This document shows, piece by piece, positions 1 through 64,000 of a stretch of 64,000 bases of DNA (its first letter is position 1; each line of letters begins with the position of its first letter). This DNA is from an uncultured Eubacteriales bacterium (lineage in GTDB: Bacteria > Bacillota > Clostridia > Christensenellales > Aristaeellaceae): NCBI GenBank assembly GCA_902765395.1, contig CACWZP010000002.1:1-64000 (forward strand). Reading direction: 5' to 3'. Under the pieces are notes generated by a model. The model made no database searches. It had not been told where the DNA came from and saw only the letters and a program-made list of their open reading frames with translations. The translations under genes and the position numbers were made by a program.

Positions 1-83
1 TGTATCAAACGCTTGACACCATAAAAGTGGATACAGTCAATAAGAACGTTTATGAAATCGTGAGCGAAATACTGACGCTTTGA
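1..83 (+). CDS. C-terminal fragment of an unknown protein (partial at window edge)
   Basis: An open frame enters from the left edge (first full codon at base 3) and stops at TGA 81-83. It encodes about 26 residues ending in NVYEIVSEILTL. A tail of the form 'xDT.....EIV.EIL' is common at the C-terminus of P-loop nucleoside or nucleotide kinase-like proteins, but this is too short to assign. Codon use is AT-rich (AAA, ATA, GTT, TAT), unlike the GC-rich genes that follow. It converges with the minus-strand U32 gene. That it is a real gene end is an inference from the amphipathic tail and the hairpin that follows. Confidence 0.4.
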   Translation, partial: YQTLDTIKVDTVNKNVYEIVSEILTL

Positions 84-182
84 TATCAACAAATTCCAGC
101 TTATCGACCTGAACCTATTGATTCCCCAGCGTTTCTTCTTCGGAAGAGGCGCTGTATATGTCTGCTTCCCCGTACAGACAGA

Positions 183-216
183 CGATGAACCCGGCACGCC
201 CTGGCCGGGTTCATCG
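183..216. terminator. Hairpin between convergent genes
   Basis: A perfect 12-bp inverted repeat (CGATGAACCCGG at 183-194, its complement at 205-216) has a 10-nt loop. On the plus strand it is followed by TGTGTTGTTTCC. It lies 100 nt after the partial gene and 39 nt past the stop of the U32 gene, so it could end transcripts from both sides. The U-tract is imperfect. Confidence 0.6.
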
Positions 217-254
217 TGTGTTGTTTCCGTTTGCGCCTGTGGGGGAGCTTTTGC

Positions 255-1481
255 TCAATCGCCTTTCACCCTCACCCTCAAAAAGTCCCCGGCCTCCACG
301 CCCTCCGGCGCGTCCATATCGTAGAGGGCCATGGGCACAGTCGCCTCGTCCAGGGGGTTGCCCTCCCCGTCGGTGATGTTCGCGGCGGGGAAGGACAGGC
401 CCAGGCGGCTGGGGGACAGCACCTCGATGATATCCCCGGCGCGGAAGCGGTTGCGCAGCTCCACGCGGATGCGCCCGCCATTCAGACGCTCGGCCACCTT
501 GCCCACGAACACGCAGTCCTGTGTATACACGCCCTTGTCCGGGGTGTGGTTCTTCATCTCGCCGAAGTAGAACCCGGAGGCGTAGGCCCGGTGGCTGGCG
601 GCGTTCAGCTCGCCCTGCAGCCGGGCGACGGACTCCGGCGTGGCGCTGCCATTTAAAATCCCGTCGATGCGCCTTCGATAGGCGCTGGTCACCGTGGCCA
701 CGTAGTAGGGCGACTTCATGCGCCCCTCCAGCTTGAAGGACGTGACGCCCGCCTCGATGATCTCATCGAGGAAGTCCAGGCAGTTCAGGTCGCAGGAGCT
801 CAATATCGTGGTGCCGCCCGCGTCCTCCTCCACAGGAAAGTACTCGCCCGGGCGCTTTTCCTCCATCAGCGCGTAGCTCCACCGGCAGGACTGGGCGCAC
901 CCGCCGCGGTTGGCGCTTCGGCCGGTGAGATAGGCGCTGATCATGCAGCGGCCGGAGTAGGCCATGCACATCGCGCCGTGGACGAAGGCCTCGAGCTCCA
1001 GTTCCCTTGGCGTGCGCGCACGCAGTTCGGCGATCTCATCCAGCGTCATCTCCCGGCCCAGCACCACCCGCGTGGCGCCCATGTCGAAATAGGCCCGGGC
1101 GGCGGCATGGTTCACGCAGTTGGCCTGGGTGCTGACGTGGATGGGCAGCTCCGGCGCGGCCTTGCGCATGGCCGCGATGACGCCCAGGTCGGCCACGATG
1201 GCCCCGTCCGCGCCGAGATCATAAAGCGCCTGGGCATAGTCGCCCAGCTGGTCGATCTCCCCGTTGGTGGGAAAGGCGTTCACGGTCACGTACAGCTTCC
1301 GCCCCAGGGCGTGCGCCGTGCGGGCCGCCTGGGCCAGATCGTCCATGGAAAAGCCCGCCGACCCGGCGCGCAGCTGCAGCCTTGGCCCGCCCACGTAGAC
1401 CGCGTCCGCGCCAAAGCGCAGCGCCGCACGGAGCGATTCCATCGACCCGGCGGGGGAGAGGAGTTCATACTGGTTGTTCAT
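255..1481 (-). CDS. Peptidase U32 family protein (YegQ/TrhP-like)
   Basis: 408 residues. The N-terminus (YELLSPAGSMESLRAALRFGADAVYVGG) and the signature EAFVHGAMCMAYSGRC at 164-179 are diagnostic of the U32 collagenase-like family. Cysteines 172, 179, 195 and 199 form the conserved cluster of this family. The size and C-terminal beta-barrel-like segment (GKVAERLNGGRIRVELRNRF) resemble YegQ/TrhP-type members, which act with prephenate-derived carboxylates in tRNA uridine-34 hydroxylation in E. coli and B. subtilis. Whether this copy modifies tRNA or is a protease is inferred from family only. The ATG at 1481 has an AAAGGA ribosome site 7 nt upstream. It stands alone. Confidence 0.85.
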   Translation of the reverse strand: MNNQYELLSPAGSMESLRAALRFGADAVYVGGPRLQLRAGSAGFSMDDLAQAARTAHALGRKLYVTVNAFPTNGEIDQLGDYAQALYDLGADGAIVADLGVIAAMRKAAPELPIHVSTQANCVNHAAARAYFDMGATRVVLGREMTLDEIAELRARTPRELELEAFVHGAMCMAYSGRCMISAYLTGRSANRGGCAQSCRWSYALMEEKRPGEYFPVEEDAGGTTILSSCDLNCLDFLDEIIEAGVTSFKLEGRMKSPYYVATVTSAYRRRIDGILNGSATPESVARLQGELNAASHRAYASGFYFGEMKNHTPDKGVYTQDCVFVGKVAERLNGGRIRVELRNRFRAGDIIEVLSPSRLGLSFPAANITDGEGNPLDEATVPMALYDMDAPEGVEAGDFLRVRVKGD

Positions 1482-1584
1482 ACAGAATCCTTTGCATCAG
1501 ATATGGAGAAAAAGCGTGGTGAACGGCAGCTGGCGCTGTCTGAGGGGGAGACGATAATGGCAGCGTATGTTCCTTGTGCAATAC

Positions 1585-1655
1585 ACAGATCCTTCGCTTC
1601 GCTCAGGATGACACCGTTGCGGCCCCTGTCATCCTGAGCGAAGCGAAGGATCTGT
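1585..1655. repeat. Interspersed inverted repeat, family A copy 1
   Basis: A perfect 29-bp inverted repeat (arms 1585-1613 and 1627-1655, 13-nt loop) is built on the motif GATCCTTCGCTTCGCTCAGG. A diverged second copy lies at 20278-20377. It fills most of the 262-nt gap between the U32 and YesL-like genes. It has no coding capacity and resembles a REP or MITE-like palindrome. It could form a strong RNA hairpin at gene ends. Confidence 0.85.
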
Positions 1656-1743
1656 AAGTCGCGTTCAGGGATTGCTCATTGAACGGAGGGAACCGCCCTG
1701 TGTCGCGCCAGCGGGCACAGAAAAGCGTCCCCCGCCATTGCCG

Positions 1744-2667
1744 TCAGTCCTCGTCGTCCTCCGGGATGTACGTCACGTCGTCCCAATCCTCGGGCCGCAG
1801 GCCCACGTTGGTGGGCGCGCCCTTGATCTGGGGGTTCAGATAGGTCTCGAACAGCCAGTTGGCGTAGCTGGCCACGATCAGCTTGTTGAAGGCCACCAGC
1901 CACACCAGGTACAGCACCACCACGATGCCCAGCACCTGCCACTGGATGCCGGGGATCAGCAGCCCCAGGCCGATGCCCAGCGCGGGCACCACGAAGGTGA
2001 GCAGCTTGATCAGCACCGCGAAGGGCAGCTTGGCCACGCTCAGCAGCACGGAATTGCGGATCACGTCCATGGTCTTCAGGTCGTAGGTGATCAGCATGGG
2101 ATAGGCCAGCATGCTGGCCAGCGCCCAGATGATGCCCACCAGCATCAGCAGGCCCGCCGGCACCACGTAGATCATGCTGTTTTGCATCATGCTGCCGTAG
2201 AACCGCCAGCCGGTGAACATTATGAACGGCATCACGCCGTCGATCACCGACATCACCAGCGCCTGCTTCCAGTTGCCCTTTACCGCATCCTTGAAGTCGC
2301 TGAGCACGAAGCTGTGCTCGTCTCGGGCCCAGTTGCGCAGCACGTAGCTGATGCCGGCGTTGAAGGGCCCCGTGATGGCTATGCAGGGGATCATTATCAT
2401 CAGCCAGGTGAACACCAGGCTGACCATCTGGTCCACGGTGCCGCCCTCCGGCAGGTTCAGAAGCGCCAGCGCGTTGATGACCGTCCACACGATGGCCGGG
2501 ATCCATGCGATCATGTACAGCAGGTTCACGCCGAACAGCGCGCTCCAGCGCACCTTCAGCACCTCTCCAAACAGCTGCCGCCGGTTCTGTGGCATGTTCT
2601 CAATGGTGTAATCGGCCTTGCCCTGCTTGCCGTAGTAGTAGTTGTTCATCAAGTCCCGAAAGCCCAT
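1744..2667 (-). CDS. YesL-like (DUF624) integral membrane protein
   Basis: 307 residues, about six hydrophobic helices: near 40-70 and 85-110, then a polar connector with AGISYVLRNWARDEHSFVLSDFKDAVKGNWKQ, then helices to residue 265 and an acidic tail (EDDED). The connector 'ARDEHSFVLSDFKDAVKGNWKQ' is the characteristic motif of DUF624/YesL proteins, often found near carbohydrate ABC transporters. The function is unknown. Here it is monocistronic, divergent from alr, with its own TTGCAA-type promoter and a GGAGG ribosome site just before ATG 2667. The role in the membrane cannot be inferred from neighbours. Confidence 0.75.
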   Translation of the reverse strand: MGFRDLMNNYYYGKQGKADYTIENMPQNRRQLFGEVLKVRWSALFGVNLLYMIAWIPAIVWTVINALALLNLPEGGTVDQMVSLVFTWLMIMIPCIAITGPFNAGISYVLRNWARDEHSFVLSDFKDAVKGNWKQALVMSVIDGVMPFIMFTGWRFYGSMMQNSMIYVVPAGLLMLVGIIWALASMLAYPMLITYDLKTMDVIRNSVLLSVAKLPFAVLIKLLTFVVPALGIGLGLLIPGIQWQVLGIVVVLYLVWLVAFNKLIVASYANWLFETYLNPQIKGAPTNVGLRPEDWDDVTYIPEDDED

Positions 2668-2700
2668 GGGTCAACCTCCAATGCAGATTCGCTGTATTAC

Positions 2701-2729
2701 AGTATACACGTCCGGTCCCCATTTTGCAA
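2701..2729 (-). promoter_or_regulatory. Sigma-A-type promoter for the YesL-like gene
   Basis: On the minus strand TTGCAA (2729-2724), 17 nt, TATACT (2706-2701), 34 nt before the start codon. One of a set of TTGCAA promoters in this window. Confidence 0.7.
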
Positions 2730-2768
2730 CCGTCAAACATAAAATTCGACCCGATTTGGACAATCATG

Positions 2769-2797
2769 TTGCAATCTTGACAAGAATAAGATATAAT
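2769..2797 (+). promoter_or_regulatory. Sigma-A-type promoter for alr
   Basis: TTGCAA (2769-2774), 17-nt spacer, TATAAT (2792-2797). A TTGACA at 2777-2782 is only 9 nt from the -10 and is not used in this reading. Divergent with the promoter at 2701-2729. Confidence 0.75.
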
Positions 2798-2848
2798 AAG
2801 ATGTTGTGGGATGAAAACGGCCTTGCGCCGCGGGGGAGGTAGAAGCGT

Positions 2849-3946
2849 ATGCGGCCCACGATCATGAGGATTTCCACCGACACGGTCGCCGCCAACGCGC
2901 GGGCGATCCGCGCCAGGCTGCCGGAAAAGGTGCGCATGATGTGCGTGGTAAAGGCCGACGCCTACGGCCACGATGCCGCCCGCACGGCCCGGAAGCTGCT
3001 TGCCGCCGGGGCGGACGCCTTTGCTGTGGCCATCGTGGAGGAGGCCGAGGCGCTGCGCGCGTCCGGCATCGAAAGCATGATCCTGATCCTGGGCGGCGCT
3101 TGCGAGGAATCCCTGCGCCAGGCGGTGCGCTGCGGCGCGTCCCAGGCGGTTTACACCCCGGCGATGCTGGACATCCTGCAGGATGAGGCGGAGAAGTCCG
3201 GTCTGCGCGCGAAGGCCCATCTGAAAATCGACACCGGCATGAGCCGGGTGGGCGTGCGCGGCATGGACGACCTGAAGGCCCTGCTGCACCACTGGCGGCG
3301 CTGCCCGGACGTTGAAATGGAGGGCGCGTTCACCCACTTCTGCGTGGCGGACACCGACCCGGAATTCACCGCGCTTCAAAATGCGCGCTTTGGCGAAGCC
3401 CTCTCGGCGATCCGCGCCGCCGGCTTTGACCCCATCGCCCACGCGGCGGCCACCAGCGCCATGTTCATGCCGGAGCTGCAGTACGACATGGTGCGCCCGG
3501 GCATCGGGCTGTACGGCTCCTGCGTTAAGGAGCTGGCGGGGGAGATCGAAAACGCCCAGACGCTTTCGACTTATCCCATCCGCATCCAGCGCATCGCCGC
3601 AGGGGACACCGTGGGCTACGGCCGCACGTTCACGGCCAGGCGGGACAGCCTGATCATGACGCTGCCCATCGGCTACGGCGACGGCTATCCGCGCATCCTC
3701 TCAAACCGCGCCAGCGTGCTGGTGAAGGGCCGGCGCGCGCCGCTGGTGGGCCGGGTGTGCATGGACATGGTGATGGCGGACGTCACCGACATCCCGGACG
3801 CGTCCCTGGAGGACGAGGTGGTGCTGCTGGGCCGCCAGGGCGGCGAGCGCATCACGCCGGACGAGCTGGCGGAGCTGGCCGGGACCATTCCCTATGAGAT
3901 CATGCTGGGATTTTCCAGCCGGATACCGGTCGAAGTGATCGACTGA
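2849..3946 (+). CDS. alr: Alanine racemase
   Basis: 365 residues, the usual length. Interconverts L- and D-alanine with PLP in the cytoplasm, supplying D-Ala for peptidoglycan. The PLP lysine is K35 in VVKADAYGH. The second catalytic base is probably Y257 in VGYGRTFTA. R133 in DTGMSRVG and CMDMVMADVTDI in the beta domain are also family hallmarks. GGGGGAGG lies 9 nt before ATG 2849. A strong promoter precedes it. A separate small membrane protein gene follows 54 nt later and may be cotranscribed. Apparently the only alanine racemase in the window; no toxin gene (mazF) follows as in B. subtilis. Confidence 0.96.
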   Translation: MRPTIMRISTDTVAANARAIRARLPEKVRMMCVVKADAYGHDAARTARKLLAAGADAFAVAIVEEAEALRASGIESMILILGGACEESLRQAVRCGASQAVYTPAMLDILQDEAEKSGLRAKAHLKIDTGMSRVGVRGMDDLKALLHHWRRCPDVEMEGAFTHFCVADTDPEFTALQNARFGEALSAIRAAGFDPIAHAAATSAMFMPELQYDMVRPGIGLYGSCVKELAGEIENAQTLSTYPIRIQRIAAGDTVGYGRTFTARRDSLIMTLPIGYGDGYPRILSNRASVLVKGRRAPLVGRVCMDMVMADVTDIPDASLEDEVVLLGRQGGERITPDELAELAGTIPYEIMLGFSSRIPVEVID

Positions 3947-4000
3947 GAACCTTCCCTTCGATGGAAAGGCACCCGCAGGGGCGGATGAGGTGGAAATACA

Positions 4001-4651
4001 ATGAGCGTATCGGATATGTGGCGGACGAACATCGCCACGCTGGTGTTGATGATCTTTGTGAACCTGGGGCTGTTCGCGCTGCAGAACAGGCTGGCCTGGA
4101 TGGTGCTGGGGCTTTTGCTGCTGGCGGGCTCGCTGTACCTGTGCTTCAGGCAGGGCATGGGCTACGGCCACGAGGCCTGCGGGCTTTTACAGACGGTGAA
4201 GAAGGCCCAGGACCCGACCAGCCCCACCCACGGCCAGATCGACGAAAAGGTGGCCAAGCGGGCCTGGAGCGTGGGCCACGGCCTGCGCGCCGCGCTGTCC
4301 TTCGCCCTGCCGGCCTATGTGATCGGCTGCGCCTACATCATCTGCTCGCTGGCGGGCTTTGAGCCGCTGGTGCTGCCGCTGCGGCTGATCTCCTGGATCC
4401 TGGCCGCGCCCTTCTGGCCCTGCGTGCTGGGCTGGACGGAGACCTTCGACCGCCTGACGCCCTCGGTAGTGGCGGTGCTGATGATCTCGCCCTTCGTGCT
4501 GCCGATGACCACCTTCGCCGGCTATATGCAGGGGCCGAGGCTGTGGGCAAAATCGGAAAAAGCCATGGCCGAGGGCAAGCGCCGGGCCAAGGCAAAGTCC
4601 CGCGTGGTGCGGCAAAAACGGGTGCCCAGAAGCCAGAAACCTGAAATTTGA
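4001..4651 (+). CDS. Small membrane protein with basic C-terminal tail, unknown function
   Basis: 216 residues. I do not recognise the family. Hydrophobic segments near 10-30, 33-50, 98-118, 124-145 and 152-170 suggest four or five membrane helices. A soluble loop at 60-95 contains GYGHEACGLLQTVKKAQDP. The C-terminus (KAMAEGKRRAKAKSRVVRQKRVP) is strongly basic and probably cytosolic, compatible with RNA or phospholipid contact. It lies between alr and rsmD on the same strand; rsmD has its own promoter. The start at ATG 4001 follows a GGTGGAAATACA stretch. Confidence 0.65.
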   Translation: MSVSDMWRTNIATLVLMIFVNLGLFALQNRLAWMVLGLLLLAGSLYLCFRQGMGYGHEACGLLQTVKKAQDPTSPTHGQIDEKVAKRAWSVGHGLRAALSFALPAYVIGCAYIICSLAGFEPLVLPLRLISWILAAPFWPCVLGWTETFDRLTPSVVAVLMISPFVLPMTTFAGYMQGPRLWAKSEKAMAEGKRRAKAKSRVVRQKRVPRSQKPEI

Positions 4652-4670
4652 TATTTTTTTGAAAAACGGA

Positions 4671-4699
4671 TTGCAAATATAGCGCAAATATGATATAAT
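4671..4699 (+). promoter_or_regulatory. Sigma-A-type promoter for rsmD
   Basis: TTGCAA (4671-4676), 17-nt spacer, TATAAT (4694-4699), 25 nt before the rsmD ATG, giving a very short leader. Confidence 0.75.
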
Positions 4700-4723
4700 T
4701 GAGACAATATCATAGGTGGAGTT

Positions 4724-5290
4724 ATGCGTATTATATCTGGAGAGGCCAAGGGACGCACGCTTTTCGCGCCGTCCGGCTCGGATACGCGCCCCACATCCGA
4801 CAAGATTCGGGGGTCGCTGTTCAACATCATCGCCTCCCGCGTGCAGGACGCGCGGGTGCTGGATTTGTTCGGCGGCACGGGGGCTCTGGCGCTGGAGGCG
4901 CTCAGCCGGGGAGCGGAATCCGCGGTGATCGCGGACAACGCCCGCGCGGCCTGGCAGGTCATCGAGCGCAACGCCCGGAACGTCCTGAAGGACGACTTCG
5001 ACTATCGGGCGCAGATCATCCGCACCGACTATCGCAGCGCCATCGCGTCGCTGGAGGGCCGGATGTTCGATCTGGTGTTCCTGGATCCGCCCTACCGGAT
5101 GGTGGAGGCCTATGGTGACGCGCTGGGAAGGCTGCTGGAGGCGGATATGCTCGCCCCGGGCTGCCTGATCGTCATGGAACGGCTGGGGAGTGCGAAAATC
5201 GCCCTGCCGGAGCAGTTCCGGATATTTGACACCCGCAACTACAGCGACACGGCCGTGGATTTCGTGGAGCTGGCGGCTGCGGAAGACTGA
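4724..5290 (+). CDS. rsmD: 16S rRNA (guanine-966-N2)-methyltransferase
   Basis: 188 residues. The start MRIISGEAKGRTL, the SAM-binding loop VLDLFGGTGALALEAL (45-60) and the catalytic DPPY (121-124) are standard RsmD features. It methylates G966 (E. coli numbering) of 16S rRNA in the small subunit. In most Bacillota rsmD is followed by coaD. Here the next gene is a coiled-coil protein and no coaD occurs in the window. GGTGGAG lies 6 nt before the ATG. Confidence 0.94.
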   Translation: MRIISGEAKGRTLFAPSGSDTRPTSDKIRGSLFNIIASRVQDARVLDLFGGTGALALEALSRGAESAVIADNARAAWQVIERNARNVLKDDFDYRAQIIRTDYRSAIASLEGRMFDLVFLDPPYRMVEAYGDALGRLLEADMLAPGCLIVMERLGSAKIALPEQFRIFDTRNYSDTAVDFVELAAAED

Positions 5291-5383
5291 CACAAGACAC
5301 ATTCCAACAGGATTAAACCGGACACTCCGGGCAGACTAAGCTGTATCCGGCGGCCACCGGGTGCGGAAAGGAAGGGCTAAAGC

Positions 5384-6025
5384 ATGGATCGCGATCAGGA
5401 TAAGTTCTACGAGGATGAGGAGCTGGACACCCGCGAAACCCCGCAAGCGCAGCAAAACGATGAAGTCAACGATATGCGTTACTTCCTGGAGCTGCTCAAG
5501 CACATTCGCGCGGCGATCAACGCGGGCACCAACGTGCCGCTGACCGGCAAAAAGATCATCGATGCGGAAAAATGCCTGATGATTATAGATGATATGGAAA
5601 AGAACCTGCCCGACGCCGTGCAGTACGGCCTGCAGATGTATTCCGAGCAGGAGCGCATCATGAACGAGGCCGAGACCAAGGCCATGAACCGCATCAGCTC
5701 CGCTGAAATGCGCGTGAACGCCGCCCTGGAGCGCGCCCGCGAGGACGCCGAGCAGCGGGTTCTGGACGCCGAGAACGAGGCCCGTGCCATCCTGGAGGAC
5801 GCCCAGGACCGCGCCGACCACATGATCGACGAGAGCGAGATCATGCGCCAGGCCCGTGAGGAGGCCCGCATCCTGAAGAACGATGCCCGGGTGGAGGCCA
5901 GCGAGATGCGCCTCAAGGCCCAGCACGACGCCTACCAGCTGCTGGCCAGCGTGGAGGACCAGATGACCGAGTCCCTGAAGAACATCCGCCGCCGCCGCGC
6001 CGAGCTGGGCGACGAGCAGGAGTAA
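5384..6025 (+). CDS. Coiled-coil cytoplasmic protein, V-ATPase subunit H-like or DivIVA-like
   Basis: 213 residues, acidic, no membrane segment. Residues 1-30 are low complexity. Residues 32-80 form a conserved helical part (RYFLELLKHIRAAINAG and AEKCLMIIDDMEKNLPDAVQYG). Residues 85-205 are one long heptad-rich helix full of A, E, R and D. Proteins with this plan sit next to rsmD in many Clostridia and are annotated vaguely as 'ATPase'; nothing here supports ATP hydrolysis. A scaffold or division-linked role is possible. It probably shares the rsmD transcript and ends at a strong terminator. AGGAAGGG lies before ATG 5384. Confidence 0.75.
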   Translation: MDRDQDKFYEDEELDTRETPQAQQNDEVNDMRYFLELLKHIRAAINAGTNVPLTGKKIIDAEKCLMIIDDMEKNLPDAVQYGLQMYSEQERIMNEAETKAMNRISSAEMRVNAALERAREDAEQRVLDAENEARAILEDAQDRADHMIDESEIMRQAREEARILKNDARVEASEMRLKAQHDAYQLLASVEDQMTESLKNIRRRRAELGDEQE

Positions 6026-6040
6026 AGCGAAATACAAAGT

Positions 6041-6085
6041 TGAACCGCCGCGAGGCCATGCGCTTCGCGGCGGTTCATTATATTT
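6041..6085 (+). terminator. Intrinsic terminator of the rsmD unit
   Basis: 13-bp stem (6041-6053 with 6065-6077), 11-nt loop, followed by TTATATTTT. Confidence 0.85.
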
Positions 6086-6137
6086 TGGATAGAATCCGTC
6101 CATACTGAAAGTATCTCATGCTATGCAGGAGGCCGGT

Positions 6138-9100
6138 ATGGACCAGAACGACGGCAATTATCGATTGAATATAGAGGACGCGGGCGCGATCCGCCGCCTG
6201 GCCGAGGGCAACGCCCCGGCGGGCGAGGCGAGGCTTGGCCTGAATTGGCGCGAACACATGCGCCTGCGGGCGCTGCTGCGCCGGGTAGAGGCGTATTCCG
6301 CGCTGGAGGACGAGGCGCTCTCCCGGCTGAACCGGGAGGCGCGGCGGATCGCTGCCTGCGCCCGGGAGGCCTCCCGAAAGGGCGGCAGGCTGCCCGCATG
6401 GCGGGGCCAGCCGCGGGTGGAGGCAGTGCTGGATCGGCTGATCGCCGGGGGTGACGGGAGGCTGACGCAGGAGCGCCTGATGGGCGCCCTCTCGGCCCTG
6501 GACGCCCTCCAGCCGATGGCCATGGCGGAGCTCTGGGCCGCGCCGCAGGCGGCGGAGGCGGCCCTCTCCCGGGCGCTTCTGCGGGTGGCGGATTCCGTCG
6601 TCCGCCGGGGCGGGCTGTGTGCAAGGGCCGCACGCTGGGTCGGGCGGGGCGGCAGGGGCAGGATCGCGCTGGAGCCGGGCACTGTCGAATATGCGCTGAA
6701 GCGGGCGGCGGAGGACGGCGTGCCCGCGGCGCGGGCGCGGCTGGAAGCTGAGCTCGCCCGCCGGGGACTGTCCGCGGAGGACGCGGTGCGGCGGGCCCAG
6801 GCGGAGTCGGCCCGGGACACGCTGCGGCTGGAAAACCTGCTGGCGGCGCGGCGGATGGTGGAAGGACTGAACTGGCAGCGATGCTTTGAGGCGCTCTCCC
6901 GGGTGGACCAGGCGCTCAGGCGGGACCCCGCCGGGGTCTATCCCCGCATGGACGACGACTCCCGCGCCGCGCTGCGCGAGCAGCTGGCACACATCGCCCG
7001 GCGCGCAGGCCTGCCGGAGATCTCCGTGGCGCGGCACGCGCTGGACGCTGCGAGGGAGGAAGAGGGCATCCGGCGCAATGTCTGCTGGTGGCTGTACGAC
7101 GACGCGGGCCGAAGGGCGCTGCTCGGCCGGATGAACCGGGAAAAGGCGCGCCTCAGGCTGCTGGTGCCCGACCCGACGGGCCGCGGCGCTATGGCGCTGC
7201 ACATCGGCCTCGCCGCGCTGCTTGCAGCGGGGCTCGCTGCGCTGACCGGGCGGGCTTGGCTGGCCCTGCCCTGCGCATTGCTGGCCTGGACGTCGGCGGG
7301 GACGTTGATCGGCCGGTTCTACCCGAAGTTCACGCCCCCGGCACGGCTCTTGAAGCTGGAGCTGGACGCCATGCCGGAGGACATGCGCACGCTGGTGGTA
7401 ATGCCGGTGCTGCTGTCCTCGCCGAAGCGGGCGGAGGACGTGCTTTCCCAGCTGGAGGCGCTGGGCTTCCTGGAGGCGGACGAAAACATCGAATACCTGC
7501 TGCTGGGCGACTTTGCCGACGCGCCGCGCAGGGACATGCCCGGGGACGGGGCGATCCTGGAAGCCGCCCGGAAGGCCGTCGCGGCCATGAACGCGCGGGC
7601 GGGGCGGGAGAAGTATGCCTTTTTGCACCGAAACCGCGTGCCGCTGGCGGCGGACGGCGTCTGGATGGGCCGGGACCGCAAGCGCGGGGCGCTCACCGAC
7701 CTGAACCGGCTGCTGCTGGGCGAGGCCGGCGCGGAGGCGTCCTTTGGCGCGGAGGGCGCGGCCTGCGGGCGGCTGGCGGGCCGCTTCAGGTACGTGCTGA
7801 CCCTGGACGCGGACACCCGGCTGCTGCCCGACGCAGTGCGCCGGTTGATCGGCGTGATGGCCCACCCGCTGAACGGCCGCTTTGCCGTGCTGCAGCCGCG
7901 AATGGAGCCCCTGCCCGAAGCCTGCGTGAACGGCTTTGTGAAGCTGTTCTGCGGCTCCGGCGGGCTGAACGCCTATCCCGTGTCCGTCTCGAATCTGTGG
8001 CAGGATTTGACGGGCCGGGGCATCTACGCCGGCAAGGGCATCTACGACGTGGCGGCGTTCCACGGGCGACTGGACGGCGCGCTGCCGGAGGGCCGGGTGT
8101 TGAGCCACGACCTGATCGAAGGCGCGCTGGCGGGGGCGGGCTTTGCGGGGGACGTCGCCTTCTGCGACGGCTTTCCCACGTCGCTGGGCGCGTTCCTGCG
8201 CCGGCTGCACCGCTGGACGCGGGGCGACTGGCAGCTGCTGCCGCTGATGGGCCATCCGGGCCTGGCCGCCGCAGACCGATTCCGGATGCTGGACAACCTG
8301 ATCCGCTCGCTGCACGCCCCGGCGCTGCTCACGCTGCTCGTGGGCGCGGTCTGGGGCGGCAACGGCGGCGCGCTGCTTTCGGCGCTGCTGATGAACTACC
8401 TGGAGCCGCTTCTGAACCCCGGCGCGCGGGAGCGCCTGTGGCGCAGGGCCACGGCCCAACTGGCGGCGCTGCCCGCGCTGGCCTTGAACGCGCTGGACGC
8501 GATCGTCCGCACCCTCTGGCGGGTGTTTGTATCCGGCAGACACCTCCTGGAGTGGGTCACCGCCGCGGACGCCGAGGGCCGGGGCGGGGGAAGGGCGATC
8601 ACCTGGCCGGGGCGGATCGCGGCGCTGCTCATGCTGCCGGGGCTGCTGGTGCCCGGCTGGGCCATGGGCGCGCTGGCGCTGGAGGCGCTGTTCCTGGTCG
8701 GCCCCGGCTGGATCCGCGACATGGAGGATACGCCCATCGGCGCGGCTGAACCCCTCTCCGGCGACGACCGGCGGTATTTCACAGAGATCGCCGCGGACAC
8801 CTGGCGCTTCTTCGAGGCCTCGGTGCCCCTGGACGGCACCGGCCTGCCCCCGGACAACGTGCAGCTGGACCCGCCCGTGGGCGCGGCCCGGCGAACGTCG
8901 CCCACCAATATCGCGCTGTACCTGCTCGGCTGCCTCTCGGCGAGGCGGCTGGGCTTCCTTGGCGTGGAGGAAACGCGGATGCGCATCGGGCGGACGCTGG
9001 ATTCCCTGGAGCGCGTGGAGAAGTGGCGCGGACACCTGTACAACTGGGTGGACATCGACACCCTCGCGCCGCTGCGGCCCCGGTACGTGTCCTCGGTGGA

Positions 9101-12100
9101 CAGCGGCAACCTGGCGGCGGCGCTGATGCTGTGCGCCAACGCGTCGGAGATGGGCGGGGAGCTGTCGCATCGGATGATCGCCCTGGCCGAGGGCATGGAC
9201 TTCACCGCCCTCTACGACGCCGATAAGGAGCTGTTCGCCATCGGCCTGGACGGGGAGACGGGCCAGCTGAGCCGGTCCCACTACGACCTGCTGGCGTCAG
9301 AGTCCAGGATCCTGAGCTATGTCGCCATGATGCTGGGCCAAGTGCCGGTGCGCCACTGGAACCGGCTGGGCCGGCCCTGCATAAAGGTGGCGGGCGGCGC
9401 GTGCCCCTTGTCCTGGTCTGGCACGATGTTCGAGTACCTGATGCCCGCTATCTTCATGCAGGCCCCGGCGGGCACGCTGCTGGGCGAGGGACAGCGCTGC
9501 GCGGTGGCGGCGCAGATCGCCCAGGGCAGGCGGCTGGGGCGGCCCTGGGGCGTGTCCGAATCGGGCCACAGCGCCCTGGATGCCGCCCTCAACTACCAGT
9601 ACCGGGCCTTTGGCCTGTGCACCCTGTCCATGAGCGGGGAGAGCGAGGAGGGGGTCGTGGCGCCCTATGCCGCGGCGCTGGCGGCAATGGTCGCGCCGGG
9701 CGAGGCGGCGAAGGACCTGCGGCGGATGGAGGCGCTGGGCCTTCGCGGGGCCTGGGGCTTTTACGAGGCGGCGGACTACCTGCGCTCCGGCATGGACGGA
9801 GCGCCTGCGCTGGTGAAGAGCCACATGGCCCACCACCAGGGCATGGTGCTGTGCGCGCTGTGCAACGCGCTGACGGAGAATTCCCTGCGGCGGGACTTCA
9901 TGGCCATCCCACGGGCGCGGGCGCTGTCGCTGCTGCTGCAGGAGCGGCCCTGCGACGCGCCGGGGCGGCGGAAGGCGCAGAGGCGGCGCGAACCCGCGGA
10001 ACCCGCGCCGCGGCTCATGCGCATGGCCCGGGGACCTGTGGAGACGCACCTCTTGAGCGGCGCAGGGGCGACGGCGCTGTGTACCTCGGACGGCGCGGCG
10101 CACTACGCCCGCTTCGGCGTGGACGCCACCCGCTTTGCCGGGAACCTGCGCAGCCGGCGGGACAGGGCCTGCGTCCACCTGCTGGATCGCGATACCGGCG
10201 CGTCCGTCATACTGGGCGGCGCGGGCAGCCGCGTGGGCTTCGAGCCGGGCGTGATGCACAGCGTCACCCGGCTGGGCCGCGTGGAGGCGGCGATGGCCGT
10301 GGGCGTCTCGCCGGAGGACGGCACGCTGGTTCGGGTGATCGAGCTGGACAACCGGGGCGCGTCGCCCGCGCGGTTGACGCTGACGGACGTGGTTCCCGTG
10401 GCGCTGTGCCGCCGGGAGGATTTCGAGGCCCATCCGGCCTTCCAGAATATGTTTGTCGAGAGCGAGCGCCTTGCCGACGGGACGCTGCTGTTTCGCCGCC
10501 GCCCCGGCAGCCGTGGCGCGGGCGGGCCGAAGCTGGTCCACCTGCTGGCGACGGATGGCGAAACCGAGTACGAGACGGACTATGGAAAACTGATTGGCCG
10601 GGAGGGCGACAGCGGCGCTACCGGCGGCATTGCCATGCGCCTGACGGGCAGCCTCGGCGCGACGCTGAACCCGGTGAGCGCCATTCGTACAGCCATTGAG
10701 CTGGCTTCCGGAGAGAAGACCAGGGTCTGCGACGCGCTCTCGCTGCTGGATGAGAAGACCTCCGCCGGGGCCTGGGCCGGGCGCTGGCGGCGGCCGGGGC
10801 TGCCGGAGCGGGCGCTGCGGCTGGCCGGGGGACAGGCGCGGGCCATGCTGGGCTTCCTTGGGCTGAGTGCCGGGCACTACCATGCCCTCCAGCGCTTTGC
10901 GGCGCTGCTGGCGGACGGCCGCATGTCGGCAAGGGCGCGCCTGTCCCGGCCTGGCGAGGGCCCCGTGGACCAGCGCGCGTTGTGGCCGCTGGGCCTCTCC
11001 GGCGAGGATCCGATGCTGGTCCTGTCCGTGAAGGACGTAGGGGAGAGGGACACCGCGAGGGAGCTGATCCGCGCCTGCGGGTTCTATCGCGCGGCGGGGC
11101 TGACCGTGGACCTCATCCTGCTGGACGACGGCGAGGGCGGCTATGCACGGCCCGTGCGCGACACGCTGGAGGCGCTGATCGCCGCAAGCTCCCTGAACGC
11201 CCACCGAAGCGAGCGGGGCGGCGCGTGGCTGCTGGACGGCGCGGCGCTGACGCAGGCGCAGCGGCAGGCCCTCCAGCGCGGGGCCGCGGCGGTGTTCACC
11301 GGTGAACGGGACCTCTATGCCCAGATCCACGAGATCCTCGCCCGGCTGGACGTTCCTGCGATGCAATGGAAGCCGATGCTCACCGGCGCGTCCACGATGC
11401 GCCGCGAGGAGCGCCTGCTGGACAACGGCACCGGCGGCTTTTTGCCGGAGGGCGGCTACGGCATCGACGTGCGCGCCGGGGCCCTGCCGCCCGCGCCCTG
11501 GTGCCACATACTGGCGGGCGACGCGGCGGGCATGCTGCTCACCGAGCGGGGCGGCGGCTTCTTCTGGGCAGGCAGCAGCCGCATGGGGCGGCTCACCCCC
11601 TGGACGGGCGACGCCCTGGATGAGGGCTGGGGGCTCGAGCTGCGGCTTGTGAACGGCCGGGGCGAGGCGCTCTCGCTGCTGCCCGGTAAGCGGCCCGCCG
11701 TGCCCTTTCGCGCGCGGTACGACGCGGGCTCGGCTTGCTATGCGTTCGAGACGCGCCGGGTGTGCGGGGAGGTGCGCCTCTCCATGAACGGCGGCGCGCC
11801 GGAGGCGAACATCTCGGTCAGCCTGACGAACCGCGCCTTGAGGGGCGAGAGTTTCCGGCTGCTGGCCCGCGTGAACTGGCTGATGGGCGAAAATGCCCGG
11901 GACGCGGCGTATCTGAACGCCTGGCACGCGGATGGCGCGAGCCTTGCCGCCGGCGTCATGGACGGCGTGGGCTGGCTGGCCGCGCCTCGCTCCGCCGCCA
12001 CGGGGGAGGGCCCGGGGACGCTCTCGGTGCCGCTGGCGCTGGATCGGGGCTGCGCGGAAAAGGTTCGGCTGGTGCTGGGCTGGTCGGGGGACGTGAAGGC

Positions 12101-13616
12101 GGCGCTTGAACGCGTGGAAGCGCTGCGCTTGGAACCGCCCATGCCCCCTGAAATGCCGCCGCGCATGACCATCGACACCCCAGACGAGGCGCTGAACCAC
12201 CTGTTCAACGATTTCCTGATTCACCAGGTCCGCGCCGCGCGGGTGCTGGGCCGCACGGGGTTCTATCAGCCGGGCGGGGCATTCGGCTTCCGGGACCAGC
12301 TGCAGGACATGCTGGCGCTGATGCACCAGGAGCCGAGCCGCTGCCGGGAGCACCTGCTGCTATGCGCCGCGCGGCAATTCGAGGCTGGGGACGCACTGCA
12401 TTGGTGGCACATGCCCGCAAGCGGCGTGCGCACGCGCATCTCCGACGACATGCTGTTTTTGCCGTATGCAGTCGCGGCCTATGTGAAGGAAACCGGCGAC
12501 GCGGGCATCCTCGATGAGTCGATCCCTTACCTTGAGGACGTGGAGATCCCGGAGGGTCAGAGCGACGTGTATATGGAAATGCGCCCAGGCGCGAACCGCG
12601 GCACATTGCACGAGCACTGCATGCGCGCCTTCCGCCGCGCGGCGAAGGTGGGCGGCCACGGGCTCTTGCTGATGGGCGCGGGGGACTGGAACGACGGCAT
12701 GGACCGCGTCGGCGCGGCGGGCAGGGGAGAGAGCGTGTGGCTCACGCAGTTCGCCATCGCCTGCGCGGACGCCTACGGGGCCGTTGCGCCCGTGGAAGCG
12801 GACCGGGCCTGGCTGGAGGCGCTGGCCCGGCGGCTGCGCATCGCCGTGGAGGTGCACGGCTGGGACGGCGGCTGGTACCTGCGGGCCTTTGACGACAACG
12901 GCGCGCCGCTGGGGAGCAGCCGGAGCGCGGAGTGCCGGATCGACGCCATCTCCCAGGCCTGGGCGGTGCTGGCGGGGCTGGATCCCGCCCGCTGCCGCAT
13001 GGCCATGGACGCCGCCTGGGAACAACTGGCGGACGAGGAGCGCGGCATCATCCGGCTGCTGACCCCGCCCTTCGATGGCAAAGGCGCCAATCCCGGCTAC
13101 ATCCGGGGCTATCCCGTGGGGATTCGTGAAAACGGCGGCCAGTACACCCACGGCGCGCTGTGGCTGCTGCTGGCGCTGATCCGCATGGGCGACGCCGAGC
13201 GGGCGCACAGGGCGCTTTCGATGCTGAACCCGGTGAACCACGCCGATTCGCCGGAGAAGGTGAAAAGGTATCGCGTGGAGCCCTATGTGATGGCTGCGGA
13301 CGTGTACGACCACCCCGGCCTGGAGGACCGCGGGGGCTGGACCTGGTACACCGGCGCGGCGGGCTGGATGCACACCTGCGTGCTGGAATTGCTGGGCTTC
13401 GAGCGCCGGGAAAACCGGGTGCGCCTGAACGCCCTGCTGGGTTCCTGGCCGCGGGCATCGCTGACAATTCCGTTTGGCAGGAGCAAATACCGCCTGACCT
13501 GCGACAGGGCCGCCCGGCATGTGACGCTGGACGGCGCGGAAGTGGCGGAGGATTTCATCGAAATGATCGACGATGGACAGGCGCACGAGGCCGTCTTTCC
13601 GCCGCGGCGGGCCTGA
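6138..13616 (+). CDS. Cyclic beta-1,2-glucan synthase-like multidomain enzyme (GT84 / GH189-like / GH94)
   Basis: 2,492 residues from ATG 6138, which has AGGAGG 5 nt upstream; the in-frame ATG 6123 lies before that site and is unlikely. Predicted order: helical N-terminal part (1-340); membrane segment (~350-385); processive glycosyltransferase with LDADT near 556 and HRWTRGDWQ near 695; more membrane helices to ~860; a (alpha/alpha)6-like middle domain ~870-1275 with LPPDNVQLDPP and RTSPTNIALYLL; a beta-sandwich region; and a C-terminal GH94 phosphorylase-like domain ~2010-2490 with GFRDQLQD, RTRISDDMLFLPYA and GDWNDGMDRVG. This is the plan of NdvB/ChvB cyclic glucan synthases, which polymerise UDP-glucose on a protein, cyclise, and trim. 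It is ~300 residues shorter than rhizobial forms, mostly at the N-terminus. Monocistronic. Product (cyclic or linear beta-1,2-glucan) is inferred. Confidence 0.88.
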   Translation: MDQNDGNYRLNIEDAGAIRRLAEGNAPAGEARLGLNWREHMRLRALLRRVEAYSALEDEALSRLNREARRIAACAREASRKGGRLPAWRGQPRVEAVLDRLIAGGDGRLTQERLMGALSALDALQPMAMAELWAAPQAAEAALSRALLRVADSVVRRGGLCARAARWVGRGGRGRIALEPGTVEYALKRAAEDGVPAARARLEAELARRGLSAEDAVRRAQAESARDTLRLENLLAARRMVEGLNWQRCFEALSRVDQALRRDPAGVYPRMDDDSRAALREQLAHIARRAGLPEISVARHALDAAREEEGIRRNVCWWLYDDAGRRALLGRMNREKARLRLLVPDPTGRGAMALHIGLAALLAAGLAALTGRAWLALPCALLAWTSAGTLIGRFYPKFTPPARLLKLELDAMPEDMRTLVVMPVLLSSPKRAEDVLSQLEALGFLEADENIEYLLLGDFADAPRRDMPGDGAILEAARKAVAAMNARAGREKYAFLHRNRVPLAADGVWMGRDRKRGALTDLNRLLLGEAGAEASFGAEGAACGRLAGRFRYVLTLDADTRLLPDAVRRLIGVMAHPLNGRFAVLQPRMEPLPEACVNGFVKLFCGSGGLNAYPVSVSNLWQDLTGRGIYAGKGIYDVAAFHGRLDGALPEGRVLSHDLIEGALAGAGFAGDVAFCDGFPTSLGAFLRRLHRWTRGDWQLLPLMGHPGLAAADRFRMLDNLIRSLHAPALLTLLVGAVWGGNGGALLSALLMNYLEPLLNPGARERLWRRATAQLAALPALALNALDAIVRTLWRVFVSGRHLLEWVTAADAEGRGGGRAITWPGRIAALLMLPGLLVPGWAMGALALEALFLVGPGWIRDMEDTPIGAAEPLSGDDRRYFTEIAADTWRFFEASVPLDGTGLPPDNVQLDPPVGAARRTSPTNIALYLLGCLSARRLGFLGVEETRMRIGRTLDSLERVEKWRGHLYNWVDIDTLAPLRPRYVSSVDSGNLAAALMLCANASEMGGELSHRMIALAEGMDFTALYDADKELFAIGLDGETGQLSRSHYDLLASESRILSYVAMMLGQVPVRHWNRLGRPCIKVAGGACPLSWSGTMFEYLMPAIFMQAPAGTLLGEGQRCAVAAQIAQGRRLGRPWGVSESGHSALDAALNYQYRAFGLCTLSMSGESEEGVVAPYAAALAAMVAPGEAAKDLRRMEALGLRGAWGFYEAADYLRSGMDGAPALVKSHMAHHQGMVLCALCNALTENSLRRDFMAIPRARALSLLLQERPCDAPGRRKAQRRREPAEPAPRLMRMARGPVETHLLSGAGATALCTSDGAAHYARFGVDATRFAGNLRSRRDRACVHLLDRDTGASVILGGAGSRVGFEPGVMHSVTRLGRVEAAMAVGVSPEDGTLVRVIELDNRGASPARLTLTDVVPVALCRREDFEAHPAFQNMFVESERLADGTLLFRRRPGSRGAGGPKLVHLLATDGETEYETDYGKLIGREGDSGATGGIAMRLTGSLGATLNPVSAIRTAIELASGEKTRVCDALSLLDEKTSAGAWAGRWRRPGLPERALRLAGGQARAMLGFLGLSAGHYHALQRFAALLADGRMSARARLSRPGEGPVDQRALWPLGLSGEDPMLVLSVKDVGERDTARELIRACGFYRAAGLTVDLILLDDGEGGYARPVRDTLEALIAASSLNAHRSERGGAWLLDGAALTQAQRQALQRGAAAVFTGERDLYAQIHEILARLDVPAMQWKPMLTGASTMRREERLLDNGTGGFLPEGGYGIDVRAGALPPAPWCHILAGDAAGMLLTERGGGFFWAGSSRMGRLTPWTGDALDEGWGLELRLVNGRGEALSLLPGKRPAVPFRARYDAGSACYAFETRRVCGEVRLSMNGGAPEANISVSLTNRALRGESFRLLARVNWLMGENARDAAYLNAWHADGASLAAGVMDGVGWLAAPRSAATGEGPGTLSVPLALDRGCAEKVRLVLGWSGDVKAALERVEALRLEPPMPPEMPPRMTIDTPDEALNHLFNDFLIHQVRAARVLGRTGFYQPGGAFGFRDQLQDMLALMHQEPSRCREHLLLCAARQFEAGDALHWWHMPASGVRTRISDDMLFLPYAVAAYVKETGDAGILDESIPYLEDVEIPEGQSDVYMEMRPGANRGTLHEHCMRAFRRAAKVGGHGLLLMGAGDWNDGMDRVGAAGRGESVWLTQFAIACADAYGAVAPVEADRAWLEALARRLRIAVEVHGWDGGWYLRAFDDNGAPLGSSRSAECRIDAISQAWAVLAGLDPARCRMAMDAAWEQLADEERGIIRLLTPPFDGKGANPGYIRGYPVGIRENGGQYTHGALWLLLALIRMGDAERAHRALSMLNPVNHADSPEKVKRYRVEPYVMAADVYDHPGLEDRGGWTWYTGAAGWMHTCVLELLGFERRENRVRLNALLGSWPRASLTIPFGRSKYRLTCDRAARHVTLDGAEVAEDFIEMIDDGQAHEAVFPPRRA

Positions 13617-13692
13617 TTTACCGTTTCATGCTTGACCGGCCAGCCCGGGAAAGTGTATAATCATGGCAATTACAAAAGCGGGAGGAATGGCC

Positions 13693-15601
<1,909 letters not shown>

Positions 15602-15609
15602 CGGATATT

Positions 15610-15632
15610 GCAGGGGCGGCGTTGCGCCGCCC
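15610..15632. repeat. Short GC palindrome, family C core
   Basis: GCAGGGGCGGCGTTGCGCCG core with a self-complementary GGGCGGCG/CGCCGCCC stem, in the gap between obg and yhbY. The same core ends the composite repeats at 22825, 35739 and 42653. Confidence 0.75.
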
Positions 15633-15665
15633 ATCCGAATGAGTGAAACATAGGAGGACAAGACC

Positions 15666-15962
15666 ATGACGACCAAACAGCGTGCGAAGCTTCGCGCCAT
15701 GTGCAATACGATGGAGCCGGTGCTGCACATCGGCAAGGACGGCATCAACGACAACCTCATCAAGCAGTGCTGGGACGCGCTGGAGGCCCGGGAGCTGATC
15801 AAGGTGCAGGTGCTGAACACCGCGCCGTTCGAGAGCACCCGGGAGGCCTGCGACGAGTTGTGCCAGCGGGTGCACGCCGAGGGCGTGCAGGTGATCGGCA
15901 ACCGGTTCTGCATCTACCGCCAGGCGCGGGAGGATTCGAAGATCCGGCTGGAGGATCTGTAA
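15666..15962 (+). CDS. yhbY: YhbY-family RNA-binding protein (CRM domain)
   Basis: 98 residues. A single CRM/YhbY fold: TTKQRAKLRAMCNTMEPVLHIGKDGINDNLI at the start, with the GxxG-type RNA-contact loop (GKDG), and VQVIGNRFCIYRQ near the end. Binds pre-50S particles in E. coli. Directly follows obg, fitting a large-subunit assembly module. AGGAGG 7 nt upstream of the ATG. Confidence 0.93.
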   Translation: MTTKQRAKLRAMCNTMEPVLHIGKDGINDNLIKQCWDALEARELIKVQVLNTAPFESTREACDELCQRVHAEGVQVIGNRFCIYRQAREDSKIRLEDL

Positions 15963-16002
15963 GGCATCCGGCGATTCCGCGGGAACGCCGACAGGGTATT
16001 CA

Positions 16003-16036
16003 AACCCTTTCCACTGCGGTGGGGAGGGTTTTGATT
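16003..16036 (+). terminator. Terminator after yhbY
   Basis: AAACCCTTTCCAC pairs with GTGGGGAGGGTTT around TGCG, with two non-Watson-Crick positions, followed by TGATTT. Confidence 0.65.
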
Positions 16037-16051
16037 TGCACGCAAACCCTG

Positions 16052-16074
16052 CAGAGGCGGCGTGGCGCCGCCCG
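16052..16074. repeat. Short GC palindrome, family C core variant
   Basis: GCAGAGGCGGCGTGGCGCCG core; same palindrome as at 15610 with small changes. Lies between the convergent yhbY and the minus-strand membrane gene and may act as a hairpin for the latter. Confidence 0.65.
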
Positions 16075-16143
16075 CCCATGCGCTGCCAATCCTTGCTCCG
16101 CCCCGGCTGCGCGGAGGTGCTTTCGGCGCAAGGTCCCTGTCTC

Positions 16144-16869
16144 TCATTCCTCGAACAGCCTCTTTCCCACCCGCCGCTGGATGAGCGCCATGCCCAGGTG
16201 GGCCAGCAGAAGAAGCGCGCCGAACAGGTACAGCGGCCCCGCGCCGCGCAGGTACAGCATGAGCATCGCCGCGGCCAGCAGGACGTTTTTCGGCGAGACG
16301 CGCACCGTGGCGACGCGCGCCGCCAGCCGCCGCAGCCGCTGCCGGATGGGCGTGCGCGGAGCGGTCGACTCCGGCGGCAGGGCCTTTCGCAACAGCCGCG
16401 ACAGCGCCCGGCTGTCCACCACCGCCACCGCGGGCGAGCGCAGCTGGCGGGCGTAGGCCAGTGCCCGGGGCTCCGCCGGGCAGGTGGCGGCCACCACCAG
16501 CCGCGCCGCCTCCCGATTGGCCTTCCAGGCGTTCAGAAGGTCGCCGGAGGTCAGCGTGGCATCCGGGTGCTTGAGCACCGGCGCGAGGGCGAAATCCTCC
16601 CCGGGCCAGCGGGCGTTCACCAGCGCGGTCAGCTCCGCCTGGGCCTGGGCGTCGGGAAGCCCCGCCAGCCGCAGCAGCTCGCCCCGCACCCGCTCCAGGG
16701 ACGCGTGCCTTCGCCGGGGCCGCGCCGCGATCAGCCGCCGACCCAGCGCCGCGCAGGCAAACGCCAGCGCCATGGCCAGCGGGATGCTGCCCCAGGCGTT
16801 GAGGAAGAACAGGTACAATCCGGCAGCGGCCAGGGATGTCAATACGATTTTGTCGATCAATACAGCCAT
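16144..16869 (-). CDS. Membrane-anchored protein of unknown function
   Basis: 241 residues from ATG 16869. Two N-terminal helices (about 6-45), a soluble middle (60-185, with ARLVVAATCPAEPRALAYARQLRSPAVAVVDSRALSRLL) and two C-terminal helices (~195-230). The middle resembles the alpha/beta pattern of membrane-linked restriction-endonuclease-like modules, but I cannot name it. An upstream in-frame ATG (16887) lies inside a hairpin and would add MTGGFF. The chosen ATG abuts a run of six U and its only Shine-Dalgarno is the G-run of that hairpin. Probably read through from the PBP gene. Confidence 0.7.
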   Translation of the reverse strand: MAVLIDKIVLTSLAAAGLYLFFLNAWGSIPLAMALAFACAALGRRLIAARPRRRHASLERVRGELLRLAGLPDAQAQAELTALVNARWPGEDFALAPVLKHPDATLTSGDLLNAWKANREAARLVVAATCPAEPRALAYARQLRSPAVAVVDSRALSRLLRKALPPESTAPRTPIRQRLRRLAARVATVRVSPKNVLLAAAMLMLYLRGAGPLYLFGALLLLAHLGMALIQRRVGKRLFEE

Positions 16870-16905
16870 AAAAAACCCCCCCGTCAATGGAAGTGTTGAC
16901 GGGGG
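16870..16905 (-). promoter_or_regulatory. Terminator-like hairpin carrying the Shine-Dalgarno of the next gene
   Basis: In RNA sense: CCCCCGTCAA (16905-16896), 8-nt loop, TTGACGGGGG (16887-16878), two more G, TTTTTT (16875-16870), then ATG. It looks like an intrinsic terminator for the upstream PBP gene, but its 3' arm is also the only G-rich ribosome site for the gene starting at 16869. Confidence 0.7.
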
Positions 16906-16980
16906 ATTGGCTGTTATTCATCGGCCTGGTTCATGGGTTTTCGATCTATGGGAAGCGAACTCCTTCCGGCGCTCCGCGCC

Positions 16981-17001
16981 GCCTCCCTCGGGGAGGGAGG
17001 C
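16981..17001. terminator. Hairpin just after the PBP stop
   Basis: 9-bp perfect stem GCCTCCCTC/GAGGGAGGC with GGG loop, 21 nt past the PBP stop on the minus strand. No U-tract directly after it, so it may instead protect the mRNA 3' end. Confidence 0.5.
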
Positions 17002-17021
17002 TCCGGGGCTTTCGCTGCCCG

Positions 17022-19418
17022 CTATCTTCCCAGCGTACACCGGCCCAGGCTGGTGGAATTCTCGTTGGTCGAGGCACCGGTGAAGTAGGGGGTGATCTCG
17101 TCCAGGGATTTGGCGATGCGCAGCGGATGGCCCTCGGGGATGTAGATCATGCCGTAGACCCGGGTGTTGAAGCAGCCCGGCGCGGCCACCTGGTGGCTGT
17201 TCAGGCACACCGTCACGGCCCGGTGCATGTTGCAGTAGGCGGTGGGCTGGGTGCCGGTGAGGTAGTAGTCGGTGGTGGTGCCGTAGTTGTTCACGTCGTT
17301 GCGGCAGGCGCTGGTGGGCAGCATGCCGGACACCGAGCACACGGTGCAGGCGGTCAGGCCGAAGTCCGCCGGGGAGCCGGCGATGATGGCCCGATCCTGG
17401 GTGCAGCCGGTGAGGGTGTGCACCTGGCTCATGATGGCGCTCCATAGCGGGGCGGCGAAGCTGCCGCCGGTGGCGTCGCTGGTCAGCGGCTTGTAGTTGT
17501 CCGAGCCGACCCACACGGCCCCGGCGTAGTAGCCGGTCATGCCGGCGAAGGTGACGCCGATGTTGTTGGTGTTGGTGCCGGTCTTGCCCGCCACGGTCAG
17601 CCCGCCGAAGTTGGCCTTGGAGCCGGTGCCCAGCTCGGGCTGTACGCAGCCCTTCAGCACGTCCACCAGCATATAGGCGGTGGAGGGCTTGAAGGCCTGC
17701 CAGGTCTCCTGCACCTCGTTCACGTCGATGTACACCGTGCCGTCGGCGTTCAGGATCTGGGTGAAGGCGTAGCTCTCCTGGTAGACGCCGCGGTTGGCGA
17801 TGGCGCCGAAGGCGGTGGCCAGCTCCACCACGGTCAGACCCGAAGAGCCCAGCGCCAGGCCGGAACCGTTGGCCAGGATGTGGTCGGGGTTCACGCCCAG
17901 CTTCAGCAGGTATGTGACGGAGTTCTCGATGCCCACATAGTCCATCAGCACGTGGGCCGTGGAGGTGTTGTGGGACTGGTTGATGGCGTGGCGCATGCTC
18001 TCCACGCCGGAGAAGCTGCCGCCGCCGAAGTTGTTGGGATAGCCGGTCTCGCTGACCCAGCCCTTGATGGGGATGGGCAGGTTCATCACCGGCGTGCCAG
18101 GGGAATAGCCCATGTCGAAGGCGGGGCCGTAGACCGCCAGCGGCTTGATGGACGAACCCACGGGCATGTCGTTCTGGTAGGCGCGGTTCAGCTGCTTGCG
18201 CTGCACCGGCTCGTTGCGCCCGCCCACGATGGCGATCAGCTCGCCGGTGTGCCAGTCCAGCACAGCGCAGGCGCACTGGGGCTGCACCACCGTCAGGTAT
18301 TCGCCGCCGCCGAGGGAGGCCTGGGTGGAGCTGTCGTTGCTGTAGCGCATGGAGGGGTACTGGGTCCAGTTGGTGATGGTATCCTGCACCGCCTGCTGCA
18401 CTTCGGCGTTCAGGCTGGTGAACACCTTGTAGCCGCCGTTGCGCAGCTTGGTCTCCATCTGGCTGCGGTTGTAGGAGGTGTCCTCCAGGCCCTCGACGCG
18501 CAGCATCTTGGTGACGACATCGTAGATGGAATACTCCACGTAGTAGGCGTTGTCATACATGTTGTCGCTGGCGGCGGTGCCGCTTTCGATGATGCTCAGC
18601 TTGTCATCGTGAGCCAGGTCGTATTCCTCCTGGGTGATCAGGCGATGGTCCAGCATCTCGTCCAGCACGTAGTTGGTGCGCTTGTCGGTCTCCTCCGGCC
18701 GGTTGCGGGTGTAGTAGTTCCGGCGGGGGTTGTAGCGCCAGGGATTGCGGATCAGGCCGGCCAGGCAGGCGCACTCGCGCAGCGTCAGATCCTGCAGGTC
18801 CTTGCCGAAGTAGTCCTGGGCGGCGATCTTCACGCCGTAGCTGGAGCCGCCCATGTAGATCACGTTCAGGTAGGCCTCCAGGATCTGCTCCTTGGACAGG
18901 TTCTGCTCCAGCTGCAGGGCCAGGTAGGCCTCCTGCACCTTGCGCTTGTAGTTCTGGTCGCTGTTCAGAAGCGTCAGCTTCACCAGCTGGCAGGTGATGG
19001 TGGACGCGCCCTGGGTGTCGCCGCCCATGAGGTTGTTCACCAGCGCGCCGGCGATGCGCTTCAGGTCCACGCCGTGGTGCTCGTAGAAGCGGGCGTCCTC
19101 GATGGCGATGACGGCGTTGATCAGCTGCTGGGGGATGTCCTCGATCTCCGTGTAGATGCGGTTCTCCGAGCCCTTGAACTCCATGATCAGGTTGCCCTGG
19201 CTGTCGTATATGAAGCTGGTCTGGCTCTGGGCGCCGATGGCCGACAGGTCCAGGCTGGGGGAGGTGTCCACCCAGCCCTTGGCGATGCCCGCGACGAGCC
19301 CGCCGCCGATCAGCGCGATCAGCAGTATCACGAAGAACAGCATCTTCACCGTCGTCAGGATCACGGCGAACAGGAAGTTGCGCTCGGTCTCCCGGGGTTT
19401 GAATATCGCGTACTTCAA
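17022..19418 (-). CDS. Class A penicillin-binding protein (PBP1A-type)
   Basis: 798 residues from TTG 19418, with GGAGG 10 nt upstream; a TTG at 19460 is in frame but sits at the promoter. One membrane anchor near 20-50, then GT51 transglycosylase with EDARFYEHHG (catalytic E about 107) and GASTITCQLVK, then transpeptidase with SSIK (about 421), SHN and KTGT (about 611). Polymerises lipid II and cross-links peptides outside the membrane. The C-terminus carries an unusual cysteine-rich tail (GLTACTVCSVSGMLPTSAC) that could form disulfides or bind metal; such CxxC tails occur in some clostridial class A PBPs. Confidence 0.94.
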   Translation of the reverse strand: MKYAIFKPRETERNFLFAVILTTVKMLFFVILLIALIGGGLVAGIAKGWVDTSPSLDLSAIGAQSQTSFIYDSQGNLIMEFKGSENRIYTEIEDIPQQLINAVIAIEDARFYEHHGVDLKRIAGALVNNLMGGDTQGASTITCQLVKLTLLNSDQNYKRKVQEAYLALQLEQNLSKEQILEAYLNVIYMGGSSYGVKIAAQDYFGKDLQDLTLRECACLAGLIRNPWRYNPRRNYYTRNRPEETDKRTNYVLDEMLDHRLITQEEYDLAHDDKLSIIESGTAASDNMYDNAYYVEYSIYDVVTKMLRVEGLEDTSYNRSQMETKLRNGGYKVFTSLNAEVQQAVQDTITNWTQYPSMRYSNDSSTQASLGGGEYLTVVQPQCACAVLDWHTGELIAIVGGRNEPVQRKQLNRAYQNDMPVGSSIKPLAVYGPAFDMGYSPGTPVMNLPIPIKGWVSETGYPNNFGGGSFSGVESMRHAINQSHNTSTAHVLMDYVGIENSVTYLLKLGVNPDHILANGSGLALGSSGLTVVELATAFGAIANRGVYQESYAFTQILNADGTVYIDVNEVQETWQAFKPSTAYMLVDVLKGCVQPELGTGSKANFGGLTVAGKTGTNTNNIGVTFAGMTGYYAGAVWVGSDNYKPLTSDATGGSFAAPLWSAIMSQVHTLTGCTQDRAIIAGSPADFGLTACTVCSVSGMLPTSACRNDVNNYGTTTDYYLTGTQPTAYCNMHRAVTVCLNSHQVAAPGCFNTRVYGMIYIPEGHPLRIAKSLDEITPYFTGASTNENSTSLGRCTLGR

Positions 19419-19465
19419 ATCTATAGTGCCTCCGAAAAGGATAATATCCCAATTTATCAACCTAC

Positions 19466-19471
19466 ATTATA
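19466..19471 (-). promoter_or_regulatory. -10 element for the PBP gene
   Basis: TATAAT on the minus strand, 47 nt before the chosen TTG start. No convincing -35 at 16-18 nt, so an extended or activator-dependent promoter is possible. Confidence 0.4.
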
Positions 19472-19537
19472 GCATAGAATTGCACGGTGTGCACGTTTTT
19501 TTGATGTCAAATTCGTGAATAAAGTGAATGGCAAAAC

Positions 19538-19618
19538 AAAAACCGGATTGACTTGCCGGGCTTTGCCCGCCTCGCAACGGCCTTGCGGGGAGCAGAGCGG
19601 CATGACAATCCGGTTTTT
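19538..19618. terminator. Inverted repeat acting as terminator (family B)
   Basis: AAAAACCGGATTG at 19538-19550 pairs with CAATCCGGTTTTT at 19606-19618 around a structured 55-nt insert. It lies 16 nt past the stop of the minus-strand gene at 19635 and ends in U5 on both strands. The ends match the repeat at 38473-38598. Confidence 0.7.
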
Positions 19619-19634
19619 CGTGCCCGACGGGGGC

Positions 19635-20156
19635 TTATTCGCCCTTTCTGCGAATGCGCACCTGCAGCTTGCCGACTTTCTTGTACGTCAGGCCGTGCAT
19701 GAGGAAGTCCACGAATATCAGCACGCCCAGGAACGTGAAGACGCCGACCACGCCCCAGAACAGCAGGGCCTCCGGTATGTCCGGCAGCACGCCCAGAAGC
19801 ATGAGCATGTTCCTGTTGTTGACCACGTTGCGCGCCACGTACAGGCCCGCCATGATCAGGCACAGGATGGAGATGAGCCCCAGGGCGAAGCAGATGTAGC
19901 TGACAGAGCTGTTGTACCGGGTCTTGTTCATGTAGATCAGGCCGTGCATGACGAGATTCACGCAGATCAGCAGGCCGATGAAGGCGAACACGCCGATGGT
20001 GACCGCTGAAATGGTGGTGGTCGCGGTGTTTTGCAGCACCGTGAGCGAGGTGGAAAGCCGGGTCAGCGTTTTTTCAATATAGGAAGCGGTGATGGCCCCG
20101 GCGGCGGTAAAACCGAAAAAGGCAATCAACCCAAGAAGAATACTGATAACACCCAT
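19635..20156 (-). CDS. Four-helix membrane protein with internal duplication
   Basis: 173 residues, four predicted helices. Two halves repeat: GVFAFIGLLICVNLVMHGLIY in the first and GVFTFLGVLIFVDFLMHGLTY in the second, each followed by a short basic turn. I do not know the family. The C-terminus (KLQVRIRRKGE) is basic. Monocistronic, with AGAAGGAG before ATG 20156 and a TTGACA promoter. The duplicated 'F-G-hhI-hhhhMHGL-Y' segment suggests a pseudo-symmetric membrane bundle. Confidence 0.7.
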   Translation of the reverse strand: MGVISILLGLIAFFGFTAAGAITASYIEKTLTRLSTSLTVLQNTATTTISAVTIGVFAFIGLLICVNLVMHGLIYMNKTRYNSSVSYICFALGLISILCLIMAGLYVARNVVNNRNMLMLLGVLPDIPEALLFWGVVGVFTFLGVLIFVDFLMHGLTYKKVGKLQVRIRRKGE

Positions 20157-20200
20157 TGTGATTGCTCCTTCTGATGTATATTTTGAACCAGTGTAGGGCC

Positions 20201-20230
20201 ATTATAGCGACAGGGCGCCGGGAGTGTCAA
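20201..20230 (-). promoter_or_regulatory. Promoter for the four-helix membrane protein
   Basis: TTGACA (20230-20225), 18-nt spacer, TATAAT (20206-20201) on the minus strand. Confidence 0.65.
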
Positions 20231-20277
20231 GGGAAAGCGCAGAATTGTCGAAAAATCGTCCTGTGGCAAACAAAAAA

Positions 20278-20377
20278 GATCCTTCGGCTGCACCCTGCTT
20301 TCGCAGGGCTCCGCTCAGGATGACAACGAAACTCTGTCATCCTGAGTGGAGACGCGAAGCGGCGCAGTCGAAGGATC
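20278..20377. repeat. Interspersed inverted repeat, family A copy 2
   Basis: Outer arms GATCCTTCG.../...CGAAGGATC and inner arms CTCAGGATGACA/TGTCATCCTGAG match the copy at 1585-1655, but short insertions lengthen each arm. It occupies most of the 290-nt gap between nfnB and the four-helix gene; the rest of the gap holds the promoter at 20201 and an unstructured 20378-20446 stretch. Confidence 0.8.
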
Positions 20378-20446
20378 CGTCCGATCGAACAAGCAGGACG
20401 TAAGGGGTGGAGAATGGATGATGCTCCGGTCCCTGTTCCTGTTCCC

Positions 20447-21868
20447 TTATTTCCCCTTGATATACTCGTCGATGGCCGCGGCGGCGTTCTTGCCCGCGCC
20501 CATGGCCAGGATGACCGTGGCCGCGCCGGTGACGGCGTCGCCGCCGGCGTAGACGCCCTCGCGGGACGTGAGGCCGTCCTCGCCCTGGGTGACGATGCAG
20601 CCGTGCTTGTTGGCCTCAAGGCCCGGGGTGGTGGAGCGGATCAGCGGGTTGGGGGAGGTGCCGATGGCCATGATCATGGTGTCGATGTCCAGCGTGAATT
20701 CGCTGCCCTCCTTCACCACGGGCCTGCGGCGCCCGGAGGCGTCCGGCTCGCCCAGCTCCATCTCCACGCACCGCATGCCGATGACCTCGCCGTTTTTCGG
20801 GTCGCGGGGATCGTCCGGGTTGTTGTAGCCCAGCACCTCGACGGGGTTGGTGAGGGTCTTGAAGATGATGCCCTCCTCCTGGGCGTGCTCCACCTCTTCC
20901 TTTCGGGCGGGCAGCTCGTTCATGGAGCGGCGATAGACGATATAGACCTCCTCGGCGCCGAGGCGCTTGGCGGAGCGGGCCGCGTCCATGGCCACGTTGC
21001 CGCCGCCCACGACGGCCACCTTTTTGCCGTGGCGGATGGGGGTCTTACTGTCGGGCAGGTAGGCCTTCATCAGGTTGATGCGGGTCAGGAACTCGTTGGC
21101 GGAGTAGACGCCCTTCAGGCTCTCGCCGGGGATGTTCATGAACCTCGGCAGGCCCGCGCCGGAGCCGATGAACACGGCTTCGTTGCCCATCTCGAACAGC
21201 TCGTCGATGGTCAGTACCTTGCCGATGACCATGTCGGTCTCGATGTCCACGCCCAGCGCCTTCAGGTTGTCCACTTCCTTGTTCACGATGGCCTTGGGCA
21301 GGCGGAACTCGGGGATGCCGTAGCTCAGCACGCCGCCGGCCACATGCAGCGCCTCGTACACCGTCACCTTGTAGCCCATGCGCGCCAGGTCGCCCGCGCA
21401 GGTGAGGCCCGCGGGGCCGGCGCCGATCACGGCCACCCTGTGCCCGTTGCCCTCCGGGGCCTTGGGGGCCTCGGCGGCGTGCTCGCGGTGCCAGTCGGCC
21501 ACGAAGCGCTCGAGGCGGCCGATGCCCACCGGCTCGCCCTTGATGCCGCGCACGCACTTGGATTCGCACTGGGTCTCCTGGGGACACACGCGGCCGCACA
21601 CGGCGGGCAGGCTGGAGGAGCGGTTGATGACCTCAAACGCGCCCTCGATGTCCTCGTTGGCCAGCCTTTCGATGAAGGCGGGGATGTCGATCTGCACGGG
21701 GCACTTGCTGACGCAGGGCTTGTTCTTGCAGTTCAGGCAGCGCCGCGCCTCTTCGATGGCCATTTCATAGGTGTAGCCGGTGGCCACTTCCTCGAACACC
21801 TTGTTGCGGTAGTCCGGGGCCAGGGAGGGCATGGGGCACTTGGTCAGGCTCATGTTCTTCTGCGCCAT
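20447..21868 (-). CDS. nfnB: NfnB: large subunit of NADH-dependent ferredoxin:NADP+ oxidoreductase (GltA/GltD-like)
   Basis: 473 residues from ATG 21868, 1 nt after the nfnA stop with AGGAGG upstream; a longer in-frame start at 21925 would overlap nfnA. Two cysteine motifs, CLNCKNKPCVSKCPVQ and CGRVCPQETQCESKC, bind [4Fe-4S] clusters. Two dinucleotide folds follow (VIGAGPAGLTCAGDLA for FAD, VVGGGNVAMDAARSAKRLG for NADPH). The sequence alone could be read as homotetrameric glutamate synthase small subunit; the adjacent NfnA makes NfnAB more likely. NfnAB couples NADPH to NADH and reduced ferredoxin by electron bifurcation in anaerobes. Confidence 0.87.
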   Translation of the reverse strand: MAQKNMSLTKCPMPSLAPDYRNKVFEEVATGYTYEMAIEEARRCLNCKNKPCVSKCPVQIDIPAFIERLANEDIEGAFEVINRSSSLPAVCGRVCPQETQCESKCVRGIKGEPVGIGRLERFVADWHREHAAEAPKAPEGNGHRVAVIGAGPAGLTCAGDLARMGYKVTVYEALHVAGGVLSYGIPEFRLPKAIVNKEVDNLKALGVDIETDMVIGKVLTIDELFEMGNEAVFIGSGAGLPRFMNIPGESLKGVYSANEFLTRINLMKAYLPDSKTPIRHGKKVAVVGGGNVAMDAARSAKRLGAEEVYIVYRRSMNELPARKEEVEHAQEEGIIFKTLTNPVEVLGYNNPDDPRDPKNGEVIGMRCVEMELGEPDASGRRRPVVKEGSEFTLDIDTMIMAIGTSPNPLIRSTTPGLEANKHGCIVTQGEDGLTSREGVYAGGDAVTGAATVILAMGAGKNAAAAIDEYIKGK

Positions 21869-21869
21869 G

Positions 21870-22712
21870 TCATTCCGCCTCCTTCTGCAAGAGATTGCAC
21901 ATTTCCTCGCGCTTGTGCTGTTCAAAATCCCGGTAGATCGCGCCGCGGCGCATGGCCTCGTCGAAGTCCACCAGGTGGCCGTCGAAGTCCGGCCCGTCCA
22001 CGCAGGCGAACTTCGTCTCGCCGCCCACGGTCAGCCGGCAGCCGCCGCACATGCCCGTGCCGTCGATCATGATGGGGTTCATGGAGATCACGGTCCTGAT
22101 GCCATGCTTTTTGGTGAGCAGGCACACGAACTTCATCATGATCACCGGGCCGATGGCGATCACCTCGTCGTATTCGTTGCCCTCGTTGATCAGCGCCTCC
22201 AGGGCGTTGGTCACCAGGCCCTTTTCGCCGTAGCTGCCGTCGTCGGTCATCATCTTCACGACCTTCGAGCAGGCGCGGAACTCGTCCTCCAGGATCACCA
22301 GGTCCTTGCTCCGGAAACCCACGATGGAGTGCACCTCGCAGCCGTTTTCGGCCAGCGCCCGGGCCACCGGCAGCGCAATGGCGCAGCCCACGCCGCCGCC
22401 CACCACGGCCACCTTCCTGAAGCCCTCCACCTCGCTGGCCCTTCCCAGCGGGCCCACGAAGTCGGGCAGGAAGTCGCCCGCGTTCAGGGCGTTCAGCTCC
22501 ATGGTGGTGCCGCCGACGATCTGGAAGATGATGTCCACGGTGCCCTTGTCCCGGTCATAGCCCGCGATGGTCAGCGGGATGCGTTCGCCGTCCTCGCTGG
22601 CGCGCAGGATGATGAACTGGCCGGCCCGCGCCTTGCGGGCCACCAGCGGCGCTTCCACCACCATCTTCGTCACGGTGGGGTTCAGCGGCTGCTTTTCAAC
22701 AATTCTGAACAT
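21870..22712 (-). CDS. nfnA: NfnA: FAD/NAD-binding and [2Fe-2S] subunit (SudB/PyrK-like)
   Basis: 280 residues. Ferredoxin reductase-like: an FAD-binding barrel (1-95), an NAD fold with GGGVGCAIALPVARAL, and a C-terminal cysteine set in GTGMCGGCRL followed by FACVDGPDFDGH that ligates [2Fe-2S]. Matches the small subunit of NfnAB and the beta subunit of sulfide dehydrogenase. Ends 1 nt before nfnB, so the two are translationally coupled. GAAGGAGG precedes ATG 22712. Confidence 0.87.
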   Translation of the reverse strand: MFRIVEKQPLNPTVTKMVVEAPLVARKARAGQFIILRASEDGERIPLTIAGYDRDKGTVDIIFQIVGGTTMELNALNAGDFLPDFVGPLGRASEVEGFRKVAVVGGGVGCAIALPVARALAENGCEVHSIVGFRSKDLVILEDEFRACSKVVKMMTDDGSYGEKGLVTNALEALINEGNEYDEVIAIGPVIMMKFVCLLTKKHGIRTVISMNPIMIDGTGMCGGCRLTVGGETKFACVDGPDFDGHLVDFDEAMRRGAIYRDFEQHKREEMCNLLQKEAE

Positions 22713-22783
22713 GGTCTCGGTCTGCCTCCTTCGGCAATGCTCGGTCGGTCGCGCTCGTCTGAAATCGATCCTTTTGCTAATTT

Positions 22784-22812
22784 ATCATAGCACATTGAAG
22801 AATGAAATGCAA
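22784..22812 (-). promoter_or_regulatory. Promoter for nfnAB
   Basis: TTGCAT (22812-22807), 17-nt spacer, TATGAT (22789-22784) on the minus strand, leaving a 71-nt leader. Confidence 0.6.
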
Positions 22813-22824
22813 ATGAAATATGAA

Positions 22825-22920
22825 GGAGCGGGGAACAGGGAACAGGAAGCAGGGAGAAGGGAGCAGGGAGTAGGGATGGTGGCTGCCGCAAATTCTGCAG
22901 GGGCGGCGCTGCGCCGCCCG
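22825..22920. repeat. Composite interspersed repeat, family C copy 1
   Basis: A purine-rich half (GGGAACAGGGAACAGGAAGC, AGGGAGCAGGGAGTAGGG), then GGCTGCCGC, then the GC palindrome GCAGGGGCGGCGCTGCGCCG. Same order at 35739-35798 and 42653-42724. Lies between folC (downstream end) and nfnA. Confidence 0.8.
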
Positions 22921-22955
22921 GCAAGTGCTCGGGGAGAACAGTACGGGGATGCGGC

Positions 22956-24317
22956 CTACAGCCCAAGCGCCTTCATTACGTCTCCCAGCATGTACAGCGA
23001 GCCGCAGGCGCACACGGCGCCGTCCGGCCCGGCCATTTGTACGGCGGCTTCAACGCCCCGGGCCACGCTGTCGCAGGGCGTGGCGGGCAGGCCCAGCGTC
23101 CGCCCGATGAACGCGCTCAGCTCCGCCGCGGGCAGGGCCCGGGGGTTGTCCGGCGTCACGGTGACGAAGGCGCTGGCAAACGGCGCCAGGCGGCGGAACA
23201 TGTCGCCGTAGTCCTTGTCGGCCATGCAGCCGCACAGGAACACCAGCTTCCGCCCGGGCAGGTATTCCCGCAGCGCGGCCTCCAGCGCGGCGAGACACTG
23301 GGGGTTGTGGCCGCCGTCGGCGATGAACAGCGGGTCTCTTCCCAGAACCTGGAACCGCCCGGGCCAGGTGACCTGCGCCAGCCCTTCGCGCACGGCTGTC
23401 TCCGGGATGTCCCAGCCGCGCCCGCGCAGCGCGCCCACGGCGGTCAGGGCCGTGGCGGCGTTGTCCAGCTGATGCGCCCCCAGCAGCGGCAGCGACAGCC
23501 CCCTCAAATCGCCCCAGTCGAAGCGCTGGCCCTCCAGCGACGCGGACAGGGGCCGCAGGGCGGCAAAGTCCGCCACGGTCAGCGGCGCGGCCTTCTCCCG
23601 GCAGATCTCGGCGATCACCGCCTCCACCGACGGCTTTTGATGGTACAGCACGCAGGGCCGGCCGGGCTTCACGATGCCGGCCTTGGTGCGGGCGATGGCC
23701 TCCACCGTGTCACCCAGGAACTTCGTGTGGTCCAGACCGATGTTCGTTATCACGGCGCACTCGGTGTTTTCGATCACGTTGGTGGCGTCCCAGTCGCCAC
23801 CCATGCCCACCTCGCAGACCACGATGTCGCACCGCTCCCGCCGGAAGTATTCAAACCCCAGCGCAGTGATCAGCTCGAATTCCGACGGGTGCTCCCGCAT
23901 GGCGTCGGCGTGGGGGCGCACGTACTCCGTCAGCGCGCACAGCTTCTCATCGGAGATCTCCACCCCGTCCACCTGCATGCGCTCGTTGAAGCGGACGATG
24001 TAGGGCGAGGTGTAAAGCCCCGTGCGATAGCCGGCCCGGCGCAGGATCGCGGCCAGCATCGCCGCCGTGGAGCCCTTGCCGTTGGTGCCCGCGATGTGCA
24101 CGAATTTCAGCGCCTTCTCGGGGTTGCCCAGCCGGGAAAGCAGCTCCCGCTCCCGCTCGAGCCCCGGGATGGTGCCCAGCCAGGAGACGGAGTGGATGTA
24201 TTGCAACGCTTCGGAGATGTTCGTAGTGATCGCTTCCTTTTCAAGAATCAGAGAGTTCAGAGTTGAGAGTTCAGAGTGAAGATAATAGTGGTGCGTACAG
24301 CCGCGCGTCCCGGACAC
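22956..24317 (-). CDS. folC: Bifunctional folylpolyglutamate synthase / dihydrofolate synthase (start uncertain)
   Basis: Adds glutamate to folates. Conserved parts: IHSVSWLGTIPGLER, the P-loop IAGTNGKGSTAAM, TSPYIVRFNERMQVDG, EVGMGGDWDATNVI and GGHNPQCL. Family similarity begins near 24218 (ISEALQYIHS). The listed GTG 24317 adds 33 residues encoded by an interspersed repeat (24248-24356) and has no ribosome site. Closer in-frame choices are only CTG, ATC, ACG or a later TTG; AAAAGGAAG at about 24230 would favour a non-ATG start near 24220. The repeat probably replaced the original start region. Follows folT, which is under a THF riboswitch, so folate sensing likely extends to folC. Confidence 0.88.
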   Translation of the reverse strand: MSGTRGCTHHYYLHSELSTLNSLILEKEAITTNISEALQYIHSVSWLGTIPGLERERELLSRLGNPEKALKFVHIAGTNGKGSTAAMLAAILRRAGYRTGLYTSPYIVRFNERMQVDGVEISDEKLCALTEYVRPHADAMREHPSEFELITALGFEYFRRERCDIVVCEVGMGGDWDATNVIENTECAVITNIGLDHTKFLGDTVEAIARTKAGIVKPGRPCVLYHQKPSVEAVIAEICREKAAPLTVADFAALRPLSASLEGQRFDWGDLRGLSLPLLGAHQLDNAATALTAVGALRGRGWDIPETAVREGLAQVTWPGRFQVLGRDPLFIADGGHNPQCLAALEAALREYLPGRKLVFLCGCMADKDYGDMFRRLAPFASAFVTVTPDNPRALPAAELSAFIGRTLGLPATPCDSVARGVEAAVQMAGPDGAVCACGSLYMLGDVMKALGL

Positions 24318-24356
24318 TTCAATCTAAACTCTAAACTCTTAACTCTCAACTCTGAT
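24248..24356. repeat. Inverted repeat, family D copy 1, spanning the folT-folC junction
   Basis: AGAGTTCAGAGTTGAGAGTT-type motif at 24248-24277 is mirrored by AACTCTTAACTCTCAACTCTGA at 24335-24356. A single-arm relative at 57603-57652 shares about 48 aligned bases (TCCCGG.CACTTC.ATCT.AACTCT...). It supplies the folT stop codon and reaches the folC 5' end. Confidence 0.8.
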
Positions 24357-24870
24357 ATATTCCCAAGTGCTCAAACACCTTCGACCGGAACAGGCCATAG
24401 ACCACCGCGGCGTTGACTGCGGAGGTGATGGCGAACTGCACGGCCCGTGAGCCCAGGAACCAGACGAAGCTGTGGGTGCCGTAGAAGAAGGCCAGCCACC
24501 AGCTCTGCCACAGCACGTGGCCCAGCACCACGGCGGGCAGGAAGGAGAGCAGTATGCGCAGGTAATCGGGCTTTTTCAGCACGCGGGAGCGCATCAGCCC
24601 CGCGCATACGCCGATCAGCACCGGCGGCAGGGCGAACACCGGGTTATAGCCGTAGCCGGAGAACAGGCAGCCCACGGCGTCGCCCACCAGGCCCACGCAG
24701 CCGCCGGCCAGCGGCCCGAACAGCAGCCCGGCCACGATGATGGGCACGGCCTCGATGGAAAAGCGCGTGGTGGGGTTGGGCATGGGAACGATGAAGCGGG
24801 CCAGCACCACCTCGATGGCCGAGAGCAGCGCCAGCGTGACCAGGGTTTTGGTATTCAGGCGATTGGACAT
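24346..24870 (-). CDS. folT: Folate ECF transporter, substrate-binding (S) component
   Basis: 174 residues from ATG 24870. Six hydrophobic segments. MNPTTRFSIEAVPIIVAGLLFGPL-like text (here MPNPTTRFSIEAVPIIVAGL), GGCVGLVGDAVGCLF and SGYGYNPVFALPPVLIG are typical of FolT. Works with the shared EcfA1/A2/T module, which is not in this window. Expression is read as controlled by the THF riboswitch at 24937-25047 with the SD-sequestering hairpin next to the ATG. The last codons CAG AGT TGA come from the family D repeat, so the true ancestral C-terminus may have differed. Confidence 0.9.
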   Translation of the reverse strand: MSNRLNTKTLVTLALLSAIEVVLARFIVPMPNPTTRFSIEAVPIIVAGLLFGPLAGGCVGLVGDAVGCLFSGYGYNPVFALPPVLIGVCAGLMRSRVLKKPDYLRILLSFLPAVVLGHVLWQSWWLAFFYGTHSFVWFLGSRAVQFAITSAVNAAVVYGLFRSKVFEHLGIYQS

Positions 24871-24893
24871 AAAAAATCCTCCGTTTCGGAGGA
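24871..24893 (-). promoter_or_regulatory. Expression platform hairpin of the folT riboswitch
   Basis: RNA sense: TCCTCCG (24893-24887), AAA, CGGAGGA (24883-24877), TTTTTT (24876-24871), ATG. The 3' arm contains the GGAGG ribosome site, and the U6 gives it terminator shape as well. Confidence 0.75.
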
Positions 24894-24936
24894 GGTTGGA
24901 CGTGGGTCTCGCTGATTGGACATAGTCGTACCCGCG

Positions 24937-25047
24937 CGACGGTTCAGCGGATGCGAAATGGCACCGCGGGGCCGCTTCCGGCTCCTTCGCCCGGCGGCAA
25001 CCTCCCATCCGCCGGTACTTGACGCGCCATTCCTACTCATTCCATCG
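24937..25047 (-). ncRNA. Tetrahydrofolate (THF) riboswitch
   Basis: In RNA sense the leader shows the conserved blocks of the THF-I aptamer in order: GAGTAGG, GGCGCGTCAAGTA, GGATGGGA, GGTTGCCGCC, GGCGAA, GCGGTGCCATTTC and GCATCCGCTG. A P1 helix can form between CGATGG (25047-25042) and CCGTCG (24942-24937) with an AA/AA internal loop. It lies just upstream of folT, the commonest THF riboswitch target. Sequence and context support it strongly; binding is inferred. Confidence 0.88.
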
Positions 25048-25089
25048 ACAGGCTTTGCCGCGACGCCCCGATCGGCATCGCTCGCGCTT

Positions 25090-25118
25090 ATTATAGAACA
25101 ATCGCGGGCAAGTTGCAA
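25090..25118 (-). promoter_or_regulatory. Promoter of the folT riboswitch transcript
   Basis: TTGCAA (25118-25113), 17-nt spacer, TATAAT (25095-25090) on the minus strand. Its -35 lies in the loop of the upstream gene's terminator. Confidence 0.75.
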
Positions 25119-25131
25119 CGCCTGCCCGCGA
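25102..25131 (-). terminator. Terminator of the zinc-ribbon gene
   Basis: 9-bp perfect stem TCGCGGGCA/TGCCCGCGA with a 12-nt loop, followed by TTGTTC on the minus strand. Overlaps the folT promoter. Confidence 0.65.
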
Positions 25132-25160
25132 CTTTTACCGTATATTCACATTGCCGGCCG

Positions 25161-26537
25161 TCAGCCGTCCACGTCCAGGTACAGCGCGATCAGCTTGGGA
25201 TAGTACTGGGACTGGTACATCTGCTGGCCGTCCACGTAGGCGTAGGCCAGGTAGCGGCGGCCCATGACCGGGTTGGTCACGCTGCTCTGGTTCTCCAGCA
25301 CCACCAGCTGGCGCTCCTCCGTGCCCACGTCCATCACCAGATAGCTGGCGCCGTTGTCGTCGGTGAAGCTGTCGAGGATCGGGCCCTTGCAGGCGAAGCT
25401 CTGGTAGTGCCAGTTTTCAAACAGCTTCTTCAACTGGTCGTAGTCCATCTTCCAGGCCCGGCCGGACATCTCCGCCAGCGAGGGCTTGTAGTTCACGGCG
25501 AAGCTGATCACCGCATCCTCCTTGCCGGGCATGCTGGCGTGGAAGCGCACGATGTTCTCGCCATAGTTGGTGAACTTGCTGATGAAGGAGAAGCGGCCGG
25601 TGGTGGCGTCCACCTGCAGGCTCTCGGGGATGTAGTCGGTGTCCACGGAGATGGAGGCCCCCGGCTCGGTGGTGCCGGTGATGGCCATGGTGCGGGCGGA
25701 AGACACGTCGGACACGGTGGTGTCCAGCTCCAGGTCGATGTCGTAGTGCTCGCGGAAGATGACCAGCTCCCGGCGGCACTCCCGGTGCTTGGGCGTGCGC
25801 ACGATCAGCGTGATCACGTTGTCGCCGATGGGCTTTACGCCCACGTAGGTGGACAGCAGGCCGCTGCGGTCCACGGACTCGGTCACGTCCTCGCCGTTGA
25901 TGAACACGGTGCTGCCCGGCACCACGTTCAGCACCAGCGGATACACGCCGGTGACCACGGTGGTGCGCTCCTGGGCGGGGGTGGTCACCACCAGGGGCGA
26001 CTCCGGAACCTCCACCTGGAAGTTGAAGGGGGGCAGCTCGGTCTTGGTGCCCTTCTCGGTGATCAGCATGGGGGACAGGGTGATGTCGGCATATTCGATG
26101 TCGGCCACGTTGGCGTCGAACCAGTCCGAATCCGCCACCTCCATGCGGGCCACGCCGCCGGAGATGGTCAGCGAGCGCTCCATCTCGGGCAGGTAGATCT
26201 GGTCGCCGTCCTTGCCGTAGAAGATCATGGCGTGGCCGGAGCGCAGGTCCTCCATCTGCACCTGGGACACCTTGGGCGTGTAGACGCCGCGGGTGTACAG
26301 GCGGGTGAGCTGGTAGCTGCGGATCCAGCTGGCCAGCTTGAAGCCGCCGATCACCAGCGCCGCCGCGAACGCCACCACCGCCAGGGCGATCAGCGCCTTC
26401 TGCAGCGGGGTGCGCTTCTCCTTCGGGGCGCGCAGATCCTCCCGCTCCTCGGCCTGGGCCGTGGGCAGGGGCTGTTTGCAGTTGGGGCAGTAGAGCGCGT
26501 CGCTGGCGCACACGCTGCCGCAATAGGGACATTTCAC
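25161..26537 (-). CDS. Zinc-ribbon, single-pass membrane protein with extracytoplasmic beta domains
   Basis: 458 residues from GTG 26537, with GGAGG 8 nt upstream; a longer frame start has no ribosome site. The N-terminus VKCPYCGSVCASDALYCPNCKQP is a zinc ribbon (two CxxC pairs). A helix follows at ~47-70, then a large outer part (~75-458) with repeated beta-rich modules of 80-90 residues, one resembling a PEGA-like or Big-like fold (VPGSTVFINGEDVT). Such 'zinc-ribbon plus TM plus beta' proteins are common in gut Clostridia and unassigned. It has its own promoter and terminator. A cell-surface sensing or adhesion role is only a guess. Confidence 0.8.
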   Translation of the reverse strand: MKCPYCGSVCASDALYCPNCKQPLPTAQAEEREDLRAPKEKRTPLQKALIALAVVAFAAALVIGGFKLASWIRSYQLTRLYTRGVYTPKVSQVQMEDLRSGHAMIFYGKDGDQIYLPEMERSLTISGGVARMEVADSDWFDANVADIEYADITLSPMLITEKGTKTELPPFNFQVEVPESPLVVTTPAQERTTVVTGVYPLVLNVVPGSTVFINGEDVTESVDRSGLLSTYVGVKPIGDNVITLIVRTPKHRECRRELVIFREHYDIDLELDTTVSDVSSARTMAITGTTEPGASISVDTDYIPESLQVDATTGRFSFISKFTNYGENIVRFHASMPGKEDAVISFAVNYKPSLAEMSGRAWKMDYDQLKKLFENWHYQSFACKGPILDSFTDDNGASYLVMDVGTEERQLVVLENQSSVTNPVMGRRYLAYAYVDGQQMYQSQYYPKLIALYLDVDG

Positions 26538-26611
26538 GGTTTGGCCTCCGGTATTGGCAATGAAATCCAACGCCTCCCCGCGAGGGGAAGCCTGAAATAC
26601 GTACACCCGTT

Positions 26612-26640
26612 AGTATACCACATATCCCCGCCCAACGCAA
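26612..26640 (-). promoter_or_regulatory. Promoter of the zinc-ribbon gene
   Basis: TTGCGT (26640-26635), 17-nt spacer, TATACT (26617-26612) on the minus strand. Confidence 0.55.
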
Positions 26641-26670
26641 AGAATTGTGGGTCAATTTTGTGTTTAACTA

Positions 26671-26698
26671 TCGACAATCCTGAAAATTGTGATATAAT
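26671..26698 (+). promoter_or_regulatory. Promoter of the 26769-29645 unit
   Basis: TCGACA (26671-26676), 16-nt spacer, TATAAT (26693-26698). Drives the membrane protein, cysteine desulfurase and thiI. Confidence 0.6.
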
Positions 26699-26768
26699 CT
26701 AAATGTGGAAAATTGACTTTATGGCTCCTCGGCGCGACTGTGCGGGCGGGGACGGGAGGTGCTTTGGC

Positions 26769-27365
26769 ATGGATGACTTTCTGGAGATTATCGCCGTAAG
26801 GCACAGGCAGGGCCTGTACACGATGCTGTATTACCTGTGCTGGGCAGTGCTGATCGCGTTTGCGCTGGTGGCGGCGTTCATGCTGTCCAACATCGTGGGC
26901 GTGAACCCGGAGACCGGCGGCATGGTGTTCTCCTGGCAGAGCCTGCTGTGGACTGTGGTGTTCGGCGGCGGCGCGTTTTTGCTGTGGCGCGGCTCGGACA
27001 ATTTGCGCGTGGAGTATGACTATACTTTTACCAACGGCAATCTGGACGTGAGCCGGGTGCTGAACAACAAGCGGCGCAAGTACCTGACGGCGCTGGAGAT
27101 GAAGGACGTCATCCGCTGCGGCCCCGCAGCCGGCCCGGCCTTCATGAAGACGCTGAACGAGCAGGGCGCCAAGAAGCACAACTGGTTCGTGAACCGGGAC
27201 GCCAAGCTGTATTACTTCTACTTCCAGCGCAAGAACATGAAGCACGTCATCATCGTGGAGCTGAACGACGAGATGGTGGCCATGATCCGCAGCAAGAACT
27301 ATCTGCCGCGGGGCGTGTGGTACGACGAGAACGGCAATTCGAGCTATGGTGCGAGCATATCTTGA
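26769..27365 (+). CDS. Membrane protein of unknown function (possibly DUF6106-like)
   Basis: 198 residues from ATG 26769, with GGGAGG 9 nt upstream; an earlier in-frame ATG (26703) lies almost on the -10. Two helices (about 18-42 and 52-72), then a cytosolic beta-rich domain (DYTFTNGNLDVSRVLNNKRRKYLTALEMKDV). This layout is seen in a clostridial family I recall as DUF6106, but the assignment is tentative. The 3' end overlaps the cysteine desulfurase start by 20 nt, so the two are coupled. Confidence 0.7.
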   Translation: MDDFLEIIAVRHRQGLYTMLYYLCWAVLIAFALVAAFMLSNIVGVNPETGGMVFSWQSLLWTVVFGGGAFLLWRGSDNLRVEYDYTFTNGNLDVSRVLNNKRRKYLTALEMKDVIRCGPAAGPAFMKTLNEQGAKKHNWFVNRDAKLYYFYFQRKNMKHVIIVELNDEMVAMIRSKNYLPRGVWYDENGNSSYGASIS

Positions 27366-28488
27366 CAACAGCGCCACCACCCGGCCCTGTGAGGCGGCGG
27401 TGGCGGCGATGACGAAGTGCCTCACCGAGGACTGGTACAACCCCTCTTCCGTCTACAAGCCCTCGGTGGAGGTGTTCCGCCGGGTGCGCGAGGCGCGGGA
27501 ACTCATCCTGGCCACCGTCCACGGCGCGGGCTGCGACCTGTACTTCACCTCCGGCGGCACGGAGGCCAACAACCTGGCCGTGCTGGGCGCGGTTGAGCGC
27601 ATGCGGGGCAGGCAGGTCGTGGCGGTGAGCGCGGTGGAGCACCCGAGCGTGCTGGCAGCCTGCGAGCGGCTTTCCCAGCTGGGCCACGACGTGCGTTACA
27701 TCGGCGTCAGCCGGAATGGGGAGCTGGACTGGGACGCGCTGGAGAAGGCGCTCTCCGACGGCGCCAGCCTGGTGAGCGTCATGCAGGTGAACAACGAGAC
27801 CGGCTGGCTGCTGGGCGGCGAGAAGCTGCACGACTTCGTGAACGGCCGGGCGCTGATCCACGTGGACGGCGTGCAGGGCTACCTTCGGGTGCCCTTTGAC
27901 ATGAAGTGGGCGGACATGTACACCCTCTCCGGCCACAAGCTGCACGGGCCGAAGGGCATCGGCGCGCTGGTGGTGAAGAAGGGCGTGAAGCTCCAGCCCC
28001 AGCACGTGGGCGGCGGCCAGGAGGGCGCCATTCGCTCCGGCACCGAGAACACCCCGGGCATCATGGGCCTGGGCGCGGCGGTGCGGGAGATGGTGGACAT
28101 GGGCCCGGATATGCCGGAAAGGCTGATGGAAAAGAAGCTGCGGCTGATCGGGGCCATCCGCAAGGCGGTTCCCGAGATGACCGTCAATGGGGCGGACCCG
28201 GCGGTCTCCGCGCCGCACATCGTGAACATCGGCTTTCCCAACGTGCGCGGGGAAGTGATGCTCCACGCGCTGGAGGGCGACGGCGTGTTCGTGTCCACGG
28301 GCTCGGCCTGCTCGTCCAAGAAACTGAAGGTGTCGGCGGTGCTGACCGCCGCAGGTGTGCCTGCCCGGGAGGCGGAGTGGGCCGTGCGGTTCAGCCTGAG
28401 CCCCCACACCACCGAAGAGGAAATCGATTACGCCGCCGAGCGGGTCGGCATCCAGTACGACCTGCTGAAGCGGTTCCAAAGGAGATAG
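27346..28488 (+). CDS. Cysteine desulfurase (NifS/IscS family, ThiI partner)
   Basis: 380 residues. PLP enzyme that takes sulfur from L-cysteine as a persulfide. The PLP lysine is in SGHKLHGPKG and the active cysteine in STGSACSSKK; other marks are YLDNSATTRP, GTEANNLAV, HVDGVQ and RSGTENTPG. Placed 8 nt before thiI, as with the dedicated NifZ-ThiI pair of B. subtilis, so its main acceptor is probably ThiI for s4U8 in tRNA. No iscU or Rrf2 regulator is adjacent, arguing against a general Fe-S role. The ATG overlaps the preceding gene by 20 nt. Confidence 0.92.
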   Translation: MVRAYLDNSATTRPCEAAVAAMTKCLTEDWYNPSSVYKPSVEVFRRVREARELILATVHGAGCDLYFTSGGTEANNLAVLGAVERMRGRQVVAVSAVEHPSVLAACERLSQLGHDVRYIGVSRNGELDWDALEKALSDGASLVSVMQVNNETGWLLGGEKLHDFVNGRALIHVDGVQGYLRVPFDMKWADMYTLSGHKLHGPKGIGALVVKKGVKLQPQHVGGGQEGAIRSGTENTPGIMGLGAAVREMVDMGPDMPERLMEKKLRLIGAIRKAVPEMTVNGADPAVSAPHIVNIGFPNVRGEVMLHALEGDGVFVSTGSACSSKKLKVSAVLTAAGVPAREAEWAVRFSLSPHTTEEEIDYAAERVGIQYDLLKRFQRR

Positions 28489-28496
28489 ACAAAGGC

Positions 28497-29645
28497 ATGC
28501 GGGATGTATTGCTCGTCCGCTATGGCGAGGTATTCCTGAAGGGCGCGAACCGCCCTCACTTTCTGAAAGTTCTGACCGACAACATCAAGCGGGCCGTGAA
28601 GCCCCTGGGCGGCCACGTGTGGCTGTCCGATTCCCGGGTCTACGTGTCCGATTTTGACGACCTCAACGCCACCATCGACCGGGTCAGCAAGGTGTTCGGC
28701 GTGTACTCCGTCAGCCCCGCGGTGGAGATGGAGAAGGACATCAATGTGATCGCCGCCGAGGCGGTGAAGATGATGGCCGGCTATTCCGGCACCTTCAAGG
28801 TGCAGGGCAAGCGCAGCGACAAGAAGTTCCCCATGAACAGCATGGAGATCGCCGCGGAGATCGGCCACCAGGTGCTGGAGGCCAATCCCAACCTGACCGT
28901 GGACGTGCACAAGCCCCAGCACAGGCTGATGGTGGAGATCCGCGACAACGCCTATATCTGTGTGCAGGAGATCATGGCCGTGGGCGGCATGCCCATGGGC
29001 ACCGGCGGCAAGGCGGCGCTGCTGCTGTCCGGCGGCATCGACAGCCCGGTGGCCGGCTACCAGCTGATGAAGCGGGGCGTGCGCATGTGCGCCATCCACT
29101 TCCAGAGCCCGCCCTACACCGGCGAGTTGGCCAAGGACAAGGTGATGCAGCTGGCGAAGAAGCTGGCCTGGTACTCCGGCGGCATGCGGGTGTACCTGGT
29201 GCCCTTCACCAAGTGCCAGCTGGAGATCCATGAAAAGTGCCCGGAGGAGCTGGGCACGCTGATCACCCGGCGCTTCATGATGCGCATTGCCCAGCGGATC
29301 GCCAAGGACTTCGGCGCGCTGGCGCTGATCACCGGCGAGAGCCTGGGCCAGGTGGCCTCCCAGACCATGGAGGCGCTTTGCTGCACCGACGCCGTGGTTG
29401 ACATGCCCGTGTTCCGGCCGCTGATCGGCCTGGACAAGACCGAGATCATGGAGATCGCGGGCAGGATCGACACCTACGAGACCTCCATACTGCCCTACGA
29501 GGACTGCTGCACCGTGTTCACCCCGCGCCACCCCGTCACCAAGCCCAAGCTGGAGACCATGCCCAAGGTGGAGAGCAAGCTGGACGTGGACGCCCTGGTG
29601 GAGGAGGCCGTGGCGGGCACGGAGATGGTGATCGTCGAACCTTGA
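28497..29645 (+). CDS. thiI: tRNA 4-thiouridine synthase ThiI (rhodanese-less form)
   Basis: 382 residues from ATG 28497, AAAGGAG 12 nt upstream. N-terminal NFLD and THUMP domains (1-165), then a PP-loop ATPase with SGGIDSPVAGY (~178-188). The catalytic cysteine region ILPYEDCCTVFTPRHPVTKPK lies at ~325-345. There is no C-terminal rhodanese domain, as in B. subtilis. Activates U8 of tRNA with ATP and accepts persulfide sulfur from the adjacent desulfurase. A family E repeat begins at its stop codon. Confidence 0.95.
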   Translation: MRDVLLVRYGEVFLKGANRPHFLKVLTDNIKRAVKPLGGHVWLSDSRVYVSDFDDLNATIDRVSKVFGVYSVSPAVEMEKDINVIAAEAVKMMAGYSGTFKVQGKRSDKKFPMNSMEIAAEIGHQVLEANPNLTVDVHKPQHRLMVEIRDNAYICVQEIMAVGGMPMGTGGKAALLLSGGIDSPVAGYQLMKRGVRMCAIHFQSPPYTGELAKDKVMQLAKKLAWYSGGMRVYLVPFTKCQLEIHEKCPEELGTLITRRFMMRIAQRIAKDFGALALITGESLGQVASQTMEALCCTDAVVDMPVFRPLIGLDKTEIMEIAGRIDTYETSILPYEDCCTVFTPRHPVTKPKLETMPKVESKLDVDALVEEAVAGTEMVIVEP

Positions 29646-29745
29646 ATGAAGAATTGGGAATGAGGAATCAGGAATGGAGAATGGGGCTCACGCGCTGCTC
29701 CTTCGCCATTCATTCCTCATTCCTCACTCCTCATTCCTCATTTGA
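29646..29745. repeat. Inverted repeat of GAGGAATCAGGAATG type, family E copy 1
   Basis: A degenerate GGAATGAGGAATCAGGAATG left arm faces a CATTCCTCATTCCTCACTCC right arm around GGGGCTCACGCGC. It fills the thiI-to-helicase gap. A second copy is at 37580-37653. Confidence 0.8.
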
Positions 29746-29748
29746 TTT

Positions 29749-32013
<2,265 letters not shown>

Positions 32014-32025
32014 GGAGGTCCGTCC

Positions 32026-33393
32026 ATGAGAAGAGTGAGAATCGTCGCGCTGCTGCTGGCTGTGGCGCTCATGCTTTGCGCCTGCCAGAGCAAGGAGGAA
32101 ACTGCCTATCGCGCCGCGAAGAAGAAGCTGGAGAAGGCGCAGAACCTGTGGGGTTCCACCGGGGACGAGGAGCGGGACGCTACCTGGCAGGAGGCCCTGG
32201 AGGCGCTGGAGGCGGTAGGCGACTACGAGGACGCTCCCGCGCTGGCGGACGAGGCGCGGGATTACTTCTACGACAGCGCGCTGTGGTGGTTCTGGGAGAT
32301 CGGCGACCACGAAGACGCACTGGACCGGGTCCGGGCGTATCTGGACGCGATTCCCGGCTACAGGGACACTGCGGACTGGGCAGTGCTGGAGGCGGCGCTG
32401 CGCCTGGCGATGGACGGCAAGGTCGAGGAAGGCGCAGAGCTTGCGCGCACCCTGCCGGAGGGCTTCGAGGACAATCTGTTCAGAAACACCATCCTGTTGG
32501 CGGACGACTGCCGCCTGGAGCGCTGGCTGGATGCGCTGGACAAGGCGCAGCCGCTCTATCAGCAGACGCTTCCGGACGGCAAAGGCAACAGCTATTCTGA
32601 AAGAAGGAGCTGCCAGCAAACCATCCTGTGGCGCAGCGACCTTGAAATCGTTTACAGTCCTTCCACCTCCTACAAAAGGAACCTTGAAGAAATATTCGAG
32701 GCTATCCTCCTGCGCTACTATGGACAGCAGACCGACCTTGGCAACGACATCACCGCGCTCGAGGCCTGGCCCTGCGAGACGCCGAATGACAACGGCTTCG
32801 CAAAGAGCGCCTTTGGCACCGTCAATATCGACGACCTCTATTGGGACCGCGCCCACCGCATGGAGGAGAGCATGGAACAGTACGGCGTGACCGAGGAATA
32901 CGCGACGATCGGCGATGTCACGACGAGAAGCGTAGCGCGATTCAAGAACACACTCAACGGCGTCGTTATCGACGGTTTTGAGGACGAGGTTGAAGTCTTG
33001 AATGACAGAATACCGACGCCGCCGACGGAGATTACCGGCAGCGGGATATGCTTCCTGGAGACGGGCAATAGCTATGACGGGGTGAAGGTGGACGTGAACG
33101 ATCTTCGCTACCGCATCGCCCCCTTCTGCCTGGCCGATTCCGTGGAGAGCGCGCGATACATCTGCCGCATCTACCATGACAAAACCCGGACCCATTTCGT
33201 CAGATCGTCCACGGGTGGAGAAGGCGGCCTCTACGACGACAATGCGAGCGTGCAGCTGATCGACCTGAAGACAGGGGTGACCCTGACCGCGTGTGAATAC
33301 CACGAGAGCCAGGCCGATCATACGAGCAACCGCGACGAAACTCTGAACAGGGATCTGCTGCCCGCGCTGCGGGAGATCGTTACGGTCTACTGA
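32026..33393 (+). CDS. Lipoprotein of unknown function with TPR-like helices
   Basis: 455 residues. Type II signal with lipobox LCAC (lipidated C20). Residues 25-190 are helical and repetitive (A/E/L-rich, 'GDYEDAPALADEARDYFYD', 'IPGYRDTADWAVLEAAL') and resemble tetratricopeptide-like units. The second half (200-455) is mixed alpha/beta with no match I recognise. Likely anchored outside the membrane. GGAGG precedes the ATG 12 nt after the helicase stop, so it may be cotranscribed with it; the link is not obvious. Confidence 0.8.
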   Translation: MRRVRIVALLLAVALMLCACQSKEETAYRAAKKKLEKAQNLWGSTGDEERDATWQEALEALEAVGDYEDAPALADEARDYFYDSALWWFWEIGDHEDALDRVRAYLDAIPGYRDTADWAVLEAALRLAMDGKVEEGAELARTLPEGFEDNLFRNTILLADDCRLERWLDALDKAQPLYQQTLPDGKGNSYSERRSCQQTILWRSDLEIVYSPSTSYKRNLEEIFEAILLRYYGQQTDLGNDITALEAWPCETPNDNGFAKSAFGTVNIDDLYWDRAHRMEESMEQYGVTEEYATIGDVTTRSVARFKNTLNGVVIDGFEDEVEVLNDRIPTPPTEITGSGICFLETGNSYDGVKVDVNDLRYRIAPFCLADSVESARYICRIYHDKTRTHFVRSSTGGEGGLYDDNASVQLIDLKTGVTLTACEYHESQADHTSNRDETLNRDLLPALREIVTVY

Positions 33394-33451
33394 CGTTTCA
33401 AAGGGCCCGTGGCGGGCCATCCTATAGACAAAATGAAAAGGAGAATGAACA

Positions 33452-33772
33452 ATGGCAGAGGTCAAGGTATACACTTCCGAGGACATGAAGTTTGAGAACC
33501 TGTCGAAGAACCACCTGACGCTGGTGGATTTCTGGGCCAGCTGGTGCGGCCCGTGCCGCATGATCACCCCCATCGTGGAGGAGCTGGCGAACGAGACTGA
33601 GGGCGTCACCTTCGCCAAGGTGAACGTGGACGAGAACGCCGACGTGGCCATCGGCCTGGGCATCCAGGCCATCCCCACGCTGTTCCTGTTCAAGGACGGC
33701 AAGGCCGTGGACAGGACGGTGGGCGTGCAGACCAAGGAGGCCCTCAAGGCCATGATCGAGCGGAACCGGTAA
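33452..33772 (+). CDS. trxA: Thioredoxin
   Basis: 106 residues. WCGPC at 31-35, cis-proline in AIPTLFLF, and DFWASWCGPCRM: a canonical thioredoxin. Cytosolic dithiol-disulfide reductant. AAAAGGAG lies 8 nt before the ATG. No thioredoxin reductase in the window. It sits 58 nt past the lipoprotein gene. Confidence 0.95.
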   Translation: MAEVKVYTSEDMKFENLSKNHLTLVDFWASWCGPCRMITPIVEELANETEGVTFAKVNVDENADVAIGLGIQAIPTLFLFKDGKAVDRTVGVQTKEALKAMIERNR

Positions 33773-33873
33773 AACGGTTCATGTGAAGGGGGCGGCGAAG
33801 ACCGTCCCTTGCTTTTTACGCACAATTTCCTATAAAGACACGGCTAAGGCTGTGATTTTAACGGAAATTGTGC

Positions 33874-33879
33874 TATACT
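33874..33879 (+). promoter_or_regulatory. Possible -10 element for rnjA
   Basis: TATACT in an AT-rich stretch of the 225-nt trxA-rnjA gap; -35 at 17 nt is TGTGAT, which is poor. The gap shows no other clear feature. Confidence 0.35.
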
Positions 33880-33997
33880 TATTTTGGTATGCTGTGGCGT
33901 GGTATCGCATACTGAAAGATGAATCATCGCGTCGGCGGAGCTGCCGCGGCGTGAAATATATGGAAATCCCCATCAAATCAATAAAGGAGGCAATGGT

Positions 33998-35671
33998 TTG
34001 TCCAGGAAAAACAAAGAACCGAAACTGAAAATCATACCGCTGGGCGGCCTGGGCGAGATCGGCAAGAACCTGACGGTGCTGGAATACCAGAACGACATCA
34101 TCGTCATCGACCTGGGCAGCATCTTCCCCCGGGAGGATATGCCCGGCGTGGACCTGGTGATCCCGGACACCAGCTATCTGGAACACAACAAGGACAAGAT
34201 CCGCGGCTATTTCATCACCCACGGCCACGAGGACCATATCGGCGCGGTGCCCTATGTGCTGCGCAACCTGCCCGCGCCCGTGTACGGCACGAAGCTGACG
34301 CTGGCGCTGTGCGAGCACAAGCTGAAGGAGCACCGGCTGATGAACGTGGCTCCGCTGAACGTGGTCACCGAGGGCGACGTGATCCAGGCGGGCTGCTTCT
34401 CGGTGGAGTTCATCCACGTGAACCACTCCATCGCCGGCGCCTGCGCCCTGGCCATCCACACGCCCGTGGGCCTGATCGTGCACACCGGCGACTTCAAGGT
34501 GGACTACACGCCCCTGGACGGCGCGCCCATCAACCTGGGCAGGCTCGCCGAGCTGGGCCAGGAGGGCGTGCTGCTGCTGATGGCGGACTCCACCAACGCC
34601 GAGCGCCAGGGCTACACCATGTCGGAAAAGAAGGTGGCCGCCACCTTCAACGACCAGTTCCAGAAGGCCCAGGGCCGGGTCATCATCGCCATGTTCGCCA
34701 GCAATGTGCACCGCATCCAGGCGGTGGTGGACTCCTGCGTCCGCTTCCACCGCAAGGTGTGCCTGATGGGCCGCAGCATGGTGAACGTGGCCAAGGTGGC
34801 CATGCAGCTGGGCTATCTGAAGATCCCCGAGGGCACGCTGATCACCGCCGAGGAGATCGACCGCTACCCCGACGAGCAGATCGCCGTGGTGACCACCGGC
34901 AGTCAGGGCGAGCCCATGAGCGGCCTTTCCCGCATGGCCTTCGCCGAGCACCGGAAGCTGGAGATCCGCGAGGGCGACATGGTCATCATCTCGGCCACGC
35001 CCATCCCCGGCAACGAGAAGAGCGTCTCCCGGGTCATCAACCAGCTGATCCGCATCGGCGCGAACGTGATCTACGACTCCCTGGCCGAGGTGCACGTGTC
35101 CGGCCACGCCCGGCAGGAGGAGCTGAAGCTGATGCATTCGCTGATCAAGCCGAAGTTCTTCGTGCCCGTGCACGGCGAGTATCGCCACCTGTACCACCAC
35201 GCCAACCTGGCCAAGTCGCTGGGCATGAGCGACGACAACGTGCTGATGGTGGAGATCGGAGACGTGATCGAGCTGGACAGGGATTCCATCGACGTGACCG
35301 GCGTGGTGCCCAGCGGCAGCGTGCTGATCGACGGCCTGGGCATCGGCGACGTGGGCGCGGTGGTGCTGCGCGACCGCAAGCACCTGTCCGAGGACGGCCT
35401 GCTGATCGTCGTCATGGGCCTGGACCACGAGCTGGGCACGGTGGTGTCCGGCCCGGACATCATCAGCCGCGGCTTCGTGTATGTGCGCGAGAGCGACGAG
35501 CTGGTGGAGGGCGCGCGGCTGGCCGCGACCCGGGCCATCGATGCCTTCGGCCCCATCGATTCCAGCGAGTGGAACCGGCTGAAGAACGACGTGCGCGAGT
35601 CCGTGCAGCGCTATATCTATGACACCATCAAGCGGAATCCGATGATATTGCCGATCATTGTGGAGATTTAG
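33998..35671 (+). CDS. rnjA: Ribonuclease J
   Basis: 557 residues from TTG 33998, with AAAGGAGG 7 nt upstream; the ATG at 33993 is out of frame. Metallo-beta-lactamase motif HGHEDH (75-80), beta-CASP region (HRIQAVVDSC...; TTGSQGEPMSGLSRMA), and HVSGHARQEELKLM near 365-380. Endo- and 5'-3' exoribonuclease central to mRNA decay and rRNA maturation in Bacillota lacking RNase E. A rho-independent hairpin follows. Confidence 0.95.
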   Translation: MSRKNKEPKLKIIPLGGLGEIGKNLTVLEYQNDIIVIDLGSIFPREDMPGVDLVIPDTSYLEHNKDKIRGYFITHGHEDHIGAVPYVLRNLPAPVYGTKLTLALCEHKLKEHRLMNVAPLNVVTEGDVIQAGCFSVEFIHVNHSIAGACALAIHTPVGLIVHTGDFKVDYTPLDGAPINLGRLAELGQEGVLLLMADSTNAERQGYTMSEKKVAATFNDQFQKAQGRVIIAMFASNVHRIQAVVDSCVRFHRKVCLMGRSMVNVAKVAMQLGYLKIPEGTLITAEEIDRYPDEQIAVVTTGSQGEPMSGLSRMAFAEHRKLEIREGDMVIISATPIPGNEKSVSRVINQLIRIGANVIYDSLAEVHVSGHARQEELKLMHSLIKPKFFVPVHGEYRHLYHHANLAKSLGMSDDNVLMVEIGDVIELDRDSIDVTGVVPSGSVLIDGLGIGDVGAVVLRDRKHLSEDGLLIVVMGLDHELGTVVSGPDIISRGFVYVRESDELVEGARLAATRAIDAFGPIDSSEWNRLKNDVRESVQRYIYDTIKRNPMILPIIVEI

Positions 35672-35686
35672 GGCATCGAGCGCCCG

Positions 35687-35711
35687 GAAAACAGTCCGGC
35701 GGACTGTTTTC
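35687..35711 (+). terminator. Terminator after rnjA
   Basis: 11-bp perfect stem GAAAACAGTCC/GGACTGTTTTC with GGC loop; the 3' arm provides U4. Confidence 0.7.
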
Positions 35712-35738
35712 AGCGAGATGGGGCCGGTTAGGCCCAAA

Positions 35739-35798
35739 GGGAGCGGGGAGCAGGAACAGCGGCTGCCGCGCTTCTGCAGGGGCGGCGTTGCGCCGCCC
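35739..35798. repeat. Composite interspersed repeat, family C copy 2
   Basis: GGGAGCGGGGAGCAGGAACA, GCGGCTGCCGCG, then the GCAGGGGCGGCGTTGCGCCG palindrome. Same order as at 22825 and 42653. Confidence 0.8.
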
Positions 35799-35853
35799 GC
35801 CCGTCCCCGCAACCGGATGATATGAACCTGCGTCAAAGTATACAGGAGGAAAC

Positions 35854-36204
35854 ATGAACCCATATGACCAGGCCCACGCGCTGGCGCGGGCGCTGAAGGA
35901 GAGCGAGGAGTACCGGGAGTACATGCGCCTGAAGGAGACCGCCTATGACGACGGCACCAACAAGGCGCTGCTGGACGAGTACAAGCGCCTGCAGTTCCGC
36001 ATGCAGGCCAAGCTGGCCGCGGGCGAGAGCATGCCCGCGGAGGATATGCAGCGCCTGCAGCAGATCGGCGCGCTGCTGCAATTCAACCCGGACGTGAGCG
36101 CGTTTTTGATGGCGGAATTCCGCTTCCAGCGCATGCTCTCCGACATCTTCAAGATCCTGGCCGACGTGGCCGGGGTGGATCTGGATATGCTGGCGCAGCA
36201 GTAG
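35854..36204 (+). CDS. YlbF/YmcA family protein
   Basis: 116 residues, all helical. NPYDQAHALARALKESEEYREYMRLKET and the C-terminal VSAFLMAEFRFQRMLSDIFKILADV match the YlbF family (DUF964). In B. subtilis YlbF, YmcA and YaaT form an iron-sulfur complex that directs RNase Y to transcripts and affects sporulation and competence. Its position after RNase J fits an RNA-decay context. GGAGGAAAC precedes the ATG. Confidence 0.88.
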   Translation: MNPYDQAHALARALKESEEYREYMRLKETAYDDGTNKALLDEYKRLQFRMQAKLAAGESMPAEDMQRLQQIGALLQFNPDVSAFLMAEFRFQRMLSDIFKILADVAGVDLDMLAQQ

Positions 36205-36273
36205 GGAAGCGCCCCATGCCTTCCCCTCGGGGCAAGGTCCTTGGAGCATGGTTGATCTGATTTGGAGGACTCA

Positions 36274-37581
36274 ATGGCAAAGAAACGCAAGAGGCGCGCG
36301 ACGCGCCGCCCAGCGATACAATCGGAAAAGTACAGCATCCGCGCCCTGCACGAGGACAGGGAATACGGGCTCTATTGGTATGCCTGGCTGTGGAAGCTGC
36401 TGCGGCCGGTGCTGATCTTCCTGTGCAGCGTGCTGATGGTGATCGGCATGGTGTCCGTGGGCTACGACCGCATCTACGGCGCGTTCTTCGCCCCGGTGAC
36501 CCGGGACAGCGTCGAGGTGGTGGATTTCCAGATCGACAGCGGCGAGACCGTCACCCAGATCGGCCAGCGCCTGGAGGACGCAAAGCTGTTGCGGGACCGG
36601 CGCGTGTTCAAGTACATGGTGCAGTTCAGGGGCCTGACCAACGCCCTCAGCTACGGCGTGTTCCGGCTGTCGCCCTCCATGAACGTGGACGAGATCATCA
36701 CGGAGCTGACCTCCGGCAGCCAGACCAACGAGCGGGTGATTACCATCGTGCCCGGCTGGACCTGCGAGGACATCGCCAATTACCTGGTGGAGATCGGCGC
36801 GCTGGAGGACACGAAGGAATTCCTGTCGCTGTGCAACAACGTGGACCTGTTCGTGGGCAGCAGCTATGCCCTGCGGGACGCCCAGAACGCGGGCACCCTG
36901 GCGGGCCGCAAGTATGCCCTGGAGGGCTACCTGGCCCCGGACACCTATCGTGTGTTCACCACCGCCACGCCGGAGAGCATCATCCGCACGCTGCTGAACC
37001 AGCACAACAAGGTGATCGACAGCGTGTACTACGCCAACCACACCGAGTACTACACCGACGAGGAGGGCGTTTACCACGAGGTGGCCACCTATGACAGCGG
37101 CCTCTCCATGGACCAGATCGTCACGCTGGCCTCGATGATCGAGAAGGAGGCCGCCACCCGGGAGGACTACGCCCGCGTGTCCGCGGTGTTCCACAACCGC
37201 CTGCGCCAGGGGATCAAGCTGGAGAGCGACCCCACCGCCACCTACCTGCTGGGCGAGAACAAGCTGGCCCTCACCGAGAAGGAGACCGGTGCCATCAACA
37301 ACTACAACACCTACTACCTGCCCGGCCTGCCCATCGGCCCCATCTGCAACCCTTCCGTGGCGGCGCTGGAGGCGGCCCTGGCCCCGGACATGGACTTCAT
37401 CGACCAGAACTACCTCTACTTCTGCGCCACCGAGCCCGGCTCCGGCAAGCTGGTGTTCTCCATCGACAAGGCCGAGCACGACGCCAACGTGGCCATGTAC
37501 CGCCCGCTGTGGGAGGAGTACGACCGACGCCAGGCGCTGGAAAAGGCCGCCGAGGCCCAGAAGCCCGGAGATGGAAATTAG
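36274..37581 (+). CDS. mltG: Endolytic murein transglycosylase MltG
   Basis: 435 residues from ATG 36274 with GGAGG 5 nt upstream. Basic cytosolic tail (KKRKRRATRR), one helix near 45-65, then YceG fold: LEGYLAPDTYRV and LASMIEKEA with catalytic E290, PTATYLL, LPIGPICNPS. Cleaves nascent glycan strands at the outer membrane face and sets strand length in concert with PBPs. An insertion (VIDSVYYANHTEYYTDEEGVYHE) is longer than in E. coli. The stop TAG is the first triplet of a family E repeat. Confidence 0.93.
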   Translation: MAKKRKRRATRRPAIQSEKYSIRALHEDREYGLYWYAWLWKLLRPVLIFLCSVLMVIGMVSVGYDRIYGAFFAPVTRDSVEVVDFQIDSGETVTQIGQRLEDAKLLRDRRVFKYMVQFRGLTNALSYGVFRLSPSMNVDEIITELTSGSQTNERVITIVPGWTCEDIANYLVEIGALEDTKEFLSLCNNVDLFVGSSYALRDAQNAGTLAGRKYALEGYLAPDTYRVFTTATPESIIRTLLNQHNKVIDSVYYANHTEYYTDEEGVYHEVATYDSGLSMDQIVTLASMIEKEAATREDYARVSAVFHNRLRQGIKLESDPTATYLLGENKLALTEKETGAINNYNTYYLPGLPIGPICNPSVAALEAALAPDMDFIDQNYLYFCATEPGSGKLVFSIDKAEHDANVAMYRPLWEEYDRRQALEKAAEAQKPGDGN

Positions 37582-37653
37582 GAATCAGGAATCAGGAATG
37601 AGGAATTGATAGTGTGGGGGCACTCTCCATTCCTCATTTCTGATTCCTCATTG
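37580..37653. repeat. Inverted repeat of GAGGAATCAGGAATG type, family E copy 2
   Basis: GGAATCAGGAATCAGGAATG faces CATTCCTCATTTCTGATTCC. It starts at the mltG stop codon. Confidence 0.8.
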
Positions 37654-37664
37654 AATCCCGGGAC

Positions 37665-37690
37665 ACGTTTCGACCAAAACCGCATACCAT
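37665..37690 (+). promoter_or_regulatory. Candidate SigK/SigE-type promoter of sigK
   Basis: AC (37665-37666), 16 nt, CATACCAT (37683-37690), fitting the SigK form AC-N16-CATAnnnT. SigE would need ATA at -35, which is absent. Placed 36 nt before the ATG. Autoregulation is inferred. Confidence 0.45.
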
Positions 37691-37726
37691 TGTAGGGCAG
37701 ACTCCGTAGAAAGTGGGGGACGCCCT

Positions 37727-38440
37727 ATGTTTTTACCCGAAATGCTGCTGTGGCTGTCGGAAAACGGCTGGCTGATGCTGCTGCACCTGTCGGCCCGCGC
37801 CTCGTTCCCAAAGCCCCTGGAAAAGGAAGAGGAGGCGGCGCTGATCGAGAAGATGTTCGCCGGGGACAGCCGCGCCGCCGCCAGCCTCATCGAACACAAC
37901 CTGCGCCTGGTGGCCCACATCGCCCGGAAGTACGCCCAGGCCGGGGTGGACCAGGACGACCTGATCTCCATCGGTTCGCTGGGGCTTATCAAGGCGGTGC
38001 AGACCTTCCGGCCCGAGGCGGGGCGGCTGACGGCCTATGCCTCCCGCTGCATTGAGAACGAGATCCTGATGCACTTCCGCGCCGAGAAGAAGAACCGGGG
38101 CGTGGTGCTGCTGGGGGAGAGCCTGGGCCAGGACAAGGACGGGGACGACGTGTCCCTCAGCGACCTGCTGGGCACCGAGCCGGACCTGGTGAGCGAGGAG
38201 GCGGAGACGGCCATCGAATCTTCCCGGGCCGTCCGGCTGATGGAGCGTGTGCTCACCGAGAGGGAGAGGGAGGTGGTGCGCCTGCGCTGCGGCCTGGCGG
38301 ACGGCGAGCCCTGGCCCCAGCACCGGGTGGCCGCGCGGCTGGGCATCTCCCGAAGCTATGTCTCCCGCATCGAAAAGCGGGCGCTGGAGAAGCTGCGGGA
38401 GGCGATGGAGGGGAGGGGGCAGGGAGAGTGTAGGGTGTAG
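37727..38440 (+). CDS. sigK: Sporulation sigma factor SigK, uninterrupted
   Basis: 237 residues. SFPKPLEKEEEAALIEKMFAGD followed by ASLIEHNLRLVAHIARKYAQAGVDQDDLISIGSLGLIKAVQTF is the standard SigK region 1.2-2; region 4 carries LGISRSYVSRIEKRALEKL. Mother-cell late sporulation sigma. The gene is whole, so there is no skin element. A short hydrophobic N-terminus (MFLPEMLLWLSENGWLMLLHLS) resembles the pro-sequence. The C-terminal GRGQGECRV is encoded by a repeat that extends beyond the stop. A family E repeat ends upstream. Confidence 0.92.
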   Translation: MFLPEMLLWLSENGWLMLLHLSARASFPKPLEKEEEAALIEKMFAGDSRAAASLIEHNLRLVAHIARKYAQAGVDQDDLISIGSLGLIKAVQTFRPEAGRLTAYASRCIENEILMHFRAEKKNRGVVLLGESLGQDKDGDDVSLSDLLGTEPDLVSEEAETAIESSRAVRLMERVLTEREREVVRLRCGLADGEPWPQHRVAARLGISRSYVSRIEKRALEKLREAMEGRGQGECRV

Positions 38441-38665
38441 AGTGAAGAGCGGAGTTGAAACTGGCTGGGGCAACCGGATTGCCACAGCCTGCGGCTTCGC
38501 AATGACGCGGCACTGAGCAGAGCTTGCCTTTCTATGGGAATACAGCTCAGGCGAAGGGGCATGTCATTGCGAGGAGCGAAGCGACGTGGCAATCCGGTCC
38601 CCTTGAATCAAGACAAATCCGTCAGGATTTACACCGCAACTCTATACTCCACACCCGCTCCCGCC
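38413..38665. repeat. Nested inverted repeat between sigK and the dprA-like gene (family B core)
   Basis: Outer arms GGGTGTAGAGT.../...ACTCTATACTCCACACCC flank an inner inverted repeat at 38473-38598 (ACCGGATTGCCAC...TCGCAATGAC and GTCATTGCGA...GTGGCAATCCGGT). The inner ends resemble 19538-19618. It fills the 289-nt gap apart from the promoter at 38670 and overlaps the last codons of sigK. Confidence 0.75.
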
Positions 38666-38669
38666 AGCC

Positions 38670-38698
38670 TTGCAAAATACGGCCTGTCATGTTAAAAT
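38670..38698 (+). promoter_or_regulatory. Promoter of the dprA-like gene
   Basis: TTGCAA (38670-38675), 17-nt spacer, TAAAAT (38693-38698), 31 nt before ATG 38730. Confidence 0.65.
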
Positions 38699-38729
38699 AG
38701 ACGTATCATCAAAGCAGGGGGGCGCTGGC

Positions 38730-39689
38730 ATGGCCCACACGGACGACGCATACGCGGCAATGCTGCTGACCATGGCGCTGTCGCCGAACAAGGAGGAGTA
38801 CGCCCGGCCGCTGAGCACGGCGGAGTTTCGTCGGTTCGAGGCCGCGGCCCGGGAATCCACGTTCCACGGCATCGGAAAGCTGCTGGACATGGACATCAGC
38901 GGCCTGATGATCTACCTGGGTCTGACCGAGGAGGAGGCCTACCGGGCGTTCACGCTGCTGCACCGGGGCGTGCAGTTGAGCTACGCGCTGGAGGGCTTTG
39001 CCGCCGAGGGCATCGAGGTGGTCACCCAGTACGACGCCGGATACCCCGAGCGCCTGCGCCGCAAGCTGGGCGCCGGCGCGCCGCCCGCGTTCTATCAGTG
39101 CGGCAGCGGGGAGTTGCTGAACAAGCCCGCCATCGCCATTGTGGGCATCAGCGGCGTGCGCACCACGCCCCAGGCTCGCGGGGCCATCGAGACGCTGGTG
39201 CGCGGCGCGCTGGAAAAGGGCTATGGCATCCTCACCGGCGGCGAGCCGGGGGTGTCCCGCATGGCGGCTGGCCTGGTGGGCGAGCTGGGCGGGTCGCTTA
39301 CGGACATCCTGGGCGGCGGCATGCGCGAACACCTGCAGGGCGACGCCATTGCCCAGCTGGTAGGCACGGGCCGCGGCGCGGTGCTGTCGCTGGAGCACCC
39401 CGACGCCATGTTCACCGTCAGCCACGCCATTGCCCGCAACCGGCTGCTGTTCTCCCTGGCCGACGCCGCCTTCGTATTCAACACCGACGGCCGTCGGGGC
39501 GAGCAGGAGGCGCTGCAGAACCGCACCTGCGACTGGATCTACGCCTTCGAGCCCCATGCCGGGAACAAGCCGCTGATCGCCCGGGGCGCGGTGCCCTTCT
39601 CCGGCCTGACCGACGCCGACGTCGACGCCATGAGCCGCCACTGGAGCAGCTCCCGCAGCCAGCAGATGAATATGTTTGATTTGCTCTGA
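38730..39689 (+). CDS. Divergent DprA/Smf-family DNA-processing protein
   Basis: 319 residues from ATG 38730. The Rossmann-like core is recognisable: IAIVGISGVRTTPQARGAIETL, ALEKGYGILTGGEPGVSRMAAGL, GGSLTDILGGGM, and SHAIARNRLLFSLADAAFVF. In DprA the GIDxxAH segment binds ssDNA; here it reads GVSRMAA, and the usual 'GSR' is GIS. N-terminal helices (1-115) replace the SAM domain. DprA loads RecA on ssDNA during transformation; with these changes the DNA-binding mode may differ. No competence genes adjoin it. Length is near the family norm. Confidence 0.8.
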   Translation: MAHTDDAYAAMLLTMALSPNKEEYARPLSTAEFRRFEAAARESTFHGIGKLLDMDISGLMIYLGLTEEEAYRAFTLLHRGVQLSYALEGFAAEGIEVVTQYDAGYPERLRRKLGAGAPPAFYQCGSGELLNKPAIAIVGISGVRTTPQARGAIETLVRGALEKGYGILTGGEPGVSRMAAGLVGELGGSLTDILGGGMREHLQGDAIAQLVGTGRGAVLSLEHPDAMFTVSHAIARNRLLFSLADAAFVFNTDGRRGEQEALQNRTCDWIYAFEPHAGNKPLIARGAVPFSGLTDADVDAMSRHWSSSRSQQMNMFDLL

Positions 39690-39707
39690 AATCAATGGGA
39701 ACAGATG

Positions 39708-39737
39708 AACGCAGGGGCGCCGCGGCGCCCCTGCGTT
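39708..39737. terminator. Perfect 30-bp palindrome between convergent genes
   Basis: AACGCAGGGGCGCCG is followed directly by its own complement. It separates the dprA-like gene from dapA and can serve both strands. Confidence 0.7.
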
Positions 39738-39740
39738 CGT

Positions 39741-40634
39741 CTACCGGCGGTCCATGATCCCGGCTTTCTCCATCGCCTCCCGCAGGCGCGCGCTCTTTTC
39801 GTCGTCCAGCGGACACAGCGGCAGGCGCAGCGTGTTTTCGATCCGGCCCATCATGGAAAGCGCGGCCTTCACCGGGATGGGGCTCACGTCTGAAAACAGC
39901 GCGTCGATCAGCGGCAGATACTCCACCTGCGCATCCAAACAGCGCTTCGCCTCGCCCCGCAGCCAGTCGGCGGCCATGGCGTGCATCCCGGCGGGGATGA
40001 CGTTGGCCGCTACGGAGATCGCGCCACGGGCCCCCAGCGCCATGGCGGGCACGACCATGTCGTCGTTGCCGCAGTACACTGCCACGCCCTCGCCACACAG
40101 CCGCGCCAGGTCGGTGAAGGCCCGGATGCTCCCGCCGGCCTCCTTCACGGCGCACAGGTTCGGGTGCTTCGCCAGCTCCGCCACCGCCTCCGGCGACAGG
40201 TTCACGCCGGTTCTGCCGGGCACGTTGTACAGGATGACGGGCAGGTCCACCGCGTCGGCCACGGCGGTGAAGTGGGCCATCAGCCCCGCCCGGCTGGCCT
40301 TGTTGTAGTAGGGCGTTACCACCAGCAGCGCGTCCGCGCCCAGGCGCTGGGCCTCCCTGGACTGCCCCTCCGCCCGCCGGGTGTCGTTGCTGCCCGTGCC
40401 CGCGATCAGCGGCACCCGCCCGGCGATCCGCGCGGCGGCGCACTCCAGTATGGCGCTGCGCTCGCTGGGGGAGAGGGTGCTGGGCTCGCCGGTGGTGCCC
40501 AGGATCACCAGGGCGTCGATGCCGCTGTCGATCTGCCAGTCGATCAGCGCCTCCAGCGCGTCGTAGTCCACCCGATTGCCCCTAAAGGGCGTCACCAGCG
40601 CCGTCGCGCAGCCGTAAAACAGGTTTCCGTGCAT
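39741..40634 (-). CDS. dapA: 4-hydroxy-tetrahydrodipicolinate synthase
   Basis: 297 residues from ATG 40634. Condenses pyruvate with aspartate semialdehyde in lysine, DAP and dipicolinate synthesis. Schiff-base lysine K164 in CAVKEAGG; Y136 in LYNVPGRTG; GTTGE near 46-50. A longer in-frame start at 40655 would lie inside the upstream hairpin. The ribosome site GGAAGGAGG is in the 3' arm of that hairpin, so initiation should require it to open. No other lysine gene nearby; paralogues for other aldolase reactions cannot be excluded but residues are typical. Confidence 0.93.
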   Translation of the reverse strand: MHGNLFYGCATALVTPFRGNRVDYDALEALIDWQIDSGIDALVILGTTGEPSTLSPSERSAILECAAARIAGRVPLIAGTGSNDTRRAEGQSREAQRLGADALLVVTPYYNKASRAGLMAHFTAVADAVDLPVILYNVPGRTGVNLSPEAVAELAKHPNLCAVKEAGGSIRAFTDLARLCGEGVAVYCGNDDMVVPAMALGARGAISVAANVIPAGMHAMAADWLRGEAKRCLDAQVEYLPLIDALFSDVSPIPVKAALSMMGRIENTLRLPLCPLDDEKSARLREAMEKAGIMDRR

Positions 40635-40680
40635 GAAAAAACCTCCTTCCCGCATCGTTCAAGCGTATGCGGGAGGGAGG
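40635..40680 (-). promoter_or_regulatory. Terminator-like hairpin containing the dapA Shine-Dalgarno
   Basis: RNA sense: CCTCCCTCCCGCAT (40680-40667), 11-nt loop, ATGCGGGAAGGAGG (40655-40642), TTTTTT (40641-40636), C, ATG. 13 of 14 positions pair. It starts 12 nt past the GNAT stop, so it should end that transcript as well as mask the dapA ribosome site. Confidence 0.75.
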
Positions 40681-40692
40681 CTTGTTTGTCTT

Positions 40693-41508
40693 TTATTTCT
40701 CCTGCGGGTTGATGTCCACGCCGGGATAGCGCATCAACAGCTCCGTCTGCTTGAAGCCGCACTTTTCCATCAGCTTCAGCACGTGGGGGATGCGGGCGCG
40801 CACGTTGGCCTCGGCGCAGAACAGCCGCGCCTTTTCGAATTCCTCGCAGGCCAGGCCCAGCATGCAGGTGCCCACGCCCATGCGCCGCCAGCGCTTGCTG
40901 GTCTGGATATAGCCGATGATGCCGGCGTAGCTCTCCCGCCAGATCAGTATCTCGCCCGCCATGCCGGTGGGGGACACGGTGAGGATGCGGGTGAAGCCCT
41001 CCCGGTCGATGAAGGAGCGCAGCCAGGCGAAGTCATGGTCGGTGTTGTACAGTTCGTTGTAGCGCTCCAGGAAGAACTTCTGCTCCGTGGCATCGCTCAG
41101 GTCGTCCTTCACCACCACACAGCCCGCGGGCAGGCGGTAATCCTGGGCGAAGGGCAGCCGCAGCTGCATCTGCACCAGGCCGTCGTTGTCCTTGAAGCCC
41201 ATGGGCGCAAGGCTCTCCAGCATCTCCTCGTCGTCGGGGTCGCAGCGGGTGTAGAGCCGGCAGAACTTTCCCGATTCGTTGCAGATCTCCCGCCCACGGG
41301 CCACCGCCGCGCCCAGCAGCGCGTCGGGGATGGGGCTGCCCTCCAGCTGCAAGCGCACCTGCAGGGGCCGGGCGGGGTAGAGCGACGGATTGTCGTCGCA
41401 GAAGATGGTGCACGCGCCCAGCTGGGCGCCGCTGTACTCGTCGATGGCCAGGAAGGTGTTCTCCACCGGCTGGCCGTCCACAGGCTCTCTGGCGTGTTTC
41501 AGCATCAT
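40693..41508 (-). CDS. GNAT-family N-acetyltransferase (two-domain)
   Basis: 271 residues. The second half has the acetyl-CoA motif WRRMGVGTCMLGLACEEFEK (Q/RxxGxG/A) and the C-terminal 'MEKCGFKQTELLMRYPG' typical of GNAT enzymes; the first half is a related diverged lobe. Substrate unknown. In line with mazG-like and alkD-like genes, 25 nt after the former; likely one transcript from the 42623 promoter ending at the dapA hairpin. Confidence 0.82.
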   Translation of the reverse strand: MMLKHAREPVDGQPVENTFLAIDEYSGAQLGACTIFCDDNPSLYPARPLQVRLQLEGSPIPDALLGAAVARGREICNESGKFCRLYTRCDPDDEEMLESLAPMGFKDNDGLVQMQLRLPFAQDYRLPAGCVVVKDDLSDATEQKFFLERYNELYNTDHDFAWLRSFIDREGFTRILTVSPTGMAGEILIWRESYAGIIGYIQTSKRWRRMGVGTCMLGLACEEFEKARLFCAEANVRARIPHVLKLMEKCGFKQTELLMRYPGVDINPQEK

Positions 41509-41533
41509 AATGGTTTACCTCTTGTATCGCGTC

Positions 41534-41890
41534 TTACCGTTTCGGATTGTAGGTCTTGGGCGGGCGATGGTCCACGATGTCGATCTTGCGCAGCACCTGT
41601 TCGGTCACGTCGATGCCCAGCGTGCGGGCCAGCTGCAGGCCGTACATCATCACGTCGGCGAACTCCTCGGCGATCAGGGCCACGCGCTCCGGGTCCCTGC
41701 CCGCCATCAGCGCGTCCACGTCCGCCGGGTTCAGCCACTGGAAGTGCTCCAGCAGCTCGCTCATCTCCACCGTCATGGCCATGGCCACGTGCTGGGGGTT
41801 CTGCACCCCCTCCACGCCCCAGCCCTTGCGCAGGCACAGCTGGTGCACCTGCTCCTTCAGGGCGGAAATCGTGGTGTTGCTGTCATTCAT
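41534..41890 (-). CDS. MazG-like nucleotide pyrophosphohydrolase
   Basis: 118 residues. One MazG-type four-helix fold with the metal motif EMSELLEHFQW...EEFADVMMYGLQL (ExxE...ExxD). Similar small proteins hydrolyse dCTP or other dNTPs. Overlaps the alkD-like gene by 8 nt, suggesting a shared role in limiting damaged nucleotides, although this is inference. Confidence 0.87.
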   Translation of the reverse strand: MNDSNTTISALKEQVHQLCLRKGWGVEGVQNPQHVAMAMTVEMSELLEHFQWLNPADVDALMAGRDPERVALIAEEFADVMMYGLQLARTLGIDVTEQVLRKIDIVDHRPPKTYNPKR

Positions 41891-42605
41891 GGCTCTTCGC
41901 CGCCTTTCTGCGCAGGCCCTGGGCCAGGGATTTATCCTCGCCCGAGATCCGCCAGGACTCCTTTAATTTCTGGATGGCCTTGTTGTGGGTCCACTCGTCC
42001 CACGCGCCGTCGCGCAATATCGCCAGCGCCGCGTCCCGCTGCTTCAGCCACAGCGTGGCCAGCCCCCAGGCCGCGCCCATGCGGGCGTAGTAGCCGGGGT
42101 GGGCAAAGCGCCGGTAGACGGCCATGGTCTCGCCGCCGAAGGGGTCGTCCCCGAAATAGCTCATCAGCATCACCAGGCCGAAGCGCTTGCGGAACTCGAT
42201 GTCGCTGTCGGCGCACCGGACGACAAAGGGAAACAGCGCCTCCCGCTCGCCCGTGCGGGGCTTGAACGCGGAGCACAGCCCGTCGCACACCGCCCAGTTG
42301 TCCACCATGGGCAGGAAGGCATCGACAAGCTCGAGCTTCTCTTCGATGGGGCACCTCGCGCCGCCCAGCACATAGGCGTGCAGCAGCCGCGCCTCGTACA
42401 GCGGATACGCCCGGCTGGCCTCCAGGAAGGCGCGCCAGTCGCCCCGCAGGATCTCCTTCGATATGGCCCGCAGCGCCGGGACGCGCACGCCCAGAAAGCC
42501 CGTGGCCATGTCCGGCACCAGCGAAGCGTGGAAATCCCGATACTTCCCGTCCGCCAGACCTTCCAGGCGCTGAACGAGGACAGGCATGTCATACCCGGTT
42601 TGCAT
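41883..42605 (-). CDS. DNA alkylation repair protein (AlkD-like HEAT repeats)
   Basis: 240 residues from ATG 42605. HEAT-like helices with the AlkD-family landmarks GVRVPALRAISKEI, YEARLLHAYVLG, DNWAVCDGLCSAF and RFGLVMLMSYF. AlkD removes bulky or cationic N3/N7-alkyl purines without base flipping. The WD.WA-type 'DNWAVCD' segment holds the catalytic Asp of the family. First gene of a unit with MazG-like and GNAT genes. TTG and GTG codons just upstream are possible alternative starts; the ribosome site is weak. Confidence 0.85.
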   Translation of the reverse strand: MQTGYDMPVLVQRLEGLADGKYRDFHASLVPDMATGFLGVRVPALRAISKEILRGDWRAFLEASRAYPLYEARLLHAYVLGGARCPIEEKLELVDAFLPMVDNWAVCDGLCSAFKPRTGEREALFPFVVRCADSDIEFRKRFGLVMLMSYFGDDPFGGETMAVYRRFAHPGYYARMGAAWGLATLWLKQRDAALAILRDGAWDEWTHNKAIQKLKESWRISGEDKSLAQGLRRKAAKSHE

Positions 42606-42622
42606 AAATATCACCAATTAAC

Positions 42623-42651
42623 AGTTTACGGCGAATGGCGCGGATTGTCAA
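42623..42651 (-). promoter_or_regulatory. Promoter of the alkD-like/mazG-like/GNAT unit
   Basis: TTGACA (42651-42646), 17-nt spacer, TAAACT (42628-42623) on the minus strand, 18 nt before ATG. Confidence 0.6.
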
Positions 42652-42652
42652 G

Positions 42653-42724
42653 GGGGAGGGAACAGGGAGTAGGGAGCAGGAATAGCGGCTGCCGTGCGGA
42701 TGCAGGGGCGGCGTTGCGCCGCCC
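42653..42724. repeat. Composite interspersed repeat, family C copy 3
   Basis: GGGAGGGAACAGGGAGTAGG, GAGCAGGAATAGCGGCTGCCG, then GCAGGGGCGGCGTTGCGCCG. Same order as at 22825 and 35739. The rest of the 270-nt divergent gap (42725-42887) is a GC-rich stretch where I see only a weak GATAAT at 42851. Confidence 0.8.
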
Positions 42725-42887
42725 GCCGGAGAGGCAACCTGCATCCGCTGTTCCGCGCGGCAGCGAATGGGGCCCGGGGCAATGCCCCGGCGCCGCCCGC
42801 CAAAACCATCATTTCATACAACTGCGCTGGAAATCTTTACCCTTGCATATGATAATAGACCCAGCACAACACAAGCGAGGACGCGAC

Positions 42888-43751
42888 ATGACACACGAAC
42901 CCACCACGCGATACGCCCTGGCGGCGCTGGACATGGACGGCACGCTGCTGAACTCCGACCACCTCCTCACGCCCTTCACCCGCAACGCGCTGGACCGCGC
43001 TGCGGCGGCGGGCAAGGTGATCGCGCTGTGCACGGGCCGCTGCCTGTCGGAGCTGTGGCAGACCTTCCGGGAGGCCCCGGGCATCGGCTACGCCATCGGC
43101 GAAAACGGCGGCTGCCTGTACGACGTGAAGGCGGGCAGGGTGCTGCACCAGGCCATCATCCCCGAGGACGCGGCCCGCGCGGCGCTCGAAATGGCGGTGG
43201 AGTACGACCTGTGCGTCCAGTGCTTCATCGAAGGCCAGTCCTGGCTGCAGTACCGGGGCGAGGCGGCCCTCGCACCCTATCACGTGGCGGAGTACGTGCC
43301 GGTGTTCGACGGTGGGTCGAAGTACGATGAAAACATCGTCCAAAGGGCCCTTGAGCATGGCCGGGTGGAGAAGATCAACCTGTACTTCGCCGACCCCGCC
43401 CAGAAGGCGGACTACTGCCGCCGGGTGGACGGCCTGGGGCTGAACGTGGTGGGCTCCCTGGGCTACGGCTGCGAGCTGTCCCCGGCGGGGGCGGACAAGG
43501 CCGAGGGCCTCGTGCGGCTGTGCGGCCTGCTGGGCATACCCGTGGCGGACGCCCTGGCCGTGGGCGACGGCGGCAACGACCTGGGCCTGGTGCGCGCGGC
43601 GGGGCTGGGCGTGGCCATGGGCAACGCCGTGGACGAGGTGAAGGCCGCAGCGGACGTGCTCACCGACGACTGCGACCACGACGGCGCGGCCCGGGCGGTG
43701 CTGCGGTACATGCTGGGGGAGGACGCGCAGGGGACGGGGCGCTCAACCTGA
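42888..43751 (+). CDS. HAD-superfamily phosphatase, Cof type
   Basis: 287 residues from ATG 42888, GCGAGGA upstream. DMDGTLLNS (15-23) holds the nucleophile D15; motif II CTGRC; motif III/IV VGDGGNDLGLVRAAGLGVAMGNA near 225-247. The C2B cap (~85-190) is typical of Cof/YwpJ sugar-phosphate or cofactor phosphatases. Substrate unknown. Faces away from the alkD-like unit. Confidence 0.9.
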   Translation: MTHEPTTRYALAALDMDGTLLNSDHLLTPFTRNALDRAAAAGKVIALCTGRCLSELWQTFREAPGIGYAIGENGGCLYDVKAGRVLHQAIIPEDAARAALEMAVEYDLCVQCFIEGQSWLQYRGEAALAPYHVAEYVPVFDGGSKYDENIVQRALEHGRVEKINLYFADPAQKADYCRRVDGLGLNVVGSLGYGCELSPAGADKAEGLVRLCGLLGIPVADALAVGDGGNDLGLVRAAGLGVAMGNAVDEVKAAADVLTDDCDHDGAARAVLRYMLGEDAQGTGRST

Positions 43752-43758
43752 TCTTCGT

Positions 43759-43787
43759 TTGACAGGCGCGGACCCCGGTGCTATAAT
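43759..43787 (+). promoter_or_regulatory. Promoter of the hexapeptide-repeat gene
   Basis: TTGACA (43759-43764), 17-nt spacer, TATAAT (43782-43787), 36 nt before the ATG. Confidence 0.75.
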
Positions 43788-43822
43788 GCTTCCATAATTC
43801 GACCAAAACAGGAGGAATCACC

Positions 43823-44494
43823 ATGAGCAAGCAGCTTGAAATCGCCAGCCTGTTCGACCTGAGCCACACCATTGCGGCGGCGCTGTTCGACGGCAAGAGG
43901 TACCCCTGGGAAGTGCTGAAGGACATCAAGGGCTTCATCCTCCAGCTGGGCGCCACGCTGAGCGCGGATGAATTCGACCACCCTGCCGAGGACATCTGGA
44001 TCGCCAGGGACGCCAAGGTGGCCCCGTCCGCCTGCCTGAACGGCCCGCTGATCGTGGACAGCGGCGCGGAGATCCGCCACTGCGCCTTCGTGCGCGGCAG
44101 CGCCATCGTGGGCAAGAACGCCGTGGTGGGCAACTCCTGCGAGCTGAAGAACTGCGTGCTGTTTGACAACGTGCAGGTGCCACACTTCAACTACGTGGGC
44201 GACTCCGTGCTGGGCTTCAAGGCCCACATGGGCGCGGGCAGCGTCACCAGCAACGTGAAGAGCGACAAGAAGAACATCGTCATCCACGACGGCTCCGGCA
44301 TCGAGACCGGCCTGCGCAAAATCGGCGCCATGCTGGGCGACCGCGTGGAGGTGGGCTGCAACAGCGTGCTGAACCCGGGCACCATCATCGGCCGGGACTG
44401 CATCGTCTATCCCACGTCCTGCGTGCGCGGCGTGGTGCCGGAAAAGCACATCTACAAGCGCGGCGAGGGCTGCGTGGAACGGATCATGGACTGA
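43823..44494 (+). CDS. Left-handed beta-helix (hexapeptide) protein, GlmU C-terminal-like
   Basis: 223 residues. Residues 55-200 show hexapeptide periodicity (VAPSACLNGPLIVDSGAEIRHCAFVRG, AIVGKNAVVGNSCELKN). FNYVGDSVLGFKAHMGAGSVTSNVKSDKKN resembles the acetyltransferase site of GlmU ('NYVGD' with the acetyl-CoA-binding 'GAG'). There is no nucleotidyltransferase domain, so it is a stand-alone acyltransferase or sugar-nucleotide binding protein. Monocistronic with strong promoter and terminator. AGGAGG lies 9 nt before the ATG. Confidence 0.85.
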   Translation: MSKQLEIASLFDLSHTIAAALFDGKRYPWEVLKDIKGFILQLGATLSADEFDHPAEDIWIARDAKVAPSACLNGPLIVDSGAEIRHCAFVRGSAIVGKNAVVGNSCELKNCVLFDNVQVPHFNYVGDSVLGFKAHMGAGSVTSNVKSDKKNIVIHDGSGIETGLRKIGAMLGDRVEVGCNSVLNPGTIIGRDCIVYPTSCVRGVVPEKHIYKRGEGCVERIMD

Positions 44495-44518
44495 AACAGG
44501 TTCGCGGCTCTTTGAATG

Positions 44519-44546
44519 GCCTTCCCCAAGGGGGAAGGCTTTTTTG
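44519..44546 (+). terminator. Terminator after the hexapeptide-repeat gene
   Basis: GCCTTCCCC/GGGGAAGGC stem (9 bp) with AAG loop, then seven T broken by one G. Confidence 0.9.
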
Positions 44547-44554
44547 TTTCCCAA

Positions 44555-44587
44555 TGTAACCTCTGCCCCTTCCCGGCGGTCTAATGG
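44555..44587 (+). promoter_or_regulatory. ECF-type promoter of the first sigma/anti-sigma pair
   Basis: TGTAACC (44555-44561), 17-nt spacer, GTCTAATGG (44579-44587). The second ECF pair has TGCAACC with the same spacing to GTATTATAG at 58593. Autoregulation is inferred. Confidence 0.6.
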
Positions 44588-44619
44588 ATGAAGCTTCAAA
44601 TGCGAAGGGGCATGTATAC

Positions 44620-45096
44620 ATGACCAGCGAAGAATTTGCCCGCCGGGTGGAGGCGCTGCGGCCCACGCTCTACCGGATATGCCGATCGGAGCTTTCCGTG
44701 GCAGCGGACCGGGAGGACGCCGTCCAGGAGGCGGTGCTCCGGGCCTGGCGCAGGCGGGACAGCCTGCGCGAGATGAGGTATTTCAACACCTGGTTCATCC
44801 GCATACTCGTCAACATCTGCCATGACATCCAGCGCCAGCAGGGACGGGTCGTCCCGACGGAGGCTCCGCCGGAACCGCCGCCGCGGCGCGACGACCGCGT
44901 CCAGGCGCTGCGGGAGGCCATGGACGCGCTGGAGGAGAAACAGCGGCTGTGCCTGCTGCTGCACCACATCGAGGGCTATTCGGTGAAGGAAGTGGCGGCG
45001 ATGCTGGGCATCGGCGAGAGCGCGGTGAAGCAGCGGCTGATGCGCGGGCGAAGGAAACTCAGGGAACTGCTGTCGGAGGAGGTGTTCGGCAAATGA
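44620..45096 (+). CDS. ECF-type RNA polymerase sigma factor
   Basis: 158 residues from ATG 44620. Region 2: YRICRSELSVAADREDAVQEAVLRAWRRRDSLREMRYFNTWFIRILVNICHDIQR; region 4: LLLHHIEGYSVKEVAAMLGIGESAVKQRLMRGRRKL. An in-frame ATG 44584 lies inside the promoter and is unlikely. Its stop overlaps the start of the next gene (ATGA), giving translational coupling with the presumed anti-sigma factor. Confidence 0.92.
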   Translation: MTSEEFARRVEALRPTLYRICRSELSVAADREDAVQEAVLRAWRRRDSLREMRYFNTWFIRILVNICHDIQRQQGRVVPTEAPPEPPPRRDDRVQALREAMDALEEKQRLCLLLHHIEGYSVKEVAAMLGIGESAVKQRLMRGRRKLRELLSEEVFGK

Positions 45097-46346
45097 TTGT
45101 ACGCGAGGATTTCCTGGCCGCCCTTGGCGAGCCGGACGAGGGCTTCAACCGGGCCGTGGACGCCGCCCTCCGGCGGATTTGCGCGGAGGAGGCGCGACCC
45201 GTTATGAAGAAGAAACTGTCAATCGGATTGTTGGCGGCCATCATCGCCATACTCACGCTGACCGGCGCGGCGCTGGCGGTGGGGCTGAACCTGTTTGGGA
45301 TCTTTGGAAGGTGGGACGGGCGGCTTGCCGAACTCGCCCCCCAGGCGGAGCTTGAGACCGGGACGCCCGGCGAGGCGGCGACGGAGAAGACTGGCAAATC
45401 AGCGGTAGAGATCGTCAACGCGTATTATGACGGCGAGAGCCTGATCGTGGCTTACATCGACGACAACGCCCGGGCCTTCGAGCCCTTCACGCCCACGGCG
45501 GAGGAATTGGCCCGTATGGAAAAGGCGGAGGGCTTCTTCGAGGGCGTGGAGCCCTATGAGCTGGGGCAAATGGACCCCATACAGCAGGCCTTTGTCGAGG
45601 CGAAGCGGGCAGGGAAGCCCTATGGGTTTGTGGAATACTCCGTGTTTGCCAGCGACCAAATGTTTGCCGGTGAGGACGGCGGGATCGAGCTGATTCCCAG
45701 CGTGGGCGACGAGACCACGCTGGACGATGGGAGAAGGGCCTGCCTCATGGAGTTCTCGGAGGACTTGCCGGAAGAGGCCAGGAACCGGGACGAGCTGACG
45801 CTGCGCCTGCCCATATTGCGCCATGAATGCCGCTTCTGGTTCGACGGAAAGGACACATACCTGCTGTCCGGCCCGCTGGACGCCGAAATGCAAACCTATG
45901 AGTGGATCGACGGCGAGACCCACACCAGCTATGCCAGCGCCCCGGAGCAGATCGGCGAGGCCGTGGCCACGGTGAAGCGCACGCCCGCCGAGACGCGAAC
46001 CTATGCGGGTGAGGGAACGTACAACGGCGTGCCCGTCCACGTGGAGGCGACGGTGACAAGCGTTCGGGTGACTGTTGAAATCACGGCCATGGGCGAGGCA
46101 TTCCCGGACCCCTATGCGGTATACTGCGAGGACGGCGTCCGGGGCGGAGAGTATATCCGATACGATTTCCGGCTGGAGGATGAGAAAGGAACGGCGCTGC
46201 GGGTCAGGGAAATTTCCATGGAAGGGAACGGCATGGCACTGACCTGCTTCGGCGACGGCCGCCTGCCGGAGCGGCTGCGGCTGACGATCGGCGTGGAGGG
46301 CGAAGAAGAGACGGGCGAGCCGATCGCGCTGACGGCGGCAGGGTGA
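45093..46346 (+). CDS. Membrane anti-sigma-like protein with large outer domain
   Basis: 417 residues. A 34-residue cytosolic N-terminus, one helix at ~41-60 (IGLLAAIIAILTLTGAALAVGL), then ~350 outer residues rich in beta strands. This matches DUF4179-like partners of clostridial ECF factors. The cytosolic part is short, so sigma binding would rely on a small helix (LGEPDEGFNRAVDAALRRICAEE). Overlaps the sigma gene by 4 nt. Signal sensed is unknown. Confidence 0.8.
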   Translation: MIVREDFLAALGEPDEGFNRAVDAALRRICAEEARPVMKKKLSIGLLAAIIAILTLTGAALAVGLNLFGIFGRWDGRLAELAPQAELETGTPGEAATEKTGKSAVEIVNAYYDGESLIVAYIDDNARAFEPFTPTAEELARMEKAEGFFEGVEPYELGQMDPIQQAFVEAKRAGKPYGFVEYSVFASDQMFAGEDGGIELIPSVGDETTLDDGRRACLMEFSEDLPEEARNRDELTLRLPILRHECRFWFDGKDTYLLSGPLDAEMQTYEWIDGETHTSYASAPEQIGEAVATVKRTPAETRTYAGEGTYNGVPVHVEATVTSVRVTVEITAMGEAFPDPYAVYCEDGVRGGEYIRYDFRLEDEKGTALRVREISMEGNGMALTCFGDGRLPERLRLTIGVEGEEETGEPIALTAAG

Positions 46347-46453
46347 CCTTATGCTTCCCCGCCGCGGTGGGGAAGCAGCGCGGCAGCGCCGATGGGGCAC
46401 CCCGAATCTGCTGCGGCGATGATCGAGCGCCCCACCGCCTGCTGACGCGGATA

Positions 46454-46485
46454 CCTCCCCATTGCGATGGGGAGGCTTTCTTTCT
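46454..46485 (+). terminator. Terminator after the first ECF pair
   Basis: CCTCCCCAT/ATGGGGAGG with TGCG loop, then CTTTCTTTCTC. A second hairpin (GCTTCCCC/GGGGAAGC) precedes it at about 46353-46376. Confidence 0.8.
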
Positions 46486-46522
46486 CTGTACCCGTTTTTC
46501 CATCGAAATTCCCCGTTAACAC

Positions 46523-46551
46523 TTTACATATTCTGAATATTGTGCTATAAT
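46523..46551 (+). promoter_or_regulatory. Promoter of the first ABC importer
   Basis: TTTACA (46523-46528), 17-nt spacer, TATAAT (46546-46551). Confidence 0.75.
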
Positions 46552-46590
46552 CTTCGCGTTGAAACTTAACACAACAAAGGAGGTTTTCCC

Positions 46591-47805
46591 ATGAAAAAGC
46601 TGTTGACCGTGCTGCTGGTGCTGGCCATGGCGCTGTCCCTGGTGGCGGTTTCCGCCTCCGCCGAGGATTACTCCGGCTACACCATCCGCATCTACTCCAA
46701 CTCCAACTCCCCCGAGCGCGTGACCTGGCTGATCGACGCCGCCAAGAAGGCCGGCTTTGAGATCTCCATCGACGACAACTCCGTCATCTCCGGCGACACC
46801 GCCGCCGTGCAGTCCGCCAACGAGAAGAAGGACGCCGACATCATCTTCGGCCTGAACGAGGTTCGCTGGTCCCAGCTGGTGAACGGCACCTATGAGAACC
46901 TGTCCGTGATGGACTGGACTCCCTCCTGGGCCGACAAGGTGGGCGAGTACAAGTTCGACGGCAAGGCCTATGGCCTGGTCATCCAGAACATCCTGATGCT
47001 CTACCGCAACGACGAGCTGGGCACCAATGGCGAGGAGCTGCACTTTGCCCACTGGTCTGACCTGGTGGACAGCGGCTATACCTGGTATCGCCAGAACAAG
47101 GTGGGCGGCACCACCAACATGAACACCAACAACGCCCTGCTGTACGCCTACACCGATCCGGAGAGCCCGGCGGGCGGCATCAGCGTGGACGGCTGGAAGA
47201 TGCTGTGGAACTACTGCGCCAACGGCAAGGTGTTCCCGGACGACAAGTACGGCCTGGATCCGCTGATCCGCGGCGACGTGCAGGTCTCCACCTTCTACTC
47301 CTCCTCCCTCTACGGCAACATTGAGGCTGCCGAGGAAGCCGGCACCGAGGCCAACCCGCTGCACGGCACCCTGGAGCCCGAGAACTGGAACCTGGTGGAC
47401 ATCGACGACGGCACCTACTACATCGCCGAGTACATCGGCGTGATTGACAACCCGAACCGCACCGAGGAGCAGACCGAGGCCGTCAAGGCCTTCGCCGACT
47501 GGTTCGGCTCCGCCGAGACCCAGATCGCCTGGTCCGACGAGTTCGACAGCTATCCCTGCAACGAGGACGCCGTGGCCGAGCTGTTCGACGAGGTTCCCGC
47601 GATCTACGCCATCCCGAACTTCGCCCTGAACAAGGTGGAGGGCACCGACATGACCTACGCCGAGTACGTGGGCGCGCACTCCTCCGAGTGGACCAACATC
47701 ATGACCAACCTGGGCTTCTTCTGGGCCGACAGCGCCAGCGCGGTGGCCGAGCCCGACTGGGACAACCTGGATTGGGCGACCCTGACCCAGGCGGCCGAGG
47801 AATAA
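46591..47805 (+). CDS. ABC transporter substrate-binding protein (ferric/polyamine type), importer 1
   Basis: 404 residues. Signal peptide MKKLLTVLLVLAMALSLVAV with SASA-ED cleavage near 24; no lipobox cysteine, so it may be secreted or retained by another route. Periplasmic-binding fold of family 1/6 with YGLVIQNILMLYRNDEL, typical of Fe3+, spermidine or phosphonate binders. A UUCG-capped terminator separates it from its ATPase, which would keep the binding protein in excess. Substrate not determinable. AAAGGAGG precedes the ATG. Confidence 0.87.
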   Translation: MKKLLTVLLVLAMALSLVAVSASAEDYSGYTIRIYSNSNSPERVTWLIDAAKKAGFEISIDDNSVISGDTAAVQSANEKKDADIIFGLNEVRWSQLVNGTYENLSVMDWTPSWADKVGEYKFDGKAYGLVIQNILMLYRNDELGTNGEELHFAHWSDLVDSGYTWYRQNKVGGTTNMNTNNALLYAYTDPESPAGGISVDGWKMLWNYCANGKVFPDDKYGLDPLIRGDVQVSTFYSSSLYGNIEAAEEAGTEANPLHGTLEPENWNLVDIDDGTYYIAEYIGVIDNPNRTEEQTEAVKAFADWFGSAETQIAWSDEFDSYPCNEDAVAELFDEVPAIYAIPNFALNKVEGTDMTYAEYVGAHSSEWTNIMTNLGFFWADSASAVAEPDWDNLDWATLTQAAEE

Positions 47806-47827
47806 TCCCATAACGGCATAGCCCGAG

Positions 47828-47858
47828 AAGGGCGAGCTCTTCGGAGCTCGCCCTTTTA
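47828..47858 (+). terminator. UUCG-capped attenuating terminator within importer 1
   Basis: 12-bp perfect stem AAGGGCGAGCTC/GAGCTCGCCCTT with TTCG loop, followed by TT. Placed after the binding-protein gene, probably partial. Confidence 0.85.
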
Positions 47859-47896
47859 TCAGAGTTCAAACACCCCTGAACAAAGGAGCGACGCAC

Positions 47897-48889
<993 letters not shown>

Positions 48890-48905
48890 GAAGGGAGGCA
48901 CGAGC

Positions 48906-50795
48906 ATGCAGCAGACCCTTCAAAAGAAGAGCGGCCCCGATCTTTCGCTGATCTGGAAGATCTTCGTCGGCGTGCTCTTCGTCTACCTGTTCCTGGGCTT
49001 CATGGTGCTTCCCTGCCTGGACACGCTGAAGTCCGTGTTCGGCGCGGTGCCGGGCGACCCGCTGGCGGTCATCCGCTTCTTCTTCGCGGGCAGCATGCCC
49101 TCGTTCGTCATCAACTCGCTGAAGCTGGCCGTGTGCCTGGTGGTCACCGTGAACGTGGTGGGCATCTCCATCGTGCTGCTCACGGAGTACTTTGACATCA
49201 AGGGCGCGAAGATCCTGCGCCTGGGCTACATGACCACGCTGATCTACTCCGGCGTGGCGCTGGTCACCGGCTACCAGTTCCTCTATGACGGCAACGGCAT
49301 GATGACCCAGTGGCTCATCAAGCTGTTCCCGATGATGAACAAGCAGTGGTTCTCGGGCTTCCGGGCGGTGCTGTTCACCATGACCTTCGCCTGCACCAGC
49401 AACCACGCGCTGTTCCTGCGCAACGCCATCCGCGGCATCGACTACAACACCGTCGAAGCCGCCCGCAACCTGGGTGCCAAGCCCTTCAAGGTGCTCCTGA
49501 AGGTGGTCATGCCCACGCTGCTGCCCACGCTGTTCAGCCTGACGGTCATGACCTTTATCACCGGCCTTTGCGCCATGAGCGCGCCCACCCTGCTGGGCTA
49601 CAACTCCATCAACCCGGAGATCGTGCGCCTGGCCGGCTCCTCGGTGGCGGACGAGGCCTTCCCCCAGGCGAGGGCCGCGCTGCTGTCGCTGATCCTGGCG
49701 CTGTTCACCATCGTGCTGCTGACCACGCTGAACCACTACGAGCGCAAGGGCCACTACCTGTCCGTCTCAAAGACCAAGGCCAAGCTGGTGAAGCAGAAGA
49801 TCCAGAACCCGGTGTGGAACGTGATCGCCCACATCTACGCCTACGTGCTGTTCGTGATCTACATGACGCCCGTGGTGATGATCGTGCTGTTCGCCTTCCA
49901 GAACTGGCCCGCCGTGCGCGCCAAGAGCCTGAACGTGTCCAGCTGGACGCTGATCAACTTCTTCGGCACCCAGGACTACAGCTACACCACCTCCCGCGGC
50001 AAGCAGCGCGTGCGCGAGGGCGTCATCTCCGGCGTGTTCTCCAACAGCGACACCGTGGGCGGCATCCGGCTGTCCTTCGTGCTGTCGGCTCTGGCGGCGG
50101 CGCTGGCCTGCGTGATCGTGGTGGTGGCGGTGAACTACATCTTCAAGCACCGCAACAAGAAGCGCGCCGCCATCGTGGAGGCCTGCCTGCTGTTCCCGTG
50201 GCTGCTGCCCACGATCCTGATCTGCTATTCCTTCCGCACCTTCTTCAACGGCGAGGTGTGGTATGTGCTGGGCCAGAACCTGTACTATCGGGAGAACGTG
50301 CGCTTCCTGATCGTGATGGCCTATACGGTGGTCAAACTGCCATTCGCCCTGCGCATGGTGAAGGCCGCGTTCTACGCCATCGACGACGAATTGGAGGACG
50401 CCGCGCGGAACATGGGGGCCAGCTCGCTGGTCACGTTCCTGCGGGTGAAGCTGCCAATCGTGCTGCCCAGCGTGCTGGCAGTGTTCGCGCTGAATTTCAA
50501 CGCGCTGTTCACCGAGTACGACATGTCGGCCACTTTCCAGTCCAGCTATGGTAAGTCCTACGCCATGGTGATCCAGTCCATGACGGCGGAGGAGGGCCGC
50601 GACGGCTACAACATGAACGGCTCCGGCCGCCGCTGTGCCAGCACGGTGTTCATCATGATCATCTCCGGCCTGATCCTCTACCTGGTCTACGGCGTGGGCG
50701 CCCGCGACCTGGGCGAGCGCCTGGAGCGCCGCAAGAAGCGCAGGGAGTTCTGGGCGAAGCTGACGGGGAAGGGGACCGTGAAAAGCGGTCAGTGA
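48906..50795 (+). CDS. ABC transporter fused double permease, importer 1
   Basis: 629 residues with about twelve helices and two copies of the inner-membrane component signature: EAARNLGAKPFKVLLKVVMP (~195) and EDAARNMGASSLVTFLRVKLP (~510). Both ATPase-coupling loops are intact. A polar linker with FFGTQDYSYTTSRGKQRVREG separates the halves. Fused permeases are typical of Fe3+ (FbpB) and thiamine (ThiP) importers. Confidence 0.92.
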   Translation: MQQTLQKKSGPDLSLIWKIFVGVLFVYLFLGFMVLPCLDTLKSVFGAVPGDPLAVIRFFFAGSMPSFVINSLKLAVCLVVTVNVVGISIVLLTEYFDIKGAKILRLGYMTTLIYSGVALVTGYQFLYDGNGMMTQWLIKLFPMMNKQWFSGFRAVLFTMTFACTSNHALFLRNAIRGIDYNTVEAARNLGAKPFKVLLKVVMPTLLPTLFSLTVMTFITGLCAMSAPTLLGYNSINPEIVRLAGSSVADEAFPQARAALLSLILALFTIVLLTTLNHYERKGHYLSVSKTKAKLVKQKIQNPVWNVIAHIYAYVLFVIYMTPVVMIVLFAFQNWPAVRAKSLNVSSWTLINFFGTQDYSYTTSRGKQRVREGVISGVFSNSDTVGGIRLSFVLSALAAALACVIVVVAVNYIFKHRNKKRAAIVEACLLFPWLLPTILICYSFRTFFNGEVWYVLGQNLYYRENVRFLIVMAYTVVKLPFALRMVKAAFYAIDDELEDAARNMGASSLVTFLRVKLPIVLPSVLAVFALNFNALFTEYDMSATFQSSYGKSYAMVIQSMTAEEGRDGYNMNGSGRRCASTVFIMIISGLILYLVYGVGARDLGERLERRKKRREFWAKLTGKGTVKSGQ

Positions 50796-50810
50796 TCCCT
50801 GATAAAACGG

Positions 50811-50832
50811 GCGGGCGACAATCGTCGCCCGC
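50811..50832 (+). terminator. Hairpin ending importer 1 operon
   Basis: GCGGGCGAC/GTCGCCCGC, 9 bp, AATC loop, then TCTGGCGTTT. U-tract is poor. Confidence 0.6.
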
Positions 50833-50876
50833 TCTGGCGTTTAATCCAAACGGGCACAAATTGTGTTAATTTCATA

Positions 50877-50905
50877 TTGACAACATGGATTAAACATCGT
50901 ATAAT
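50877..50905 (+). promoter_or_regulatory. Promoter of the second ABC importer
   Basis: TTGACA (50877-50882), 17-nt spacer, TATAAT (50900-50905): the closest match to consensus in the window. Confidence 0.85.
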
Positions 50906-50947
50906 AATACATGGTTGATTAACCCAATAGAAACGGAGGTTGAACCC

Positions 50948-52030
50948 ATGAAGAAACTGCTTGCGATCCTGCTGGCTGCGATGATGCTGCTGGCGTGCTG
51001 CTCCGCCTTCGCGGAGGAGATCGACGCGGATCTGATCGCCGCCGCCCAGGAAGAGGGCACGCTGACGGTCTACGGCTCCTGCGAAGAGGATTACCTGAAC
51101 GCCGCCTGCGATCACTTTGAGGAGCTCTACGGCATCAAGGTCGAGCGCCAGCGCCTCTCCACCGGCGAGGTTGCCCCGAAGATCGAGGAAGAGGGCGAGA
51201 ACGTGTCCGCGGACGTCTGGTTCGGCGGCACCAACAACCCCTATGACGAGGCCGCCGCGAAGGGCCTGCTGGACAACAGCTATGTGCCCGCCAACGCCGC
51301 GCACCTCACCAACGACATGTACAAGAATCCCGACGGCTACTGGTATGGCATCTATACCGGCATCCTGGGCTTCATGGTGAACAAGGACGAGCTGGACCGC
51401 ATGAACCTCGAAGCGCCCCAGACCTGGGACGACCTGCTCAAGGAGGACTACAAGGGCCTGATCTGGCTGTCCAACTACAACACCGCCGGCACCGCCAAGC
51501 TGGTCGTGAACACCATACTGCAGATGAAGGGCAAGGACGAGGGCATCCAGTACCTGGTGGACCTGGACAAGAACATCCAGGTGTACACCAAGTCCGGCTC
51601 CGGCCCCTCCAAGAACGTGGGCACCGGCGAGTGCGTCATCGGCATCGGCTTCCTGCATGACGGCATCTACCAGATCGTGGACAACGGCTATGAGAACATC
51701 CAGCTGATCATCCCGCAGGACGGCACCACCTGCGAGATCGGGCCGGTGGCCATCTTCAACCATGCCAAGCATCCCAACGCCGCCAAGCTGTTCATGGAGT
51801 ACGCCCTGTCTCCCGAGTGCGTCGAGCTGGCCGCGCAGAACGGCTCCTATCAGTTCCTGGTGCTGGACAACGCGACCCAGCCCCAGCAGGCCATCGACTT
51901 CGGCCTGGATCCCAGCCTGGTTTGGGACGGCTATGACTTCGCCGACGCCGCGGCCAACACCGCCGCCAACGTCGAGGCCGTCATGACCGCCCTGGGTGAC
52001 GCCGCGGACGATCGGTTCCAGACGGAATAA
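50948..52030 (+). CDS. ABC transporter substrate-binding protein (ferric/phosphonate type), importer 2
   Basis: 360 residues from ATG 50948, CGGAGG 9 nt upstream. Signal peptide MKKLLAILLAAMMLLACCSA with possible lipid attachment at the CC pair (LACC) or cleavage after AFA. Binding fold with ADVWFGGTNNPYDEAAAKGLLD, YTGILGFMVNKDEL and GFLHDGIYQIVDNG, characteristic of FbpA/AfuA/PhnS-type proteins. Only distantly like the importer 1 protein, so the two are not recent duplicates. A GC hairpin separates it from its permease. Confidence 0.88.
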   Translation: MKKLLAILLAAMMLLACCSAFAEEIDADLIAAAQEEGTLTVYGSCEEDYLNAACDHFEELYGIKVERQRLSTGEVAPKIEEEGENVSADVWFGGTNNPYDEAAAKGLLDNSYVPANAAHLTNDMYKNPDGYWYGIYTGILGFMVNKDELDRMNLEAPQTWDDLLKEDYKGLIWLSNYNTAGTAKLVVNTILQMKGKDEGIQYLVDLDKNIQVYTKSGSGPSKNVGTGECVIGIGFLHDGIYQIVDNGYENIQLIIPQDGTTCEIGPVAIFNHAKHPNAAKLFMEYALSPECVELAAQNGSYQFLVLDNATQPQQAIDFGLDPSLVWDGYDFADAAANTAANVEAVMTALGDAADDRFQTE

Positions 52031-52060
52031 TCGCGGCTTCGGATAATTGAGTTGCATCCT

Positions 52061-52092
52061 CAATTCCCCGCCCCGTCCGGGACGGGGAATTG
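52061..52092 (+). promoter_or_regulatory. Hairpin between binding protein and permease of importer 2
   Basis: CAATTCCCCG/CGGGGAATTG (10 bp) around a GC-rich 12-nt inner part, without a U-tract. Likely an mRNA-stabilising or processing site. Confidence 0.65.
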
Positions 52093-52130
52093 ACATATCC
52101 AAATCACATATGTGAGGAAGGAGGCCGCTG

Positions 52131-53843
52131 ATGGCACGCGGACAAAGCGCGGCGCTGGATCGGAAGAAGCTGATGGCGGATCCCATCATGATGACCACCA
52201 TCGTGCTCCTGATCACCTTTCTGACGCTGTTTATACTCTACCCCCTTGCGATCCTGCTGGTGGACAGCCTGACCGGCACGAACGGCGTTTCCCTGGAAAC
52301 CTTCCAGCGCATTTTCCAAATGCATACCTTTCGGCGGGCCATTACCAACACGCTGAAGGTGGGCTTCGTGGTGGGCATCCTGTCCACGCTGATCGGCCTG
52401 CTGTTCGCCTATGTCGAGGTGTATGTGAAGATGCGCAAGGCCGTGGGCGGGCTGTTCAAGGTGGTTTCGATGCTGCCCGTGGTTTCGCCGCCCTTCGTGC
52501 TCTCGCTGTCGATGATCATGCTCTTCGGCGCATCGGGCCTGATTACCCACTTCCTGCTGGGCATTCCCCGAAACAACGTCTACGGCTACTGGGGCATCGT
52601 CACCGTGCAGACGCTGACGTTCTTCCCGGTGTGCTACATGATGATGAAGGGCCTTCTGAAGAACATCGACCCCTCGATGGAGGAGGCCGCCCGGGACATG
52701 GGCGCCTCCCGCTGGAAGGTGTTCACCACGGTGACGCTGCCGCTGCTGCTGCCCGGCCTGGGCAACGCCTTCCTGGTGACGTTCATCGAATCCATCGCCG
52801 ACTTTGCCAACCCCATGATTATCGGCGGCAGCTATGACACGCTGGCCACCACGATCTATCTGCAGATCACCGGCGCCATGGACAAGCAGGGCGCGGCGGC
52901 GATGGCCGTGGTGCTGCTGTGCATCACGTTGACGATGTTCGCGGTGCAGAAGTACTACCTGGAGCGCAAGACGGCGGCGACGCTGACCGGCAAGGCCAGC
53001 CGCGCACGCATGCTGATCGAGGACAAGTCCGTCACCATCCCGCTGACGGCGCTCTGCTCGCTGGCGGCCATTTTCGTCATCATGATGTACGTCTGCGTGC
53101 CCATCGGCGCGCTGTTCCCCACCTGGGGCTACAAGTTCACGCCGCTGACCTTCAAATGGTTCCAGCAGGTGTTCACCAAGTACAAGGGCCTCAAGGCCTT
53201 CAAGGATTCCTTCGTACTGTCGCTGATCGCCTCGCCCATCACGGCGCTGCTGTCCATGATCATCTCCTACCTGGTGGTCAAGCGCAAGTTCAGGGCCAAG
53301 GGCTTCATTGAGGCCGTGTCCATCCTGGCCATGGCCGTGCCCGGCACGGTGCTGGGCGTCGGCTACATCCGCGGCTACGCCAACGGCCTGTTCCATACCG
53401 GCTTCCTCGGCGGCATCTACGGCACGGGGCTGATATTGATCATCGTGTTCGTGGTGCGCTCGCTGCCCACCGGCACGCGCTCGGGCATTTCGGCGCTGCG
53501 GCAGATCGACAAGTCCATCGAGGAATCGGCCTACGACATGGGCGCGGACAGCCTGAAGGTGTTCACATCGGTGACGCTGCCGCTGATCAAGGATTCGTTC
53601 CTGTCCGGCCTGGTGACGGCGTTCGTACGCTCCATCACGGCCATCTCCGCCATCATCCTGCTGGTGACGCCCAGCTACCTGCTGATCACCGTGCAGATCA
53701 ACGAATTTGCTGAAAAGGGCGCCTACAGCATCGCCTGCGCCTTTGCCAGCATACTGATCCTGATTACCTACGGCGCGGTGCTGTTGATGAACTTCATCAT
53801 CAAACACTTCGGCACCAGTAAAAAAGTGAAGGAGGCTGAGTGA
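52131..53843 (+). CDS. ABC transporter fused double permease, importer 2
   Basis: 570 residues, about twelve helices. Two coupling loops: EEAARDMGASRWKVFTTVTLP (~183) and EESAYDMGADSLKVFTSVTLP (~465). Shorter than the importer 1 permease, mainly in the linker. AAGGAGG lies 10 nt before ATG 52131. Its stop overlaps an in-frame GTG of the ATPase gene region, so the two are coupled. Confidence 0.92.
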   Translation: MARGQSAALDRKKLMADPIMMTTIVLLITFLTLFILYPLAILLVDSLTGTNGVSLETFQRIFQMHTFRRAITNTLKVGFVVGILSTLIGLLFAYVEVYVKMRKAVGGLFKVVSMLPVVSPPFVLSLSMIMLFGASGLITHFLLGIPRNNVYGYWGIVTVQTLTFFPVCYMMMKGLLKNIDPSMEEAARDMGASRWKVFTTVTLPLLLPGLGNAFLVTFIESIADFANPMIIGGSYDTLATTIYLQITGAMDKQGAAAMAVVLLCITLTMFAVQKYYLERKTAATLTGKASRARMLIEDKSVTIPLTALCSLAAIFVIMMYVCVPIGALFPTWGYKFTPLTFKWFQQVFTKYKGLKAFKDSFVLSLIASPITALLSMIISYLVVKRKFRAKGFIEAVSILAMAVPGTVLGVGYIRGYANGLFHTGFLGGIYGTGLILIIVFVVRSLPTGTRSGISALRQIDKSIEESAYDMGADSLKVFTSVTLPLIKDSFLSGLVTAFVRSITAISAIILLVTPSYLLITVQINEFAEKGAYSIACAFASILILITYGAVLLMNFIIKHFGTSKKVKEAE

Positions 53844-53845
53844 GC

Positions 53846-54934
53846 ATGGCGGATATGCGCGTCAAAGAGCCCAAGGGCGTCAAGCTGGATCATATCTCCA
53901 AAATCTACAAGGACCCCAAGACCGGCAAGGACTTCTATGCCGTGCACGACGTGGACCTGAACATCAAGCCGGGCACCTTCGTGACGCTGCTGGGCCCATC
54001 CGGCTGCGGCAAGACCACCACCCTGCGCATGATCGCGGGCTTTGAATCCCCGGACGAGGGCGAGATCTACCTGGGCGGCGAGCCCATCAACGCCCTGACC
54101 CCCAACAAGCGCGATACCGCCATGGTGTTCCAGAGCTACGCGCTGTTCCCGCACTATAACGTGTTTGACAACGTGGCCTACGGCCTGCGGCTGCGCAAGG
54201 TGCCCAAGGATGAGATCGCGAGGCGCGTGACGGACATCCTGGCGCTGGTGGAGCTTTCCGGCATGGAGCAGCGCATGACCAACCAGCTCTCCGGCGGCCA
54301 GCAGCAGCGCGTGGCCCTGGCCCGCGCGCTGGTGGTGGAGCCGGGCGTGCTGCTGTTCGACGAGCCGCTTTCCAACCTGGACGCCAAGCTGCGCGTGCAG
54401 ATGCGCACGGAGATCCGCCGCATCCAGCAGGCGCTGGGCATCACGGCCATCTACGTCACCCACGACCAGTCCGAGGCCATGTCCATTTCCGACAACATCA
54501 TACTGATGAAGGGCGGCGTCATCGCCCAGATGGGTTCGCCCACGGAGATCTACTATCGCCCCAACAGCGAATTCGTGGCCGACTTCATCGGCGAGTGCAA
54601 CTTCCTGAAGGGCCCCATCTCCCGCGTGGGAGCGGGGGAGGCCGCCGTGAACATCGTGGGCGTGGACGTGCCCGTGGCCACGGACAAGGCCGTGCAGGTG
54701 GGCAACCCCGGCGAGATCGTGCTGCGCCCGGAGGCCATCGCCATCGCGGACCAGGGCCTGCTGCCCTGCAAGGTGGAGCTGAGCTGCTTCATGGGCTCCT
54801 ATCAGAATTATCATGTCCGCGTGGGGGACACCCTGGTGAAGATCACCGACAACTGCCCCATCAACAAGAAGATTTTCAATGTGGGCGACAACGCCTTCAT
54901 CTCCTTTGACAAGGCCTGCGCGCACCTGCTGTAG
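53846..54934 (+). CDS. ABC transporter ATP-binding protein, importer 2
   Basis: 362 residues from ATG 53846 (GGAGG 10 nt upstream; GTG 53840 is only 4 nt from it). Walker [48 protein letters not shown]-terminal TOBE domain ending VGDNAFISFDKACAHLL. PotA/FbpC clade; shares the core with the importer 1 ATPase but follows the permease instead of preceding it. Confidence 0.93.
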   Translation: MADMRVKEPKGVKLDHISKIYKDPKTGKDFYAVHDVDLNIKPGTFVTLLGPSGCGKTTTLRMIAGFESPDEGEIYLGGEPINALTPNKRDTAMVFQSYALFPHYNVFDNVAYGLRLRKVPKDEIARRVTDILALVELSGMEQRMTNQLSGGQQQRVALARALVVEPGVLLFDEPLSNLDAKLRVQMRTEIRRIQQALGITAIYVTHDQSEAMSISDNIILMKGGVIAQMGSPTEIYYRPNSEFVADFIGECNFLKGPISRVGAGEAAVNIVGVDVPVATDKAVQVGNPGEIVLRPEAIAIADQGLLPCKVELSCFMGSYQNYHVRVGDTLVKITDNCPINKKIFNVGDNAFISFDKACAHLL

Positions 54935-54946
54935 CTTTATACGGAG

Positions 54947-54983
54947 AAGGGGGGTCACTTCATTTTGAAGTGACCCCCCTTTA
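54947..54983. terminator. Bidirectional terminator
   Basis: 16-bp perfect stem AAGGGGGGTCACTTCA/TGAAGTGACCCCCCTT with TTT loop, U-rich on both sides. It serves importer 2 (+) and ABC-F (-). Confidence 0.92.
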
Positions 54984-54991
54984 TCTGTATC

Positions 54992-56911
54992 CTATTCGCT
55001 CGTCGCTTCGCTCAATTCCTCCCACAGCTCATACAGCCCGTCCAGCTGCTGCTGGGCTTCCTTGTGCTCCCGGGCGACCCGGGCGGATTCGGCGGGGTTG
55101 GCGTACACCTCGGGCGTGCCCATCTGCGCCTCCAGGTCGGAGATCCTCTGTTCCGTGGCGGCGATGTCGGCTTCAGCCTGCTTCAGCCTCGCGGCCAGCG
55201 CCTTGGCGCTCTCCTTTTGAAGACGCGCCCGGCGCTTTTCCTTGTCCTGCTGGGTCCTGGTGACGCCGCCCAGGAGCGCCTCCTCCTCGCCGGCCTCCAG
55301 GATGCGCTTCTTCTCCAGGTAGTCGTCGTAATTGCCCAGGTACTCCACGGCCCCCTCCGGGCCCATCTCGATCACCTTGGTGGCCACCTTGTTGATGAAG
55401 TAGCGGTCATGGCTGACGGTGAGGATCGTGCCCTCGAAGTCGTCCAGCGCCGCCTCCAGCACCTCCCGGCTGTCCATGTCCAGGTGGTTCGTGGGCTCGT
55501 CCAGCAGCAGCACGTTGTCCTGCTTCAGCATCAGCTTTGCCAGCGCCACGCGCCCGCGCTCGCCGCCGGAGAGGGTGCCCACGGTCTGGAACACGTCCTC
55601 GCCGGTGAGCAAAAACAGCGCCAGCACGCCCCGGATGCGGTCCGCCTCCAGGCGGGGGAAGTCGTCCCACAGCTCGTCCAGCACCGTCTTTTCCGGGTGC
55701 AGCTGGGCCTGCTGCTGGTCGTAGTAGCCCAGGTCGATGTTGCTGCCGAAGGCCACCGTGCCCGCGTCCTGGGCGAGCTTTCCGGCGATGATGTTCAAAA
55801 GCGTGGTCTTGCCCACGCCGTTGGGCCCGATCACCGCCACCCGGTCCCCGGCGCGCAGGTGCAGATCCAAATGCTCGAACAGCGTCCGGCCCTCGAAGCC
55901 CTTTTTCAGGTCCTTCACAATCAGCACATCGTCGCCGGTGCGGCGGCGGGCGGTGAAGTTGAAGCGAACCTTCTGCTCGCTCATGGGCTTTTCGATGCGC
56001 TCCAGCTTCTCCAGCCGCCTCTCCCGGCTCTCGGCGGCCTTGATGGACTTCTCCCGGTTGTACATCCTGTACCGGGCGATGATGGCCTCCTGCCGGGCGA
56101 TCTCCGCCTGCTGCAGCTTGTATTCCTTCAACTGCCGCTCCAGGTTTGCCTGCTGCTGCACGGCGAAGCGGTCGTAATTGCCCTGATACTGGGTCAGCCG
56201 CTTCATGGACAGCTCGGCCATGCAGTCGCACACGGCGTTCAGGAAATAGCGGTCGTGGCTGATGACCAGCACCGTGCCGCGATACTTCTTCAGCGTCTCC
56301 TCCAGCCATTGGGTGCTGGCCAGGTCCAGGTGGTTCGTGGGCTCGTCCAGCATCAGGAGGTCGGGCTGGGTCAGCAGCAGCCGCGCCAGGCACAGCCGGG
56401 TCTTCTCGCCGCCGGAGAGCAGGCTCGCGGGCTGCGTCTCACGCCCCCGGGCGAAGCCCAGGCCCGCCAGCACCCCCTGGATGCGGCTGGGCCACTCGTA
56501 GCCCCCGGCGTCCTCGAAGCGGTCCATCAGCCGGGAATAGGCGTGGGACAGCTGCTCGAAGGCGGCGGCATCCTCGTGCTTCTCGGCCATCTCGGCCTCC
56601 ATCTGGCGAAGCCGCGCCTCCATCTGGCGCACCGGCTCGAACACCCGCTCCAGCTCCTGCTGGATGGTCAGGTCGCTCTGGATGTCGGCGTCCTGGGTGA
56701 GCATGCCCACGGTGGTGCCGCGCACCAGCGAGACCGTGCCGGAGTCCGGCTCCATCGCGCCGCTGATCAGCTTGAACAGCGTGGACTTGCCGCTGCCGTT
56801 CACGCCCACCAGCCCCATGCGCTGGCCGGACTGCAGCGTCAGGCTCACGTCCTTCAAAACCTCGTTCATCACGAAGCTCTTGTTCACGTTTTGCAGGGTC
56901 AACAGTATCAT
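54992..56911 (-). CDS. ABC-F family ATPase
   Basis: 639 residues from ATG 56911. Two ABC cassettes without membrane helices: GVNGSGKST...LSGGEKTRLCLARLLL and GPNGVGKTT...LSGGERGRVALAKLML, each with DEPTNHLD. A linker (~235-320) and a charged coiled-coil C-terminus (570-639). ABC-F proteins act on the ribosome E/P site; some protect against antibiotics, others (EttA, YdiF) are housekeeping. The basic linker and C-terminal coil look like the YdiF/Uup type. ATGA overlap with the upstream DUF3267-like gene. Confidence 0.92.
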   Translation of the reverse strand: MILLTLQNVNKSFVMNEVLKDVSLTLQSGQRMGLVGVNGSGKSTLFKLISGAMEPDSGTVSLVRGTTVGMLTQDADIQSDLTIQQELERVFEPVRQMEARLRQMEAEMAEKHEDAAAFEQLSHAYSRLMDRFEDAGGYEWPSRIQGVLAGLGFARGRETQPASLLSGGEKTRLCLARLLLTQPDLLMLDEPTNHLDLASTQWLEETLKKYRGTVLVISHDRYFLNAVCDCMAELSMKRLTQYQGNYDRFAVQQQANLERQLKEYKLQQAEIARQEAIIARYRMYNREKSIKAAESRERRLEKLERIEKPMSEQKVRFNFTARRRTGDDVLIVKDLKKGFEGRTLFEHLDLHLRAGDRVAVIGPNGVGKTTLLNIIAGKLAQDAGTVAFGSNIDLGYYDQQQAQLHPEKTVLDELWDDFPRLEADRIRGVLALFLLTGEDVFQTVGTLSGGERGRVALAKLMLKQDNVLLLDEPTNHLDMDSREVLEAALDDFEGTILTVSHDRYFINKVATKVIEMGPEGAVEYLGNYDDYLEKKRILEAGEEEALLGGVTRTQQDKEKRRARLQKESAKALAARLKQAEADIAATEQRISDLEAQMGTPEVYANPAESARVAREHKEAQQQLDGLYELWEELSEATSE

Positions 56912-57495
56912 TTCGATGCTTCCTCGATCGGTCTTTTCTTCATCACGCGCATGCGCACGCCGGTATCCTGGATCAGCAGGTCGCCCTCCATGCGCATGAG
57001 CGCCCAGACGGTGTAAATATCGCCCGCCGAGCCGGACAAGTTCGAGATCTGCACGATCCACAGCGGCCAGAACCACTCGCCGGGCAGCCTCGCGATGGCG
57101 ATCTGCAGGACGATGCCCCAGACCACCACCGGCGCCAGGGCGGTGATGACGTGGGATTTCCTGTCGAACCACACCGTGCTGCCCGCGTAGGCGTAGGGCA
57201 GCTTCAGCCCGTACTTCGGCCTGACGCCGGATAGGGCGAACATCACGATGCCGTGGGTCAGCTCGTGCAGCGGGATATAGATGACCAGCGCCAGCCCCAG
57301 CGCGGGCCAGCCCCACCAGCGCGAGATCAGCAGCCGCCAGCCCGGGCCCACCGGCGCGACCAGCAGCCCGGCCAATGTCGGGACGACCAGCAGCGCCAGC
57401 GACAGCCAGACCACGATCTTCATCTGCTGCCGATTGCCCATGAAGTCCAGGTTCCCGGCGTAGGCGTAGCCCTTCGGCAAAGATTTGTAGTTCAT
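56908..57495 (-). CDS. DUF3267-like membrane metallopeptidase homologue
   Basis: 195 residues from ATG 57495, GAGG 6 nt upstream. About four helices; HELTHG (near 93) is the HExxH zinc motif of DUF3267, with a second conserved segment ALAPVVVWG and a late Asp (GSAGDIYTVW). Similar to YfhP/site-2-like peptidases. The role is unknown. Overlaps the ABC-F gene by 4 nt, so the two are cotranscribed; a functional link is not established. Confidence 0.85.
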   Translation of the reverse strand: MNYKSLPKGYAYAGNLDFMGNRQQMKIVVWLSLALLVVPTLAGLLVAPVGPGWRLLISRWWGWPALGLALVIYIPLHELTHGIVMFALSGVRPKYGLKLPYAYAGSTVWFDRKSHVITALAPVVVWGIVLQIAIARLPGEWFWPLWIVQISNLSGSAGDIYTVWALMRMEGDLLIQDTGVRMRVMKKRPIEEASK

Positions 57496-57602
57496 GGTCA
57501 TCCTCACGAATGAGAGTTTGGTTGAGGTGCAAATTCTTGCGGATTTGTTTTCATTCATAACCGGATCGGAGCGCTTCGTATCCTTGCTGGATGATGCTTC
57601 CG

Positions 57603-57652
57603 GCTCCCGGGCACTTCTATCTGAACTCTGAACTCTGAACCCTCAACTCTTG
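57603..57652. repeat. Family D repeat, single arm
   Basis: TCCCGGGCACTTCTATCTGA, then repeated AACTCT units. About 48 bases align with 24306-24353. It touches the stop of the minus-strand methyltransferase gene (57656). Confidence 0.7.
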
Positions 57653-57655
57653 TTT

Positions 57656-58513
57656 TCAGCCTTTCCACCGCCCACTGGCGCCGCAGGGCAGCACGCCGCC
57701 CTCGCTGACGGGCAGCACGATCTCATCGGCCTCGACCGCGCCGCCGCGCTTCTTCGCCACGGCCATGGTCAGCATGTTGTTGAGCACCGCGGGCTGCAGC
57801 CCCGTGGTGTAGCTGTTGATGAGCATGAACAGCGCGTCCTCCGCCAGCACCTTTTCGCAGGCGCTCACCAGGCCGTACAGCTCGTTTTCCAGCTTCCACA
57901 CCTCGCCGCCGGGGCCGCGCCCGTAGCTGGGCGGGTCCATCAGTATGCCCTGGTAGGCGTTGCCGCGGCGCTCCTCCCGCTGGACGAACTTCAGCGCGTC
58001 GTCGATGATCCAGCGCACACGCGTCTCGTCGATCTCGCACAGCCGCCGGTTTTCCCCGGCCCATTGCACCATGCCCTTGGCGGCGTCCACGTGGGTCACA
58101 TGGGCGCCGGCGCGCGCGCAGGCGCAGGTGGCCCCGCCGGTGTAGCCGAACAGGTTCAGCACCCTGACGGGCCGGCCGGCGCCTTCGATCAGACCGGCCA
58201 TCCAGTCCCAGTTCACGGCCTGCTCCGGGAACAGGCCCGTGTGCTTGAAGCCGGTGGGCCGCACGAAGAACTTCAGGTCGCCGTAGCGCACCGTCCAGCG
58301 CTCCGGCAGCTTCTTGAAGAATTCCCACTCGCCGCCGCCCTTCTGGCTGCGGTGGTACCAGGCGTCGGCCCTGTCCCACAGCGCGGGGCTCTGCTTCGGC
58401 CAGATGGCCTGGGGGTCGGGGCGGCGCAGGAGGATGCCCTCCCAGCGCTCCAGCTTCTCGCCGTCGCCGGTGTCGATCACCTCATAGTCCTTCCATTGGG
58501 ACGCGATGTACAT
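57656..58513 (-). CDS. Class I SAM-dependent methyltransferase, RlmI-like without PUA domain
   Basis: 285 residues from ATG 58513, GAGG 8 nt upstream. SAM loop NLFGYTGGATCACARAGAHVTHVD and catalytic region GILMDPPSYGRGPGGEVWKLE match the RlmI/RlmK (YccW) methyltransferase domain; the N-terminal PUA is absent, replaced by a short beta segment. PPSYGRG is the family 'DPP(S/A)'. The RlmI Cys of motif VI is not evident (MLINSYTTGL), so the target and base may differ from 23S C1962. Confidence 0.85.
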   Translation of the reverse strand: MYIASQWKDYEVIDTGDGEKLERWEGILLRRPDPQAIWPKQSPALWDRADAWYHRSQKGGGEWEFFKKLPERWTVRYGDLKFFVRPTGFKHTGLFPEQAVNWDWMAGLIEGAGRPVRVLNLFGYTGGATCACARAGAHVTHVDAAKGMVQWAGENRRLCEIDETRVRWIIDDALKFVQREERRGNAYQGILMDPPSYGRGPGGEVWKLENELYGLVSACEKVLAEDALFMLINSYTTGLQPAVLNNMLTMAVAKKRGGAVEADEIVLPVSEGGVLPCGASGRWKG

Positions 58514-58535
58514 ATGAAACACCTCACTATTCTAC

Positions 58536-58564
58536 ATTATAGGGCATTTTCAGCCCCGTTGCAA
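58536..58564 (-). promoter_or_regulatory. Promoter of the RlmI-like gene
   Basis: TTGCAA (58564-58559), 17-nt spacer, TATAAT (58541-58536) on the minus strand. Divergent from the ECF promoter at 58593. Confidence 0.75.
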
Positions 58565-58592
58565 TCAACTTTGTATAAATTCAACATCGCCA

Positions 58593-58626
58593 TGCAACCT
58601 TTTTAGCCTTTGGATTGTATTATAGG
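58593..58626 (+). promoter_or_regulatory. ECF-type promoter of the second sigma/anti-sigma pair
   Basis: TGCAACC (58593-58599), 17-nt spacer, GTATTATAGG (58617-58626). Same layout as at 44555. Confidence 0.6.
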
Positions 58627-58659
58627 TGAAGGGACCTTCAACGAAAGGCATGTGAGCAA

Positions 58660-59145
58660 ATGAGACAATCCGTTTCCCATCTGGCGGAGCACTGGGGCGA
58701 CAGCCTGTACCGGGCGGCCTTCGCGGTCTGCCGGAACCCCCAGGACGCGGAGGATGTGGTTCAGGAGACGCTGCTGGCCTATTACAGGAGCGACAAGCAA
58801 TTCGACAGCGAAGAACACATCCGCGCGTGGCTGATCCGCGTGGCCGTGAACAAGGCCAAGAACGCCACGATCTGCTTCTGGCGGCGCAACCGCCGCAGCC
58901 TGGAGGACTATATGGACGCGCTGACCTTCGAGGATTCCGGCGACCGGGAGCTGCTGGACGCGGTGCTGCGCCTGCCGGAGAAGTATCGCGTGGCGATCCA
59001 CCTGTTCTATTACGAGGACTATTCGGTGCGGGAGATCGCGGACATACTGGACACGGGCGAGGGCACGGTGAAGAGCCGGCTCTCCCGGGCGCGGAAGCTT
59101 TTGAAGGCACAATTGACGGAGGAGTGGGACGATGAGCAATCGTGA
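58660..59145 (+). CDS. ECF-type RNA polymerase sigma factor, second copy
   Basis: 161 residues. Region 2 YRAAFAVCRNPQDAEDVVQETLLAYYRSDKQFDSEEHIRAWLIRVAVNKAKN; region 4 LFYYEDYSVREIADILDTGEGTVKSRLSRARKLLK. More distant from the first ECF than recent duplicates would be. GAAAGG precedes the ATG 12 nt. Its end overlaps the next gene by 14 nt. Confidence 0.93.
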   Translation: MRQSVSHLAEHWGDSLYRAAFAVCRNPQDAEDVVQETLLAYYRSDKQFDSEEHIRAWLIRVAVNKAKNATICFWRRNRRSLEDYMDALTFEDSGDRELLDAVLRLPEKYRVAIHLFYYEDYSVREIADILDTGEGTVKSRLSRARKLLKAQLTEEWDDEQS

Positions 59146-59800
59146 AAAGTACAAGCGGGCGTTTCAGGCGCTGCATGCCCCCAATAATGAATGGTTGGAG
59201 GCAGTGAACATGGATATGAACAGAAAGCATGAGAGGTTTTCGTTTTCCCGGCGGGCGGCGGTGGCCGTGATGATCGCGGCGCTGCTGGTGGGCTCGCTCA
59301 CGGCGGCCTATGCCACGGACCTGGGCGGCGTTCGGCAAATGGTGACGCTGTGGTTCCACGGGCGGGCCACGGACGCTCAGGTGGAGGTCTACACGGGCGA
59401 AGACGGCGGGGTGGACGCGGAATACCAGGCTGAGGACGATGAAGAGGGCAGCCCGGCCCCGGCCAGCTATGTGGTCACCTGGACGGACGAAAACGGCGAG
59501 GAGCGCCAGATGATGGGCGGCGGCGTGGCCCTGGAGCCCAACGGCGTCGAGAGGCCGCTGACGATGGACGAGTACCTGGAGGACCTGGCCGGCTCGCCGG
59601 CGGAGATGGTGGAGGTAAGCGAGGACGGCCGCGTGACGCTCTACTGGTACGACATCGCCGAGGACATCACCGACCGCTTTGAGGACGGCGTGTGCCGGCT
59701 CACCCTCACCCACGGGGATGAGACGCTGTACTTCACCGTCATGGACGAAGGCGACGGCGCCTACAACGTCAGCGCCGCCGCGGACGGATACGCGGATTGA
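59132..59800 (+). CDS. Membrane anti-sigma-like partner of the second ECF factor
   Basis: 222 residues. A 38-residue cytosolic head, one helix at ~44-64 (RAAVAVMIAALLVGSLTAAYAT), then an acidic outer domain (QVEVYTGEDGGVDAEYQAEDD). The head has the sigma-binding style YKRAFQALHAPNNEWLEAV. Family not identified. Overlaps the sigma gene by 14 nt, as expected for regulatory pairs. A strong terminator follows. Confidence 0.78.
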   Translation: MSNREKYKRAFQALHAPNNEWLEAVNMDMNRKHERFSFSRRAAVAVMIAALLVGSLTAAYATDLGGVRQMVTLWFHGRATDAQVEVYTGEDGGVDAEYQAEDDEEGSPAPASYVVTWTDENGEERQMMGGGVALEPNGVERPLTMDEYLEDLAGSPAEMVEVSEDGRVTLYWYDIAEDITDRFEDGVCRLTLTHGDETLYFTVMDEGDGAYNVSAAADGYAD

Positions 59801-59818
59801 TGGTCGTCTGACCCACTC

Positions 59819-59847
59819 AAAGCCTTCCCTACAGGGGAAGGCTTTTT
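59819..59847 (+). terminator. Terminator after the second ECF pair
   Basis: AAAGCCTTCCC/GGGAAGGCTTT, 11 bp, TACAG loop, then TT. Confidence 0.88.
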
Positions 59848-59910
59848 GACTGTATGGAATCTCACCCATAAAAAATCCCTCCGGGGGTAGATTGTTAAGA
59901 AAAAGTGTGG

Positions 59911-59916
59911 TATAAT
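59911..59916 (+). promoter_or_regulatory. -10 element for nadD-yqeK
   Basis: TATAAT 42 nt before the ATG. The -35 at 17 nt is TAGATT; a TTGTTA is only 13 nt away. Only the -10 is convincing. Confidence 0.45.
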
Positions 59917-59957
59917 TACTTATCAAAGCAGTTGGCAAGGGCAGACGGAGGGCGCAC

Positions 59958-61118
59958 ATGAGAATCGGCATCCTGGGGGGCACGCTGGACCCCATCCACA
60001 ACGGGCACATCGAAATCGCGTTGGCGGCGATGGACGTGCTCGGGCTGGACGGCGTGGCGCTGATGCCCTCGGGAGACCCGCCCCACAAGCCCCGGGCCAC
60101 GGACAAGCGGGACCGCCTGGAGATGGCGAAGCTGGCCGCGGCGGAGCACCCCGGCCTGTACGTCAGCGACGTGGAGATCGCCCGCCGGGGCGTCACCTAT
60201 ACCGTGGACACCCTCTCAGCGCTGTCGGTGGAGCGGCCGGACGTGCAGTGGACCTACATCATCGGCGCGGACACGCTGAACACGCTGGATTCCTGGCGGG
60301 AGTTTCCCCGGGTGGCCCGGCTGTGCGACTTTGCCGTCATCAACCGACCCGGCTGCGACGTGGAGCTGGCGAAGCTGCGGGCCTGCGCCATCGAGGCCTG
60401 CTACGGCACCCGCGTGGCGCTGCTGCCGGTGAGCGGCCCGGCGCTGTCCTCCACAAAGATCCGGCGGCGCGTGGCGGCGGGGGAGGACATCTCCGGCGAG
60501 GTGCCTGCGCCGGTGGCGGCCTATATCCGCGACCGCGGACTGTACCTGTGCGACTACAGCGAGGCGCAGATCCTGGATAAGCTGAAGGGCATGATCACCG
60601 AGCGCCGCTACGCGCACACCCTGGGCGTGGCCGATACCGCCGTGCGCCTGGCGCCGAAGTGCGGCGTGGACGTGCACCGGGCGCGGCTGGCGGGGCTTCT
60701 GCACGACTGCGCCAAGTCCATGCCGCTGGATCAAATGCGCGCGCTGGTGGCGGAAAGCCTGCCCGATTTGGACGCCGCGGAGCTGGAGACCCGGCAGATC
60801 CTCCACGCCCCCGCGGGGATGATCCTGGCGCGGGACATGTTCGGCGTGCGGGATCCGTCCATACTCTCCGCTATCCGCAAGCACACCGTGGGCGCGGGCG
60901 ACATGTCGCCCATGGACGCCCTCATCTACGTGTCCGACTTCATCGAGCCGGGGCGGGAGCCGTTCCCGGGGCTGGAGAAGGCCCGCAGGTTGGCGGAGAA
61001 GGACATCTACCAGGCCATGCTGTGCTGCGCGGAGCTGACCGCCAAGCACCTGCGCGCCCACGGGCAGGACATCCACCCGCGGACGCTGAACCTGATCAGC
61101 GCGTTTTCACCTGAATGA
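59958..61118 (+). CDS. nadD: Fused nicotinate-nucleotide adenylyltransferase and YqeK HD-domain phosphohydrolase
   Basis: 386 residues. Part 1 (1-195): NadD with GTLDPIHNGHIEIA (HxGH) and ALSSTKIRRRV (SxTxxR), making NaAD in NAD synthesis. Part 2 (196-386): YqeK with HD metal site RRYAHTLGVADTAVRLA, GLLHDCAKSM and HAPAGMILARDMFGV, which hydrolyses Ap4A in known homologues. In B. subtilis these are separate neighbouring genes (nadD, yqeK, rsfS); here the first two are one frame, and rsfS follows. Confidence 0.94.
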   Translation: MRIGILGGTLDPIHNGHIEIALAAMDVLGLDGVALMPSGDPPHKPRATDKRDRLEMAKLAAAEHPGLYVSDVEIARRGVTYTVDTLSALSVERPDVQWTYIIGADTLNTLDSWREFPRVARLCDFAVINRPGCDVELAKLRACAIEACYGTRVALLPVSGPALSSTKIRRRVAAGEDISGEVPAPVAAYIRDRGLYLCDYSEAQILDKLKGMITERRYAHTLGVADTAVRLAPKCGVDVHRARLAGLLHDCAKSMPLDQMRALVAESLPDLDAAELETRQILHAPAGMILARDMFGVRDPSILSAIRKHTVGAGDMSPMDALIYVSDFIEPGREPFPGLEKARRLAEKDIYQAMLCCAELTAKHLRAHGQDIHPRTLNLISAFSPE

Positions 61119-61151
61119 ATATACACAGATCGACCAAAGGAGGCGCAACAC

Positions 61152-61505
61152 ATGATGGATTCCAAGGCGTTGGCGAGCAGGATTGCCGAGATTCTGGACA
61201 ACAAGGGCGCGACCGACATACAGATCATCGAGGTCGGCCACATGACCTCCATCACCGATTTCTTCGTGGTGGCCAGCGGCCGCAACGTGCAGTCGGTGCA
61301 CACCCTGGCCGAGGACGTGGAGGACAAGCTGGCTGAGGAGGGCATCGACCCCCGCCGCAAGGAGGGCAAAAACGGCGCGCGCTGGATCGTGCTGGACTAC
61401 GCCCACGTGATCGTGCACATCTTCCACCCGGAGGAGCGCCAGTACTACAACATCGAGCGCCTCTGGCAGGATGGCACCAACCAGGAGCCCTATCCGGAAG
61501 CGTGA
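61152..61505 (+). CDS. rsfS: Ribosomal silencing factor
   Basis: 117 residues. ASRIAEILDNKGATDIQIIEVGHMTSITDFFVVASGRNVQSVHTLAEDVEDKL and DYAHVIVHIFHPEERQYYNIERLW are standard RsfS (YbeB/Iojap). Binds uL14 on the 50S and blocks joining of subunits under starvation. Follows nadD-yqeK, as in many Bacillota. AAAGGAGG lies 8 nt before ATG 61152. Confidence 0.95.
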   Translation: MMDSKALASRIAEILDNKGATDIQIIEVGHMTSITDFFVVASGRNVQSVHTLAEDVEDKLAEEGIDPRRKEGKNGARWIVLDYAHVIVHIFHPEERQYYNIERLWQDGTNQEPYPEA

Positions 61506-61537
61506 GCGCGGGGCGCCTCACTAAACGCAGATTTAAC

Positions 61538-61566
61538 TTGCGATATGCAGGGCAAAAGTTTATAAT
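61538..61566 (+). promoter_or_regulatory. Promoter of the T-box transcript
   Basis: TTGCGA (61538-61543), 17-nt spacer, TATAAT (61561-61566). Confidence 0.75.
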
Positions 61567-61576
61567 TCTATTAACG

Positions 61577-61836
61577 TGATGAAGGAGAGAAGTAAGCCCT
61601 TCCCAGCGCATGAAGAGAGCTGCCGGTCGGTGCGAGGCGGTTGCGCGGTTTGGCTGAATACACTTTGGAGCGGCGCACCGAAAGCCGGGCATGGCGAGTA
61701 GGCCGCGACGGGCGCGCCCGATACAGCGCGGGGGACACTGTCCCGCGAAGGGCGCCTGCCGCGAGGCGGCGTCAAATAGAGGTGGTACCACGGGTTTTCA
61801 TCCCGTCCTCTGCTCTTGGCAGGGGACGGGATTTTT
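61577..61836 (+). ncRNA. T-box leader, specifier UAC (tyrosine)
   Basis: The gap 61506-61895 is filled by this leader. Stem I landmarks appear in order: GAGAGAAGTAA (AGTA S-turn), AGAGAGC, CGGTGCGAGGCGG (distal loop GGTGxGA), then GGCTGAATACACTTTGGAGC with the specifier TAC at 61659-61661. The T-box core GGTGGTACCACGGG is at 61781-61794; its UGGU would pair with an ACCA tRNA end, as expected for tRNA-Tyr. The terminator (61800-61813 with 61819-61832, U5) follows. Regulation by uncharged tRNA-Tyr is inferred from these parts. Confidence 0.9.
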
Positions 61837-61895
61837 GCGACCGGCGGCGCTGCCGGCAAACGAGACATTACAAACACGACTGGAGGCCGAATGAC

Positions 61896-63530
61896 ATGCC
61901 AATTACCGAGATCCTTGAAAAGAACGCCAGAAAGTACGGCTCTGAGATTGCGCTGGTGGAGATCAACCCCGAAGTGCGCGAGGAGCGCCGGGTCACCTGG
62001 AAGGAGTACGAGCTGATCGAGCGCGGCGCTTCCGAGGAGTTCCGCCGGGAGATCACCTGGAGTGTGTTCGACGAGAAGGCGAACCGCTGCGCCAACCTGC
62101 TGATGAGCCGCGGCATCAAGAAGGGCGACAAGGTGGCCATCCTGCTGATGAACTGCCTGGAGTGGCTGCCGCTGTACTTCGGCATCCTCAAGACCGGTGC
62201 CCTGGTGGTGCCCATGAACTACCGCTATTCCGCCGACGAGATCCAGTACTGCGCCGACCTGGCGGACGTGGACGCCATGTTCTTCGGGCCGGAGTTCATC
62301 GGCCGCGTGGAGGAGAGCATCGACAAGATGCCCCGGGTGAAGCTGCTGTTCTACGTGGGCGACAATTGCCCGACCTTTGCCGAGAACTACCTGCACCTGG
62401 CGGCCAACCAGTCCAGTGCCGCCCCCAACATCGACCTGGAGGACGAGGACGACGCGGCCATCTACTTCTCCTCGGGCACCACGGGCTTCCCCAAGGCCAT
62501 CCTGCACAACCACGAGAGCCTGATGCACGCCTGCAAGACCGAGCAGAAGCACCATGGCCAGACCCACAAGGACGTGTTCCTGTGCATCCCGCCGCTGTAT
62601 CACACCGGCGCGAAGATGCACTGGTTTGGCTCGTTCCTGGTGGGCGGCAGGGCCGTGCTGCTGAAGGGCGTGAAGCCCCTGACCATCATCAAGACCGCCG
62701 CCGAGGAGCATTGCAGCATCGTGTGGCTGCTGGTGCCCTGGGCCCAGGACATCCTGGACGCCATCGACCGCGGCGAGATCGACCTGAACCAGTACGACCT
62801 GTCCGCCTGGCGGCTGATGCACATCGGCGCGCAGCCCGTGCCCCGCAGCCTGATCAAGCGCTGGAAGGAGAAGTTCCCGAACCACCAGTACGACACCAAC
62901 TACGGCCTCAGCGAATCCATCGGCCCCGGCTGCGTGCATCTGGGCGTGGACAACATCGACAAGGTGGGCGCCATCGGCATCCCCGGCTATGGCTGGCAGG
63001 CGCGCATCATCGACGAGCAGGGCAACGACGTGCCCCAGGGCCAGGTGGGTGAGCTGGCCGTGAAGGGCCCCGGCGTGATGACCTGCTACTACAAGGACCC
63101 CAAGGCCACCGCCGAGGTGCTGCACGACGACTGGCTCTGGACCGGCGACATGGCCATGCGGGACGAGGAGGGCTTCATCTACCTGGTGGACCGCAAGAAG
63201 GACGTCATCATCACCGGCGGCGAGAACCTGTACCCGGTGCAGATCGAGGACTTCCTCCGCTCCCACAACGACATCAAGGATGTGGCCGTCATCGGCTTGC
63301 CGCACCCGCGCCTGGGCGAGATCGCCGCGGCCATCATCGAACTGAAGCCCGGCTCCACCACCACCGAGGAGGACATCGACAGGTTCTGCCAGGCGCTGCC
63401 CCGCTACAAGCGGCCCCGGAAGATCATCTTCGCCGACGTGCCGCGCAACCCCACCGGCAAGATCGAAAAGCCCAAGCTGCGCGAGATCTACGGCGCGAAG
63501 CAGCTGGTGGCCGAGCAGGTGGAGAGCTGA
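61896..63530 (+). CDS. AMP-dependent acyl-CoA ligase (FadD-like), T-box controlled
   Basis: 544 residues from ATG 61896, TGGAGG 9 nt upstream; ATG 61891 is out of frame. ANL-superfamily: phosphate loop SSGTTGFPKA (~197-206), YGLSES, DGWLWTGDM-like DDWLWTGDMAM, hinge VDRKKDVIITGGENLYPVQIED, catalytic Lys in PRNPTGKIEKPK. Makes acyl- or aryl-AMP then the CoA thioester. Substrate is not readable; being placed with paaK behind a Tyr-type T-box favours an aryl acid such as (4-hydroxy)phenylacetate or a related keto-acid product. Confidence 0.9.
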   Translation: MPITEILEKNARKYGSEIALVEINPEVREERRVTWKEYELIERGASEEFRREITWSVFDEKANRCANLLMSRGIKKGDKVAILLMNCLEWLPLYFGILKTGALVVPMNYRYSADEIQYCADLADVDAMFFGPEFIGRVEESIDKMPRVKLLFYVGDNCPTFAENYLHLAANQSSAAPNIDLEDEDDAAIYFSSGTTGFPKAILHNHESLMHACKTEQKHHGQTHKDVFLCIPPLYHTGAKMHWFGSFLVGGRAVLLKGVKPLTIIKTAAEEHCSIVWLLVPWAQDILDAIDRGEIDLNQYDLSAWRLMHIGAQPVPRSLIKRWKEKFPNHQYDTNYGLSESIGPGCVHLGVDNIDKVGAIGIPGYGWQARIIDEQGNDVPQGQVGELAVKGPGVMTCYYKDPKATAEVLHDDWLWTGDMAMRDEEGFIYLVDRKKDVIITGGENLYPVQIEDFLRSHNDIKDVAVIGLPHPRLGEIAAAIIELKPGSTTTEEDIDRFCQALPRYKRPRKIIFADVPRNPTGKIEKPKLREIYGAKQLVAEQVES

Positions 63531-63565
63531 ACAACAGACGACGCAAAACGAAAGGGATCAATCAC

Positions 63566-64000
63566 ATGAGCCAATCTGAACGCAGAATCTTCAATCCCGC
63601 CATGGAATGCATCGACCGCGAGCAGCTGCGCAAGCTGCAGGGCGAGCGACTGGTGGAGACCGTAAAGCGGGAATACGAGAACGTGCCGATGTACCGCGCG
63701 CGCATGGATGCCGCCGGCATCAAGCCCGAGGACATCCGCGGGCTGGACGACCTGAAGTACCTGCCCTTCACGGAAAAGACCGACCTGAGGGACTACTATC
63801 CCTTCGGGCTGCTGGCCTCCCCGAAGAAGGACATCATTCGCATCCAGGGCTCTTCCGGCACCACCGGCAAGCCCATTGTGTCCGGCTATACCCGGAACGA
63901 CATCGCCGTCTGGAGCGAGATGATGGCCCGCACGCTCACCGCCGCGGGCGCTACCTGCGAGGACGTGGTGCAGGTCACCTATGGCCTGGGCCTGTTCACC
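63566..64000 (+). CDS. paaK: Phenylacetate-CoA ligase, N-terminal part (cut at window end)
   Basis: First 145 residues, running off the right edge. NPAMECIDREQLRKLQGERLVETVKREYENVPMYRARMDAAGI and LPFTEKTDLRDYYPFGLLASPKKDIIRIQGSSGTTGKPIVSGYT are the standard PaaK start. Activates phenylacetate (or hydroxylated forms) to the CoA ester. Starts 35 nt after the acyl-CoA ligase and shares the T-box. GAAAGGGA precedes the ATG. Confidence 0.92.
   Translation, partial: MSQSERRIFNPAMECIDREQLRKLQGERLVETVKREYENVPMYRARMDAAGIKPEDIRGLDDLKYLPFTEKTDLRDYYPFGLLASPKKDIIRIQGSSGTTGKPIVSGYTRNDIAVWSEMMARTLTAAGATCEDVVQVTYGLGLFT

What the first reader, a model, noticed from the sequence alone, without database searches (positions are those of the whole stretch)
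61538..64000. Tyrosine-type T-box controls an acyl-CoA ligase and paaK
Seen: a complete T-box leader (AGTA, AGAGAGC, GGTGCGAGG, specifier TAC, GGTGGTACCACGGG, terminator) in front of two CoA ligases. Known: T-boxes turn genes on when the cognate tRNA is uncharged, so targets are usually synthetases, importers or biosynthetic genes. Phenylacetate-CoA ligase is usually thought catabolic. Inference: here the ligases may serve reductive salvage of aryl acids into aromatic amino acids (aryl-CoA plus CO2 to arylpyruvate by an indolepyruvate:ferredoxin oxidoreductase), needed when Tyr is short.
Basis: partly seen in the sequence, partly recalled or inferred. Interest (0 to 1): 0.78.

Follow-up and report, generated by a model that had tools for sequence, protein, structure and literature searches.

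The report
Tyrosine-sensing RNA switch controls acid salvage
An RNA switch that senses tyrosine shortage sits in front of enzymes that most likely help rebuild tyrosine from a waste aromatic acid, and related bacteria carry similar switches for isoleucine and valine, which points to an overlooked amino acid recycling route in gut and rumen bacteria.

Summary
RF00230 matches window 61570-61813 (100.5 bits, E 5.7e-21), with specifier UAC and terminator, then an AMP-forming acyl-CoA ligase, a PaaK-type ligase and, past the window, an ACT-pair gene. iorAB is not nearby: no relative of it in the following 36 kb; it lies on another contig without a T-box hit.

The window's genome has two more UAC T-boxes: aminotransferase-tyrS, and a symporter whose relatives sit in such operons.

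The pattern is wider. Ile (AUC) or Val (GUA) T-boxes precede a cupin/acyl-CoA ligase in 29 of the 30 best class-wide loci fetched; three clusters add a VOR-type oxidoreductase, two of them a branched-chain aminotransferase.

Best reading: uncharged tRNA switches on reductive carboxylation of exogenous acids to the missing amino acid. The chemistry is known from methanogens and rumen cultures; I did not find this regulation in print (limited searches). Substrates are untested.

The parts
61538..61566 (+). promoter-like TTGCGA-17-TATAAT
   Evidence: 10 of 12 matches; mean 0.5 in shuffles
61570..61813 (+). T-box leader (RF00230), Stem I to antiterminator
   Evidence: 100.5 bits, E 5.7e-21
61659..61661 (+). 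specifier triplet UAC (Tyr) in the specifier loop, after GAA
   Evidence: same columns read UAC before aminotransferase-tyrS of the same genome
61780..61794 (+). T-box sequence AGGUGGUACCACGGG of the antiterminator
   Evidence: antiterminator fold -10.6 kcal/mol (z -1.9, 8 of 200 shuffles as good)
61802..61836 (+). intrinsic terminator, alternative to the antiterminator
   Evidence: fold -27.9 kcal/mol, z -8.3; place; not listed by the simple scan
61896..63530 (+). AMP-forming acyl-CoA ligase (LIG), 544 aa, PF00501 + PF13193
   Evidence: iorA lies within the same fetched locus in 17 of 80 named loci
63566..64000 (+). PaaK-type arylacetate-CoA ligase (439 aa; continues to contig position 64885)

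Best explanation
The leader is a transcription-terminating Tyr T-box riboswitch. When tRNA-Tyr is uncharged it pairs with UAC and the T-box bulge, the antiterminator forms, and LIG, paaK and the ACT-pair gene are transcribed. The two AMP-forming ligases convert an imported arylacetate (most likely 4-hydroxyphenylacetate, perhaps also phenylacetate) to its CoA thioester. IorAB adds CO2 with reduced ferredoxin to give the arylpyruvate, and an aminotransferase gives tyrosine. In this genome the Tyr T-box regulon is split over three leaders: ligases, a sodium:solute symporter as the likely importer, and aminotransferase-tyrS. iorAB is transcribed separately, without a T-box hit. Shown by sequence: leader, specifier, gene families, operon conservation and regulon membership. 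Inferred: substrates, direction of flux, importer role, ACT role.
For: T-box and UAC. T-box kept with UAC before LIG in 19 of 25 same-genus loci and in G028, G030, L070, L118, G410, G075, G209, G116. One-operon versions: T-box-LIG-iorA-iorB-aminotransferase (G030), T-box-MFS-LIG-iorA-iorB (G028), T-box-LIG-iorA-iorB-paaK-ACT (G410), T-box-SSS-LIG-iorA-iorB-paaK-ACT (G412). The own SSS symporter has a conserved T-box, read as UAC (T-box in 21 of 23 genus loci; one of the two misses starts at a contig end), and its relatives sit beside LIG or iorA elsewhere. Co-occurrence in 60 genomes, own included: PaaK and IorA both in 45, neither in 12, IorA only 2, PaaK only 1; all 34 with LIG have IorA. 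In 24 genomes of 24 families: 13 both, 10 neither, 1 PaaK only (Fisher p 5.6e-6; shared ancestry not corrected). Parallel Ile/Val cassettes beside VOR, twice with branched-chain aminotransferase. PMC13285125 (passages seen) argues that an AMP-forming ligase beside IOR points to biosynthesis.
Against: iorAB of this genome is unlinked and has no T-box hit. The genome keeps a de novo route: tyrA (PF02153) and chorismate synthase (PF01264) over cut-off, DAHP synthase, aroB and aroA over cut-off, pheA- and aroE-like genes below cut-off, so salvage is not obligatory. Six of 25 genus loci have lost or truncated the LIG T-box. LIG has no T-box hit in G031, G033 and G050, and LIG/iorAB operons of G043, G046 and G360 show none by pattern. 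In the class sample 25 of 29 LIG loci show none by pattern within 1.5 kb. PaaK scores 542.7 bits, below the TIGR02155 cut-off of 646.3, and none of the 25 best NCBIfam matches of LIG shown (of 108) reaches its cut-off, so substrates are unproven. Flux direction of IOR cannot be read from sequence.
Confidence: 0.8

Rival explanations
1. The operon is catabolic: the ligases trap or degrade arylacetates or fermentation products, and T-box control is incidental or inherited from a neighbour.
For: PaaK is classically a degradation enzyme (recalled). Oxidative use of 2-oxoacid:ferredoxin oxidoreductases is described in PMC13285125 (passages). Many LIG loci in other lineages have no T-box by pattern.
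Against: A T-box turns genes on at Tyr shortage, the wrong sign for disposal. No PaaA/PaaC hit in the genome. In the passages read, many IOR/VOR-type clusters lie near phosphate acyltransferase plus acyl kinase or ADP-forming ligases, while here PF00501 AMP-forming ligases are used. The T-box-ligase-IOR arrangement recurs in several families.
Confidence: 0.08
2. The aryl-CoA made by these ligases feeds another product (lipid, peptide or natural product) that is wanted when Tyr is scarce.
For: None of the LIG family matches shown reaches a curated cut-off. In this genome no IOR gene, and no relative of the tyrS-linked aminotransferase, is in the operon.
Against: Relatives put iorAB and once an aminotransferase in the same T-box operon. 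All 34 LIG genomes of 60 have IorA.
Confidence: 0.07
3. The specifier is read in another register (ACA/ACG, Thr) and the operon answers threonine.
For: For the SSS leaders a fixed-spacing rule reads ACA or ACC (21 loci with T-box: ACA 16, ACC 4, TTA 1). For G412 the covariance model places ACC in the specifier columns.
Against: For the window leader both the model columns and the fixed spacing read UAC, and the fixed-spacing rule reads UAC in all 19 genus LIG leaders with a T-box. The same columns read UAC before aminotransferase-tyrS. In the SSS and G412 leaders the triplet at positions 2-4 before the helix, judged by eye, is UAC; this is the priority rule described by TBDB (PMC7778990, passage seen).
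Confidence: 0.03

Closest known systems
T-box riboswitch (RF00230), Tyr class before tyrS or Tyr-related genes
   Same: T-box elements, UAC specifier, terminator/antiterminator pair
   Different: targets are acyl-CoA ligases of a probable reductive carboxylation route, not a synthetase, amino acid importer or shikimate gene
Aryl-acid route to aromatic amino acids by IOR in Methanococcus maripaludis (Porat et al.; seen only as cited in passages of PMC4162585; the IOR link also in a passage of PMC3462420)
   Same: aryl acids as substrates of a second aromatic amino acid route through indolepyruvate oxidoreductase
   Different: archaeon; here AMP-forming ligases, an ACT gene and a symporter stand under a T-box
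Bacteroides IOR next to an AMP-forming arylacetate-CoA ligase (discussion passage of PMC13285125)
   Same: ligase-IOR pairing proposed to be biosynthetic
   Different: the paper's text holds no mention of T-box; here the T-box gives the sign of regulation independently
Rumen synthesis of branched-chain amino acids from branched acids and of Phe from phenylacetate (discussion passages of PMC7356843)
   Same: same acid-to-amino-acid conversions
   Different: physiology in mixed cultures; genes and control not given in the passages read
MbcS acyl-CoA synthetase (NF047394)
   Same: best NCBIfam match of the cupin ligase (422.5 bits)
   Different: below its cut-off of 850; here fused to a cupin and a weak helix-turn-helix domain and under Ile or Val T-boxes

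Membership tests
T-box riboswitch RF00230 | sequence and structure match above the curated score | tested here: met
   100.5 bits against 93
T-box riboswitch RF00230 | specifier triplet cognate to an amino acid tied to the genes | tested here: met
   UAC by model columns and fixed spacing; the tyrS operon of the same genome reads the same. That the genes serve Tyr is the inference of this report
T-box riboswitch RF00230 | UGGN antiterminator bulge and competing terminator | tested here: met
   UGGU within 61780-61794 and terminator -27.9 kcal/mol
T-box riboswitch RF00230 | antitermination by uncharged cognate tRNA | not testable with these tools
   needs in vitro transcription
PaaK phenylacetate-CoA ligase (TIGR02155 equivalog) | score over the curated cut-off of 646.3 | tested here: not met
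   542.7 bits; 0 of 60 genomes reach the cut-off
PaaK-like AMP-forming ligase | AMP-binding and AMP-binding_C_2 domains; close to solved phenylacetate-CoA ligases | tested here: met
   PF00501, PF14535 over cut-off; 2y27, 2y4o, 4r1l at E 1.8e-113 or lower
Ligase-IOR reductive route to aromatic amino acids | IorA present in the same genome | tested here: met
   683.8 bits over 650.9
Ligase-IOR reductive route to aromatic amino acids | iorAB in the same operon in the window genome | tested here: not met
   next genes are paaK, ACT pair, spo0A; no iorA/iorB relative in C2:61001-100000; met in relatives
Ligase-IOR reductive route to aromatic amino acids | arylacetate to arylpyruvate flux in cells | not testable with these tools
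   needs labelling
Aerobic phenylacetate degradation (paa) | PaaA/PaaC oxygenase | tested here: not met
   PF05138: 0 matches in own genome (96% complete); 4 of 14 control genomes ring
MbcS equivalog (for the cupin ligase) | score over the cut-off of 850 | tested here: not met
   422.5 bits, tested on the G013 copy

The most novel reading that the evidence does not exclude
Clostridia have a general T-box regulon for reductive amino acid salvage. For Tyr, Ile, Val and probably Leu, the cognate uncharged tRNA switches on a dedicated AMP-forming acyl-CoA ligase that feeds IOR or a VOR-type oxidoreductase and a transaminase, so that the cell rebuilds a missing amino acid from an acid excreted by its neighbours. 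The specifier then predicts the substrate of each otherwise unassigned ligase.
Probability: 0.7. Interest if true: 0.85.

Novelty: new variant of a known kind. Interest (0 to 1): 0.76.

Why it matters
Rumen cultures are known to turn branched and aromatic acids back into amino acids, but the passages I read give no genes or control. A tRNA-sensing switch gives the sign of regulation without any assay: the ligases are turned on when the amino acid is short. It argues that iorAB/paaK clusters are biosynthetic in these lineages, and it lets the specifier codon predict the substrate of otherwise unassigned acyl-CoA ligases, which is directly testable.

Tried and rejected
Considered and rejected: iorAB downstream of the operon (no relative in C2:61001-100000); aerobic paa degradation; a Tyr auxotroph that needs salvage (tyrA and other aromatic genes present); an iorAB with its own T-box (none on C16; none by pattern within about 1.5 kb of 30 iorA loci).

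Weak or failed: a first specifier regex was ambiguous. A stricter spacing rule read TAC in 19 of 19 LIG leaders with a T-box and ATC in 23 of 23 genus cupin-ligase leaders, but ACA, ACC or TTA in SSS leaders, which I read as UAC from the covariance model for L004 and, for the others, from the helix position by eye. An automatic helix-based caller was unreliable: it gave TAC for tyrS and SSS and CTC for leuS, but wrong or doubtful triplets for the window leader itself and for several other leaders, so I did not use it. For L254 and L276 the strict rule gave ATT and TAG; I read ATC by eye. The pattern scan can miss divergent T-boxes, so counts of presence are lower bounds. In the 80 named loci the pattern also marked places that I do not count: L069 (Asn AAC by the model) and L094 (Leu CUC, and a weaker one), both kilobases from the ligase, and L099 (pattern only, no AGAGA upstream). 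The 30 class-wide cupin-ligase loci and 29 class-wide LIG loci are the best-scoring ones, not a random sample.

Paper searches: searches found none; one listed 2, neither on this subject by title; others listed 1, 5, 1, 2, 7, 1. I saw passages of PMC4162585, PMC3462420, PMC7356843, PMC13285125, PMC6167468 and PMC7778990 and no whole paper. Two older papers that I recall as T-box surveys and a DOI I recalled for the M. maripaludis paper are not held, so 'not in print' is only as strong as these searches. Structure prediction was not used.
Full report
Observation. RF00230 matches window 61570-61813 on the + strand at 100.5 bits, over the whole model. The first gene starts at 61896: 544 aa, PF00501 plus PF13193. 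The second is a PaaK-type ligase (PF00501, PF14535) from 63566 to contig position 64885.

Specifier. In the model columns that carry the specifier, leaders of the same genome read UUC (pheS), GUC (valS), AUG (metG), CUC (leuS) and UAC (aminotransferase-tyrS), so the register is controlled internally (synthetases named by NCBIfam, valS as a partial gene below cut-off). The window leader reads UAC. ileS and alaS leaders had gaps or inserts there and were read by hand; the hisS leader read GAC and I did not look for aspS; the thrS leader fell below the threshold. The position also fits the 2-4 rule of the T-box database paper (PMC7778990, passage seen).

Beyond the window. The contig runs on (window = C2:1-64000 of a 3.38 Mb, 53-contig genome). 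After paaK come an ACT-pair gene (PF19571) and spo0A. No relative of this genome's iorA, iorB or tyrS-linked aminotransferase is found in C2:61001-100000. iorA and iorB lie together on C16, with no T-box hit on that contig. Of the 16 T-boxes found in this genome (4 over Rfam's cut-off; 15 aligned), three read UAC: the ligase operon, aminotransferase-tyrS, and a sodium:solute symporter. A de novo aromatic cluster on C6 (DAHP synthase, tyrA, aroB, aroA, chorismate synthase, and pheA- and aroE-like genes) has no T-box hit.

Relatives of the window operon. The ligase occurs in 34 of 60 genomes searched, own included; all 34 have IorA. PaaK and IorA are both present in 45, both absent in 12, IorA alone in 2 and PaaK alone in 1 (the three discordant genomes are 72, 83 and 51% complete). 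Among 24 genomes of 24 families the split is 13 both, 10 neither, 1 PaaK only (p 5.6e-6, not corrected for shared ancestry). Of 25 same-genus ligase loci, own included, 19 have a T-box by pattern and all 19 read UAC. Of the six without, L039 and L057 show no trace; L049, L052, L055 and L059 keep remnants such as the terminator. LIG loci of G050, G033 and G031 have no T-box hit. In 80 named loci from a genome scan (the best 80 of 588), iorA is found in 17, paaK in 9 and the symporter family in 16 (14 at 65% identity or more); many loci are cut by contig ends. A ligase-proximal T-box was seen by pattern in 5 of the 80 (L067, L068, L070, L097, L118). In a class-wide sample 142 of 391 genomes have the ligase, and 4 of the 29 best loci beside the window's own show a T-box upstream; all 4 score 107 bits or more and read UAC.

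One-operon versions. G030: T-box-LIG-iorA-iorB-aminotransferase. G028: T-box-MFS-LIG-iorA-iorB. G410: T-box-LIG-iorA-iorB-paaK-ACT. G075, G209, G116: T-box-LIG-iorA-iorB. G412: T-box-SSS-LIG-iorA-iorB-paaK-ACT. L118: T-box-LIG-iorA to the contig end. For G412 the covariance model puts ACC in the specifier columns; by helix position the triplet is UAC followed by C. The same kind of operon without a T-box by pattern is seen in G043 and G360 (LIG-iorA-iorB-paaK-ACT) and G046 (LIG-SSS-iorA-iorB-paaK-ACT). So each part of the window genome's split regulon (symporter, ligase, paaK, ACT gene, and an aminotransferase related at 40% identity) is found joined to iorAB in some relative.

The wider pattern. 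Another T-box of the window genome (L014, C26) precedes a cupin/AMP-ligase gene with a weak helix-turn-helix domain (helix-turn-helix models below cut-off, on the G013 copy), near a VorB-type oxidoreductase operon (PRK07119, 470.4 bits over 399). Its specifier reads AUC in all 23 genus loci fetched (sequences). Class-wide, 193 of 391 genomes have this ligase family at the threshold used. Of the 30 best loci fetched, 29 have a T-box; the strict rule reads ATC in 14 and GTA in 13, and two more read ATC by eye. In G046, G044 and G233 an Ile T-box-ligase and a Val T-box-ligase stand in tandem before the oxidoreductase genes, with a branched-chain aminotransferase in G046 and G233 (over cut-off). 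A Leu (CUC) T-box stands in the same three loci, before genes that resemble by eye the window genome's Leu T-box pair, a LeuA-like gene and a TIM-barrel/AMP-ligase fusion (Pfam of that pair). The amino acid named by the specifier therefore goes with the class of oxidoreductase: Tyr with IOR, branched-chain with VOR.

Mechanism. The sign of T-box control (on when the tRNA is uncharged) together with AMP-forming ligases and neighbouring oxidoreductases and aminotransferases gives one consistent reading: acid, to acyl-CoA, to 2-oxoacid, to amino acid. PMC13285125 (passages) makes the ligase-based argument for Bacteroides IOR; PMC4162585 and PMC3462420 (passages) cite the M. maripaludis aryl-acid route; PMC7356843 (passages) cites rumen conversions of phenylacetate and branched acids. 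Shown here: elements, families, specifiers, gene order, co-occurrence. Inferred: substrates, flux direction, importer and ACT roles.

Novelty. T-boxes, PaaK, IOR and the conversions are known. I found no paper linking T-boxes to these ligases in the searches listed under Tried and rejected, but older T-box surveys are not held, so this is a limited negative. I file it as a new variant of a known kind.

Noticed in passing
L014/L019 (own genome C26:23874-24126 and downstream); L180-L204; L251-L280; L244, L245, L314: Ile (AUC) and Val (GUA) T-boxes precede a cupin/AMP-ligase fusion across many Clostridia families, in several clusters beside VOR genes and in two with a branched-chain aminotransferase.
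   Followed up: partly
L001/L024 (own genome C9:85390-85628): A Leu (CUC) T-box precedes a LeuA-like gene and an 831 aa fusion of a xylose-isomerase-like TIM barrel with an AMP-forming ligase.
   Followed up: partly
L019 about 6092-7252 and onward: The cupin-ligase gene of this genome is frame-interrupted, while a 98% identical relative (G018) has an uninterrupted frame of 816 aa; assembly error or recent loss not distinguished.
   Followed up: no
L055, L059, L049, L052: Ligase leaders in sister species have lost Stem I but keep the terminator region: natural remnants of the T-box.
   Followed up: no
window 24946-25042 (-): THF riboswitch (RF01831, 55.9 bits) before a small membrane protein gene (24346-25008, looks like a folate transporter by eye) and a gene that looks like folC by eye (22956-24317).
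   Followed up: partly
L051 846-1023 (-): Sub-threshold glycine-GGAnGA riboswitch match (57.8 bits, gathering 110) divergent from the Tyr T-box in G006.
   Followed up: no
G043, G044, G046, G050: Two neighbouring paralogues of the cupin ligase in one locus.
   Followed up: partly
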